DNA from: Microcaldota archaeon
GTDB taxonomy: Archaea; Micrarchaeota; Micrarchaeia; Micrarchaeales; CABMGC01
DNA length: 43,894 nt
Direction of reading: 5' to 3'
NCBI GenBank assembly: GCA_021803945.1
Contig: JAJZKW010000009.1
Coordinates: forward strand, 1 to 43,894
Shown: piece after piece, positions 1 through 43,894 of the stretch
Layout of the letters: each line of letters opens with the position of its first letter
How positions within the stretch are numbered: the stretch's first letter is position 1
Translations under genes and position numbers: made by a program
Notes under the pieces: model-generated
The model's input: only the letters and a program-made list of their open reading frames with translations
The model's database searches: none
What the model was told of the DNA's origin: nothing

Positions 1-120
1 CCAAAGTCGGTTAAATTCGGAAGCTGCAGTAGAAAGTGCTTTCTTTAGAGTATTCTCTTTGGATCTAGTTGCACATGCCTGTAATAGAATAGAACGTTTC
101 ATATTCTTGACCGAAAGCAT
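1..120 (-). CDS. Partial ORF at left edge, possibly the N-terminus of a transposase-like protein
   Basis: A minus-strand frame is open from an ATG at 120 to the window edge, giving about 40 residues that begin MLSVKNMKRSILLQ and reach EFNRLW. A TATA-like stretch (about 137-146) lies some 20 bp upstream, suitable for a leaderless transcript. The basic start and the late EFNRLW resemble the N-terminus of TnpB/OrfB-type proteins, but the match is by eye and weak. Arginine codons (CGT, CGA) differ from the AGG/AGA habit of neighbouring genes. A competing plus-strand frame (2-202) is also open, so the assignment is uncertain. Confidence 0.22.
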   Translation of the reverse strand, partial: MLSVKNMKRSILLQACATRSKENTLKKALSTAASEFNRLW

Positions 121-232
121 ATATGTCGGCGAGATTAATAAACTTATACTCGAATTCCTCCAACGATTCAAATCGTGGGTTTCCTTCGAGGTGAATTTAT
201 GAAGGAGTACATAAAATTATTCTGGTGAGATT

Positions 233-637
233 TTGGATCTGGACATGTATGCTGAAGAACTTATATACAATTATGAGCATCAGAAGAATAAGGGCAAAAT
301 CGATAATCCGTCAGGAAAGATACATGAGGAGAATGTGTCGTGCGGAGATGACATAACAGTATACCTCAGGATTGAGGATGGAAAGGTGATGGATGTGAAG
401 TATGAAGGGGCCGGGTGCGTCATCTCGATGGGCACGGCAAGCATACTGACTGATTTTTTGAAAGGAAAGACGGTGCAGGAGATTGAATCGTTCGGGAGGG
501 AGGAGTTGCTTGGGCTTATAAACATCGATCCGGGGCCTGTTCGCATGCACTGCGCGACACTGGCGCTCAGGGCGATACGGAGGGCGGTTTTCGACTATGA
601 GAAGAAACCCTTGGATGACGAAACCAAGGAACTTTAG
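233..637 (+). CDS. sufU: SufU/IscU-like Fe-S cluster assembly scaffold
   Basis: A 134-residue NifU_N/IscU-family protein, expected to hold nascent Fe-S clusters and pass them to apoproteins in the cytoplasm. The three ligand cysteines sit in the family positions: VSCGDD (about 37), GAGCVIS (about 62) and MHCATL (about 106); an aspartate follows the first Cys, as in SufU/IscU. The length fits the SufU type. The start is probably TTG at 233, preceded by GGTGA four bases upstream; ATG at 245 is the alternative but has poor Shine-Dalgarno spacing. No cysteine desulfurase is visible in the window. Fe-S clients in this cell cannot be read from here. The gene is convergent with agmatine deiminase, overlapping it by 4 bp at the stops. 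Confidence 0.85.
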   Translation: MDLDMYAEELIYNYEHQKNKGKIDNPSGKIHEENVSCGDDITVYLRIEDGKVMDVKYEGAGCVISMGTASILTDFLKGKTVQEIESFGREELLGLINIDPGPVRMHCATLALRAIRRAVFDYEKKPLDDETKEL

Positions 638-1674
638 GTTATTTGCGGCTGCTGCTGTGTAACGCAATGTATTGCGCCGAAGCCGTAGACAAGCTCCCTG
701 CAGTTTATCCCTATGGCCTTCCTTCCTGGAAATAGGCCTTGGATGATGTCTAATGCATCCTTGTCCTTTGGGTCGTTGAACGTTGGCACGAGGACGACTT
801 TGTTTGCTATGTAGAAATTGGTATAGCTGGCAGGCAGCCTCTGGCCATTGTAGACTACGGCTTCTGGCATTGGAAGCGTTACCACATTTAAGCTGTTCCC
901 GTCCTGGTCTTTTGCCTTTTCTAGTATGCCTAGATTTTCTTTTAGCGTTAGGTAGTTTTCGTCGTCTGGATTCCCTTCAGATGCGCACACTACAGTATCC
1001 CTGCTTACAAACCTGGCAACATCATCGATGTGCCCGTCAGTGTCATCTCCGGTTATGCCTGCTTTCAGCCAGATTACATTTTCTGCGCCCAGATACTTGG
1101 CAAGGAGCTCCTCTATCTGTTTTTTGTTCAGATCGGCGTTGCGATTCTTGTTTAGAAGGCATTGTTCTGTAGTAATGCATGAGCCTGACCCGTTGACATC
1201 TATGGATCCTCCTTCGAGCACCGTATTCACTTTGACCGTGGGTATCCCTCCTAATGGAAGCTTCTCTGGTATTTGAGTGTCTTTCTTCAGCTCCTCGTAC
1301 TTACCTCCCCACGCATTGAAGTCCCAATGAATGGCATATATTCCCCTTTCTTTTTGGCCGCGTTTGGTTACGAATATTGGACCGAAATCCCTGAACCAGA
1401 CATCCTCTGTGCGGATCTTGTGGAAAAAGACATTGCTTGTGCCTATTCCTATTGATTCAAGGAGGCTGGATACCCTCAGCTCGTCATCCTCGCCGTCGAC
1501 CAAGAGATGGACCTTCTCATTTTTGTGCAGTGCGCTTATCATGCTCATGTATGTCCGTTCTACTTCAGGCAGTATCTCGTCTGGAAAGGAATCAGAGTTC
1601 TTTGGCCATGAAATCCAGGTTGCCTCATGATTCTCCCATTCTGCAGGCATTACATATCCATCTTCAAAGTGCAT
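634..1674 (-). CDS. aguA: Agmatine deiminase
   Basis: A 346-residue member of the agmatine deiminase / porphyromonas-type PAD family (guanidino-modifying enzyme fold), which hydrolyses agmatine to N-carbamoylputrescine and ammonia. Diagnostic motifs are present in order: TEDVWFRDFGP (about 89-99, substrate-binding Asp), LEGGSIDVNG (about 153-162), TDGHIDDVARF (about 212-222, catalytic His) and the C-terminal GAIHCVTQQQPQ with the nucleophilic Cys at about 337. The length is normal for the family and nothing is missing. It follows N-carbamoylputrescine amidohydrolase by 29 bp on the same strand, so the two consecutive steps are likely cotranscribed. Arginine decarboxylase, needed to supply agmatine, is not in the window. 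Confidence 0.93.
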   Translation of the reverse strand: MHFEDGYVMPAEWENHEATWISWPKNSDSFPDEILPEVERTYMSMISALHKNEKVHLLVDGEDDELRVSSLLESIGIGTSNVFFHKIRTEDVWFRDFGPIFVTKRGQKERGIYAIHWDFNAWGGKYEELKKDTQIPEKLPLGGIPTVKVNTVLEGGSIDVNGSGSCITTEQCLLNKNRNADLNKKQIEELLAKYLGAENVIWLKAGITGDDTDGHIDDVARFVSRDTVVCASEGNPDDENYLTLKENLGILEKAKDQDGNSLNVVTLPMPEAVVYNGQRLPASYTNFYIANKVVLVPTFNDPKDKDALDIIQGLFPGRKAIGINCRELVYGFGAIHCVTQQQPQIT

Positions 1675-1703
1675 AATATTTCCATGTCGGAATCGAAAAG
1701 CGG

Positions 1704-2591
1704 CTAATCAAGGAATCTTGAAGTAACTCCCTTGTACGCATCGATCCTCCTGTCCCTCAGGAACGGCCACCCCTGCCTTGTCTCGTCGATTTTGCTCAGG
1801 TCGCATTTGACTATGAGCGTCTCTTCCTTGTCGGAGCTGGCTTTTGCCAGTATCTCCCCGAACGGGCCTGAGACGAATGAGGATCCCCAGAAGTTTATCC
1901 TGCCCTCCCTTCCTACGCGGTTGACCGAAGCCACGAATACGCCGTTTGCTATGCCATGCGACCTCTGTATTGTCTCCCATGCAGATTGCATCTCCTTCGT
2001 GGATTCTTTCTCTTCTGGGAACCATCCTATTGCAGTAGGATAGAACAGGATCTGCGCCCCGAGCAGCGAGGTTATTCTTGCGGCCTCCGGATACCATTGA
2101 TCCCAGCATATTAGGACACCGAGCTTTCCGAAGGCAGTTTGGTGCACCTTGAAACCCAGGTCGCCTGGCGCAAAATAGAACTTCTCATAATAGTGCGGAT
2201 CGTCTGGTATGTGCATCTTCCTGTATATCCCTACAAGGGAACCTGATGCGTCAATAACTACTGCGGAGTTGTGGTAAAGCCCGCGAGTCCTTCTTTCGAA
2301 TATGCCTGCTATTATTGATGATTTTGTCTTCTTTGCAGCCTTTGACAGCGCCTCTGTTGTCTCTCCGGGGATCTCCTCCGCAAGGTTGAAGTTCTCAGGA
2401 TTTTCGTCCTGGCAGAAATAGCGCGACCTGAAAAGTTCTGGAAGGCAGATTATCTGCGCGCCTCTGCCTGCTGCGTCATCGATTTTCTTCAGGGCCTTTG
2501 AAAGGTTTGCCTTTGGGTCCTTTCCGCTGCTCATCTGTATTAAGCCTATTGTGACTTCATCGCTTCCATATTTTCTTGCTGTTGTTTCCAT
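1704..2591 (-). CDS. aguB: N-carbamoylputrescine amidohydrolase
   Basis: A 295-residue carbon-nitrogen hydrolase (nitrilase superfamily) that converts N-carbamoylputrescine to putrescine, CO2 and ammonia. The Glu-Lys-Cys triad is clear: CLPELF (E about 52), YRKMHIPDD (K about 125) and LICWDQWYPE (C about 162). The HIPDDPHYYEKFYF and WDQWYPEAAR stretches are typical of the AguB subgroup rather than of beta-ureidopropionase or nitrilase. The gene directly precedes aguA in transcription order, which confirms the substrate assignment. It lies 55 bp downstream of NAD kinase and may be the tail of the dehydrogenase-complex operon or have its own promoter; no strong TATA is seen in the gap. Confidence 0.93.
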   Translation of the reverse strand: METTARKYGSDEVTIGLIQMSSGKDPKANLSKALKKIDDAAGRGAQIICLPELFRSRYFCQDENPENFNLAEEIPGETTEALSKAAKKTKSSIIAGIFERRTRGLYHNSAVVIDASGSLVGIYRKMHIPDDPHYYEKFYFAPGDLGFKVHQTAFGKLGVLICWDQWYPEAARITSLLGAQILFYPTAIGWFPEEKESTKEMQSAWETIQRSHGIANGVFVASVNRVGREGRINFWGSSFVSGPFGEILAKASSDKEETLIVKCDLSKIDETRQGWPFLRDRRIDAYKGVTSRFLD

Positions 2592-2646
2592 TTATCTCAT
2601 GCCTCTAGCATTTCGTTGTATTTCTTGGGATTACACATCTTCTTCT

Positions 2647-3417
2647 TTATGACTCCATCTTGGACTTGATTATCCTGTCTAGTTTTTTTGCGAGCGACTC
2701 CCTTTTATCATTGAACCTTATTATCCTGAGCTCTTTTGCAGATACGCGGACTCTGAACGTGTCCCCTGGCCTGAGCTGGCCTATGTCAGAGTTGTCGTAC
2801 CTGAGCACTCCCCTGTACTTTATTATCTCTATCTCGATGGTCTTTGAAGAGTCTATCACTATGGGATTGCGGTATGGGCCGTCTACGTTTAGGAACGTCA
2901 GGCATATTATATTAGGGATTAGTATTATGGGCCCTCCTGCGGATTTGTTATAAGCCGTAGAGCCTATGGATCCCGTTATAATCATGCCGTCCCCGCTCAT
3001 GACATACGGGTATATGCCGTGCCTCTTCCCGTCCTTTATTTCGTATATCTTGAAGCTTACTTCCTCCAGTATGTTATGCAGAAGCGCTTCGTTCACAGCG
3101 TAGTATTTTTTCCCCTTGTATGATATCTCTATCTTATTCTCAAGTTTTTCCACTACGAACTTGCCTTTCTTTATATTGCTTATGATGAAATCCATATCGG
3201 CTAGGCTTACGTCGGAGTAATAACCCATGCTTCCGGCCTCATTGCTCCGTATGGGGAGGATCGGGCCTGAGAATTCCTTGGCAGCCCTTACGAAAGTGCC
3301 ATCGCCACCTATCGCTAGGCATATGCCGGCTTTTTTGGAAACATTGAACGCTCCGTATAGCTTCTTGAGTTCCTTGAAGCCCTTGTTCTTTACTATCTTT
3401 ATCCTGATTTTTGTCAT
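2647..3417 (-). CDS. nadK: NAD kinase
   Basis: A 256-residue ATP-NAD kinase that phosphorylates NAD(+) to NADP(+). The GGDG motif is at about 37-40 (AIGGDGTFVRAAKEF), the NE motif is in YAVNEALLHN, and the conserved glycine-rich segment MSGDGMIITGSIGSTAYNKS corresponds to the family GDG(L/M)I...GSTAY block. It is a little shorter than bacterial enzymes, as is usual in archaea. The start overlaps the end of the dihydrolipoamide dehydrogenase gene by 4 bp, showing translational coupling with an operon whose E3 component makes NADH. Confidence 0.92.
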   Translation of the reverse strand: MTKIRIKIVKNKGFKELKKLYGAFNVSKKAGICLAIGGDGTFVRAAKEFSGPILPIRSNEAGSMGYYSDVSLADMDFIISNIKKGKFVVEKLENKIEISYKGKKYYAVNEALLHNILEEVSFKIYEIKDGKRHGIYPYVMSGDGMIITGSIGSTAYNKSAGGPIILIPNIICLTFLNVDGPYRNPIVIDSSKTIEIEIIKYRGVLRYDNSDIGQLRPGDTFRVRVSAKELRIIRFNDKRESLAKKLDRIIKSKMES

Positions 3418-4778
3418 GTTTTCCCGTAGAAAAAATGTATTGGCCTGTCCAGGGCCGCTGAAGCAACTTCCTGCATGAGTTCCGAGAAGGTTGGATGCGG
3501 ATGTATTGTGTCTGCTATGTCCTCTAAGGTGGCGCCCATCTCTATTGCCAGAGCCGCCTCTGATATCATCGCATTCGCATCTTCTGACACTATCTCCACC
3601 CCTTTTACCCGCTCCTCTGAATCGAACGCTATTTTTATGAAGCCGTTTGTCTTATTTAATGCTATTGCCCTGCCCAGTGCTGTGAGCGGGAACTTCTTTA
3701 CCTTTATGCCTTCCCCTGAAATTGCGCCTGCTATTGCGATCTCTGGGTCGGAGAATATGACTGAGGGTATTACAATGTTGTCAAACGTGCTGTTCCTGCC
3801 TGCCGCCACCTCTGCAGCTATACCTCCCTGTCGGATTGCCTTGTGCGCAAGAAGAGGCTCGCCGATCACGTCCCCCACGGCGAGTATGTTTGGGTCGTCT
3901 GTCTGCAGCGATGTGCTGACTTTTATGAATCCCTTTTCGTCAAGCTTGACTTTCGTATTCTCCAAGCCCAGGCCTTCGGTATAAGGCGCGAGACCTATCG
4001 CAGAGACTATTATCTCTGATTCTACGGTCTCTCCGTTTGAGAGCTTCAGGGTGTTTCCATCAAGCGAGGACGGGCCCGTGTTTACGTGTATGGTCGCGCC
4101 GAGGTCCAGCAGCCTTTGCTTTATGAGCTGTGTGGCATCCTGGTCAAATCTTGACAGGACGTCGGAGTGCGCGATTATGTCGACTTTTGCACCGAGCTTC
4201 GCATACAGCGTTCCTGTTTCTACGGCCACATACCCTGCTCCGATTATTGCCATGCTCTTTGGTATCTTCTGCAGCATGAGTGCTGATTTGTAATCCAGTA
4301 TCCTGCCTCCAGACTCGAATCCTTTGAGCTCCTTGGGTTCCGATCCTGTGGCTATTATGGCTTTCTTGAAATCCAGCTCTTCTCCGTTTTCTAGCTGGAG
4401 CTTGCTGGACGAGAGGAATGTTGCTGTGCTTTTTATTACTTCTATTCCGTTGGACTTGCACAGGTACTCTACGCCCTGCTCCAGTTTTTTTGACACGTCC
4501 ATGCGCCATTCGTGCATCTTCTGGCCGTCTATGCTGATCCCTTCCGATTTGATGCCGAAATATTCCGAATGGGTCATATCATAGAAGAGGTCTGCTATAT
4601 GTATGAGTGTTTTGGACGGTATGCATGCGTAGTTCAGGCAGTGGCCGCCCATCTTGTCCTTCTCAACTATCGCAACGTTTAGGCCGAGCTGCGAAGCCCT
4701 TATTGCTGCTACATATCCGCCCACGCCTCCTCCGATTATAGCAAGATCTACGTTTTCAGGAAGAGAGCCCATGACCAT
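3414..4778 (-). CDS. lpdA: Dihydrolipoamide dehydrogenase (E3)
   Basis: A 454-residue flavoprotein of the pyridine nucleotide-disulphide oxidoreductase family. It reoxidises the dihydrolipoyl arms of E2 and reduces NAD(+). Visible parts are the FAD-binding IIGGGVGGYVAA (about 14-25), the redox disulphide in GGHCLNYACIPSK (C47 and C52), the NAD-binding AIIGAGYVAVETG, a second FAD motif ending in AVGDV, and the C-terminal HPHPTFSELMQE that supplies the active-site His-Glu pair of the partner subunit. It is the fourth gene of the E1alpha-E1beta-E2-E3 series, 4 bp after E2, so it belongs to that complex. Confidence 0.95.
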   Translation of the reverse strand: MVMGSLPENVDLAIIGGGVGGYVAAIRASQLGLNVAIVEKDKMGGHCLNYACIPSKTLIHIADLFYDMTHSEYFGIKSEGISIDGQKMHEWRMDVSKKLEQGVEYLCKSNGIEVIKSTATFLSSSKLQLENGEELDFKKAIIATGSEPKELKGFESGGRILDYKSALMLQKIPKSMAIIGAGYVAVETGTLYAKLGAKVDIIAHSDVLSRFDQDATQLIKQRLLDLGATIHVNTGPSSLDGNTLKLSNGETVESEIIVSAIGLAPYTEGLGLENTKVKLDEKGFIKVSTSLQTDDPNILAVGDVIGEPLLAHKAIRQGGIAAEVAAGRNSTFDNIVIPSVIFSDPEIAIAGAISGEGIKVKKFPLTALGRAIALNKTNGFIKIAFDSEERVKGVEIVSEDANAMISEAALAIEMGATLEDIADTIHPHPTFSELMQEVASAALDRPIHFFYGKT

Positions 4779-4782
4779 TTCT

Positions 4783-6486
4783 TCACCCTAGAATCTCAAG
4801 GAAGGCTGGATCCTCTATGTATTTTATAAGTGCATTGCCGAACTTTACAGCTTCTGCGCCATCGACCACCCTATGATCGAAGACTAATGAGAACGGAAGG
4901 ACCTTTCCGGCCTTTATCTCGCCGTTCTCTATGACAGGCATGTCCCTTATCAGGTGTATGCCCAATATCCCTACATCGGGGTGGTTTATTATCGGGACTG
5001 AAAGGAACCCTCCGCCAAGGCTGCCGACGTTTGTTATAGTGAATGTGGTATCCCTCATCTCGTCTATTGTTATGGACATGTTCTTTATCTTCTCGTGCAG
5101 ATCCTGGATCTCCTTAGCTATTTGTATTATGCTCTTCTTGTCTGCATCTCTTATCACCACTACCTTCAGGCCGTCAGGCGCCTCTGCTGCAAGGCCGATG
5201 TTGTAGTATTTCTTCACTATTATCTCCTGCCTGTCCCTGTCATAGCTTGAGTTCGCCATCGGATTCTCCTTGAGGGCCTCTACTGTGGCTTTTATTATGA
5301 AGGGCAGGATTGTCAGTTTGACTCCCAGGCTTTCGGCGTTCGGCCTCTCCTTTTTAACCGTGTTGTACAGGTTGTTCGCATTTATCAGGTCCATGTGCGT
5401 AAACGTCGGTATTGACAGCGAAAGCTCTACGTTCTTAGCTATCGCTTTCCTCGTGACTGAAAGGAACCCTCCGCCAAGGCTGCCGACGTTTGTTATAGTG
5501 AATGTGGTATCCCTCATCTCGTCTATTGTTATGGACATGTTCTTTATCTTCTCGTGCAGATCCTGGATCTCCTTAGCTATTTGTATTATGCTCTTCTTGT
5601 CTGCATCTCTTATCACCACTACCTTCAGGCCGTCAGGCGCCTCTGCTGCAAGGCCGATGTTGTAGTATTTCTTCACTATTATCTCCTGCCTGTCCCTGTC
5701 ATAGCTTGAGTTCGCCATCGGATTCTCCTTGAGGGCCTCTACTGTGGCTTTTATTATGAAGGGCAGGATTGTCAGTTTGACTCCCAGGCTTTCGGCGTTC
5801 GGCCTCTCCTTTTTAACCGTGTTGTACAGGTTGTTCGCATTTATCAGGTCCATGTGTGTAAACGTTGGTATTGACAGCGAAAGCTCTACGTTCTTAGCTA
5901 TCGCTTTCCTCGTCTGCGACATAGGGACCCTCTGTATGTCTCCTGCATGCCTGTCTTCCAGGAGCTCCGAGAATTTGGGCGTCTGCTTCAGCGGGGTGGC
6001 TGACTGGTTCAGATGGCTCTTGATATCGTTTTCGAGCACCCTTCTCCCGGGCCCTGTCCCGATTACTTTTGATAGGTCAATATTGTTGTCCCTTGCGAGC
6101 TTTCTGACATATGGGCTTGCCAATATCTCAGCGTGCTGCGCAGGCTGTTGCTCTTCCGCATGCATTGCATTTCCGGCTTGCGGCTGTTCGGCCTTCTGCG
6201 CCTGGTACACTTGCTGCTCCTGCGCCTTGGGCTGTGAAACTGCGTTGAGCTCGGAGTCATCCCCTATGTACGCAAGAACGTCACCGACATGCACGACGGT
6301 GTCGTCCTTTATGTTTATCTTTATCTTGCCGCTTATGGGAGATGGCGCGTTGACTATGGCCTTGTCGGTCTCTACCTGCACGACTGGCTGGTCTTCCTTT
6401 ACCTCGTCCCCGTCTTTCACCAGCCATTTCTGGACATGGCCCTCGGTTATCCCCTCCCCTACATCTACAAATTTGATTTCTTTCAT
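4783..6486 (-). CDS. Dihydrolipoamide acyltransferase (E2) with an internal duplication of the catalytic domain
   Basis: A 567-residue E2 core subunit of a 2-oxoacid dehydrogenase complex. The lipoyl domain occupies about 1-78, with the lipoylated Lys in QVETDKAIV (about 42). An Ala/Gln-rich linker and a peripheral subunit-binding domain (SPYVRKLARDNNIDLSKV, about 124-160) follow. The acyltransferase domain ends with the catalytic FDHRVVDGAEA (His about 538). Residues 192-344 are repeated exactly as residues 345-497, through a 459-bp direct DNA repeat; removing one copy leaves 414 residues, the usual E2 length. The reading frame stays open throughout. It may be real, or a strain variant or assembly artefact; if real, the CAT fold would have a 153-residue insertion before its active-site half. 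Confidence 0.92.
   Translation of the reverse strand: MKEIKFVDVGEGITEGHVQKWLVKDGDEVKEDQPVVQVETDKAIVNAPSPISGKIKINIKDDTVVHVGDVLAYIGDDSELNAVSQPKAQEQQVYQAQKAEQPQAGNAMHAEEQQPAQHAEILASPYVRKLARDNNIDLSKVIGTGPGRRVLENDIKSHLNQSATPLKQTPKFSELLEDRHAGDIQRVPMSQTRKAIAKNVELSLSIPTFTHMDLINANNLYNTVKKERPNAESLGVKLTILPFIIKATVEALKENPMANSSYDRDRQEIIVKKYYNIGLAAEAPDGLKVVVIRDADKKSIIQIAKEIQDLHEKIKNMSITIDEMRDTTFTITNVGSLGGGFLSVTRKAIAKNVELSLSIPTFTHMDLINANNLYNTVKKERPNAESLGVKLTILPFIIKATVEALKENPMANSSYDRDRQEIIVKKYYNIGLAAEAPDGLKVVVIRDADKKSIIQIAKEIQDLHEKIKNMSITIDEMRDTTFTITNVGSLGGGFLSVPIINHPDVGILGIHLIRDMPVIENGEIKAGKVLPFSLVFDHRVVDGAEAVKFGNALIKYIEDPAFLEILG
4996..5454. repeat. 459-bp tandem direct repeat in E2 gene, copy A
   Basis: This unit is followed immediately and without gap by copy B (5455-5913). 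Read by eye, the two differ at only two positions, 5398 (c) against 5857 (t) and 5407 (c) against 5866 (t). Both changes are silent in the encoded protein. The unit is 153 codons long, so the frame is kept. Confidence 0.95.
5455..5913. repeat. 459-bp tandem direct repeat in E2 gene, copy B
   Basis: Second copy of the unit at 4996-5454, with a sharp junction at 5454/5455. On the coding (minus) strand this is the first-translated copy and joins the unique N-terminal part of E2 at residue 192; the other copy joins the unique C-terminal part. Confidence 0.95.
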
Positions 6487-6490
6487 GTAA

Positions 6491-7456
6491 TCACGCTGAC
6501 ATTATCTTGTCTATGGCATTTGAGATCTTATTTTCGTTCGGCACATAGAATTTCTCGTATTGCGGGAAAGGGTATGGCATGTTATATGCTGCCACTCTTA
6601 TTATAGGCGCTTTGAGCTCGAATATGTCCTGCTCCGCAAGCCGGGCTGATATCTCTGCGCCTACGCCAAAACTCAGGGGTGCCTCATGAACTATTACGGC
6701 CCTTCCAGTCTTGTTCACGCTGTTCATTATGGTTGTTTCGTCAAGCGGATTTATTGTCCTGATGTCTATGATTTCGGCGTCTACTTTCTTCTTTTCGACA
6801 ACGTTTTTCACCACGTTCACCATGGTGCCGTATGTGATTATTGACAGTTCATTCCCTTCCCTGACTATGTTTGCCTTCCCTATTGGAACCTCATATGCGT
6901 CTTCCGGGATCTCCTGCTTGAACAGCCTGTATAGCTTTGTTGGCTCCAGGAAAACAACAGGATCCTCCATTCTTGAAGCCTTTATCATAAGGCCTTTTGC
7001 GTCATATGGTGATGATGGTTCAACTACTATCAGGCCGCCCATGTGAGAATACAGAGCTTCGGGGCTCTCAGAGTGGTGCTCAAGCGTCCTTACCCCTCCG
7101 CTTACTGGCGTGCGTATTGTCATGGGCACCTTGAAAGCCGATCTTGATCTTGTCCTGTATCTAGCGGCGTGGTTTATTATCTGGCTGAATGCAAGATACA
7201 TAAAACCTGCAAACTGCACTTCTGGTATTGGATGCATGCCTGAAAGGGCCATGCCTATTGATGCGCCTATTATCCCTGACTCTGCGAGAGGAGTGTCTAT
7301 CACTCTTCCCTCGCCGAATTTGTCAATAAGCCCCTCGGTTACCCTGAATACCCCACCATCCTTACCTATGTCCTCTCCCAGAAGCACTACGCCTTCGTTT
7401 TCCTTCATGCTCAGCTCAAGCGCATTGTTTATTGCATTGACCATATTTGCCATCAT
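6491..7456 (-). CDS. 2-oxoacid dehydrogenase E1 component, beta subunit
   Basis: A 321-residue transketolase-like beta subunit of a heterotetrameric E1. It starts MMANMVNAINNALELSM and has VVLLGEDIGKDGGVFRVTEGL (TPP-side residues), PEVQFAGFMYLAF, RTPVSGGVRTLEHHSESPEA and the C-terminal transketolase domain with VIVHEAPLSFGVGAE. The two subunits together bind ThDP and decarboxylate a 2-oxoacid, transferring the acyl group to lipoyl-E2. The substrate (pyruvate or a branched-chain 2-oxoacid) cannot be settled from sequence reading. It sits 4-5 bp from both E1alpha and E2, so it is clearly cotranscribed. Confidence 0.93.
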   Translation of the reverse strand: MMANMVNAINNALELSMKENEGVVLLGEDIGKDGGVFRVTEGLIDKFGEGRVIDTPLAESGIIGASIGMALSGMHPIPEVQFAGFMYLAFSQIINHAARYRTRSRSAFKVPMTIRTPVSGGVRTLEHHSESPEALYSHMGGLIVVEPSSPYDAKGLMIKASRMEDPVVFLEPTKLYRLFKQEIPEDAYEVPIGKANIVREGNELSIITYGTMVNVVKNVVEKKKVDAEIIDIRTINPLDETTIMNSVNKTGRAVIVHEAPLSFGVGAEISARLAEQDIFELKAPIIRVAAYNMPYPFPQYEKFYVPNENKISNAIDKIMSA

Positions 7457-7461
7457 GAATT

Positions 7462-8538
7462 TTACCCTTGCCAGAAGTTATGCGCCTCTGCGTCCTTAAG
7501 TTCATCATTAAGCTCGTCCGGGATGAAACTATACACATTCTGGAACATCGTCTTTGGATCAGCCTTGAATGCCTCTGCAATCTCGACCTCTTTGTCTATC
7601 AGTTTCTTCTGCTCATCTACAGTATCGTTTTCGATCTTCTCGCTCCAGACGCCTTTCTTCATGAGGTACGACCTTAACCGCAGGATCGGATCCTTCGACT
7701 GCCACTCTGAAACTTCAGAGTCTTGTCTATACTTTGTCGGGTCGTCTGAGGTCGTATGCATTCCGAGCCTATAGGTCACAGCTTCTATTATTGTAGGGCC
7801 CTTATCGGCGTTCTTTAGAGCGTCGGCTGTTGCCTTGTATACAGATATGGCATCGTTGCCGTCCACCTGTATGCCGTTTATCCCTGCAGCCATGCCTTTC
7901 TGGGCTAGCGTTTGCGCCGCCGTCTGCTTTGACCTTGGCATCGATATTGCCCATTGATTATTCTGTATTATCACTACAAGCGGCACTTTCCATACTCCTG
8001 CAAAGTTTATCGCCTCATAGAAATCTCCTTCGGAGGTGCCTCCGTCGCCAATATAAGCTATTACTGCCTTGCCTGTCTTTTTGTATTTCTGCGCAAAGGC
8101 AATGCCCACGGAATGCGGCATTTGGGTGCCTACTGGCACAGACATCGGATATCCGTGCACCTCCGGAGGTATCATATTGCCTTCCTCAAATCCCATCCAA
8201 TACATGTAGAAAAGATGAAGAGGGAGTCCCCTTGCGAAATATACCCCGTGCTGCCGGAATGCCGGTACGAATATGTCTCCGCTTCTCATCGCAGCCGCGC
8301 TGCCTATGTTTACGGCTTCTTCTCCCAGGGTTGGTGCATATGTTGCGGCTCTTCCCTGTCTCTGGAGGCTCACGGCCTTTGCATCTGCGTTCCTTGTAAG
8401 AAGCATCAGCTTCAGCATCTCGGCCAGCTTGTCATCAGTGAGGTCCTTTGGGAAGAGCTCTTCGTCTATGTCACCTTTCTCGTCCATTACCTGCATGAAC
8501 TGTATTTTGCCTTCAAAGACATCCTTAATCAATGACAT
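7462..8538 (-). CDS. 2-oxoacid dehydrogenase E1 component, alpha subunit
   Basis: A 358-residue ThDP-dependent alpha subunit. The ThDP/Mg motif is IGDGGTSEGDFYEAINFAG followed by VVIIQNNQWAIS, the classic GDG...NN block. The phosphorylation-loop region YRLGMHTTSDDPTKYR matches PDH/BCKDH alpha. The ORF track starts at a GTG (8541); the ATG one codon later is the more natural start. This is the promoter-proximal gene of the minus-strand operon; an AT-rich box A candidate (AATAAAT, about 8567-8573) lies some 30 bp upstream. No lipoate ligase or lipoyl synthase is in the window, so lipoylation must be encoded elsewhere or lipoate acquired. Confidence 0.93.
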   Translation of the reverse strand: MSLIKDVFEGKIQFMQVMDEKGDIDEELFPKDLTDDKLAEMLKLMLLTRNADAKAVSLQRQGRAATYAPTLGEEAVNIGSAAAMRSGDIFVPAFRQHGVYFARGLPLHLFYMYWMGFEEGNMIPPEVHGYPMSVPVGTQMPHSVGIAFAQKYKKTGKAVIAYIGDGGTSEGDFYEAINFAGVWKVPLVVIIQNNQWAISMPRSKQTAAQTLAQKGMAAGINGIQVDGNDAISVYKATADALKNADKGPTIIEAVTYRLGMHTTSDDPTKYRQDSEVSEWQSKDPILRLRSYLMKKGVWSEKIENDTVDEQKKLIDKEVEIAEAFKADPKTMFQNVYSFIPDELNDELKDAEAHNFWQG

Positions 8539-8796
8539 CACTGGATTAATTTAGCTGCTCAAGGATTTATTACTTTGTGCGACGCCTTGTTTATCTCCGG
8601 GCGCTTATTTCGCGCCGACTCGTCATGCCTGGATTGGCACAGCAGTACTGTTTCTGCGTGCGTGTTTGGATTTTATGCAGGGCCGCATGGAATGATATAT
8701 ATTACCTCTTATTCCTTGTATAACATATTTTTACGTGGTTTTGCCTGCATGTTCACGCTTGAAGGTTTTTCAGGATAACCCAGCATTGGTGCTCTT

Positions 8797-9555
8797 TTGG
8801 ATGCTTTGATACTCTGCGGCGGATTTGCAACGAGACTGGAGCCTCTGACGCTCTTTGTCCCGAAACCCCTACTGCCAATAGGCGGAAGACCCATACTTGA
8901 CCACATAATAGACAGCGTCGTTGAATTGGGAGTGGACAGGATAGTCCTTTCCACAAACATGAAGTTCAAGGACCAATTCGAGTACTGGGTGAGGAACAGG
9001 AAGGCGTTGGGATTCGGGAAGGATGTTGAGATTGTAGCAGAACCTTCAATGCACAATGGCGAAAAATTTGGCGCCATAAAGGGGATAAACTATACTATAG
9101 ATTCGGCAGGGCTCAACAAGGACCTGCTCATAGTGGCTGGAGACAACTTCTTTACTTTTAGCCTGAAGAAGATCGCGGACAGCTTCAAGAATAACAGGGG
9201 CGTGACCATAGCGGTGTATGACATAAGGTCTAAATATGATGCTCAGCGCTTCGGGGTTGTGGAGTTGGCTGGCAGCTTGGTGAAGGGATTCGAGGAGAAG
9301 CCTAAGAACCCGAAGTCTTCGCACATAAGCACAGGGATCTACATGTTTCCTAAGGATATGCTTGGCAAATTCGGCGAGTACGTGAAGGATGGTAATAATC
9401 CGGACGCCCCTGGATATTTCCTGCAGTGGCTGATAAAGAGGGAGAAGATACGCGGCGTTGTTTACTCCGAGGACTGGTACGACATCGGGACGGTTGATTC
9501 ATACAAAGAGGTCTTTGACAGGCACCTCCAAAACGCTACACATTCTCCAAAATGA
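8797..9555 (+). CDS. Sugar-phosphate nucleotidyltransferase
   Basis: A 252-residue nucleotidyltransferase of the glucose-1-phosphate thymidylyl/uridylyl and mannose-1-phosphate guanylyl family. It makes an NDP-sugar from a sugar-1-phosphate and an NTP. The signature GGFATRLEPLTLFVPKPLLP stands at the N-terminus (about 8-27). The metal-binding Asp is in VAGDNFF, and KGFEEKPKNPKS and DWYDIGTVDSYKE are typical later motifs. There is no C-terminal hexapeptide acyltransferase domain. The start is TTG: GGTG at 8788-8791 sits five bases ahead and an in-frame stop lies at 8776. Its 3' end overlaps the convergent M20 gene by 20 bp. The exact sugar is undetermined; an epimerase gene at 15.2 kb may use its product. 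Confidence 0.85.
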   Translation: MDALILCGGFATRLEPLTLFVPKPLLPIGGRPILDHIIDSVVELGVDRIVLSTNMKFKDQFEYWVRNRKALGFGKDVEIVAEPSMHNGEKFGAIKGINYTIDSAGLNKDLLIVAGDNFFTFSLKKIADSFKNNRGVTIAVYDIRSKYDAQRFGVVELAGSLVKGFEEKPKNPKSSHISTGIYMFPKDMLGKFGEYVKDGNNPDAPGYFLQWLIKREKIRGVVYSEDWYDIGTVDSYKEVFDRHLQNATHSPK

Positions 9556-10672
9556 GCCCGTATACCTTGACTAGCTCTTTAAGGCTCTTTCTAGACACCC
9601 ACTCGTTCTGGGCATGCTCGTTTCCTCCGGCTGGCCCTATGGTGATGATCGGCTTCCCAATCACATTTGACAGGATGTTGTCGTCTGCTACTGAACTTCC
9701 GTAGTTTATGACAGGCTCCCTGACATTTTCCCTTATCAGGCTAAACACCTTGCGTATGCTCTGGTCTTTAAGGTCTCCTACGTACGGCTCTATATAAGGA
9801 GTCTCCCTTTCCCTTACATTTACGGCTATCTTGGTCAGCGGGTTTAGTGTGCCCTTTTCCCTCATCAGCCTTATTGCGCCTTCCACCCTTGATAGCACAT
9901 CCTTAGTTGTGCTTGGAGGCACAAGCTGTATATCGAGCTCTAGATGGACCTTGTCTGGAAGGTCGAGCGCGCTCTCTGAGCTGCCCTCTATCTTCCTTAC
10001 GAAGATTGTTTCCTTGCCAAGGTCTGGATGATCCCTTAGCTTGAATGTGTTTGCTGCAGAGACTATCTTTGCGGCTTCGTCTATTGCATTTATGCCCATC
10101 TGCGGGTTTGCCCCGTGGGAAGACAGCCCGAAAACATCGATGTCTATAACTACCCTGCCCCTCCTGCCTACAGTAACGACGTTGGCTCCGCCAATATGTT
10201 TTTTAGAGCCTCCTGGCTCGCAGGACACCATAAGGGCGACGTCCCTGAACCATCCGGCGCGCTCCACGGCTCTCCAAGCGCCTCTAGATATGTTCTCTTC
10301 GTCAGGGCAGAGAAGCACCTTTACTGCGCGGCCCGTAATTTTCGATAGCGTAGAGAGTATCGCAGCTATGCCCCCTTTCATGTCGCATGCACCAAGGCCA
10401 TATATCTTGTCTCCCTGCATGAGCGCACGGAACGGATCCCCCTTCCATTTTCCATGCGGTGTGACTGTGTCCATATGCGCATAGAATAGTATGGCCTGCT
10501 TTGCGCCTTTTCGCTCAGCCATTATGTTGAACCGGCCAGGCGATATGTACTGGCGGCTCGTTTTGAATCCGAGTCTTTTCAGGCGCGATTCGAGATAGAC
10601 GCCTATCTCCTTCTCGTTGTTGAAAACCGAGTTTATGCTTATAAGCTTACTCAGTGTCTGCTCGGCTTCCAT
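9536..10672 (-). CDS. M20 family metallopeptidase / deacylase (ArgE/DapE-like)
   Basis: A 378-residue M20 di-zinc amidohydrolase. Ligands and catalytic residues are visible in order: FYAHMDTVTPHG (His and Asp), GLGACDMKGG (bridging Asp), CPDEENISRG (catalytic Glu), VSCEPGG (Glu ligand) and GGNEHAQNEW (C-terminal His). The dimerisation lid lies between about 180 and 290. Family members act on N-acetylornithine, N-succinyl-diaminopimelate, N-acetyl-lysine (LysK) or dipeptides; no arginine or lysine biosynthesis genes adjoin it. The Lrp regulator and GNAT-like gene downstream of its start could hint at an acylated amino acid, but this is guesswork. Confidence 0.85.
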   Translation of the reverse strand: MEAEQTLSKLISINSVFNNEKEIGVYLESRLKRLGFKTSRQYISPGRFNIMAERKGAKQAILFYAHMDTVTPHGKWKGDPFRALMQGDKIYGLGACDMKGGIAAILSTLSKITGRAVKVLLCPDEENISRGAWRAVERAGWFRDVALMVSCEPGGSKKHIGGANVVTVGRRGRVVIDIDVFGLSSHGANPQMGINAIDEAAKIVSAANTFKLRDHPDLGKETIFVRKIEGSSESALDLPDKVHLELDIQLVPPSTTKDVLSRVEGAIRLMREKGTLNPLTKIAVNVRERETPYIEPYVGDLKDQSIRKVFSLIRENVREPVINYGSSVADDNILSNVIGKPIITIGPAGGNEHAQNEWVSRKSLKELVKVYGLILENV

Positions 10673-10698
10673 TGCATTACCGGATATTTAGTTTATAG

Positions 10699-11745
10699 CT
10701 ACGTTCTTATTGCTTCCCGAAGACGCTGTTCCGCCTCCTCTTCTATGACTTTTAGCATTCCGTCCCTGTCTAGAGAAGTAACTTCCATGGTTTTCAGCTC
10801 AAGTTCTCCGGTATTTGGATTCATTATGGCTGCATGGTATGGAAGCATGCCGTTGAATTGCCTCCACTGCATGGCTGCAGTGTTCAGGAGCGATATGTTA
10901 GAAACGTTTGACTCTGCATATGCAAGGCTTATCTCCTGATGCTCATTGTATATGTGCCTGAATACATCGTTCAGAAGCAATGGATATAGCCGGTTATGGC
11001 GCTCCGTGTCGCTTGTGACTGCATCTGTCAGCTCTGCCATGTGCAGCATTATTCTGCCGCCATCTATGGCTATGTCCCTCCTTTCGGTAACGGATATGCT
11101 GACGATCTTCGATGTTTTCCTGTCGAAGACCACTCCTATGATATTAGACTCATCAGAGACTACATTCATTGCGCCTGCCATGTCATATCCGAATGTCGAG
11201 AGAAGTTTGAATATGTCTTCACGGTCCGAAGCTGAAAACTCCCTTTCGGATCCGTCTATTATTTTTATGCCGTACTTTGTTGTATCCAAGGATTTGAGGC
11301 CTTGTGCATTGTCTGCGCTGGATAGCGCCTCGCTTATTGCATGCAGGTGTTCTGATCTTCGCTCGCTGCCAAGAGTCCTTGCAGGGGTGTTGTATCCGAT
11401 GTAGACCATATTGAGCGAGTCGGTTACCGGTACCTGAGCCTCTATCTCCGCGCCTGTTGGCCTGATCGCATTCGCAAGGGATTCAATCGCCTCGTTGGTA
11501 GCTATTATTCTTATTGACAATCTGCTAAAAGGACCTTCCAGCCTTCGAATCCCTTCAGCCACTACTTCTGCAGTGAATTTGGATGTGGAAGCGTCTTTCA
11601 CTAAATATGTCAGGAACCCTTTAAGCCTTTCTGAAGAGGCGGGGTTTATGGTTCCGATAGCTCCGAAGCTGCCAGGGACTGGGTGTGCCCCGAACATCGT
11701 GCTCACGCTCATTTCCAGATTTCTGCGTGATGTTTTTTGGATCAT
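10699..11745 (-). CDS. Uncharacterised protein with a GNAT-like C-terminal half
   Basis: A 348-residue protein I do not assign firmly. The segment from about 180 to 320 (FGYDMAGAMNVV, then IGVVFDRKTSKIVSIS, HMAELTDAVTSDTERHN, LAYAESNVSNISLLN) follows the beta-strand/helix order and the ELTDAVT...R motif of GNAT acetyltransferases related to beta-lysine N-acetyltransferase (AblB), but the acetyl-CoA P-loop (RxxGxG/A) is poor, reading SDTERHNRLYPLL. The N-terminal 150 residues include FSRLSIRIIATNEAIESLA and are of unknown fold. SD-like GGGGAGA precedes the ATG, and a TATA box (TTTAAATA, about 11784-11791) lies 40 bp upstream. Two palindromic boxes further upstream suggest control by the adjacent Lrp protein. 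Confidence 0.6.
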   Translation of the reverse strand: MIQKTSRRNLEMSVSTMFGAHPVPGSFGAIGTINPASSERLKGFLTYLVKDASTSKFTAEVVAEGIRRLEGPFSRLSIRIIATNEAIESLANAIRPTGAEIEAQVPVTDSLNMVYIGYNTPARTLGSERRSEHLHAISEALSSADNAQGLKSLDTTKYGIKIIDGSEREFSASDREDIFKLLSTFGYDMAGAMNVVSDESNIIGVVFDRKTSKIVSISVTERRDIAIDGGRIMLHMAELTDAVTSDTERHNRLYPLLLNDVFRHIYNEHQEISLAYAESNVSNISLLNTAAMQWRQFNGMLPYHAAIMNPNTGELELKTMEVTSLDRDGMLKVIEEEAEQRLREAIRT

Positions 11746-11780
11746 GCTCTCCCCGCTAACGTTATTTAAGTGGTTTTCTT

Positions 11781-11793
11781 AGTATTTAAAGGT
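11781..11793 (-). promoter_or_regulatory. Box A (TATA) promoter of the GNAT-like gene
   Basis: Read on the minus strand this is CCTTTAAATACT, a good archaeal TATA box. Its centre is about 40 bp upstream of the ATG at 11745, giving a short leader containing the SD-like GGGGAGA. Confidence 0.6.
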
Positions 11794-11805
11794 TGGCATA
11801 GATAT

Positions 11806-11818
11806 TACGAATTACGTA
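11806..11818. promoter_or_regulatory. Palindromic operator candidate, box 1
   Basis: TACGAATTACGTA: inverted TACG...CGTA half-sites around five bases, located about 15-20 bp upstream of the TATA box of the GNAT-like gene. It resembles box 2 at 11876-11888, exactly 70 bp away. A 13-bp AT-centred palindrome is the expected size for an Lrp-type operator, and an Lrp gene adjoins. Confidence 0.5.
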
Positions 11819-11875
11819 GTATCTAAATATAAGACGATATTGTTGGATTTTATTTAAATATGTTTGCTATTTTAT

Positions 11876-11888
11876 TACGAAATTCGTA
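11876..11888. promoter_or_regulatory. Palindromic operator candidate, box 2
   Basis: TACGAAATTCGTA, a perfect inverted repeat about a single central base. It lies just past the stop codon of the Lrp gene and 70 bp upstream of box 1. Confidence 0.5.
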
Positions 11889-11897
11889 GGCTATGAG

Positions 11898-12293
11898 CTA
11901 CTTGAGGACAAGACTCGTTGACGTGTCTGTTACCCCAGAAATGGCTCTGATCCGCTCGACGATGCTGTTGACGTCCTCTATGGACCCTGATTCCAAAAAG
12001 CAGACTATGTCAAAGTTTCCTGAAATCTCGTATGTTCTGTCTATTCCGAGCTTTCTTATCGAATCCGCCACAGTTGTAGTAGACACTGACCTGGAAGTCG
12101 CAATCAGCATTATGGCTTTGACGTCGTCTTTGGTCTCTACTGTGAATCGTTTTATTGCGCCGCTCTTGGATAGCTTTGCTACTCGCGCCCTTACTGCGCC
12201 CTCGGTAAGCCCTATCTCCTTGGCTATATCCACGAACGGCGTCCTTGAGTCCGCTTTGAGGATGCGCAGTATGTGGTTATCCAGTTCGTCCAT
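11898..12293 (-). CDS. Lrp/AsnC family transcriptional regulator
   Basis: A 131-residue Lrp-type regulator. An N-terminal winged HTH (MDELDNHILRILKADSRTPF, then DIAKEIGLTEGAVRARVAKL) is followed by a RAM/ACT-like ligand and oligomerisation domain (AIMLIATSRSVS, then ISGNFDIVCFLESG). The ORF track begins 62 codons earlier; that extension is low-complexity and overlaps a divergent ORF, while MDELDNHIL is exactly where Lrp proteins start, so I use the ATG at 12293. It lies immediately upstream of the GNAT-like gene on the same strand and two palindromes separate them, so that gene is the obvious target. The effector is unknown. Confidence 0.9.
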   Translation of the reverse strand: MDELDNHILRILKADSRTPFVDIAKEIGLTEGAVRARVAKLSKSGAIKRFTVETKDDVKAIMLIATSRSVSTTTVADSIRKLGIDRTYEISGNFDIVCFLESGSIEDVNSIVERIRAISGVTDTSTSLVLK

Positions 12294-12336
12294 GTCGTAT
12301 GGTATGAGAATGTTAATATATTTCAATGCATAACAT
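12294..12336. promoter_or_regulatory. Divergent promoter region between lrp and a small ORF
   Basis: A 43-bp gap holding TTAATATATTT (about 12312-12322), which can serve as TATA box in either direction about 20-25 bp from each ATG, consistent with leaderless transcripts on both sides. Confidence 0.4.
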
Positions 12337-12555
12337 ATGGCTTTTCTGGGAGGGAATATGATTGGATCCGCGAAGCTGAAGCTGCCTGCAGAGAGGATTG
12401 GCAATGAAGTCCCTGTAAATTTCATAACAGAAGGGATTGTGCCTGGAGCTGTGGCCCCGATAACAAATCTTTCTGGCAAAGAGTTGGAGTCGCTGATGCG
12501 AAAAGACCCTGAGTTCGCATCTAAGTCAAAGCTACCTGAGCTGCATTCGTTGTAA
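12337..12555 (+). CDS. Small hypothetical protein
   Basis: A 72-residue ORF starting MAFLGGNMIGSAKLKLPAER and ending KLPELHSL. I recognise no family. It has no membrane segment or cysteine. A box A at about 12312-12322 fits a leaderless start at the ATG, and it does not overlap the real Lrp gene once that is started at 12293. Composition (Pro, Gly, Lys, Glu, well mixed) looks protein-like, but the size makes chance possible. Confidence 0.4.
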   Translation: MAFLGGNMIGSAKLKLPAERIGNEVPVNFITEGIVPGAVAPITNLSGKELESLMRKDPEFASKSKLPELHSL

Positions 12556-12849
12556 CGCAGGCAATTGCGGTGTCATTTTAATGGAGAGCGATAGATTGCA
12601 ACTGGATAGGGTTTGGCCTTTCGTACCGTGGTCAGCAGCTATATTTTTGACGAATTTTATTTACGGAGGGATAAAATTTTAAATAAAAGAATTAATAAGA
12701 TTGGCTGTGCAATTATATTTGAGTATTTATTGGCGTTGGGGAATTTTGCTGCAGAAAATAGATGGAAAATTGGCGCTGGTTTGTGTGGAGTCTGTCATGA
12801 GCGTATACGCGACAGGGTTAATGCCCCCTGACATCAAAAAGGTAGACAT

Positions 12850-14166
12850 ATGATTGTAATGAAATTCGGGGGGTCCTCTATTGCAAATGCGGAGAGGATA
12901 CAGAATGTCGTTAATATAATAAGGCTGAATATGGGGAGGGAGCCGGTGGTGGTCGTCTCTGCGTTGGGAGGCATTACGGATTCCCTCATAAAATCGGCAG
13001 AACTGGCAGTGGAAGGCAAGGAGGATGAGGAAATTTGCCGCATAGAGAAGAAGCATCTTGCGGTAATAAGCAGCCTTGGGATGCCTGATCCTGGGGTGAA
13101 AGAGGACATTCGGGAGCTGCGGACGCTTATGAAGGACATAGCAGTTATCGGAAAGCTTACGCAGAAGACCCTTGACAGGGCTGTTTCGTTCGGAGAGAGG
13201 ATGTCAAGCAAGATAATAGCGGCATACATGCAGAAAATTGGAATCACAGCTAAGGCCTATAACGCATATGATATCGGCATGCTTACAGACTCCTGTTTCG
13301 GAGGGGCAGACATTCTTCCGAGGGCTTATGGCCTTATAGCAAAGGCCATGGAAAATATCATTGGAACTGTTCCTGTGATAACGGGATACATAGGGATGGA
13401 TAAGAACGGGGACATAACGACTTTAGGCAGGGGAGGCAGCGATTATACGGCTTCGATAATAGGGGCAGCGCTTGATGCTGAAGAGATACAGATTTGGACC
13501 GATGTGGACGGCATAATGACTGCAGATCCGAAAATCGTAAAGAGCGCAAAGAATATAATGGAGGTCTCGTACGACGAGGCCACAGAGCTTGCGCTTCTTG
13601 GCGCCAAGGTGCTCCATCCGAAGACAATACTGCCCGCGATAAACAAGAACATACCTGTACGCATATTGAATACATTCAACCCTGGCCACAGGGGCACAGT
13701 TGTGCTGAAGGACATAAAGAAGAGGAAGCGCATTGCGTCCATCACATGCAAGAAGAGGATGACTGTGATAAACATATACGGCACGAAGATGTCCCTTGCG
13801 CGAGAGTTCATCGACACTGTGTTTTCGGTGATAGACGGCCTCGGATTTTCAGTGGACATAATATCCGCATCCGACTCCTCTGTCTCAATAACAATAGACG
13901 GAGACAGAGATACTAATGAACTGGTGCAGAAGCTCAGGGAGAAGGCGTCTGTTGCAGTGATAGAGAATAGGGCGAAGATATCGCTTGTGGGCAAGAACAT
14001 GGCTTTCACTCCGGAACAGCTGGGAAAACTGTCTTCTTCGCTCTCTGACATAAGGATAGAGATGGCGCCTTCGGGAACTTCTGATATAAGCCAGAGCTTT
14101 GTAGTGGAAGAGAAGGTCGCTGACGAAGCCGTGATAAAGCTGCACAAGAAGTTCTTTGGTAGGTAA
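12850..14166 (+). CDS. lysC: Aspartokinase
   Basis: A 438-residue aspartate kinase that phosphorylates L-aspartate to 4-phospho-L-aspartate. The kinase domain opens with IVMKFGGSSIANAERI and includes ALGGITDSLIKSAE, DRAVSFGERMSS and LGRGGSDYTASIIGAAL, then TDVDGIMTADPK. Two C-terminal ACT domains follow (INIYGTKMSLAREFIDTVF; ISLVGKNMAFTPEQLGKL), implying feedback control by an amino acid or downstream metabolite. Its stop lies 1 bp before the ATG of aspartate-semialdehyde dehydrogenase. No homoserine dehydrogenase or dapA follows, so the product may serve mainly polyamine synthesis (see findings). An upstream AT-rich box (about 12673-12690) would give a leader of about 150 nt. Confidence 0.95.
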   Translation: MIVMKFGGSSIANAERIQNVVNIIRLNMGREPVVVVSALGGITDSLIKSAELAVEGKEDEEICRIEKKHLAVISSLGMPDPGVKEDIRELRTLMKDIAVIGKLTQKTLDRAVSFGERMSSKIIAAYMQKIGITAKAYNAYDIGMLTDSCFGGADILPRAYGLIAKAMENIIGTVPVITGYIGMDKNGDITTLGRGGSDYTASIIGAALDAEEIQIWTDVDGIMTADPKIVKSAKNIMEVSYDEATELALLGAKVLHPKTILPAINKNIPVRILNTFNPGHRGTVVLKDIKKRKRIASITCKKRMTVINIYGTKMSLAREFIDTVFSVIDGLGFSVDIISASDSSVSITIDGDRDTNELVQKLREKASVAVIENRAKISLVGKNMAFTPEQLGKLSSSLSDIRIEMAPSGTSDISQSFVVEEKVADEAVIKLHKKFFGR

Positions 14167-14167
14167 A

Positions 14168-15223
14168 ATGACCAAGATCAAGATTGGCATACTTGGGGCG
14201 ACTGGTATGGTCGGTCAGATGCTTGTTAGCCTGCTTGAGGGACATCCGTGGTTTGAGGTCACGTCTCTTGCTGCTTCCGACAAATCTGCGGGCAGGAAGT
14301 ACGAGGAAGTGATGGAAAATAGGTGGAGCCTGGCTGGAGGCGTGCCTGAATATGCGAGGGACATTAAGCTTGAGGAGTGCAAGCCGGGGCTTGACTGCAG
14401 CCTTGTGCTTTCGGGCCTTGACCCAAGCGCTGCGTTGAAGATAGAGGAGGATTTCGCAAGGGCCGGATATGGAGTATCAAGCAATGCGAAGAGCCACAGG
14501 ATGGATGCCGACGTGCCGCTGCTCATGCCGGAGATAAACCCGGGGCACATTGGGCTGATAGACATACAGAGGAAGAAGAGAGGATGGAAAGGGTTCATTG
14601 TAACCGACCCTAACTGCACTACAATGGGGATGTCGCTGGCTCTCAAGCCTCTGGACGACAGCTTTGGCGTGGAGAAAGTGATGGTAACCACCCTTCAGGC
14701 GCTGAGCGGCGCAGGATATCCAGGAGTACCTTCCATTGACATAGTGGACAATGTGATACCCTACATAAACGACGAGGAGGATAAGGTCGAGGAAGAGCCG
14801 CTGAAGATACTGGGAGAACTGAAGGGAAGCTCAATAAAGAAGGCCAAGATGGTGATCAGCGCAAGTTGCAACAGAGTTGCTGTGAAATACGGCCATACGG
14901 AATGCATAAGCGTTAAGCTTGCAAAAAAGACTGATGTTGATGGCCTTGTGGATGCATTCGAGAGATTCAAGCCTTTGAAGGGATTGGGACTGCCATCTGC
15001 CCCGGCAAGGCCGATCGTAGTGCTAAGGCAGGAGAATAGGCCTCAGCCGAAGCTTGATGCGAATCTTGAAAAGGGGATGGCTTCCATAATAGGCCGCATA
15101 AGGAGGTGCAGCATACTTGATTACAAGTTCGTGCTGCTGAGCCACAATATGGTGCGGGGAGCTGCAGGCGCAGCCATATTGAATGCGGAGTTGCTTAAGG
15201 TAAAAGGATATCTGGACGGGTAA
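14168..15223 (+). CDS. asd: Aspartate-semialdehyde dehydrogenase
   Basis: A 351-residue NADP-dependent reductase that turns aspartyl phosphate into L-aspartate 4-semialdehyde. The nucleotide-binding GILGATGMVGQML is at the N-terminus, the catalytic Cys is in VTDPNCTTMGMS, and the acid/base His is in the YGHTECISVKL region. It is of the archaeal/fungal type (about 350 residues) rather than the E. coli type. The ORF track starts at TTG 14156, inside lysC; ATG 14168, just after the lysC stop with GGTAGG ahead of it, is preferred. It is translationally coupled to lysC. Confidence 0.95.
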   Translation: MTKIKIGILGATGMVGQMLVSLLEGHPWFEVTSLAASDKSAGRKYEEVMENRWSLAGGVPEYARDIKLEECKPGLDCSLVLSGLDPSAALKIEEDFARAGYGVSSNAKSHRMDADVPLLMPEINPGHIGLIDIQRKKRGWKGFIVTDPNCTTMGMSLALKPLDDSFGVEKVMVTTLQALSGAGYPGVPSIDIVDNVIPYINDEEDKVEEEPLKILGELKGSSIKKAKMVISASCNRVAVKYGHTECISVKLAKKTDVDGLVDAFERFKPLKGLGLPSAPARPIVVLRQENRPQPKLDANLEKGMASIIGRIRRCSILDYKFVLLSHNMVRGAAGAAILNAELLKVKGYLDG

Positions 15224-15228
15224 AATAC

Positions 15229-16140
15229 TTAGGCGCCTTCGAGTAGGTCTTCTACGGCCTTCGATACCGCCTGGCTTGAATTGAATCTCGGCTTCCAGCC
15301 GAGCCTGATTATTTTTGATGAATCAAGCTGCATCATCTTTGTGTCTCCCTTCCATCCCCTTCCATCCCCGAACGGGCGGTAGACGTGCTTGGGAGAGACG
15401 CGCATCTTCCGCTCTATTATCTCGGCTATCCTATTGACGCTTATCCGGTCTGAACTTCCAACATTGTAAACGCTGAAGTATTTTGGGGCTTTTTTTACGG
15501 TCAATAGCATTGCGTCTATCACGTCGTCTATGTATATGTAGCTCTTTTCCTGCTTGCCGTCGCCCAGGAGCTCGAGCACTTTTGGGTCATCCCTGAGTTT
15601 ATCTATCAGGTCGACAGTGACCCCGTGGTCAGACCTCTTTCCTACAACGTTTGCCAGTCTGAGGGACACCGCTTTGAGCCCGTAGGTTTTTGAATAGAAC
15701 TCTATCATCTTCTCGCTAAGGAGCTTGAACTCGGCGTAGTTCGATATCGGATTTGGTGCTACAGACTCGTCCGTGGGTATTTTCCGCGTGTCGCCATACA
15801 CTGCTGATGTTGACAGGAAGATTAAAAATTCGCTGTCTGACTTCCTTGCCGCTTCAAGGGTATTCAGGGTTGTTTTGACATCCCTGTCAAAATGATTGAA
15901 TATGTCTAGCATTGAGTCCTTGACGCTTGGATTGGCCGCGAGATGGAATATGCCTGAGCCTTTCGGAAGGCTTATCTTCAGCGGGCGCCTCAGGTCGTGT
16001 TTTATGAACTTGGACCTCTTGTTTATGTAGTTTCCGCTGGACAGGTCGTCTATGACTATCGTGTCCCTACGGGTTCCGACAAGCCTGTCAACAAGGTGGC
16101 TACCTATGAACCCTGCTCCTCCGGTAACTATGTATGGCAT
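15229..16140 (-). CDS. NAD-dependent epimerase/dehydratase (GalE-like)
   Basis: A 303-residue extended short-chain dehydrogenase/reductase acting on nucleotide sugars. The Rossmann motif VTGGAGFIGSHLVDRL is at about 4-19, the catalytic Ser is in FLSTSAVYGD, and the Tyr/Lys pair is in NYAEFK. RLANVVGKRSDHGV and NVGSSDRIS are typical of UDP-glucose 4-epimerase relatives. The substrate is not determinable. A TATA element (about 16163-16170) sits 25 bp from the ATG, so the mRNA may be leaderless. It probably works in glycan precursor synthesis with the nucleotidyltransferase at 8.8 kb. Confidence 0.88.
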   Translation of the reverse strand: MPYIVTGGAGFIGSHLVDRLVGTRRDTIVIDDLSSGNYINKRSKFIKHDLRRPLKISLPKGSGIFHLAANPSVKDSMLDIFNHFDRDVKTTLNTLEAARKSDSEFLIFLSTSAVYGDTRKIPTDESVAPNPISNYAEFKLLSEKMIEFYSKTYGLKAVSLRLANVVGKRSDHGVTVDLIDKLRDDPKVLELLGDGKQEKSYIYIDDVIDAMLLTVKKAPKYFSVYNVGSSDRISVNRIAEIIERKMRVSPKHVYRPFGDGRGWKGDTKMMQLDSSKIIRLGWKPRFNSSQAVSKAVEDLLEGA

Positions 16141-16189
16141 GAGTAAAAATGGCCAGAAAAGATTAATATATTGGTTATTGCCTGTTTGC

Positions 16190-16256
16190 GCTCAGGGGAG
16201 CGGTTTTGAAAACGCTGCGCACTTGGATGCAGCGTGCAGTCGGAGACCGCTTGGGC
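16190..16256 (+). ncRNA. Candidate structured RNA next to tRNA-Met
   Basis: A 67-nt stretch folds by eye into one long hairpin with an internal loop: GCTCA/TGGGC (16190-16194 with 16252-16256), AGCGGT/ACCGCT (16199-16204 with 16246-16251), an 8-against-11-nt internal loop, then CGCTGC/GCAGCG (16213-16218 with 16229-16234) closed by a 10-nt loop. A TATA element (16163-16170) is centred about 24 bp upstream of its 5' end. The architecture recalls an H/ACA guide, but no ACA box is properly placed. The strand is inferred from the promoter; no known family is recognised. Confidence 0.35.
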
Positions 16257-16264
16257 TTTGCATT

Positions 16265-16385
16265 TGGCGGTGGGGAGATTTGAACACCCGATCTCTAGAT
16301 TTCTTAGCAGTCATAGCAAAATGCTCATCACTCATAAAGCTTAGCATATGAGTCTAGCGCTCTAACCAGGCTGAGCTACACCGCC
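16265..16385 (-). tRNA. tRNA with CAU anticodon (Met, or Ile2), with a 46-nt intron
   Basis: Minus-strand cloverleaf: acceptor GGCGGTG/CACCGCC with A73, D-stem GCTC/GAGC, anticodon stem CTAGA/TCTAG, loop CTCATAA after splicing, T-stem GGGTG/CTCCC (one U-U mismatch) and T-loop TTCAAAT. The anticodon is CAU. A 46-nt insertion (16301-16346) falls at the canonical 37/38 site; within it TATGAGT pairs with the anticodon region, as expected for a bulge-helix-bulge precursor. The mature length is 75 nt without encoded CCA. CAU could mean elongator Met or agmatidine-modified Ile2; features here do not decide. Confidence 0.92.
16301..16346 (-). other. tRNA(CAU) intron, canonical 37/38 position
   Basis: 46 nt from TGCTAAG to AAGAA on the minus strand. 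It pairs with the anticodon through TATGAGT and has an internal GCAT...ATGC-type stem, consistent with splicing by the archaeal tRNA endonuclease. Confidence 0.85.
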
Positions 16386-16436
16386 AATACCTCTATTGGT
16401 TTGGTTGTGCTTTTATTGGTTTCTGATTCGCGGGAC

Positions 16437-17282
16437 TCAGCTCATCACTACAATCATGGCACCGATTATCATGGCTGCAAAACCGCAGGCCTGCAGGGTT
16501 GTAAATCTCTCCTTGTACAATATATAGCCCAAGACCCCTCCGACCACTGGAGAGAGGGCATTTATTATCCCTGCAAGCCCTATTGCACCCAGCACTACGA
16601 CAAAGCAGAATCCCACTGTGCCTGTTCCGTCAAGAATGCCTACGGCAGCTGCCTCTTTTATGCCGTTAAATTGGTCTTTTTCTGCCTTTCTGTAAGAGAC
16701 CATGAGGCCTGCAATTAAAAATGTGGCCAGCATTGTTACCTTTGCTGTTAGGAGAGGCAATACGAACCCGCCAGAGGCCCTTATTGAATACGAGAATATT
16801 ATGAATGCTGATGACCATAATAGGTACGACGCCACAGCGGGAAGGAGCTTCCTGTTGAAATTTTTCCCCTCGGTGGTGGCAATGAAAACAGCTCCGATGA
16901 GCACTATCAGTACTCCGATTATGCCAGCGCCTGTTATTGGCTCGTTTAGCACCACGAATCCGAACGCCACGAATATCAGGGCCCCTAATTCGCTTAGAGC
17001 TATTGTATTTGATACCTGCTCCGTTTCAATCGACTTGTAGAAAAGGAGGTATCCGACCCCCACAAGCATTCCCGTTACCACTGCAAGCATGATTGAATAT
17101 CCTGAATATGCGCCGAGAGGGATCAAGATTGAGACTGCTAGCGCAGGCAGGAGCCCGGCAGCGAGGACTATGGCTCCAGCCCTGTATGCTCCCAGCTTCC
17201 TTATGATTTTCTTGCTGAACGCATCCGCGAAGACAAATGGGAGGGTGTACATCAGTGCAGCTACTGTTGCATATCCCAACAT
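16437..17282 (-). CDS. DMT-superfamily (EamA-like) transporter
   Basis: A 281-residue polytopic membrane protein with about ten hydrophobic segments, arranged as two homologous five-helix halves, the pattern of the drug/metabolite transporter EamA family. Recognisable pieces are FYKSIETEQVSNTIALSELGALIFVAFGFVVLNEPI at the end of half one and LSPVVGGVLGYILYKERF in half two. The substrate is unknown. It lies 59 bp downstream of a paralogue on the same strand; shared phrases such as KS(I/L)ETEQ(V/L)(S/T)NT show an old tandem duplication. The pair may function as two separate carriers or as a heterodimer. Confidence 0.85.
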   Translation of the reverse strand: MLGYATVAALMYTLPFVFADAFSKKIIRKLGAYRAGAIVLAAGLLPALAVSILIPLGAYSGYSIMLAVVTGMLVGVGYLLFYKSIETEQVSNTIALSELGALIFVAFGFVVLNEPITGAGIIGVLIVLIGAVFIATTEGKNFNRKLLPAVASYLLWSSAFIIFSYSIRASGGFVLPLLTAKVTMLATFLIAGLMVSYRKAEKDQFNGIKEAAAVGILDGTGTVGFCFVVVLGAIGLAGIINALSPVVGGVLGYILYKERFTTLQACGFAAMIIGAMIVVMS

Positions 17283-17341
17283 CAGATCATTGGTTATTTG
17301 ATGAGCGCTGTATAAATTTGTTGCCTACAGCATTCTTAGGC

Positions 17342-18226
17342 TCAGTAAAAGACCGCAAGGGAAAGCGCCCCTGCAATCATCGCTACGAACCCTATCAGCT
17401 GCGGCCTGGTAAGCCTATCGCGGTACACCACGAAAGAGAATAGGGACACTAAGACAGGGGAAAGCGCAGTTACTGCGGCGCTGACAGCGATAATGTTCAG
17501 GTGCATGGTGAACCCGAACAGCGTATCCCCGGTTCCGTCAAGCAGGCCGGCCGCTGCAGCCAATATCACTATCAGGTAAGGTATGCCGGAATTCGGCTTA
17601 CTTGATACGCGTTTCTTTGCGGATGCTCTGGCGAAGCCAAGGCAGAATAGGATGACAAGGAGCGAGATACCTACAAAACGCGAAATAGCCATCTGCTCTA
17701 TGAATGCCGACTGACTTATCGAGATTGACATCAATATCCAGTATATTGTCCATGAGACGTTTCCGAGAAGAGCAGGTATGAGCTTTTTGTTTATCTTTAT
17801 TCCTTCGTGGGTTATCACAAAGAAGGCGCCTGCAAATATCAGGAGTATGCTTGCAGCCTCCCCTGTGCTGAGCCGGTTGTTGAGCACGAACACGCCGAAC
17901 AGTGTCAATATGGCTGGCTGCATTTCTGCAAGCGCCACGGTGTTTGTGAGCTGCTCCGTCTCCAGAGACTTGAATATGAGGATAAACCCAAGGCAGAGGA
18001 AGATTCCTGCAGCTGCAGACACTTCAACCTGGTATGGCTCGACTACTCCGGATCCGAAGAGCATGGCTGCAGCTATCATCGGGACTATGCCTACGATTAT
18101 GATTATCAGGGATGCCAGGTAATTGCCGAGCGACGATGAGGCCTTCTTCATGGCCAGGCTGTTCGCTATCCATAGGGCCGTTGCCATGAAAGCCGCAGTT
18201 AGGCCTATGTTTATCATGATATGCGC
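17342..18226 (-). CDS. DMT-superfamily (EamA-like) transporter, paralogue
   Basis: A ten-helix membrane protein of about 294 residues when started at the ATG giving MAHIMINIGL; the ORF track adds 14 residues (MLQLKLAPHRSSS) that lack a helix and look like leader. Half-one landmark: FKSLETEQLTNTVALAEM; half-two landmark: TALSPVLVSLFSFVVYRDRL. EamA proteins export or import small metabolites such as amino acids and related compounds. It is upstream of its paralogue, so probably cotranscribed. Both have GLLDGTG(D/T)-type loops before the last helices, a shared feature worth noting. Confidence 0.85.
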   Translation of the reverse strand, partial: AHIMINIGLTAAFMATALWIANSLAMKKASSSLGNYLASLIIIIVGIVPMIAAAMLFGSGVVEPYQVEVSAAAGIFLCLGFILIFKSLETEQLTNTVALAEMQPAILTLFGVFVLNNRLSTGEAASILLIFAGAFFVITHEGIKINKKLIPALLGNVSWTIYWILMSISISQSAFIEQMAISRFVGISLLVILFCLGFARASAKKRVSSKPNSGIPYLIVILAAAAGLLDGTGDTLFGFTMHLNIIAVSAAVTALSPVLVSLFSFVVYRDRLTRPQLIGFVAMIAGALSLAVFY

Positions 18227-18308
18227 CATGCTGGAAGATCGATGAGGAGCAAGTTTTAATTGCAGCAAGTATTTTAAGTGGCATTGGCATTATAAATAGT
18301 GATTGGTC

Positions 18309-18381
18309 GGCCTTGGTAGTGTAACGGCTTGCATAGGAGACTGTGGATCTCTTGGACCGGGTTCGACTCCCGGCCTAGGCC
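18309..18381 (+). tRNA. tRNA-His (GTG anticodon)
   Basis: Acceptor GCCTTGG/CCTAGGC (one U-U mismatch at the fifth pair), D-stem GTGT/GCAT, anticodon stem GGAGA/TCTCT with loop CTGTGGA (anticodon GTG), and T-arm CCGGG TTCGACT CCCGG. The G-1 identity base is encoded at 18309 opposite C73 at 18381, the hallmark of tRNA-His. There is no intron and no encoded CCA. TATAAATA lies just upstream (about 18290-18297). Confidence 0.92.
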
Positions 18382-18395
18382 CTGTAATATGGCAG

Positions 18396-18439
18396 GTTTG
18401 CCGTTCGGCAAAACGGCGTGCGAGGGAAACGCAAGCGGC
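18396..18439 (+). other. Hairpin-rich intergenic segment between tRNA-His and nrdJ
   Basis: TTTGCCGTTCGGCAAA forms a perfect hairpin and the following GCGAGGGAAACGC can form a second. It may be a 3' processing or termination element for tRNA-His or part of an unrecognised RNA. I see no cobalamin-riboswitch core here. Confidence 0.3.
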
Positions 18440-18524
18440 ATTTGGATAATTTAATATACTTTGCCTAGGCGCCGTGTTGATTTATTGTCAAGCTGTCCGG
18501 AGACTTCATTTAAATACCTTACGT

Positions 18525-18572
18525 GCACTACACTTTGTATAGGCGTGCTGACTTATATACAATATGTTGTGG
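18525..18572 (+). promoter_or_regulatory. nrdJ promoter with two NrdR-box-like sites
   Basis: Two 16-bp sites resemble the NrdR consensus acaCwAtATaTwGtgt: 18525-18540 (GCACTACACTTTGTAT, 11/16 with the C-W-A...T-W-G core intact) and 18557-18572 (ATACAATATGTTGTGG, 13/16). Their starts are exactly 32 bp apart, the roughly three-turn spacing known for paired NrdR boxes. The second overlaps the TATA box TTATATAC (18553-18560), so binding should block TBP. An NrdR gene lies 3 kb downstream. Confidence 0.6.
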
Positions 18573-18585
18573 CATGGTGTTAAAC

Positions 18586-20961
18586 ATGGATGATACAAAA
18601 AATGATGCAAAAGCTATTGGTCGCATTAGTTCGGGAGAGGTGATCGGGGAGCTTTCGCTACCCAAGGACACCATGGATTTTTTCAAGGGGGACCAGATAA
18701 GGTCGAGGGTCTTCTTTGAGAAGTATGCTCTGAAAGACGAACACGGCATGACTGTGGAGACTACCCCACAGCAGATGTGGGAGAGGGTGGCAAGGGAGAT
18801 AGGAGGCACAGAACTGAGCGAGGAGAAGAGGAAGGAATGGACTGCAAAATTCATGTGGCTGCTTCAGGATTTCAGGTTCTTGCCTGGTGGAAGGATACTA
18901 TTCGGTGCAGGGCAGGGAAGGAAGACGACGCTTCTCAACTGCTATGTGATACCGGTAAAGGACGACACCATAGAGGCCATATTTGATTGGTGCAAGGAGG
19001 CGGCAAGGACGTACAGCTATGGAGGCGGAGTGGGAACTGATGTTGGAGTGCTTAGGCCGGCGAAGACCCCTGTCAACAATTCGGCGATAGTATCCACAGG
19101 GTCGGTGTCTTTCATGAACCTGTTCAGCGAAACCACACACACGATAGGGCAGAATGGGAGGCGCGGAGCCCTCATGATAACCCTGAGCGTTGACCATCCA
19201 GACATAATGCAGTTCATAAGCGTTAAGAGGAACCTTGCGAATGTGAGATATGCGAACATAAGCGTAAAGATAACTGATGAATTCATGAAGGCGGTCAGGG
19301 ATGACACAGATTTCACCCTTAGGTTTGAGAACGATGTTGTCGGGAGGATAGAAAAAGTGGTGAAGGCTAGGGAGGTATGGAATGAGCTCATAAAATCGGC
19401 AAGGGATTGGGCTGAGCCAGGGCTCATATTCTGGGACTCTGTAAAGAGATACTCTCCTAGCGAATACAACGGAATGGAGGTTGTCGGGACTAACCCATGC
19501 AGTGAGCAACCTCTGCAGCCATACGGAGCCTGCGACCTTGGCAACATAAACCTCTCTGCATTCGTAATCGGCCAGTTCAGCGACAACGCGAGGCTTGACT
19601 GGGAGAATCTAGAGAAGGCGGTTAGATATTCAGTAAGGTTCCTTGATGACGTGCTTGATTATAACTCAGACAGGCATCCTCTGAAGATGCAGGCAGAAGC
19701 AGCGAGGAACAGCAGGCGCATAGGAGTGGGAGTGACAGGCCTGGGCGACATGCTCGTCAAGCTCAAGGTCAAGTATGACAGCGACAGGGCGCTTGAGATA
19801 GTTGATGACCTGTTCAACAGGATGAAGCTCTTCTCGTATGATGAGAGCGCAGAGATAGCGAAGGAAAAAGGATCGTTCCCCCTGTTCGACGCGCAGAAGC
19901 ACCTGACAATGCAATTCATAAAAACGCTGCCTGATAATATAAGAGCGAAGATAGAGAAGAACGGGCTCAGGAATGTGGCCATACTTACAGTGCCTCCTAC
20001 AGGTAGCGTATCTGTGCTTGCTGGGACGTCTAGCGGTATTGAGCCGATATTTGCATTCAGCTACACGAGGAGGTCTGAGTCGCTGAGCCAGGAGTATTTC
20101 AAGGTCTATCATCCCCTTGCGCTCGAGTACATGAAGCTTTTCAACATCGCAGACGACAAGCAGCTACCTGAGTTCTTTGTGCCTGCGCACAAGATAAAGG
20201 CTGATTTCAGGGTAAGGCTCCAGGGAACTGTGCAGAGACACATAGACAGCGCAATATCCTCCACTGTCAACCTGCCGAGGGAGGCATCAGTGGAAGAGGT
20301 TGAAAGGATCTATTTCCAGGCATGGGAAGCGGGATGCAAAGGCATAACGGTGTACAGGGAGGGATCCAGAGAGGGAGTGCTGATCACTGATGATGAACAG
20401 GAGAGGAGGCTGCAGGCTCCGGAAGCCGCTGTGCAGCAGCATGGCTGGAAGAGGGACAGGCTGCTTACAGGACAGACAATGAAGGTCAAGCTTCATGACG
20501 GCACGATGTATGTCACTGCAAACTTCGACTCCGTAGCGATAAAGGAGGTATTCGTGAACCTGGGAAAGACCGGAAGCGAAGAGAAGAGCTATACGGAGGC
20601 GATAGGCAAGCTGATAAGCAAGTACTTGCAGCTTGGTGGAAGCGTGGAAGAGGTAGTAGACAGCCTGAAGGGCATAAAATCAAGCTCGTCAATAATATGG
20701 GACAGGGGAATGAAGATCTACAGCGTGCCTGACGCTATAGCGAAGTCGCTTGAGATAATGGCCGGGCTCATAGCTCCCGCGACTGCGGCGTCATTGCTAA
20801 CTCCGGAGAAGGAGATGGGGAAGCAGATGCCAATACCTTCGTCAGTGCATGAGGGAAGTGCGATACAGCCTGATCCGTGCCCGTCGTGCAAGGAGGACAC
20901 ATTGGTGAATGAGAATGGCTGCTACACCTGCATAGCCTGCGGATACACCAAGTGCGAGTAG
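18586..20961 (+). CDS. nrdJ: Adenosylcobalamin-dependent (class II) ribonucleotide reductase
   Basis: A reductase of about 791 residues that converts ribonucleotides to deoxyribonucleotides with an AdoCbl-generated thiyl radical. Visible motifs: FLPGGRILFGAG, LLNCYVIPV (first active-site Cys), GGGVGTDVGVLRP, ISVKRNL, GTNPCSEQPLQPYGACDLGN (radical-site Cys and the N-C-E triad), PPTGSVSVLAGTSSGIEP and a C-terminal zinc-ribbon-like CPSCKEDTLVNENGCYTCIACG. The ORF track starts at 18523, but the TATA box at 18553-18560 lies inside that extension; ATG 18586 (or 18574) is 27-30 bp past the box. Class II means oxygen-independent dNTP synthesis but a need for cobalamin, whose synthesis genes are not here. 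Confidence 0.95.
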   Translation: MDDTKNDAKAIGRISSGEVIGELSLPKDTMDFFKGDQIRSRVFFEKYALKDEHGMTVETTPQQMWERVAREIGGTELSEEKRKEWTAKFMWLLQDFRFLPGGRILFGAGQGRKTTLLNCYVIPVKDDTIEAIFDWCKEAARTYSYGGGVGTDVGVLRPAKTPVNNSAIVSTGSVSFMNLFSETTHTIGQNGRRGALMITLSVDHPDIMQFISVKRNLANVRYANISVKITDEFMKAVRDDTDFTLRFENDVVGRIEKVVKAREVWNELIKSARDWAEPGLIFWDSVKRYSPSEYNGMEVVGTNPCSEQPLQPYGACDLGNINLSAFVIGQFSDNARLDWENLEKAVRYSVRFLDDVLDYNSDRHPLKMQAEAARNSRRIGVGVTGLGDMLVKLKVKYDSDRALEIVDDLFNRMKLFSYDESAEIAKEKGSFPLFDAQKHLTMQFIKTLPDNIRAKIEKNGLRNVAILTVPPTGSVSVLAGTSSGIEPIFAFSYTRRSESLSQEYFKVYHPLALEYMKLFNIADDKQLPEFFVPAHKIKADFRVRLQGTVQRHIDSAISSTVNLPREASVEEVERIYFQAWEAGCKGITVYREGSREGVLITDDEQERRLQAPEAAVQQHGWKRDRLLTGQTMKVKLHDGTMYVTANFDSVAIKEVFVNLGKTGSEEKSYTEAIGKLISKYLQLGGSVEEVVDSLKGIKSSSSIIWDRGMKIYSVPDAIAKSLEIMAGLIAPATAASLLTPEKEMGKQMPIPSSVHEGSAIQPDPCPSCKEDTLVNENGCYTCIACGYTKCE

Positions 20962-20979
20962 CCAATTGCGGGTTGGCTA
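20959..20979 (+). terminator. Hairpin at the nrdJ stop codon
   Basis: TAGCCAA and TTGGCTA form a perfect 7-bp stem around a 7-nt loop; the stem begins at the stop codon itself. No U-tract follows, so it may be a 3'-end stabiliser rather than a terminator. Confidence 0.35.
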
Positions 20980-21073
20980 GGCAGGAAATGGTATTTTGGT
21001 CTCGGGCTAATCCGGGTAGGCCATCCAGGCTTGCCTATAAATACCAGAATACAGATATAGGAACAGTAGTTTC

Positions 21074-21568
21074 ATGGCATACGGGCACAATACAAGGGCA
21101 GGAGCCATGGCAGAAGTTGCCAACAGGTTCTTCGACAGGATGATCTATCTACAGATAAAGAACAACGGCATATCCATGGCGGACATAGAGAAATCCGCAT
21201 CGCTCTTCATCATCGGGAATAATCCAGGCATATCAGTCGAAGGGCTCATACAGGCCCAGACGCGCACGACTCCGAGGACCATGCTCGATTATCAGACGGG
21301 TTTTATAATGAAGGGCTTGGGCGAGCTGAAATCGCTCGGGCTTGTGGAGCAGCAGGATATGAAGTTATCTCTTACGGGATTGGGGAGGGAGTTCCGCTCG
21401 TTCCTGCGTGATAAGGATGCGGTAGAGCTATGGCTAGGCAGCATAGAGTATCCGGAAGGTTCCGATGCGGCGCAGATAAAGACCAATATGGCGAAGTTGA
21501 AGGAGTTCATAGAAGTCGTGGAGGATTTTATCAGTGTCAGACTGAAGGACAGCAGGCGAAGGGATTAA
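21074..21568 (+). CDS. Hypothetical winged-helix-like protein
   Basis: A 164-residue, mostly helical protein. Residues about 20-110 read as a possible winged helix: NRFFDRMIYLQIKNN, then a helical segment, MKGLGELKSLGLVEQQ and MKLSLTGLGREFRSFL. The KSLGLVE...LTxxG pattern is common in archaeal HTH proteins. The C-terminal stretch is a charged helix (MAKLKEFIEVVEDFISVRLKD). There is no metal site or membrane segment. The promoter is CTATAAATA at about 21035-21043. It sits between nrdJ and nrdR, but no link in function can be shown. Confidence 0.7.
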   Translation: MAYGHNTRAGAMAEVANRFFDRMIYLQIKNNGISMADIEKSASLFIIGNNPGISVEGLIQAQTRTTPRTMLDYQTGFIMKGLGELKSLGLVEQQDMKLSLTGLGREFRSFLRDKDAVELWLGSIEYPEGSDAAQIKTNMAKLKEFIEVVEDFISVRLKDSRRRD

Positions 21569-21631
21569 GGTAAGGAATAATTATCGCTAGGCTGGCGCAA
21601 ACACACCCTTCTTTTAGCAGAGTACGGTTGC

Positions 21632-22105
21632 TTACCTGCTTTTCCTCTTGTTCGTGTACTTCCTAAGCGAAAGCACGTATTTCCTGAACTCCTCAGGCGA
21701 ATCGAAGTTGTTGTACACGCTTGCAAAGCGTATGTAAGCAACCAAGTCTGTATTGAACAGCTCCTTTACAACCATGTCCCCTATCTTCCTGCTCTTTATC
21801 TCCTTTGCTCCGCTCGACCTTGCCTTCCTCTCAATCCTGTCCACAATGGCGTCCATGACCTCCCTGTTTACGTTCCTCTTCTCGCATGCCTTCATTATGC
21901 CGTTGAGTATCTTGCTCCTGTCGAATGGCTCCCTTGTTCCGTTCCTCTTTATGACTGTTATGTCCGCAATGTCGGCCTTCTCGTACGTTGTGAATCTCCT
22001 GCCACAAGACTCGCATTCCCTCCTGCGCCTTATGCTCTCCCCGTTCAATACTTCCCTCGAGTCTACCACTTCTGTCTGGCTGCTTTTGCAGAATGGGCAT
22101 TTCAT
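21632..22105 (-). CDS. nrdR: Transcriptional repressor NrdR
   Basis: A 157-residue NrdR. It has an N-terminal zinc ribbon (CPFC at 3-6; CESCGRRFTTYE) and an ATP-cone domain (ITVIKRNGTREPFDRSKILNGIMKAC, then a three-helix bundle). NrdR senses ATP/dATP through the cone and represses ribonucleotide reductase genes by binding paired NrdR boxes. Such boxes are seen at the nrdJ promoter in this window, giving a ready target. NrdR is near universal in bacteria and patchy in archaea, so its presence beside nrdJ may reflect joint acquisition, which is inference. Orientation is opposite to nrdJ, with the winged-helix gene between. Confidence 0.94.
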   Translation of the reverse strand: MKCPFCKSSQTEVVDSREVLNGESIRRRRECESCGRRFTTYEKADIADITVIKRNGTREPFDRSKILNGIMKACEKRNVNREVMDAIVDRIERKARSSGAKEIKSRKIGDMVVKELFNTDLVAYIRFASVYNNFDSPEEFRKYVLSLRKYTNKRKSR

Positions 22106-22111
22106 TTTCGA

Positions 22112-22585
22112 TCACCTTGTGGCAGAGACGCGTATGCTCCCGTACACCGTGTCAGGGAAATCAGTATATGCGTTCGTATAGTTTAGGATCACGTATCCGG
22201 TAAAGACTGATTTTATCGCTCCAGACCATGCGGTCCCGTTTGTATAGCATTGCACATTGAACGTATAATTTGCTCCTATCTGCAGCGGTATCACGTTTGA
22301 CGGCGGGTTGTTTACCGGAGTCATGTCTACAGGAGCATGCTGGTTCGTGCATCCTATCGCAGAGACCTGTATCGGATACTGTGTCGCCTGGACCAGGTTT
22401 ATTGAAAGTGTGCCGTTCTGCGCCAAGTATACGCTGGGGCATGAGAATCCTGCCTGCATTATGCATTCCTGTATTGGAGCCGATGTGGCGTTTAGCAGCG
22501 AAAAAAGGACCACTGCCGCTACAGCTATTATGAGCAGTGCCCACCCATATGTTGTCAGGTACTCTATGGCGCTCTGCAGTTTCAT
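22112..22585 (-). CDS. Class III signal-peptide surface protein (pilin-like)
   Basis: A 157-residue secreted or pilin-like protein. It starts MKLQSAIEYLTTYGWALLII, a class III (type IV pilin/archaellin) signal: a short basic start, the QSA(I/M)EYL cleavage context and one hydrophobic helix (about 15-33). The ORF-track N-terminal extension of 58 residues is Gln/Trp-rich and implausible. The mature part is beta-rich, with Asn-Gly-Thr and Asn-Tyr-Thr sequons and four Cys (CIMQAGFSC, GCTNQ, QCYTN) that could form two disulphides. This layout is very common in Micrarchaeota. It is tandem with a relative that has the same leader. Confidence 0.8.
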   Translation of the reverse strand: MKLQSAIEYLTTYGWALLIIAVAAVVLFSLLNATSAPIQECIMQAGFSCPSVYLAQNGTLSINLVQATQYPIQVSAIGCTNQHAPVDMTPVNNPPSNVIPLQIGANYTFNVQCYTNGTAWSGAIKSVFTGYVILNYTNAYTDFPDTVYGSIRVSATR

Positions 22586-22647
22586 GATGATATCTAACCA
22601 GATGAAACTATATATAAATGACGTATGGGAGCCGTTTGCGGGAGGGT

Positions 22648-23493
22648 TTATGGCTGGGAGTAGCTTGAATACCATCCGCTGGTGTATATTACATTGAATG
22701 CCTGTCCGTTGTTGCCATTGCCACTGTAGTCGTTTGCGTTGCCATTGAGCGGCCACCATCCCACTAGGTTCTCCAGGTCTATCGGGGCTCCGCCGATTCC
22801 TTCTGAATACAATGAGTCTATGCTATTAGGAGACAGCGAAGTATTGTAGATTTGGACATTGGAAATTTCGCCATTGTAATTTAATCCGCCTCCGAGATGA
22901 TAGTTTGATATGCCTATTGAAAAATTCACAGAGGATACGCTGCCGACAACGGCTGAGGTGAATGCAGGGTTTTTATTATCCACATAGAAGTTTACTCCGG
23001 AACTGCCTATCACTATTGCAACAAAATTCCAAGAATTAGGATTTACTGTCGGAGCGTTGGCCGGGTTCACTCCGGGACATCCGACGCCTGCAGCTGGCAT
23101 GTCGTCCGATTGCAGGTAAAGCGCGTACACATCGCCTCCGCAGCTTGGGGTTCCCCATGAAGCTATCCCTTGCGTTGATGACGGCTGCTGTGGATTTATC
23201 CATGCTGTAATTGTAACTGGTTGGGATACTGGAAGAGTTGGTGAACTATTGAAGATATATGCACCATTACTGAACGCACCGACATACTCTGGGATCTCTC
23301 CGTCGCATACGCCTGAAAGCACCGCACCACCATAAGAATTCCTGTTTACGCTGCATGAGCCAGGCTGTGCCTTAGGGGCGAAGGTAACAGGGTTGAACAC
23401 TCCAAGCGAGAAGAGCGCTACCATGACTATCGCGATGATGAGAATGGCCCATCCGTAGGTCATCAGGTATTCCATCGCGCTTTGCAGTTTCAT
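22648..23493 (-). CDS. Class III signal-peptide protein with LamG-like domain
   Basis: A 281-residue protein starting MKLQSAMEYLMTYGWAILII, nearly identical to the leader of the downstream gene, so it should be processed and anchored or assembled like a pilin. From about 90 to 270 it has a concanavalin A-like LamG/jellyroll domain (VTITAWINPQQ, WNFVAIVI, VNFYVDN, YNGEISNVQIYNTSLS, LVGWWPLNGNANDYSGNG). LamG domains bind glycans or proteins, so attachment to a host or neighbour cell surface is possible in a DPANN organism, but this is inference. The track's start adds seven residues (MLIKRII). Confidence 0.85.
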   Translation of the reverse strand: MKLQSAMEYLMTYGWAILIIAIVMVALFSLGVFNPVTFAPKAQPGSCSVNRNSYGGAVLSGVCDGEIPEYVGAFSNGAYIFNSSPTLPVSQPVTITAWINPQQPSSTQGIASWGTPSCGGDVYALYLQSDDMPAAGVGCPGVNPANAPTVNPNSWNFVAIVIGSSGVNFYVDNKNPAFTSAVVGSVSSVNFSIGISNYHLGGGLNYNGEISNVQIYNTSLSPNSIDSLYSEGIGGAPIDLENLVGWWPLNGNANDYSGNGNNGQAFNVIYTSGWYSSYSQP

Positions 23494-23617
23494 GATGATT
23501 CTCTTGATTAGCAAAAAATAAATAGGTAGGCTGTTGATTTTTTGCCTCGCGTACCTCTGGTGCGTCGGTTATTAATACTTTTCGCATTGAGTATAATACA
23601 AAAACCAGGTGCGATAT

Positions 23618-23842
23618 ATGACGCAGGAAAGACCGTTTGACCTTATAAACAAGTCGATAGGACAGCAGGCGCTCATAAGGCTAAAGAACGGCAAGGACAT
23701 ACGCGGCAAGGTAGTATCATTTGACGCTCATATGAACATAGTCATTGAGGATGCAGAAGAGCTTGAGGGAGGAAACCTCGCCGCGAAGCTCGGCACCATA
23801 CTCCTGCGCGGAGGCAACATACTTTTCATATCTCCTGTCTAA
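23618..23842 (+). CDS. LSm (Sm-like) RNA-binding protein
   Basis: A 74-residue archaeal Sm protein forming a ring that binds U-rich RNA. The Sm1 motif is ALIRLKNGKDIRGKVVSFDAHMNIVIEDAEE and the Sm2 motif is LGTILLRGGNILFISP. The track starts at GTG 23609, which lies inside the AGGTG ribosome-binding site; ATG 23618 (MTQERPFDL) is preferred. The stop is only 4 bp ahead of tRNA-Ala on the same strand, a linkage of some interest because archaeal LSm proteins bind tRNA and precursor RNAs. Confidence 0.93.
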   Translation: MTQERPFDLINKSIGQQALIRLKNGKDIRGKVVSFDAHMNIVIEDAEELEGGNLAAKLGTILLRGGNILFISPV

Positions 23843-23846
23843 TTGT

Positions 23847-23945
23847 GGGCTCCTGGCGCAACGGTAGCGCGCCTGCATGGCATGCAGGAGGTTGCGGGTT
23901 CGAAACGGGCTTTGAAAAAAGCCTGGGAAAATCCCGCGGAGTCCA
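23847..23945 (+). tRNA. tRNA-Ala (GGC) with a 27-nt intron in the T-loop
   Basis: Acceptor GGGCTCC/GGAGTCC (one G-U) with A73, D-stem GCGC/GCGC, anticodon stem CCTGC/GCAGG with loop ATGGCAT (anticodon GGC), and T-stem GCGGG/CCCGC. The T-loop is interrupted: TTCGAA at 23899-23904, then 27 extra bases, then T before CCCGC. Removing them gives a standard 7-nt T-loop and a 72-nt tRNA. The insert folds into CGGGCTTT/AAAGCCTG capped by GAAA. This is a non-canonical intron near position 59/60; the exact cut is uncertain by a base or two because of flanking A residues. Confidence 0.9.
23905..23931 (+). other. Non-canonical tRNA-Ala intron (T-loop, about 59/60)
   Basis: 27 nt with an 8-bp hairpin (one G-U) and a GAAA loop. 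The anticodon loop is uninterrupted, so this is the only intron of this tRNA. Confidence 0.82.
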
Positions 23946-24097
23946 CTCATTTACATGAAAGTAGGTGTGGCTCCGGATTTTGGTGTCAGTGGAAACATTG
24001 TGCCTATTTATTCCGGACATGCGCAAAAATACAGAATATTTAATAAGAGAAGCGCTGATATTTTATAAATAATTCGATAACTTTGCGGAGGAGAGAG

Positions 24098-25315
24098 ATG
24101 GGAAAAGTAATGATAATAGGGGCGGGGGGAGTCGGGCGTGTTGTTGCCCATAAGTGTGCGCAGGTTCCGGAGTCATTCAATGAAATAATGCTTGCAAGCA
24201 GAAACCTCTCGAAATGCGAGAAGATAAAGGCGGAAATAAAGGAAAGGACAGGAAGGGACATAGAAGTTGCCAAAGTAGATGCGGATAATGTCAGCGACTT
24301 GGTTTCGTTGATAAAGAGATTTGGTCCGGACATTGTTGTCAATGTCGCCCTCCCGTACCAGGATCTCAAGATAATGGATGCGTGCCTTGAGGCCGGAGTG
24401 AATTATATAGACACGGCTAATTATGAGCCTCCAGATGTAGCGCACTTTGAATACAGCTGGCAGTGGGCCTATCAGGAAAGGTTCAAGCAGAAGGGCCTGA
24501 TGGCTGTGCTTGGATCTGGGTTCGACCCAGGAGTCTCGAATGTTTTCTGCGCTTACGCACAGAAAAACCTCTTTGATGAGATAAACTATATAGACATACT
24601 TGACTGCAATGCTGGCAATCACGGCCATCCTTTCGCCACGAACTTCAATCCGGAGATAAATATACGCGAAGTCACGCAGGTTGTGAAATATTGGGAGAAT
24701 GGTAGATGGGTTGAAACTCCTCCGATACTGGACCCAAAAAGCGTGCACTTCGGCTTCGACTACCCTGTTGTAGGGACAAAGGAGAGCTATCTCCTCTACC
24801 ATGAAGAGCTTGAATCGCTGGTCAGGAACATAAAGGGCCTCAAAAGGATAAGGTTCTGGATGACTTTCTCTGAAAATTACCTGACGCACCTCAGGGTGCT
24901 CCAGAATATCGGCATGACAAGAATAGACAGCGTGAATTATGATGGAGTTGACGTGGTCCCTATAAAGTTCCTTAAGGCGCTTCTCCCTGATCCTGCTACG
25001 CTTGGGACGAACTATACGGGCAAGACGGTGATAGGGAATGTGATGACCGGGCTCAAGGACGGCAAGACGAGGTCAGTATACATATATAATGTGTGCGACC
25101 ACTCTGAATCGTTCAGGGAAGTCGGAGCGCAGGCAGTTTCCTATACGACAGGGGTGCCTGCGATGATATGCGCGCTTATGGTCATGAAGGGGATCTGGAA
25201 GGGAAAGGGAGTATTTAATATGGAGCAGCTTGACCCTGACCCGTTTATGGAAGCCCTTAACAAGCATGGCCTGCCTTGGAAGCAGGTTGAATTCTCAGGA
25301 GAGCTTCCTAAATAA
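24098..25315 (+). CDS. Carboxynorspermidine/carboxyspermidine synthase (dehydrogenase)
   Basis: A 405-residue saccharopine-dehydrogenase-like enzyme (CANSDH). It condenses a diamine (putrescine or diaminopropane) with L-aspartate 4-semialdehyde and reduces the imine with NADPH, giving carboxyspermidine or carboxynorspermidine. The N-terminal Rossmann motif MIIGAGGVGRVVAHKCAQ, VNVALPYQDLKIMDACLEAG, and GSGFDPGVSNVFCAYAQ are family features. The ATG at 24098 has GGAGG six bases ahead; the track's TTG start is unlikely. It is directly followed by the decarboxylase that uses its product, which fixes the function better than the domain alone. TTTATAAAT (about 24062-24070) is the likely box A. Confidence 0.9.
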   Translation: MGKVMIIGAGGVGRVVAHKCAQVPESFNEIMLASRNLSKCEKIKAEIKERTGRDIEVAKVDADNVSDLVSLIKRFGPDIVVNVALPYQDLKIMDACLEAGVNYIDTANYEPPDVAHFEYSWQWAYQERFKQKGLMAVLGSGFDPGVSNVFCAYAQKNLFDEINYIDILDCNAGNHGHPFATNFNPEINIREVTQVVKYWENGRWVETPPILDPKSVHFGFDYPVVGTKESYLLYHEELESLVRNIKGLKRIRFWMTFSENYLTHLRVLQNIGMTRIDSVNYDGVDVVPIKFLKALLPDPATLGTNYTGKTVIGNVMTGLKDGKTRSVYIYNVCDHSESFREVGAQAVSYTTGVPAMICALMVMKGIWKGKGVFNMEQLDPDPFMEALNKHGLPWKQVEFSGELPK

Positions 25316-26503
25316 GTGCAATGTATGGATAACAAAGCATATCTGAATTGCCTTAAAAATTTCCCTAAAGAAGTCACTGACAGCGTAGAGAGCCCGTGTT
25401 TTTTGGTAAACGAGGGATTGCTTGAGGCCAATCTCAAGGTACTGTCTTCAGTGAAAAAACACACAGGAGCCAAAATCCTGCTTGCGATGAAGGCCTTTGC
25501 AATGCACAGCACTTTTCCGCTTATCAGCAGGTATTTGGATGGCGTATGTGCAAGCGGGCCTATGGAAGCGCGTCTAGGCTTCGAGAAATTCGGGAAAAGC
25601 GTACATACGTTTTCTCCGGCGTATTCGAGTAGGGACATCGAGGACGTTATAAAATATTCGGACACGATAATCTTCAACTCTGTCGGGCAGTGGAAAAGAT
25701 ATAGGGACGCTGTTTCAAAAAGCGGTAAAAAGATTGAGGTAGGATTGCGGGTGAACCCTGGCCATTCTGAAGTTGAAAACAAGCTGTATAATACGACCCT
25801 TGCAGGCTCAAGGCTCGGCATACTTCCGCAGGATCTTGAAGGAGAAGACCTTGAAGGCGTTGATGGACTTCATTTCCATGCCTTATGCGAACAAAACTCC
25901 GATGCACTTGTAAATGTGCTGAAATCGTTTGAGAGGCGCTACGGGAAGTATATACAAAACATGAAATGGGTAAACTTTGGAGGCGGGCACCACATAACAA
26001 GGGGCGGATATGACATAGGCCTTCTGGTAAAGACCCTTAATAGATTCAGGGAAAAGTATGACGTCCAGATTTACCTGGAGCCTGGGGAAGCGGTGGTGCT
26101 GAACTCTGGGGTGCTGGTGGCCACGGTGTTGGATGTAGTGCACAATGGCATGGATATAGCGATATTGGACACGTCAGCAGAAGCGCATATGCCTGACGTG
26201 CTTGCCATGCCATACCGGCCTGATATAATCGGCGCTGAAAGGCCTGGGAGATTGAAGCACACGTACCGCCTCGGTGGGCTGACGTGCCTTGCTGGGGATG
26301 TCATAGGGGACTATTCATTTTCCCACGCGCTTGCGCCTGGAGACAGGGTGGTTTTCCTTGACATGGCCCATTATTCAATGGTGAAGACCACGATGTTTAA
26401 TGGAGTCAGGCATCCGTCAATAGCGCTGTTCAGCCCTGGCAAGAGGACTGCAAAGATAGTAAGGAGGTTCGGATATGAAGACTATAAGAATAGGCTTTCA
26501 TAA
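25316..26503 (+). CDS. nspC: Carboxynorspermidine/carboxyspermidine decarboxylase
   Basis: A 395-residue PLP-dependent fold III (alanine-racemase-like) decarboxylase that makes spermidine or norspermidine. The PLP Lys is in KILLAMKAFAMHS, the substrate-binding region is LRVNPGHSEVENKLYNTTLAGSRLG, HFHALCEQNSD is the NspC-type substitute for the ornithine decarboxylase motif, and LAGDVIGDYSF then AHYSMVKTTMFNG complete the active site. The start is GTG 25316 immediately after the synthase stop, or ATG 25325. It is coupled to the synthase. Confidence 0.93.
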   Translation: MQCMDNKAYLNCLKNFPKEVTDSVESPCFLVNEGLLEANLKVLSSVKKHTGAKILLAMKAFAMHSTFPLISRYLDGVCASGPMEARLGFEKFGKSVHTFSPAYSSRDIEDVIKYSDTIIFNSVGQWKRYRDAVSKSGKKIEVGLRVNPGHSEVENKLYNTTLAGSRLGILPQDLEGEDLEGVDGLHFHALCEQNSDALVNVLKSFERRYGKYIQNMKWVNFGGGHHITRGGYDIGLLVKTLNRFREKYDVQIYLEPGEAVVLNSGVLVATVLDVVHNGMDIAILDTSAEAHMPDVLAMPYRPDIIGAERPGRLKHTYRLGGLTCLAGDVIGDYSFSHALAPGDRVVFLDMAHYSMVKTTMFNGVRHPSIALFSPGKRTAKIVRRFGYEDYKNRLS

Positions 26504-26585
26504 CATTCAGGTTTGAAAGCGGCTCTTGAGGAGTTTTCTTTTCTTGCAGAAAACACATAAATACCAGCCATAATCCATATTTTAT

Positions 26586-27248
26586 ATGCACAGGCACCGT
26601 CATTGGAAGCCAAGCCCGGTAAGGGACACTTATAAGTTTGTTGAAATAAAGGACGCTGTCAGGAAGGGGGACTGGGTAGTACTGAGAGACTCAGACATAT
26701 TGAACAAAAACACAAGGACAAAGGGGCAGTACGAAGCTGCCTTGAAGGACATTTTGCTGGAAAAAGATATTTTGGCGTGGTATGAATCGCCGATATTTGA
26801 GATCCCATCAGCGCGCAGGGGGACAGCATACAGGGACACCTACCCTCCTGATTTCGTTACCACGCTTTTCGTTGGGGGAAAGCAGGTCATAATAGAATTA
26901 CACAATGCCGACAGCGCGTATTTCGAAAGGATGGGGAGGTTTAGGGAGGCCTTTGGGGACAGGTTTTACTACATACTGATAAAAAGCAATCTTGAAAAAC
27001 CTGAAAGCGCGCATACAATGATGGGAGTGGAGGTAGGGGGCAAGAAGTGCGTGGACGAGTTTTGGCACCTTCCAAGGATACATGAAAGCGGCAAGGGCAA
27101 TTATAATAAGAATGACCGCGAAAGATGGCAGGATCTCATCAGAAGGCTCCTGAATGACTTTATATCCAACAGGGCCAACGTAGTGGAATGCGAAGGGGGC
27201 GAATTTGACAAGGCAGCAGCATTGATTAATGTTAAGAGAGCAGCTTAA
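26586..27248 (+). CDS. Uncharacterised protein, possible PD-(D/E)XK-like fold
   Basis: A 220-residue protein I do not recognise by family. The core YPPDFVTTLFVGGKQVIIELH (about 87-107) has the strand-D-strand-E-x-x look of restriction-endonuclease-like folds, with PD then a hydrophobic strand carrying E and a His in place of the usual Lys. FERMGRFREAFGDRFYYILIK that follows fits the next helix and strand. The N-terminus is basic (MHRHRHWKPSPVRDTYKF). A TATA (ACATAAATAC) precedes a short leader. It is 15 bp ahead of TatD, also a nuclease family, so a DNA or RNA processing role is plausible but unproven. Confidence 0.6.
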   Translation: MHRHRHWKPSPVRDTYKFVEIKDAVRKGDWVVLRDSDILNKNTRTKGQYEAALKDILLEKDILAWYESPIFEIPSARRGTAYRDTYPPDFVTTLFVGGKQVIIELHNADSAYFERMGRFREAFGDRFYYILIKSNLEKPESAHTMMGVEVGGKKCVDEFWHLPRIHESGKGNYNKNDRERWQDLIRRLLNDFISNRANVVECEGGEFDKAAALINVKRAA

Positions 27249-27263
27249 AGCAGGGTTGTCTGG

Positions 27264-28022
27264 ATGCTCGACCAGGTTTTGAAGGAAAGGGAGCCCTTGC
27301 TGTCTGTGAATGAGTTGGCGGATGCACATTGCCACCTTGACGCGTTCCCAGATCCTGCAACAACCATAAAGGATGCCAGGTTCGGCGGTGTAAGCACGAT
27401 GATAACTGCCGGAGGGAGCAGGATGTCGAGCCTTGAGGCGATGAGGATAGCCGGAGGCAGCGACGGGGTGTTCGCTGTGATAGGGGTTGACCCACAGAAT
27501 GCCGATAGAGATCGCGGATTTGTGGAGGAGATAGGCAGTTTGATAAAAGCAAACGACAAAGTGGTTGGAATAGGGGAGATAGGGATCGACAACAAGGTAG
27601 GCGCTGAAAAACGGATTCAGGAGGAGGTCTTTGAGAGGCAGATAGAGATCGCGAAGGGCCTGGACTTGCCGATAGTTGTGCACTCCAGGAAGGCCATTGA
27701 CGAGGTAATAGAGATTGTGAAGAGACATAAGGTCAGGAAAGCCTTGTTCCATTTCTTTGAAGGCGACGAGGAAAAAGCAGAGCTGCTGGCCGGCATGGGA
27801 TATATGATATCGATTCCTCCGATAGAGTCCCAGAGGAGGAAAAGGGTTATAAACAAGATTGACATACGTAATATCGCTGTTGAAACGGACTCGCCTGTAG
27901 TTGGCAGGAGCCCCTTGGATGTCATAAGGACTGTCGGCTGGATTGCGGAAATAAAGGGAATCCAGTTCGATGAGGCATCGTTGAGGATAACGCAAAACGT
28001 TAAAAGGCTCTTTTCCATATGA
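27264..28022 (+). CDS. TatD-family metal-dependent hydrolase/DNase
   Basis: A 252-residue TIM-barrel metallohydrolase. Metal and catalytic residues: DAHCHLD (about 20-26), GIGEIGID (Glu), IVVHSRKA (His), FHFFEG (His) and VETDSPVVG (Asp). TatD enzymes act as 3'-5' exonucleases or deoxyribonucleases; archaeal members are little studied. It follows the unknown nuclease-like gene by 15 bp and ends 10 bp before tRNA-Arg(UCU). It begins MLDQVLKEREPLLSVNELAD, with about 15 residues ahead of the first strand; a later start is possible but not indicated. Confidence 0.9.
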   Translation: MLDQVLKEREPLLSVNELADAHCHLDAFPDPATTIKDARFGGVSTMITAGGSRMSSLEAMRIAGGSDGVFAVIGVDPQNADRDRGFVEEIGSLIKANDKVVGIGEIGIDNKVGAEKRIQEEVFERQIEIAKGLDLPIVVHSRKAIDEVIEIVKRHKVRKALFHFFEGDEEKAELLAGMGYMISIPPIESQRRKRVINKIDIRNIAVETDSPVVGRSPLDVIRTVGWIAEIKGIQFDEASLRITQNVKRLFSI

Positions 28023-28032
28023 TTATTGGATT

Positions 28033-28120
28033 GGGCCCGTAGCTCAGCTTGGATAGAGCAGCACCCTTCTAAAAACATGAGGAAAGGTGATGGTCGCGGG
28101 TTCAAATCCCGTCGGGCCCG
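28033..28120 (+). tRNA. tRNA-Arg (TCT) with a short (about 13-nt) intron
   Basis: Acceptor GGGCCCG/CGGGCCC (perfect) with G73, D-stem GCTC/GAGC, anticodon stem GCACC/GGTGA (outermost pair mismatched), and T-arm GCGGG TTCAAAT CCCGT. The anticodon loop reads CTTCTA then 13 extra bases (28072-28084) then A, restoring the loop CTTCTAA with anticodon TCT. The mature length is 75 nt, no CCA encoded. The intron is near the minimum size for archaea and sits at 37/38. Confidence 0.88.
28072..28084 (+). other. tRNA-Arg(TCT) intron, about 13 nt
   Basis: Insertion between A37 and A38. Its exact borders are uncertain because of flanking A residues. Confidence 0.7.
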
Positions 28121-28139
28121 GACTGTTAAAAGTGATAAA

Positions 28140-28409
28140 ATGGCAACGAATCAGGAGCTTGACTCTAAGATATTGCAGATAAAGCAGCAGATAGACATGT
28201 TGCTCAATGATAACAGCGTTCCTAGGAACGTGAAGGTAGCCCTGAGCGAGGCTAGGAATTCCCTGGAACAGGCGGAAGGAGGGTATTCGGTGAGGTCATC
28301 TGCGGCGACGTACAAGATAGACGAGATAAGCAACGATATAAACTTGCCCCCTTACGCCAGGACTGTGATATGGAACCTGTTGAGCAGCCTTGAGTCGATA
28401 AAGGACTGA
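28140..28409 (+). CDS. UPF0147 family protein
   Basis: An 89-residue helical protein (MATNQELDSKILQIKQQIDM ... VIWNLLSSLESIKD) matching the archaea-specific UPF0147 family, of unknown function. The conserved phrase is SVPRNVKVALSEA, and a helix-rich C-terminus ends in NLPPYARTVIWNLLSSLESI. The ORF track extends it into tRNA-Arg; the real ATG is at 28140, preceded by GTGAT as ribosome-binding site. It lies between the tRNA and the PolD genes and may be cotranscribed with the tRNA. Confidence 0.88.
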   Translation: MATNQELDSKILQIKQQIDMLLNDNSVPRNVKVALSEARNSLEQAEGGYSVRSSAATYKIDEISNDINLPPYARTVIWNLLSSLESIKD

Positions 28410-28490
28410 TCTTGTCTTTTTCAATCCGCTACTTCGCGTGCCATATATATAATTAGGGCTCCTTAATGTTTTGGGTACTTCGGTGTTCTT

Positions 28491-30017
28491 ATGTCAGATG
28501 GCGGTTTGGTTGCTGAACTTGCAAGCAGACTTGTTGGGATCGCGATAGTGAGCTCTGACATAGGCGATGATGACATAAAGGGGCAGAACATAGAGTCATT
28601 GACAGCATATATAAGGAACCATTTTGGAGATGGAGAATCGCCAGCACTGCTGGACAGGGAGCTCCTAGTCAAAATAAAGGGTGAGATGCAGGAACCTGCA
28701 CCACAGATAAAAGTTGAGATAGTAAGGAATTCGTCTTTCAATCCCATTGCCAAAGAGATCACGGAGGATTTTGTTATAAGAAATGCCGCTGCGGGAAAGA
28801 CGTCAGGTTCCGTGCCAGACTTCACTGCTTACTTCAACGACAGACTTGACAGGATAAAGGAGATCATATACAACGGACAGGCGAACAAGGCGGCTGGACT
28901 GATGCGCGACATTGAAAGCCTGAAGCAGTATACGAGCGGTAGGGAGGTCGTGATAGCGGGAATGGTGTATGACAAGGTAATAACTAAGAACGGGCATGTG
29001 CTGGTAACGATCGATGACGAGACAGGGACGCAGAAGGTCCTCTTCATGAAGCCCTTTGGCGAAGGGCCTAATGGCGCCATGAGCGAGCTGTTCGCAAAGG
29101 CGCTGAAAATAATAAACGACGAGGTAATAGCAGTGCGGGGGAAGATTTCCGGACCATTCGTCATGGCAAACACGCTGATATATCCTGATGTCCCTGTGCA
29201 CCAGATGAAAAAGACAGAGGATGACATGGCAATAGCATTCACTTCTGACGTGCATGTCGGGAGCAAGCTTTTCGGCGAGAAGCAGTTCGGCAGATTCGTA
29301 GACTGGATGAACGGCAGGTATGACTATAAGAAAGGGCTTGCAGAGAGGATAAAGTATATAGTAGTCAGCGGCGACCTTGTTGACGGCATAGGAGTGTACC
29401 CGAATCAGGAGAGGGAGCTTGCTATAGATGACATATACAAGCAGTACAGCGAGTTCTTCACACTGTTCTCAAAGATACCGGAATATGTGCATATATTCAT
29501 ACTTACCGGAAACCATGATGCGGTGCAGAGGGCCGAGCCGCAGCCGCAGTTGCCTAACGAGTTTTACAAGGACTTCAAGCTTAGCAACATGCACCTTGTC
29601 TCGAATCCGGGGTATGTCACGCTTAACGGAATACGCGTGCTAGGATACCACGGCACATCGCTAGATTCGATAATACAGGGCATACCTGGATGCAGCTACT
29701 CCAAGCCCGAGGGCGCGATGCTGGAGATACTCAAGAGGAGACACCTTTCCCCAATATACGGGGATAACCCAATAGTCCCGTTGAAGAGCGACTCTATGGT
29801 GATAGACAAGGTGCCGGACATACTGCATATGGGCCACCTGCACAAGAACGGATATGCAGAATATCACGGCACGCTTATAGTGAACAGCGGAACCTGGCAG
29901 GAGAGGACTGGATTCCAGGTCAGGATGGGACATGTGCCCACTCCTGCGATCCTTCCTGTATATGAGGCAAAACAGGGAGTCATGTCAACAGTTGACTTCA
30001 ACGGAGCATTCAGTTGA
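28491..30017 (+). CDS. polB: DNA polymerase D small subunit (DP1), 3'-5' exonuclease
   Basis: A 508-residue small subunit of archaeal PolD. An OB domain (about 150-225; VVIAGMVYDKVITKNGHVLV) is followed by a calcineurin-like phosphoesterase domain with SDVHVGSKLFG, VVSGDLVDGIG, LTGNHDAVQRAEPQPQLP, GYHGTSLDSI and MGHLHKNGYAEYHG, the two-metal proofreading nuclease. The N-terminal 110 residues are the usual divergent helical part. The promoter is CATATATATAATT (28441-28453); GGTG sits a few bases before the ATG. Its end overlaps the large subunit start, ensuring coupled synthesis. Confidence 0.95.
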   Translation: MSDGGLVAELASRLVGIAIVSSDIGDDDIKGQNIESLTAYIRNHFGDGESPALLDRELLVKIKGEMQEPAPQIKVEIVRNSSFNPIAKEITEDFVIRNAAAGKTSGSVPDFTAYFNDRLDRIKEIIYNGQANKAAGLMRDIESLKQYTSGREVVIAGMVYDKVITKNGHVLVTIDDETGTQKVLFMKPFGEGPNGAMSELFAKALKIINDEVIAVRGKISGPFVMANTLIYPDVPVHQMKKTEDDMAIAFTSDVHVGSKLFGEKQFGRFVDWMNGRYDYKKGLAERIKYIVVSGDLVDGIGVYPNQERELAIDDIYKQYSEFFTLFSKIPEYVHIFILTGNHDAVQRAEPQPQLPNEFYKDFKLSNMHLVSNPGYVTLNGIRVLGYHGTSLDSIIQGIPGCSYSKPEGAMLEILKRRHLSPIYGDNPIVPLKSDSMVIDKVPDILHMGHLHKNGYAEYHGTLIVNSGTWQERTGFQVRMGHVPTPAILPVYEAKQGVMSTVDFNGAFS

Positions 30018-33000
30018 GGAATATGGAGATCGAGGAATATTTCAGGGTCATGTCTTCTGACTTCGAGAGGGCTTATGCCACTGCAAAGGCCGCCAGGTCG
30101 AAGGGGCTGGATCCAAAGGAGACTGTGGAGATATTTCCGGCTCCCGACATGCCAAGCCGGGTCGAGGGACTCATAAACGTTGGCGGCCTGGCGGACATGA
30201 TAAGGAGGCTGTCGAAAGGGCAGTCGCGTAGCAAGCTTGCATTCAACGCGGTTGAGGAGATCTGCAAGAATGACAGGTTTAGCAATATCGAGACGATAAA
30301 GAGGATTGAGTTTGCCGTTAGGGTAGGCTCTGCCATACTAACGGAGGGAGTGCTGGTGGCCCCTACTGAAGGCATAACAGGGATAAAGAGATACAAGAAC
30401 CCCGATGGCACAGATTATATAGCAGTGCTTTATGCTGGGCCGATAAGGGGAGCGGGAGGCACTGCCGCTGCGCTCTCTGTTGCGCTTGCGGATTATGCGC
30501 GCAGGATGTTCAGTATAGGGGCGTATAAGCCAACGCATGATGAGATAGAGAGATATGTGGAGGAGGTCGAGCTTTATCATTCAAGGTCTGCAAGGCTACA
30601 GTACAAGCCGTCGGACGACGACCTGCGCACGATAATAAGCAACTGCCCAGTATGCGTGGATGGGGTGCCGTCTGACATGATAGAGGTAGGGGTGCACGCA
30701 AACCTGAAGAGGACGGGATACGATGGCAAGGAAGTCCACATGTCAAACAGGGTAAGAGGAGGGGTGCCGCTGGTATTGTGCGAGGGCATAGCGCAGAAGG
30801 CCAAGAAACTGATCAGAGAGGTGAAGCCGTTCGGGTTGGAATGGGACTGGCTGAACGGGATCATAAAGGTAGATATAAAGAGGTCAGAGCCTGACAGGCC
30901 ACAGATAGGGTTCCTTGACGAGCTTGTTGCTGGAAGGCCCATATTGGCGTATCCAGGACATATTGGGGGGTTCAGGCTCAGGTATGGGAGGAGCAGGCTC
31001 ACAGGCATAGCGGCAAAGGGGTTCAGCCCTGCCACAATGATCATAGCGATGAGCTTCATAGCAGTAGGCACGCAGCTCAAGATGGAGTCTGCAGGGAAGG
31101 GATGCATAGCAGTGCCTGTAGATTCGCTTGAGGGCCCGTTCGTGAAGCTGAAATCTGGGGAATCGATGAGGATAAACGATGCTGAAACCGCGATGATGTA
31201 CAAGGACCAGATAGAGAGGATATTCTCCCTTGGAGACATACTGATAACGTTCGGCGATTTCAGGAAGTCCAATTCGCAGCTTAAGCCCACGAGCTATGTT
31301 GAGGAGCTTTGGGAACTGCAGCTTGAGAAGGCCGGATTCAGAGGCAAGATAGACCATAAAACAATCGGGTTTAATGAGGCCTATGACCTATCGACCAAGT
31401 ATTCGGTTCCGATACACCCTAAATTCCTGCTAGAATTTCAGGCAGTGGACAAGAATAGCATAGTCGAACTTGCAATGCATATAATAAGGAATTCTGAGGC
31501 CATGGGGAGCGACATCTATGGATTGGAGGGGCTTAGCCTTGAGAGGAATGAAAATATAGGAAGGATCCTTGACCTTCTGAACGTGCCGCATAAGCAGACT
31601 CCGGAAAGGATCATTATAGGAGCGGATTTCTCAAAGAGCATAGTATCTTCGCTTGGGCTGGTCGATTCGGACAAAAAAACTTTGAAGGTCAATGAGCTTG
31701 CCATAGACAAGTATGACATGGGCGCGCAGGATGCGCTGGCGATGCTGGGTGCAGTTTCTCCTTATAAAATACCAAGGAGGTCCACATATATAGCCGCAAG
31801 GATAGGCAGGCCTGAGAAGGCGAAGGAGAGGCTGATGAAGCCTGCACCTAACGTACTCTTCCCGATAGGAGGCTTTGGCGGCAGGAACAGGAATATAACC
31901 TCTGCGTATATATCTGGGTCGAAGAGGTTCAGGCCAGATATAAACATTGAGTTGGCCAGGTATAAGTGCTCGAACTGCAAGAGGACAATGCCTTCCTCGT
32001 TCTGCCATGACTGCGGCAAGAGGACATATGTCGAGAGGGTGTGCCCTAACTGCAGGGCTGTCTTGGGCGGCCTGAGATGCGATAGGTGCGGCATGGACAC
32101 TGTGGCTTTCGAGAGCAGGAATGTGGACCTCACGAAGCTGGTGCTTGACGGGATGAAGACCATCGGCATAACCAAGATGCCGGCCGTGGTCAAGGGAGTT
32201 AAGGGCATGATGAGCAGGGACAAGACTATTGAACCCATTGAGAAAGGCATGCTCAGGGCGCTCAACGGAGTGTACATATTCAAGGACGGGACTGCGAGAT
32301 TCGACGCGACAGACGCCCCGATGACCCATTTCTACCCTGAGGAGATAGGAGTGGGTGTAGAAAGGCTGAGGGAACTGGGCTACACTGAGGATTACAAGGG
32401 CAATGAGCTTCTTGATCCGGGCCAGCTGGTGGAGATGAGGCACCAGGACGTGATATTGAGCAGGCACGGAGCCGATTATCTGCTGCGTGTCGCGAAGTTC
32501 GTGGATGGGATGCTGGAAAAAGTATACGGCCTTTCGGCGTTCTACAATGCAGATACTATAGACGACATGATAGGCAAGCAGGTGATAACCCTCTCGCCGC
32601 ACACCTCATGCGGAGTCCTTGGCAGGATTATAGGCTTCACTGATGCAAATGTCGGTTTCGCGCATCCGTACATGATATCTGCGAGGAGGAGGAATTGCGA
32701 CGGGGATGAGGACACCACTATGCTGCTGCTTGATGCACTGATAAACTTCTCGAGGGATTACCTGCCGCAGACGATAGGTGGGACCATGGATACTCCGCTT
32801 ATACTGACGCTGAACGTGAAGCCCGAAGAAGTCGACGACGAAGTGCACGGGATGGAGACTGTAGAGAGATATCCTATTGAATTCTACGAAAAGACCTATA
32901 CTAGTTCCCCGCCTTCTGAGATAAGGATCGGGTGTGTTGAGGACAGGCTCGGCACAAAGGAGATATTTGGGGATATAATGTTTACCCATGGCTCCTCGGC

Positions 33001-33472
33001 AGGAGCGGTGGGGTCGTCGCCTAAGAGGAGCACGTATACGAAGCTTAAGACAATGCAGGAAAAACTCGACGCGGAGTTCGAACTTATGGAGAAGCTTGAA
33101 TGCGTTGATATAGGGGATGCCGCGCGGAAGGTGATAATGAGCCATTTCATACCTGACCTGATAGGGAACCTCCATTCGTTCTCTAAACAGATATTCAGGT
33201 GCTCAGTGTGCAATGCAAAATTCAGACGTGTCCCGCTCTCCGGGGTGTGCATGAGGGATCAGGGCAAGCTCCTGCTCACGATATCGAAAGGCAGCATAGA
33301 GAAGTACCTGAATATTGCGATAACGCTTGCTGAAAAATACGACCTTGACAATTACATAAGGCAGAGGCTCTATCTGATAAAGGATGAAATAGGGGAGATA
33401 TTTGTAGGCATTGATACTGAGGAGTCTGGCACTCCTGACAGGCAACAGTTCAGCCTGCTGAAATTCGTCTGA
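30014..33472 (+). CDS. polC: DNA polymerase D large subunit (DP2)
   Basis: A 1152-residue catalytic subunit of the replicative PolD. Landmarks: LYAGPIRGAGGTAAALSVAL (N-terminal domain), a double zinc ribbon (CSNCKRTMPSSFCHDCGKRT and CPNCRAVLGGLRCDRCG), the active site NADTIDDMIGKQVITLSPHTS and ARRRNCDGDEDTTMLLLDAL (metal-binding Asp residues of the double-psi barrel), and a C-terminal zinc motif CSVCNAKFRRVPLSGVC. It is slightly shorter than euryarchaeal DP2 and has no intein. The start is TTG 30014 overlapping the DP1 stop, or ATG 30023. No PIP motif is obvious; the C-terminus QQFSLLKFV resembles a PCNA-interacting QxxxLxxF end. Confidence 0.96.
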   Translation: MRNMEIEEYFRVMSSDFERAYATAKAARSKGLDPKETVEIFPAPDMPSRVEGLINVGGLADMIRRLSKGQSRSKLAFNAVEEICKNDRFSNIETIKRIEFAVRVGSAILTEGVLVAPTEGITGIKRYKNPDGTDYIAVLYAGPIRGAGGTAAALSVALADYARRMFSIGAYKPTHDEIERYVEEVELYHSRSARLQYKPSDDDLRTIISNCPVCVDGVPSDMIEVGVHANLKRTGYDGKEVHMSNRVRGGVPLVLCEGIAQKAKKLIREVKPFGLEWDWLNGIIKVDIKRSEPDRPQIGFLDELVAGRPILAYPGHIGGFRLRYGRSRLTGIAAKGFSPATMIIAMSFIAVGTQLKMESAGKGCIAVPVDSLEGPFVKLKSGESMRINDAETAMMYKDQIERIFSLGDILITFGDFRKSNSQLKPTSYVEELWELQLEKAGFRGKIDHKTIGFNEAYDLSTKYSVPIHPKFLLEFQAVDKNSIVELAMHIIRNSEAMGSDIYGLEGLSLERNENIGRILDLLNVPHKQTPERIIIGADFSKSIVSSLGLVDSDKKTLKVNELAIDKYDMGAQDALAMLGAVSPYKIPRRSTYIAARIGRPEKAKERLMKPAPNVLFPIGGFGGRNRNITSAYISGSKRFRPDINIELARYKCSNCKRTMPSSFCHDCGKRTYVERVCPNCRAVLGGLRCDRCGMDTVAFESRNVDLTKLVLDGMKTIGITKMPAVVKGVKGMMSRDKTIEPIEKGMLRALNGVYIFKDGTARFDATDAPMTHFYPEEIGVGVERLRELGYTEDYKGNELLDPGQLVEMRHQDVILSRHGADYLLRVAKFVDGMLEKVYGLSAFYNADTIDDMIGKQVITLSPHTSCGVLGRIIGFTDANVGFAHPYMISARRRNCDGDEDTTMLLLDALINFSRDYLPQTIGGTMDTPLILTLNVKPEEVDDEVHGMETVERYPIEFYEKTYTSSPPSEIRIGCVEDRLGTKEIFGDIMFTHGSSAGAVGSSPKRSTYTKLKTMQEKLDAEFELMEKLECVDIGDAARKVIMSHFIPDLIGNLHSFSKQIFRCSVCNAKFRRVPLSGVCMRDQGKLLLTISKGSIEKYLNIAITLAEKYDLDNYIRQRLYLIKDEIGEIFVGIDTEESGTPDRQQFSLLKFV

Positions 33473-34366
33473 TCAGGTGATTATATCGCACGAATCCTTC
33501 CTTACCAGCAGCGTCTTCTCTGATTGCGCTACGATGCCGCCGCTCTTCTCCGTAAGCACAGGGAAAGTGTCAAGGTCTCCTATTGTTATCAGCTCGGCTA
33601 TCGCTTTGCGTGCCCTGAACTCCTCTGCCATCCTCTTGATCAGCCATCGCATTGCAAACGGGTAGGTGCTGAAAGTCCCTGTTATCACGGAAAGCGCTTC
33701 CCTGGCCTCGGCAGACCTCGGCATCTTCTCTGACACTCCCTGGAATATCTGCAGCGAGTCTCCATCGACAACGTATCCGCCACCAGTGGTCAGAAACGGC
33801 TCTATGGCTATGACCGCATCCTCCTCGAGCTCGGTGTTGTCTCCGTTATCGAAATTAGGTATGAATATGCCTGCGTGGAGCTCGTGCTCCTCTATGCCGT
33901 GCCCCCCAAGGTTCTTTATAGTGCTGTATCCGTAGCTTTTTGCTGTCCTTTCTATCTCTTTGCCTATCTCGTTGATCTTCCTGCCGGCCTTTACAAGGCT
34001 TATTGCATTTTCAAGCGCCTTTTCGCTAGCCTCTATCAGCTTTGAATACTCTCCGTCCATACACACTGTCGCGGCGCAGTCTGTCAGGTATGTTCCGTGT
34101 CTGGCGCCGAGGTCAACCTTTATCACATCTTTGTCCCCGACTACCCTGCTATCTGAATATTCGGGCGTGTAGTGGGCCGCCTCTTCGTTCCGCGAGAGGT
34201 TTACCGGGAAAGACTGGCTGAATCCCTTGTCCTCTATGAATTTTTCTATCTCTTCTGCTATATCGATCAGCTTCCTGCCGGGCTTTATTACCGACCTTGA
34301 ATAGGCCAGCGCTTCGCTCGACACCTTGCCTGCCTCTTTTAGCTTGTTGTAATCGTGTTCCGTCAT
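33473..34366 (-). CDS. map: Methionine aminopeptidase, type II
   Basis: A 297-residue pita-bread metallopeptidase that removes N-terminal Met. The five metal ligands are present: IKVDLGARHG (Asp), YLTDCAATV (Asp), GGHGIEEHEL (His), IAIEPFLTTG (Glu) and VAQSEKTLLV (Glu). The helical insertion between the last ligands (YPFAMRWLIKRMAEEFRARKA) marks type II. It starts inside the end of polB-family polymerase gene (4-bp overlap), so it is translated from the same message, and it ends head to tail against the DP2 stop with no spacer. Confidence 0.95.
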   Translation of the reverse strand: MTEHDYNKLKEAGKVSSEALAYSRSVIKPGRKLIDIAEEIEKFIEDKGFSQSFPVNLSRNEEAAHYTPEYSDSRVVGDKDVIKVDLGARHGTYLTDCAATVCMDGEYSKLIEASEKALENAISLVKAGRKINEIGKEIERTAKSYGYSTIKNLGGHGIEEHELHAGIFIPNFDNGDNTELEEDAVIAIEPFLTTGGGYVVDGDSLQIFQGVSEKMPRSAEAREALSVITGTFSTYPFAMRWLIKRMAEEFRARKAIAELITIGDLDTFPVLTEKSGGIVAQSEKTLLVRKDSCDIIT

Positions 34367-36771
34367 AATCTCCTCTGCGACCCGCTTCCCTTGAGCTCCT
34401 CCTCGCTGAACCCAAGCTCCTTTAGTATCTTCAGGGTTGCCGGAAGGACCTGGTGGTTTATGTAGTAATCTGGATCGTACGTCTTCGCAGTGTCCTCTAT
34501 CTCGGCCTTCTCTGATATTGAATTGCCGTTCTTCGTTATTATATACCCTATGGTGGCCCCTTCTAGCTCGTCTCTCCTCTTCACCCCTTCATCGATGGCC
34601 CTCTTCGCTGCATTCAGCTCTGGGGACTTTGAATCGTAGCTCCCTATCTTCTTCCTGAGCTGCGTGTATATGACAAGGTCTTTCATGTTGACGTTGCCAT
34701 CCTTCAGGCTCTGCACCACTTCCTTGACTATGCTGAGCGCCTTCTCTTTGCTGCCCTCCTTCAGTATCGCCTCAAGCACCTTCCTCTGCGTCTCCCTTGA
34801 GATGTTTGACCAGTCCCTTCTTACCAGCTCGAATCCTCTGATCTTTATCCTTCCGGCTTCAGAAAGGAGCGCGTATTTCTTCTTCGCCCCTGATTCTGAT
34901 TTTCCTTTCTTGCCAACGAATACGCCCCTGACATAGAAGTCTTCTAGCTCAAGCTCCATCGCGCCTGGAAGCTTCTTGTTTAATGAGAGCATGAAGTTAT
35001 GTGCATCGTCCTTCGTCTTGTTCTGCATTAATAAGAACACGCTGTCAGTATCCGAATATATGACTTTGAACCCGTTGCTTTCTGCCTCGCTTATGGTATT
35101 TGTGATTGTTTCTCTACCGAAGGCGGTAACGCTTCCTGCGCAGTCCCTTGAATACCATCGTGACCTTGCATATCCCAGATATCCGTAGAATGAGTTTGCA
35201 AGTATCTTAAGTGCCTGTGACCTTGCGGCAAGGAACTTGTTGTCCGGATCCTTCTTGTATTTCTTCTTTATCTCGGACCTTTCCGCTATGAGCAGCTCAA
35301 GCACCTTTGGCACTATTCCCTTTGGTGTTTTCTTGAATTTTGAGCCTGTAGGCGACTCGTAGTAATCAGTGCAGTCCTTGCACAGGGTCGATGGATCAAT
35401 ATTGTTCGCTATTATTATTGAGGGATACAGTCCTCTGAAGTCGAATACTGCTATGTTGTCATATATCCCGGCTTCGGGGGTTTTGACGTATGCGCCTTCT
35501 ATTGGGTTTGAGAGCCTACTGCTTATCTCGCCCTCGCTGGGCCTATTTGGTATTATCTCATTGTTTAGTGTAGCATATCGCATAAGGAGGTATTCGACCA
35601 GTTGCCCTGTGGTTGACACTGCGGCTTCTGCCAGTGTTGTTGATGCCACCTTGGACACCTCGATTTCAAGGGGAAGGAAGAAGTTGTATAGGTGGTTGAG
35701 GGCAAGCGAATCGCTCAGGGAGTACTCTGCAAGGACTTCGAGGTCTTCCTTGCTCCCGTCCCACTGCTGCCATATGTTCTTCTTGTCCACAGTCAGCTTG
35801 ATATCCCCAGTTATTGCGCCGTATACGTCCCCCAGGGTGAACCTGTTTATCTTAAGCAGCTTTTCCGACGCGCCGACTATTGAGACGAACCTGGCGACAT
35901 TGTATTCGTCAAGGTTTATCCTTCCGGGGATTTTCACTGACTGTATCAGGCCGTGGTGTTCCTCCCGTGCCTCTTCCCCGTATCTTGTTATGTCGAAGTG
36001 TATTCCAAGCTTCTTGGACCTCTTCATCAGATAGGGCAGGTCGAAATTTGAGGAGTTATAGCCAACTATTATGTCTGGATCAAGCTCTTTTATGACTTTC
36101 ACGAACTCCAATATCATGCTTTTCTCGTCTTTGCACAGCGTGACAAACGGCCTGTCTATGGGCTTCGTCGTTATGACTCCGCTCCTTTCGTTGTTCGCAT
36201 AGCTTATCATTATGCATGGGTCTATGTCCGGCCTTGGGGCGATATTGGGGTTGTAGGTCTCTATGTCGAAGCAGAGGTGGGTCAGGCCTGGCTCTGAACT
36301 TCCAGGACCCATATGATCTACGATCAGCTTTCCGTCCTCCTCGTGCGCTTTTACCCTGACTCCGGAGAGAGGGGAGATGCGTTTGTCTATTAGATACCGT
36401 TTCCAGAACAATATGTCGTATTCATACCTTTGCCCGAATTCTGCAAGGTGTTCGCTTAGTTTCGGTATGCTCCTCGTGTTGTTCGTGGATATGGCTACAA
36501 GGCTTGCTTCCCTGCCTGCTACATTCAACTTCGATTTTGTAGCAGAGTGTATGCCTATCTTCTCTCCGTCGTGGAGTATCTCCATCTTGGCCAAGTCCGA
36601 TTCGGCTATTCCCTGATTGTGCGGATTGAGGAAGAAATACGGGTAAAAACCGGTATCGAAAAGTGAGTATATCTTCCCTTCCGATTTCAGCGTTATGCGT
36701 ATTATGCTGCGGTCACCGATTGATACGTAGTCTATATCGACTATCACTCCTTCTAACTCAATATGCTCCAT
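34363..36771 (-). CDS. Family B DNA polymerase
   Basis: An 802-residue PolB. Exonuclease motifs: LCFDIETYNP (Exo I), NSSNFDLPYL (Exo II) and YSLSDSLA (Exo III). Polymerase motifs: DFRGLYPSII (A), KILANSFYGYLGY (B) and VIYSDTDSVFL (C), then KGKSESGAKKKYAL. All catalytic acids are intact, so both proofreading and synthesis should work. There is no intein. The C-terminus ELGFSEEELKGSGSQRRL lacks an obvious PIP box. DPANN genomes usually carry both PolB and PolD; here they are neighbours in convergent operons with MetAP between. Confidence 0.96.
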   Translation of the reverse strand: MEHIELEGVIVDIDYVSIGDRSIIRITLKSEGKIYSLFDTGFYPYFFLNPHNQGIAESDLAKMEILHDGEKIGIHSATKSKLNVAGREASLVAISTNNTRSIPKLSEHLAEFGQRYEYDILFWKRYLIDKRISPLSGVRVKAHEEDGKLIVDHMGPGSSEPGLTHLCFDIETYNPNIAPRPDIDPCIMISYANNERSGVITTKPIDRPFVTLCKDEKSMILEFVKVIKELDPDIIVGYNSSNFDLPYLMKRSKKLGIHFDITRYGEEAREEHHGLIQSVKIPGRINLDEYNVARFVSIVGASEKLLKINRFTLGDVYGAITGDIKLTVDKKNIWQQWDGSKEDLEVLAEYSLSDSLALNHLYNFFLPLEIEVSKVASTTLAEAAVSTTGQLVEYLLMRYATLNNEIIPNRPSEGEISSRLSNPIEGAYVKTPEAGIYDNIAVFDFRGLYPSIIIANNIDPSTLCKDCTDYYESPTGSKFKKTPKGIVPKVLELLIAERSEIKKKYKKDPDNKFLAARSQALKILANSFYGYLGYARSRWYSRDCAGSVTAFGRETITNTISEAESNGFKVIYSDTDSVFLLMQNKTKDDAHNFMLSLNKKLPGAMELELEDFYVRGVFVGKKGKSESGAKKKYALLSEAGRIKIRGFELVRRDWSNISRETQRKVLEAILKEGSKEKALSIVKEVVQSLKDGNVNMKDLVIYTQLRKKIGSYDSKSPELNAAKRAIDEGVKRRDELEGATIGYIITKNGNSISEKAEIEDTAKTYDPDYYINHQVLPATLKILKELGFSEEELKGSGSQRRL

Positions 36772-36801
36772 GCGTACTCAACTGACCAGGTAACCGCAAT
36801 A

Positions 36802-37212
36802 TTAGGATACGTTGCTTGCTCCTTCCTGGAGCTTGGCCCTTGATATCGGCAACGGCGCCACAAATCCTATGGAATAGGCCACTAGCGTTCCCCTTGCTCC
36901 GCATTCGAAATTAAGTATGTTTATGACGTCTTCTGCGAATTTTATAGGAAGCGTCTGTTTAGAGTTCCATGTCTTCTCTATCTCGTCTGCGTCCTTCTTT
37001 GCCTCTTTCGACACGACATTCCCAGATATAGTCAGCTTACCTACAGACTTTGCAAGTTCGCCTTCGTAGTCGGCAGTGAATGTGAAGGCAACGTTAACGT
37101 TCTCCTTGTCTATCTTGACTCCATCAAAATGGATGTTGAATTTCATGTTCAATATTGCTTCCTTGCTGTCCCTTGCAGCTTCTATCTTGCTCACATCCAC
37201 ACTAGTTATCAT
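36802..37212 (-). CDS. Conserved small archaeal protein, possibly SecB-like
   Basis: A 136-residue protein with an alternating beta-strand pattern (ILNMKFNIHFDGVKID, VNVAFTFTADYEGELAKSVGKLTISGNVVS) then a helix (KKDADEIEKTWNSKQTLP) and a Cys-containing strand (VINILNFECGARGTLVA). The order is that of a SecB-fold-like archaeal hypothetical family as I recall it, not confirmed. It ends with a Pro-rich tail. There is no signal peptide. It lies 30 bp upstream of the PolB gene on the same strand and could share its transcript. Confidence 0.65.
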   Translation of the reverse strand: MITSVDVSKIEAARDSKEAILNMKFNIHFDGVKIDKENVNVAFTFTADYEGELAKSVGKLTISGNVVSKEAKKDADEIEKTWNSKQTLPIKFAEDVINILNFECGARGTLVAYSIGFVAPLPISRAKLQEGASNVS

Positions 37213-37308
37213 AAAATCATCGGTTAAATATATAGATATAATGTTTATAACCCTTTGTGTGCGTCGTGATAGAGAGATATTTTAAATGCGGAGAGCTAGA
37301 TAATATTG

Positions 37309-37383
37309 GGGCATGTGGCGCAATTTGGATAGCGCATCTGGCTTCGGACCAGATGGTTGCGGGTTCAAATCCCGTCATGCCCG
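37309..37383 (+). tRNA. tRNA-Arg (TCG), no intron
   Basis: Acceptor GGGCATG/CATGCCC with G73, D-stem GCGC/GCGC, anticodon stem TCTGG/CCAGA with loop CTTCGGA (anticodon TCG), and T-arm GCGGG TTCAAAT CCCGT. 75 nt, no CCA encoded. ATTTTAAATG (about 37279-37288) is the TATA box. The last 22 bases recur at 39303-39324, marking this gene as an integration site. Confidence 0.95.
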
Positions 37384-37384
37384 T
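37356..37384 (+). repeat. Putative attL: 3' end of tRNA-Arg(TCG)
   Basis: A 29-bp segment (GTTGCGGGTTCAAATCCCGT then CATGCCCGT) found again at 39297-39325 with one mismatch (G to T at 37361/39302). The last 23 bp are identical. Position within the T-arm and 3' end of a tRNA is the standard attachment site for archaeal tyrosine integrases. Confidence 0.8.
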
Positions 37385-37738
37385 TTTCTGATACGCTGAT
37401 GGTTAGGCTTTCCGCGGGCTGTGCATGATGAATATAGAGCTGGTGAAGCTTATTCTGGGCCATTAGTGCGACTTCTTTTCATTGCGACCCGTTTCTCATA
37501 GCGTAACATTCAAAGCCGAAGCATAGAGGAAATCAAAAACCCTGACGAGGTATGTATGCCTGAACCTCTGACTTCAATACATGGAAGCCTCCCCTCCCTG
37601 TTTAATCAGCAGGTCTTGCACACTCTGCCTGCGTCGTAGCGTCAACCTCCTCAAATTTGACATTATTGCTTATCGGGTAGTTCCTTGCATTTGCGATGTT
37701 ATTCACCATCAACATAAAGTGTGATTCTCTTTGCCATA
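37384..37738. other. Intergenic 355 bp inside the element
   Basis: No convincing gene. Apart from the small frameshifted ORF at its right end it shows no repeat, hairpin or promoter I can defend. It may be degraded coding sequence. Confidence 0.4.
37602..37737 (-). pseudogene. Small broken ORF downstream of the ATPase gene
   Basis: One base after the ATPase stop an ATG opens MAKRITLYVDGE then stops. A second frame, entered by ATG at 37709, continues MVNNIANARNYPISNNVKFEE to ECARPAD and stop at 37602. Joined by a frameshift near 37707 these would make one protein of about 45 residues. I recognise no family. It could equally be two chance peptides. Confidence 0.25.
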
Positions 37739-39010
37739 TCATTCAGTCTGTTGTTTCTCTTGAAGAAGCCATTTCCATGCAGGTGTGCTTTGTATTCCGT
37801 CAAACTCCGCCTCCTGATCATAGGTTATCAGAATCGGCTCGTTGCCGAATTTCTTCTGCGCCTCTTTCAAGCCGTTAACCTCCCTCCTTCTGTTCTCTTC
37901 GTTTATCGTATGGCAAACCTGTATTGAATTCCCTTTTGTTATGAAGTCGCATTCAAATCCATTTGTGTAGTAGTTCAGTTGGGTTTTCTTTCTCCGAATG
38001 AGCTCTATCGCAACGATATTCTCCAATAATCTTCCCGCGTTCTTCTCTGTGTTGTAGTAGTTTATGAAGCCATGGTCGAAAAGATACTCTTTCTTTAAGT
38101 AAGCTGACTCCTTTTTGAATGATTTCTGCTTCGCTTTCAGGAAGAAGCAAAAATATATGTCCTCTACGATTTTCGAATACTTCTGAATCGTGGAGGTGCT
38201 GGACTTGTAAGACGAACTTTTTGCGAAGTTGTTGAACTTGTTGATCGAGTAATCGCCGCCATACTGTCTTGCTAGGAACTGCATGAACAGACGCATCAGG
38301 TCCGTGTTGGTTATCCCGTACCTTTCTATTATGTCCTGAAATAGCATCGTTTTGAAGTATTGGTCAATGAATTCTAGTTTGTTCTCCAATACTATCTCAG
38401 GGAAGCCGCTCAATGCAACGTACTCATCGAAAGCCTTTTTCACCTTTGTCTTGGTAGGGCCGAATTCCCAGCCCTTTTCCAAGGCAATCCCTTTTAGATT
38501 GACGAATTCCTTGAATGAAAACGGCAGAACCTGGATTGGATAGTCCCTACCCCTCAATGAAGTAGCTATCTCTCTGCTAAGCAACTTCGAATTCGACCCA
38601 GATACGTAAACCTTATAATTTTCGTCATTTAGTCGTCTTACAAACCGTTCCCAACCGGTTATATTCTGTATCTCATCGAGGAATAGGATTGGCTTGCCTT
38701 CCCCGTATAGCTCGCTATAAGCGGTTAGTATTAGATTCAGTTGATTAGCCTTAAGCTCTGCAAGCCTTTCGTTCTCGAAGTTCAAGTAGACAATATCCTT
38801 CAATTGATGATCTGCATCAAGAAGTTCCTTCATTAGCTGGTATAAGACAAACGTCTTCCCTGCCCTCCTTGGCCCGATTACGACTATGACTTTGTTGACT
38901 TTTTTGAATTCACTGAATCTTATGTCTCGAGGTATGATCTGTGGCAACTGTGAGGAATGGAAACGCATCAGCATCTCCTTTATGGCGTTCTTCAATTCGA
39001 AACCATCCAT
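37739..39010 (-). CDS. AAA ATPase with DUF4143-type C-terminal domain
   Basis: A 423-residue protein of the AAA_14/DUF4143 class. Walker A GPRRAGKTF (about 46-54), Walker B KPILFLDEIQN, sensor VYVSGSNSKLLS and SLRGRDYPIQVLPFSFKEF belong to the ATPase; the C-terminal part (LLENIVAIELIRRKKTQLNYY, then GFECDFI and IQVCHTINEENRRRE) has the PD-(D/E)XK-like signature of DUF4143. These proteins are very common and often multicopy in archaeal genomes; their role is unknown, with defence or toxin-like ideas proposed. It is the sole intact gene of the tRNA-flanked element. A TATA box about 27 bp before the ATG suggests a leaderless mRNA. Confidence 0.9.
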   Translation of the reverse strand: MDGFELKNAIKEMLMRFHSSQLPQIIPRDIRFSEFKKVNKVIVVIGPRRAGKTFVLYQLMKELLDADHQLKDIVYLNFENERLAELKANQLNLILTAYSELYGEGKPILFLDEIQNITGWERFVRRLNDENYKVYVSGSNSKLLSREIATSLRGRDYPIQVLPFSFKEFVNLKGIALEKGWEFGPTKTKVKKAFDEYVALSGFPEIVLENKLEFIDQYFKTMLFQDIIERYGITNTDLMRLFMQFLARQYGGDYSINKFNNFAKSSSYKSSTSTIQKYSKIVEDIYFCFFLKAKQKSFKKESAYLKKEYLFDHGFINYYNTEKNAGRLLENIVAIELIRRKKTQLNYYTNGFECDFITKGNSIQVCHTINEENRRREVNGLKEAQKKFGNEPILITYDQEAEFDGIQSTPAWKWLLQEKQQTE

Positions 39011-39031
39011 ACTTACCGAATTAGTTAAGTC

Positions 39032-39068
39032 GGTTTGTATATTTAAATCTTTCTTTTAAAAGAAAGAT
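39032..39068 (-). promoter_or_regulatory. ATPase promoter with a 22-bp perfect palindrome
   Basis: On the minus strand TTTAAATATAC (box A) is about 27 bp from the ATG. Directly upstream, 39047-39068 is a perfect inverted repeat with half-site ATCTTTCTTTT, abutting the box A/BRE. It suits a dimeric repressor or autoregulation by the element. Confidence 0.55.
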
Positions 39069-39296
39069 ATCCTAGTAAATATTTCGTTTGAAAGAACAAA
39101 TGTTAATATGCATTCTAGTACCTAAGGTCTGTTTCTGGGTTCGGATTCGAGTTAAAACCGCACAAGGCGTCTATATAGGCTTGGGGCGGGAAATAACTGT
39201 GAATAATCGGGATTCAATTGCAAGCAAATGTGTTTAATCGGGATTGCTATGGCTAGAAAGGATACACGTCGAACTTTGTCAATTCTTCTATCTATT

Positions 39297-39325
39297 GTTG
39301 CTGGTTCAAATCCCGTCATGCCCGT
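39297..39325 (+). repeat. Putative attR: duplicated 3' end of tRNA-Arg(TCG)
   Basis: A copy of 37356-37384, 1941 bp downstream, with one mismatch. There is no tRNA body around it, so it is not a gene. Confidence 0.8.
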
Positions 39326-39371
39326 CCATCTTCGGAGAGCTTGGGGAGACGACAAGGCTTATTTAAAATGG

Positions 39372-39497
39372 CTATGCGAATACAGAATCCTTTATGTGCC
39401 CAGGCAAAGCGAGCGCTATCATTAGCGCTTTGTGCGCCTTGACCTCCTCCTTTACAAGTTTGTCAAGTTCCTCTTCTGTAAGTTTTTCGTCTTTCAT
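39372..39497 (-). CDS. Small ORF overlapping the Fic-like gene
   Basis: A 41-residue charged, helical peptide (MKDEKLTEEELDKLVKEEVK then AHKALMIALALPGHIKDSVFA), too short for the ORF track. It begins inside the end of the Fic/Doc-like gene (35-bp overlap) on the same strand, an arrangement often seen in toxin-antitoxin pairs, though antitoxins more often come first. I recognise no antitoxin motif. Confidence 0.4.
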   Translation of the reverse strand: MKDEKLTEEELDKLVKEEVKAHKALMIALALPGHIKDSVFA

Positions 39498-39858
39498 TTA
39501 GATCAACTATCCATGTTGAAAATATCTTTGAGAAGGTCTCTCTTGAAAGCCTTCCGTCTCTGATCTTTTGGCTTGTGAATTGCACATCTGCTATAGGAAT
39601 GTCAGCAAGCTTCTTAGCGTGCCGACGAAGAAACATGTCTGTAGCTATAAATGCTGTCCTTCGGTTTGCTCCTCTGAATAGATGTTCGTAAACAATTCTG
39701 TAATAATAGGTAATTGCGGCTTCGATTGGCTGCGTTTCGTAGGCTTCCTTGACTATTGATCTTATGGTTTCCTTCTTGAAGTTTGTCTGCTTCTTTCCTT
39801 CGTATTCATTGAGGCGTTTGTTTATTCCCAATAGAATGTCATAAGTAAGATATCTCAT
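39463..39858 (-). CDS. Fic/Doc-like protein with altered catalytic motif
   Basis: A 131-residue all-helical protein of Doc size. The segment YEHLFRGANRRTAFIATDMF (about 78-97) lines up with the Fic core HxFx(D/E)(G/A)N(K/R)R; Doc of phage P1 reads HIFNDANKRTA. The His, Phe, Asn and Arg are kept, but the acidic residue is Gly here. Fic proteins transfer AMP or, in Doc, phosphate to targets such as EF-Tu. Loss of the acidic metal ligand suggests altered or lost chemistry. No Phd-type antitoxin lies upstream. It sits beside the tRNA-flanked element but outside its repeats. TATA TTTATATAT is about 40 bp upstream. Confidence 0.65.
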   Translation of the reverse strand: MRYLTYDILLGINKRLNEYEGKKQTNFKKETIRSIVKEAYETQPIEAAITYYYRIVYEHLFRGANRRTAFIATDMFLRRHAKKLADIPIADVQFTSQKIRDGRLSRETFSKIFSTWIVDLNERRKTYRRGT

Positions 39859-39860
39859 CG

Positions 39861-39988
39861 CAAGGCCCCTTGCACGAAAAAGGTTATATCGTCAAAGATA
39901 TATAAAGATGTCTGATATTTTGTAAGCGCGATCACTGAGGAAAGTATGTATAATACATCATTGTATGCGTAAGTATTTACAATACATG
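39861..39988. promoter_or_regulatory. Fic-like gene upstream region with inverted repeats
   Basis: It contains GCAAGGCCCCTTGC (39861-39874, 6-bp stem) just ahead of the start codon, a box A near 39896-39908, the palindrome TGTATAATACA (39947-39957) and an ATTGTA...TACAAT inverted pair just after it. These could be operators; which protein binds is unknown. Confidence 0.35.
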
Positions 39989-40121
39989 CTCCTTACAGTC
40001 ATAAACATCATGCCCGATTACGTTCGGGGGGCTTGGAAGTACGATAAGAGTATGTTGACGGTTAGGCATATATTAGTATATCGGGCACTAAGCAGTCTCA
40101 AAAAGGCAGCGCGGTTATTGA

Positions 40122-40574
40122 TCACTGCATCTTCACAAACTCTGTTTTTATCTGGAATAAAGAATTCAGGGACTGTGTCCGTTCTATTCCTCTTAGGGAA
40201 AGCACCTTTTTGGAGAATTCGTAATATTGGCTTATATCCTTTGTCCTGACCTTCAGAAGCATTTCCCATTCTCCTGTGATTATGTCTATGCTCTCGATTT
40301 CTGGGTATTCTGCGAGCATGCTACCAATATCTTCTGGGCTTTTGTACTCTTTCTTGTCAAGATTGACAAGCACGAATGTGCAAAATCCAGCGTCGACCTT
40401 CTTGTAATCAAAAACCGCCTTGTACGTCTTTATCACGCCTTGTGATTCAAGCTGTTTTATGTTGTAGTGTATTGTTGTTGCTTTTGAATGCGTCTTTGCT
40501 GCAAGTTTCGAAAGCCTTGGCGTGCAGCTTCCCTTCTTCAGCAGGGCTATCAGCTCTGGCCTGAGATTCTTCAT
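40122..40574 (-). CDS. Lrp/AsnC family transcriptional regulator
   Basis: A 150-residue regulator. The N-terminal HTH is LIALLKKGSCTPRLSKLAAKT then ATTIHYNIKQLESQGVI; the C-terminal RAM domain is FCTFVLVNLDKKE through ESIDIITGEWEMLLKVRTKD. It differs clearly from the first Lrp of the window (about 12 kb). It is divergent from DAHP synthase with 103 bp between starts, an AT-rich gap with ATTTAAATA on its own side, so it is a natural candidate to control aroF-type expression in response to an aromatic amino acid. No operator palindrome stands out. Confidence 0.9.
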   Translation of the reverse strand: MKNLRPELIALLKKGSCTPRLSKLAAKTHSKATTIHYNIKQLESQGVIKTYKAVFDYKKVDAGFCTFVLVNLDKKEYKSPEDIGSMLAEYPEIESIDIITGEWEMLLKVRTKDISQYYEFSKKVLSLRGIERTQSLNSLFQIKTEFVKMQ

Positions 40575-40677
40575 GATTTGAATTATAGTTAAATATTTAA
40601 ATACTTTTTGGTTAAAATTTGAAAATAATTCAATAAGAGTTTAATACTACCTCGAACAATATGACATAGGTGTTATT

Positions 40678-41697
40678 TTGATAATTATGCGCCCTAGAGC
40701 AAGCAATGCGGATGTAAATGCTGTAGTCCGCAGGATAAGAGCCTTGGGGCTCAGACCAGACGTTTCGCGCGGAGAAGCGCAGACAGTTATAGGCATAATC
40801 GGGGATGAGAGCAGGGTAAATTTTGACCAGATGAATTCGATGGCTGGAGTAGAGTCAACAAGGAGGATCCAGGCTCCGTACAAGCTGATGACTAAGGAGT
40901 ATCTCCAGGAGGAAAGGATAATTGTCACGGTTAACGGAGAAGCGATCGGAAGAGATGGCGTTGTGTATATTGCTGGGCCGTGCTCAGTGGAGAGTTATGA
41001 TCAGCTTGCACGCATAGGGGAACAGGTGAAGGCTGCCGGAGCACACATGCTGCGTGGAGGAACGTTCAAGCCAAGGACGTCTGTCCACTCGTTTCAGGGG
41101 CTTGGGGAAGAAGGGCTTAAACACCTGCAGAGGGTGGGACAGCAGCTGCAGATGCCCGTTGTGACTGAAGTGAGAAGCGAAAGCCAGGTGGAATTGGTTG
41201 CGGAGTATGCCGATATACTGCAAATAGGGACTAGGAATATGTATAACCAGGATCTTCTTGAGGCTGCAGCAAAGCAGGGCAAACCTATCCTATTCAAAAG
41301 AGGACAAGCATCGCAGATTTCAGAATATCTAAGTTTTGGCCAATATATAGTCGCTAATGGAAATAGGCAGATAATACTATGTGAACGCGGGATAACGCCT
41401 CTGGGAGGAGCGTTTGAACAGGATACTAGAAATACCCTTGATATCTCCGCTATACCTGTCCTTATGTCAAAGACGCCGTTCCCAATCATAGTCGACCCTA
41501 GCCATGCAACAGGGAGGCGCGAGCTTGTGCTTCCAATGAGTATGGCTGCAGTTGCGGCAGGCGCTCACGGCCTGATTATAGAGGTCCATGATAGGCCGGA
41601 AGAGGCATTGAGCGATGGCGCGCAGTCGCTGAAACCGGACCAATTGAAGGAGCTGATACGCAGGTGCAATGCGATAGGCGAGCTTGCACGGGATTAG
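40678..41697 (+). CDS. aroF: 3-deoxy-7-phosphoheptulonate (DAHP) synthase, AroF type I-beta
   Basis: A 339-residue class I-beta DAHP synthase that condenses phosphoenolpyruvate with erythrose 4-phosphate, the first step to chorismate. It has an N-terminal ferredoxin-like regulatory domain (about 1-70) and a TIM barrel with IAGPCSVESYDQL, LRGGTFKPRTSVHSFQGLG, ADILQIGTRNMYNQDLL, KPILFKRGQ and PIIVDPSHATGRR. The start is TTG 40678, five bases after AGGTG, giving the MII(M) opening usual in this family; ATG 40687 is the alternative. No other shikimate gene is nearby, which is unusual for a reduced genome; the Lrp gene is divergent. Confidence 0.95.
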   Translation: MIIMRPRASNADVNAVVRRIRALGLRPDVSRGEAQTVIGIIGDESRVNFDQMNSMAGVESTRRIQAPYKLMTKEYLQEERIIVTVNGEAIGRDGVVYIAGPCSVESYDQLARIGEQVKAAGAHMLRGGTFKPRTSVHSFQGLGEEGLKHLQRVGQQLQMPVVTEVRSESQVELVAEYADILQIGTRNMYNQDLLEAAAKQGKPILFKRGQASQISEYLSFGQYIVANGNRQIILCERGITPLGGAFEQDTRNTLDISAIPVLMSKTPFPIIVDPSHATGRRELVLPMSMAAVAAGAHGLIIEVHDRPEEALSDGAQSLKPDQLKELIRRCNAIGELARD

Positions 41698-41739
41698 GCC
41701 GTCAAAATTGAAAAAGTTATTATTGGAAATGAGGAAAGC

Positions 41740-41883
41740 ATGCAACTCCAAAATGGCGGATATTTAGATAAATGGCCCAATGAGCGTATTCAATTGGATA
41801 CGCCTGCATTCAGTTGGCCTCGCAGCATGGATGAAGAGGCGCCCGCATTATTTCCGTCGCTCTCCAAGGAAAGAGGATATTAG
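41740..41883 (+). CDS. Tiny ORF with ribosome-binding site
   Basis: A 47-residue ORF (MQLQNGGYLDKWPNERIQLD ... LSKERGY) below the track's length cut. GAGG lies five bases before the ATG and the gene fills an otherwise empty 230-bp gap between DAHP synthase and the AAA ATPase. Trp- and Pro-rich, no known family. Confidence 0.35.
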   Translation: MQLQNGGYLDKWPNERIQLDTPAFSWPRSMDEEAPALFPSLSKERGY

Positions 41884-41930
41884 CAGATAAGCTTTTTAAT
41901 GGTTATTAAGCGTCATAACTTTATCAGAGA

Positions 41931-43736
41931 GTGGGCGAATTGAGTAAAGAAGATGAGGTAAATGCTGGTGGTGGGAAGGAACCTGTCGGATATAAAGTCA
42001 CAGAAGACGGGTCTGTAGTACCGGACATGAAGAAAGTAAGCGGTCCGCATTTTGAGGATGTAGGAGGGCTTGAAGAGCAGATCAAAACCATCAAGGAGTT
42101 AATCCTGGAGCCTCTCCAGTACGGCAAGCTTTACAGAAGCGTCGGAGCTGAAAGAACGCATGGGATATTGATACACGGGCCTGTAGGTTCTGGCAAGACT
42201 CTTCTTGCCAAAGCGATTCTTAATGAAATGTTTGAGAGGGGCATAATAAAAAGCAGAGCGGAACCTGTGGATTGCGGAGCCATATATAGCTCAAACCCAG
42301 ATGTATTGATAAAGAACCTGTGGATGGCATTCGGAAAGGCCCAAGAAAAAGGGAATCAGATTTTTGTGCTGGATGATATAGATTTGATTGTTCCTGGAGC
42401 AGATGGGAGCCCAATTAGGATAGAGCGTTCTGGAGATATTGTTGCAGCTGAGCTGGGACTTGTGATGGAAAATTCTGTGCAAGAGCTAAACGGTATGCTG
42501 GTAATCGGGATAACAAGCAATATAGACAGGCTAAACAAGGATCTGAGAAGGGACGGCAGGTTTGAGGTTGAGATAGGGATACCAGTTCCTGATAAAGAAG
42601 CCAGGGTGGAAATCATCAACATCCTCATGAAGAACAAGCCTAGGAGCAAGAATTTTGATGCTGAGGCGATTGCAGAACTGACGCAGGGCTATACAGGAGC
42701 TGACCTGCACGCCCTGCTGAAGGAAGCATCACTTATAGCGATTAAGAGCGCGATACGCAGGGACAAAGAGCATTCTTCGCATGACGAGCAGAAGGTCAGG
42801 TTGACGCAGGCGAACGTGCTAAGCGCGCTGAAGAAGGTAAAGCCAAGCTTGCTGGAAGGTTCTAAGGAAAATATACCGGATGTGAAGTGGGATGATGTAG
42901 GAGGGCTTGAAAAAGTTAAGGCAGAGATACTTGAAGCAGTTGAACTGCCACTTACAGATCCAAAGGCATTTGAAGAGTATGGAATACGCCCTCCGAAGGG
43001 CTTCCTGTTCTACGGCGCGCCAGGAACTGGGAAAACTTATTTGGCAAAGGCGATTGCCAACAGATGCCATGCGAATTTTATACCAGTCAATGTAACTGAG
43101 CTGTTCAACAAATGGGTGGGTGAGAGCGAGGCTAAGATGAGGAGTATCTTCGAAAAGGCGAGGAGTATGAGCCCATGCATCGTATTTATAGATGAAATTG
43201 ATGCCATAGGAGGAACGAGAGACGGGTCAAATAATGATGGTGGGGTGAGGGAAAAGATACTCGATGCTCTACTGATAGAATTGGACGGTATGAAGGAGAG
43301 GGGAGACGTGATATTAATAGCGGCTACGAACAGGCCTGATCTCCTTGATTCTGCATTGACAAGGCCTGGAAGGTTTGACAAGCTTATAGAGATCCCTATG
43401 CCTGATGAGGCGGCAAGGGTTGAGATATTAAAAGTGCATACGGCAAAAATGCCTCTCGATAAAGACGTTGACATCCAGGCCATTGCCAAGCACACGGACA
43501 AATACAGCGGAGCTGATATAGAAAATCTATGCAGGGAGTCAGGCATAATTGCCATGAGGAAGAGGAAGGCAATGCATACTGTCTCAATGGACGACTTTAT
43601 GGAGGCTCTGAAAGAGATCAGACCTTCCATGGATAGCAGCCACTTGAGGCTGTACAACTTAAAGCGTGGCGAAAGCAAGCCGGAAATCGGGTTTCGCAGG
43701 CCGGAAAGCGCTGCAGTTAAGCGTACTGTGATCTGA
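41931..43736 (+). CDS. Two-domain Cdc48/VAT-like AAA ATPase lacking the N-domain
   Basis: A 601-residue protein with two AAA modules. D1: FEDVGGLEEQIKTIKELILEP, Walker A GPVGSGKT (83-90), Walker B IFVLDDID (144-151), RRDGRFEVEI. D2: WDDVGGLEKVKAEILE, Walker A GAPGTGKT, Walker B IVFIDEIDAIGG, ATNRPDLLDSALTRPGRFD. Only about 40 residues precede D1, whereas Cdc48/VAT has a substrate- and cofactor-binding N-domain of roughly 180, so it is a truncated or distinct paralogue. D1 has Asp where the catalytic Walker B Glu should be, suggesting slow or structural D1. The start is GTG 41931. Expected role: protein unfolding or complex remodelling. Confidence 0.9.
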   Translation: MGELSKEDEVNAGGGKEPVGYKVTEDGSVVPDMKKVSGPHFEDVGGLEEQIKTIKELILEPLQYGKLYRSVGAERTHGILIHGPVGSGKTLLAKAILNEMFERGIIKSRAEPVDCGAIYSSNPDVLIKNLWMAFGKAQEKGNQIFVLDDIDLIVPGADGSPIRIERSGDIVAAELGLVMENSVQELNGMLVIGITSNIDRLNKDLRRDGRFEVEIGIPVPDKEARVEIINILMKNKPRSKNFDAEAIAELTQGYTGADLHALLKEASLIAIKSAIRRDKEHSSHDEQKVRLTQANVLSALKKVKPSLLEGSKENIPDVKWDDVGGLEKVKAEILEAVELPLTDPKAFEEYGIRPPKGFLFYGAPGTGKTYLAKAIANRCHANFIPVNVTELFNKWVGESEAKMRSIFEKARSMSPCIVFIDEIDAIGGTRDGSNNDGGVREKILDALLIELDGMKERGDVILIAATNRPDLLDSALTRPGRFDKLIEIPMPDEAARVEILKVHTAKMPLDKDVDIQAIAKHTDKYSGADIENLCRESGIIAMRKRKAMHTVSMDDFMEALKEIRPSMDSSHLRLYNLKRGESKPEIGFRRPESAAVKRTVI

Positions 43737-43752
43737 CGCTTGGCCCGGCTTG

Positions 43753-43769
43753 TTTAGGGACATCCTAAA
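43753..43769 (+). terminator. Hairpin after the AAA ATPase gene
   Basis: TTTAGG and CCTAAA form a 6-bp stem around GACAT, 17 bp past the stop codon. It is short and followed by no long U-tract, so the terminator call is tentative. Confidence 0.3.
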
Positions 43770-43840
43770 ACCGCGGAAAGACCAGAATCTGGATGGGGGG
43801 GGCGATTCATCGCTTGAGGTTCCAAAATTCATAGTTGCCC

Positions 43841-43894
43841 TTAGTTTGAGAGGAAATTGTCGAGCGCAGGTATGCCTTCAAGCATGCGGTCCCT
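43841..43894 (-). CDS. Partial ORF at right edge (C-terminus)
   Basis: A minus-strand frame is open from the window edge to a TAA at 43841, giving the last 17 residues RDRMLEGIPALDNFLSN. It is convergent with the AAA ATPase. Too short to identify. Confidence 0.35.
   Translation of the reverse strand, partial: RDRMLEGIPALDNFLSN

Follow-up and report, generated by a model that had tools for sequence, protein, structure and literature searches.

A micrarchaeal tRNA-Ala(GGC) gene interrupted in its T-loop, and the recurrence of inserts at position 59/60 within its order

The gene at positions 23847-23945 of the window (the whole stretch of DNA analysed here, 43,894 nt) is almost certainly a functional, single-copy tRNA-Ala(GGC) of a micrarchaeon, interrupted by a short archaeal tRNA intron at position 59/60 for which we propose splicing by an epsilon2 endonuclease. 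Both intron insertion at 59/60 and the epsilon2 enzyme have been described before, so the single gene is a further example of a known intron class; what is noteworthy is the spread of such introns in the lineage. The features referred to below are as follows.

23609-23842, + strand: LSm protein gene, 77 aa (PF01423, 72.1 bits), ending 4 nt before the tRNA
23847-23945, + strand: tRNA-Ala(GGC) with insert, 99 nt unspliced
23847-23904, + strand: 5' exon, running from the acceptor 5' strand up to A59; its sequence is the same as in L062 and L063, orthologues that lack the intron
23879-23881, + strand: anticodon GGC, in the 5' exon
23905-23931, + strand: 27-nt T-loop (59/60) intron; empty sites in 19 relatives
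23906-23925, + strand: intron helix of 8 bp with a GAAA loop (23906-23913 pairs with 23918-23925)
23926, + strand: G opposite G57 (23902), a mismatch
23927-23929, + strand: intron GAA, on comparative evidence the proposed partner of U54-U55-C56 (23899-23901)
23932-23945, + strand: 3' exon, comprising U60, the T-stem 3' strand, the acceptor 3' strand and the discriminator A

The interrupted gene and its product

Element by element, the gene reads GGGCTCC TG GCGC AACGGTA GCGC G CCTGC ATGGCAT GCAGG AGGTT GCGGG TTCGAA ACGGGCTTTGAAAAAAGCCTGGGAAAA T CCCGC GGAGTCC A, in the order 5' exon, insert, 3' exon. The insert lies in the T-loop, 3' of nucleotide 59, and its boundaries are ambiguous by up to 2 nt, as 23904-23930 or 23903-23929 would give an identical product. 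Every acceptor and T-stem pair forms, and the acceptor includes the G3:U70 pair, the alanine identity element. CCA is absent from the encoded 3' end. The original prediction gave the coordinates, anticodon and insert length correctly, and the separate hairpin that it described is borne out by thermodynamic folding, in which the 8-bp helix capped by GAAA has pair probabilities of 0.95-1.0. It also held that removing the insert leaves a perfect tRNA, and the product is indeed a standard one, letter-identical to the intron-free L062 (genome G030) and L063 (genome G010, of the same genus), with a T-arm and acceptor letter-identical to those of tRNA-Ala(UGC) of its own genome. Because of these identities, we regard the gene as more than a chance resemblance.

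Standard tRNA finders handle the gene poorly: ARAGORN did not report one at 23847-23945, and the Rfam tRNA model scores only a fragment, at 23.8 bits; the cut-off is 29, and the insert explains the shortfall. As the finders tried miss or under-score such genes, Micrarchaeota tRNA sets may look falsely incomplete. Poor recognition would also suit a nonfunctional tRNA copy disrupted by an insertion, the GCC and GCU alanine codons then being read by another tRNA, but this explanation is very unlikely. The exons are intact, with every stem pair and G3:U70 in place, and inserts at the identical site in 33 species would not be expected from decay. Moreover, this is the sole tRNA-Ala(GGC) found in the genome (0.9 Mb, 26 contigs). 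A second intact copy, which the original prediction would have taken as a sign of a pseudogene, was not found in this assembly, which is 94% complete, so that one could sit on a missing piece. The further alanine tRNAs of the genome are a tRNA-Ala(UGC) with an anticodon-loop intron and a tRNA-Ala(CGC).

Bulge-helix-bulge spacing and the splicing enzymes

The pattern GCGGGTTCRAA-N(8,38)-TYCCGC, searched for in 295 genomes of the phylum, matches 126 of them, nearly all in the window's order; a reversed control pattern has matches in six of the 295. The search yielded 133 distinct inserts, whose 3' ends were unselected beyond the T-stem. Among them, nucleotide 57 and the insert show covariation, and the spacing conforms to a bulge-helix-bulge motif. 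Insert position i(n-4), the partner of C56, is G in 133 of 133, while A is found at i(n-3) in 115 and at i(n-2) in 115. Position i(n-5) is U in 110 of the 116 inserts in genes with A57 and C in 10 of the 17 in genes with G57. Nucleotide 57 and i(n-5) are paired in 123 of 133, compared with a mean of 114 and a maximum of 119 in 20,000 shuffles, a figure that is not a strict probability because the insert sequences are related. Pairing between i2-i4 and i(n-6)-i(n-8) is found in 70 of 107 inserts, compared with at most 34 for registers outside the same helix. An inner helix starting at i2:i(n-6) is spaced exactly as in a motif of two 3-nt bulges on either side of a 4-bp helix.

The window copy has three of the four central-helix pairs together with the G57-G mismatch, and the congener G011 likewise has G57 opposite G. 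In thermodynamic folding, an open internal loop is favoured by 2.9 kcal/mol over the structure with the central helix. As the central helix is thus absent from the minimum-energy fold of this copy, its bulge-helix-bulge reading rests on comparison with relatives. Given the G-G mismatch, the window intron is predicted to be a mildly relaxed substrate, and to that extent the original claim that T-loop introns need an enzyme with relaxed substrate choice is retained. Its general form is not, since strict bulge-helix-bulge spacing prevails among the T-loop introns compared here and the T-loop position alone therefore needs no relaxed enzyme.

Retention of the insert in the mature tRNA, where it would extend the T-arm, would be in keeping with a hairpin that is stable alone. 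However, the inserts vary freely in length (14-48 nt) and sequence while the exon-adjacent pairs keep bulge-helix-bulge spacing, insert-free orthologues show no other difference, and the T-loop is required for the D-loop/T-loop elbow, all of which make retention highly improbable.

We instead favour removal of the intron by splicing. In the precursor, the intron would form its hairpin and U54-U55-C56 would pair with the GAA near the intron 3' end, leaving two bulges, A58-A59-A(i1) and A-A-U60. Both bulges would be cut by the epsilon2 endonuclease, and RtcB with archease would ligate the exons into a normal T-loop, UUCGAAU. For the window intron, cleavage, exon ligation and the precise splice sites are all inferred from this model.

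Genes for all of these enzymes are present in the genome, and its relatives are Candidatus Micrarchaeota, in agreement with the ARMAN-type archaeon and epsilon2 endonuclease that had been anticipated. EndA, encoded on contig 8, is a single protein of ~390 aa (alphaN-alpha-betaC) of the full-length epsilon2 type, homologous along the entire ARMAN-2 EndA: residues 15-393 align with residues 9-387 of 4FZ2 (503 bits), and the protein also aligns over its full length with 9W2K. It contains PF02778 once and PF01974 in two stretches. The catalytic triad Y240/H257/K288 and Y164/K165 of the ARMAN-specific loop are invariant in 29 sequences and align with Y236/H251/K282 and Y160/K161 of ARMAN-2; in the EndA-tree count described below, 5 of the 48 EndA sequences departed from the motif patterns applied. 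The set of enzymes is completed by RtcB (542 bits) and archease (74.5 bits).

The window enzyme thus aligns full-length with the ARMAN-2 epsilon2 endonuclease (PDB 4FZ2, 9W2K; PMC12397907, PMC6379350) and keeps its triad and Tyr-Lys pair. The ARMAN-2 enzyme cleaves relaxed (non-strict) substrates (PMC12397907), and the ARMAN enzyme has been reported to cleave non-canonical introns at various positions (PMC4033280). Archaeal pre-tRNA T-loops carry such introns, of which the epsilon2 enzyme removes relaxed ones (PMC6379350). The cleavage tests with the ARMAN-2 enzyme differ from the present case in using pre-tRNA-Ile(UAU) and pre-tRNA-Cys(GCA), and no T-loop term occurs in PMC12397907.

Filled and empty sites in the order

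We compared 52 tRNA-Ala(GGC) genes, one from the window and the others from 51 relatives in its order. A T-loop insert of 14-48 nt occupies exactly this site in 33 of them, and 19 have none. The LSm gene is a conserved upstream neighbour of tRNA-Ala(GGC) (36 of 53 species) and lies upstream of both insert-bearing and insert-free loci; many of the filled and empty sites are therefore orthologous. T-loop inserts outside the window's order are rare (G215, L267). Matches to a second pattern outside the order were mostly unlike a T-arm by eye and were left out of the counts. The epsilon2 enzyme alone is a weakened explanation for the inserts, as 272 of the 295 phylum genomes match the window EndA, whereas T-loop inserts of the searched pattern are concentrated in the window's order.

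In one relative, G043, EndA shows 100% identity to 4FZ2 across 379 residues, and on this basis the genome is taken to be that of ARMAN-2. Its tRNA-Ala(GGC) (L051) also carries an orthologous T-loop intron, of 20 nt and with a complete central helix, and a 16-nt T-loop intron is found in the tRNA-Ala(GGC) of G042, whose 952,257-bp genome is a single contig. In a draft of 26 contigs, an artefact of assembly or sequencing might be suspected, but with the same site interrupted in 32 other genomes, these two included, such an origin is extremely improbable.

A tree of EndA from 48 species implies a minimum of 13 changes between insert-bearing and insert-free states. This tree is built from EndA alone and is weakly supported, the changes are counted without direction, and label shuffling gave counts as low in 63 of 300 cases, so that 13 is not clearly below the shuffled values; the count therefore establishes turnover and not its direction. 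In G022, the inserts of tRNA-Ala(GGC) and tRNA-Ala(UGC) (L053, L104) are clearly alike and the exons differ, and in G048 an identical insert is common to tRNA-Arg(CCU) and tRNA-Arg(UCU). From these resemblances, intron copying between tRNA genes is the likely origin of the alike inserts in both genomes. Intron transposition among tRNA genes of Thermoproteales (Fujishima 2010, as related in PMC4033280 and PMC4090602) appears, in those accounts, similar in that like introns recur in the tRNA genes of one genome, as in the alanine pair of G022 and the two arginine genes of G048; here the lineage is another one and the site is in the T-loop.

A broader reading is that one Micrarchaeota order has an intron hot spot at 59/60 throughout the lineage, with repeated gain, loss and copying between tRNA genes (Ala, Arg, Ser, Leu) that exceeds the cases catalogued so far and supplies a series of naturally occurring substrates, strict as well as relaxed, beside a well-conserved epsilon2 endonuclease. 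We consider the balance for and against this reading to be about even. A partial literature search found no paper describing order-wide recurrence at 59/60. Dozens of filled and empty sites in one tRNA gene, among which the central helix varies naturally, constitute matched natural sequences, with which both epsilon2 substrate rules and tRNA intron turnover become testable.

Known intron classes and other interrupted tRNA genes

Positions 59/60, 20/21 and 30/31 are among the known non-canonical intron positions of archaea (PMC4090602). The window intron resembles the 59/60 introns described there in its position, short length, intact exons and proposed bulge-helix-bulge-like exon-intron pairing. 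The rich sources named in that review are Crenarchaeota and Nanoarchaeota, whereas here the host is a micrarchaeon and the central helix has one mismatch. Permuted tRNAs of Thermofilum pendens and Cyanidioschyzon merolae (PMC3218864) share the 59/60 T-loop junction, but in those genes the 3' half lies upstream, whereas here the order is normal, with the 5' half first; a permuted tRNA gene was therefore rejected.

Several other tRNA genes of the window genome (G000) are interrupted; the isotypes of the Leu and Ser tRNAs with T-loop or D-loop inserts were read from their anticodon loops by eye. tRNA-Leu(CAA) (L037, G000:C20:16371-16468, minus strand) has a 13-nt T-loop insert, identified by pattern search and inspection, and lies ~250 bp from the RtcB ligase gene (C20:16717-18021). 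Two serine tRNAs, likewise identified by pattern search and inspection, each combine a T-loop insert with a second interruption: an insert in the anticodon-stem 5' strand for tRNA-Ser(CGA) (L270, G000:C5:51560-51860) and an anticodon-loop intron for tRNA-Ser(GGA) (L271, G000:C14:13720-14020). Both are absent from the genome's Rfam tRNA list and were not found by ARAGORN. An insert of ~20 nt is found in the D-loop of tRNA-Leu(UAA) (L035, G000:C20:about 5895-6001). tRNA-Trp(CCA) (L036, G000:C20:about 31941-32086) has a long anticodon-loop intron, and only its 3' part scores as a tRNA. Within the window, intron-bearing tRNAs with anticodon-loop inserts at 28033-28120 (+ strand) and 16265-16385 (- strand) were read as Arg(UCU) and Met(CAU), respectively.

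We also observed an orphan T-arm and acceptor 3' end of tRNA-Ile(UAU) (L045, G000:C11, match 35245-35262), ~630 bp downstream of that gene, which is possibly the attachment site of an integrated element. In the window, an ORF for a 2-oxoacid dehydrogenase acyltransferase (4783-6486, minus strand) matches PF00198 in two stretches and contains a long direct repeat (KAIAKNVELSLSIPTF... twice), reflecting either a real duplication or an assembly error.
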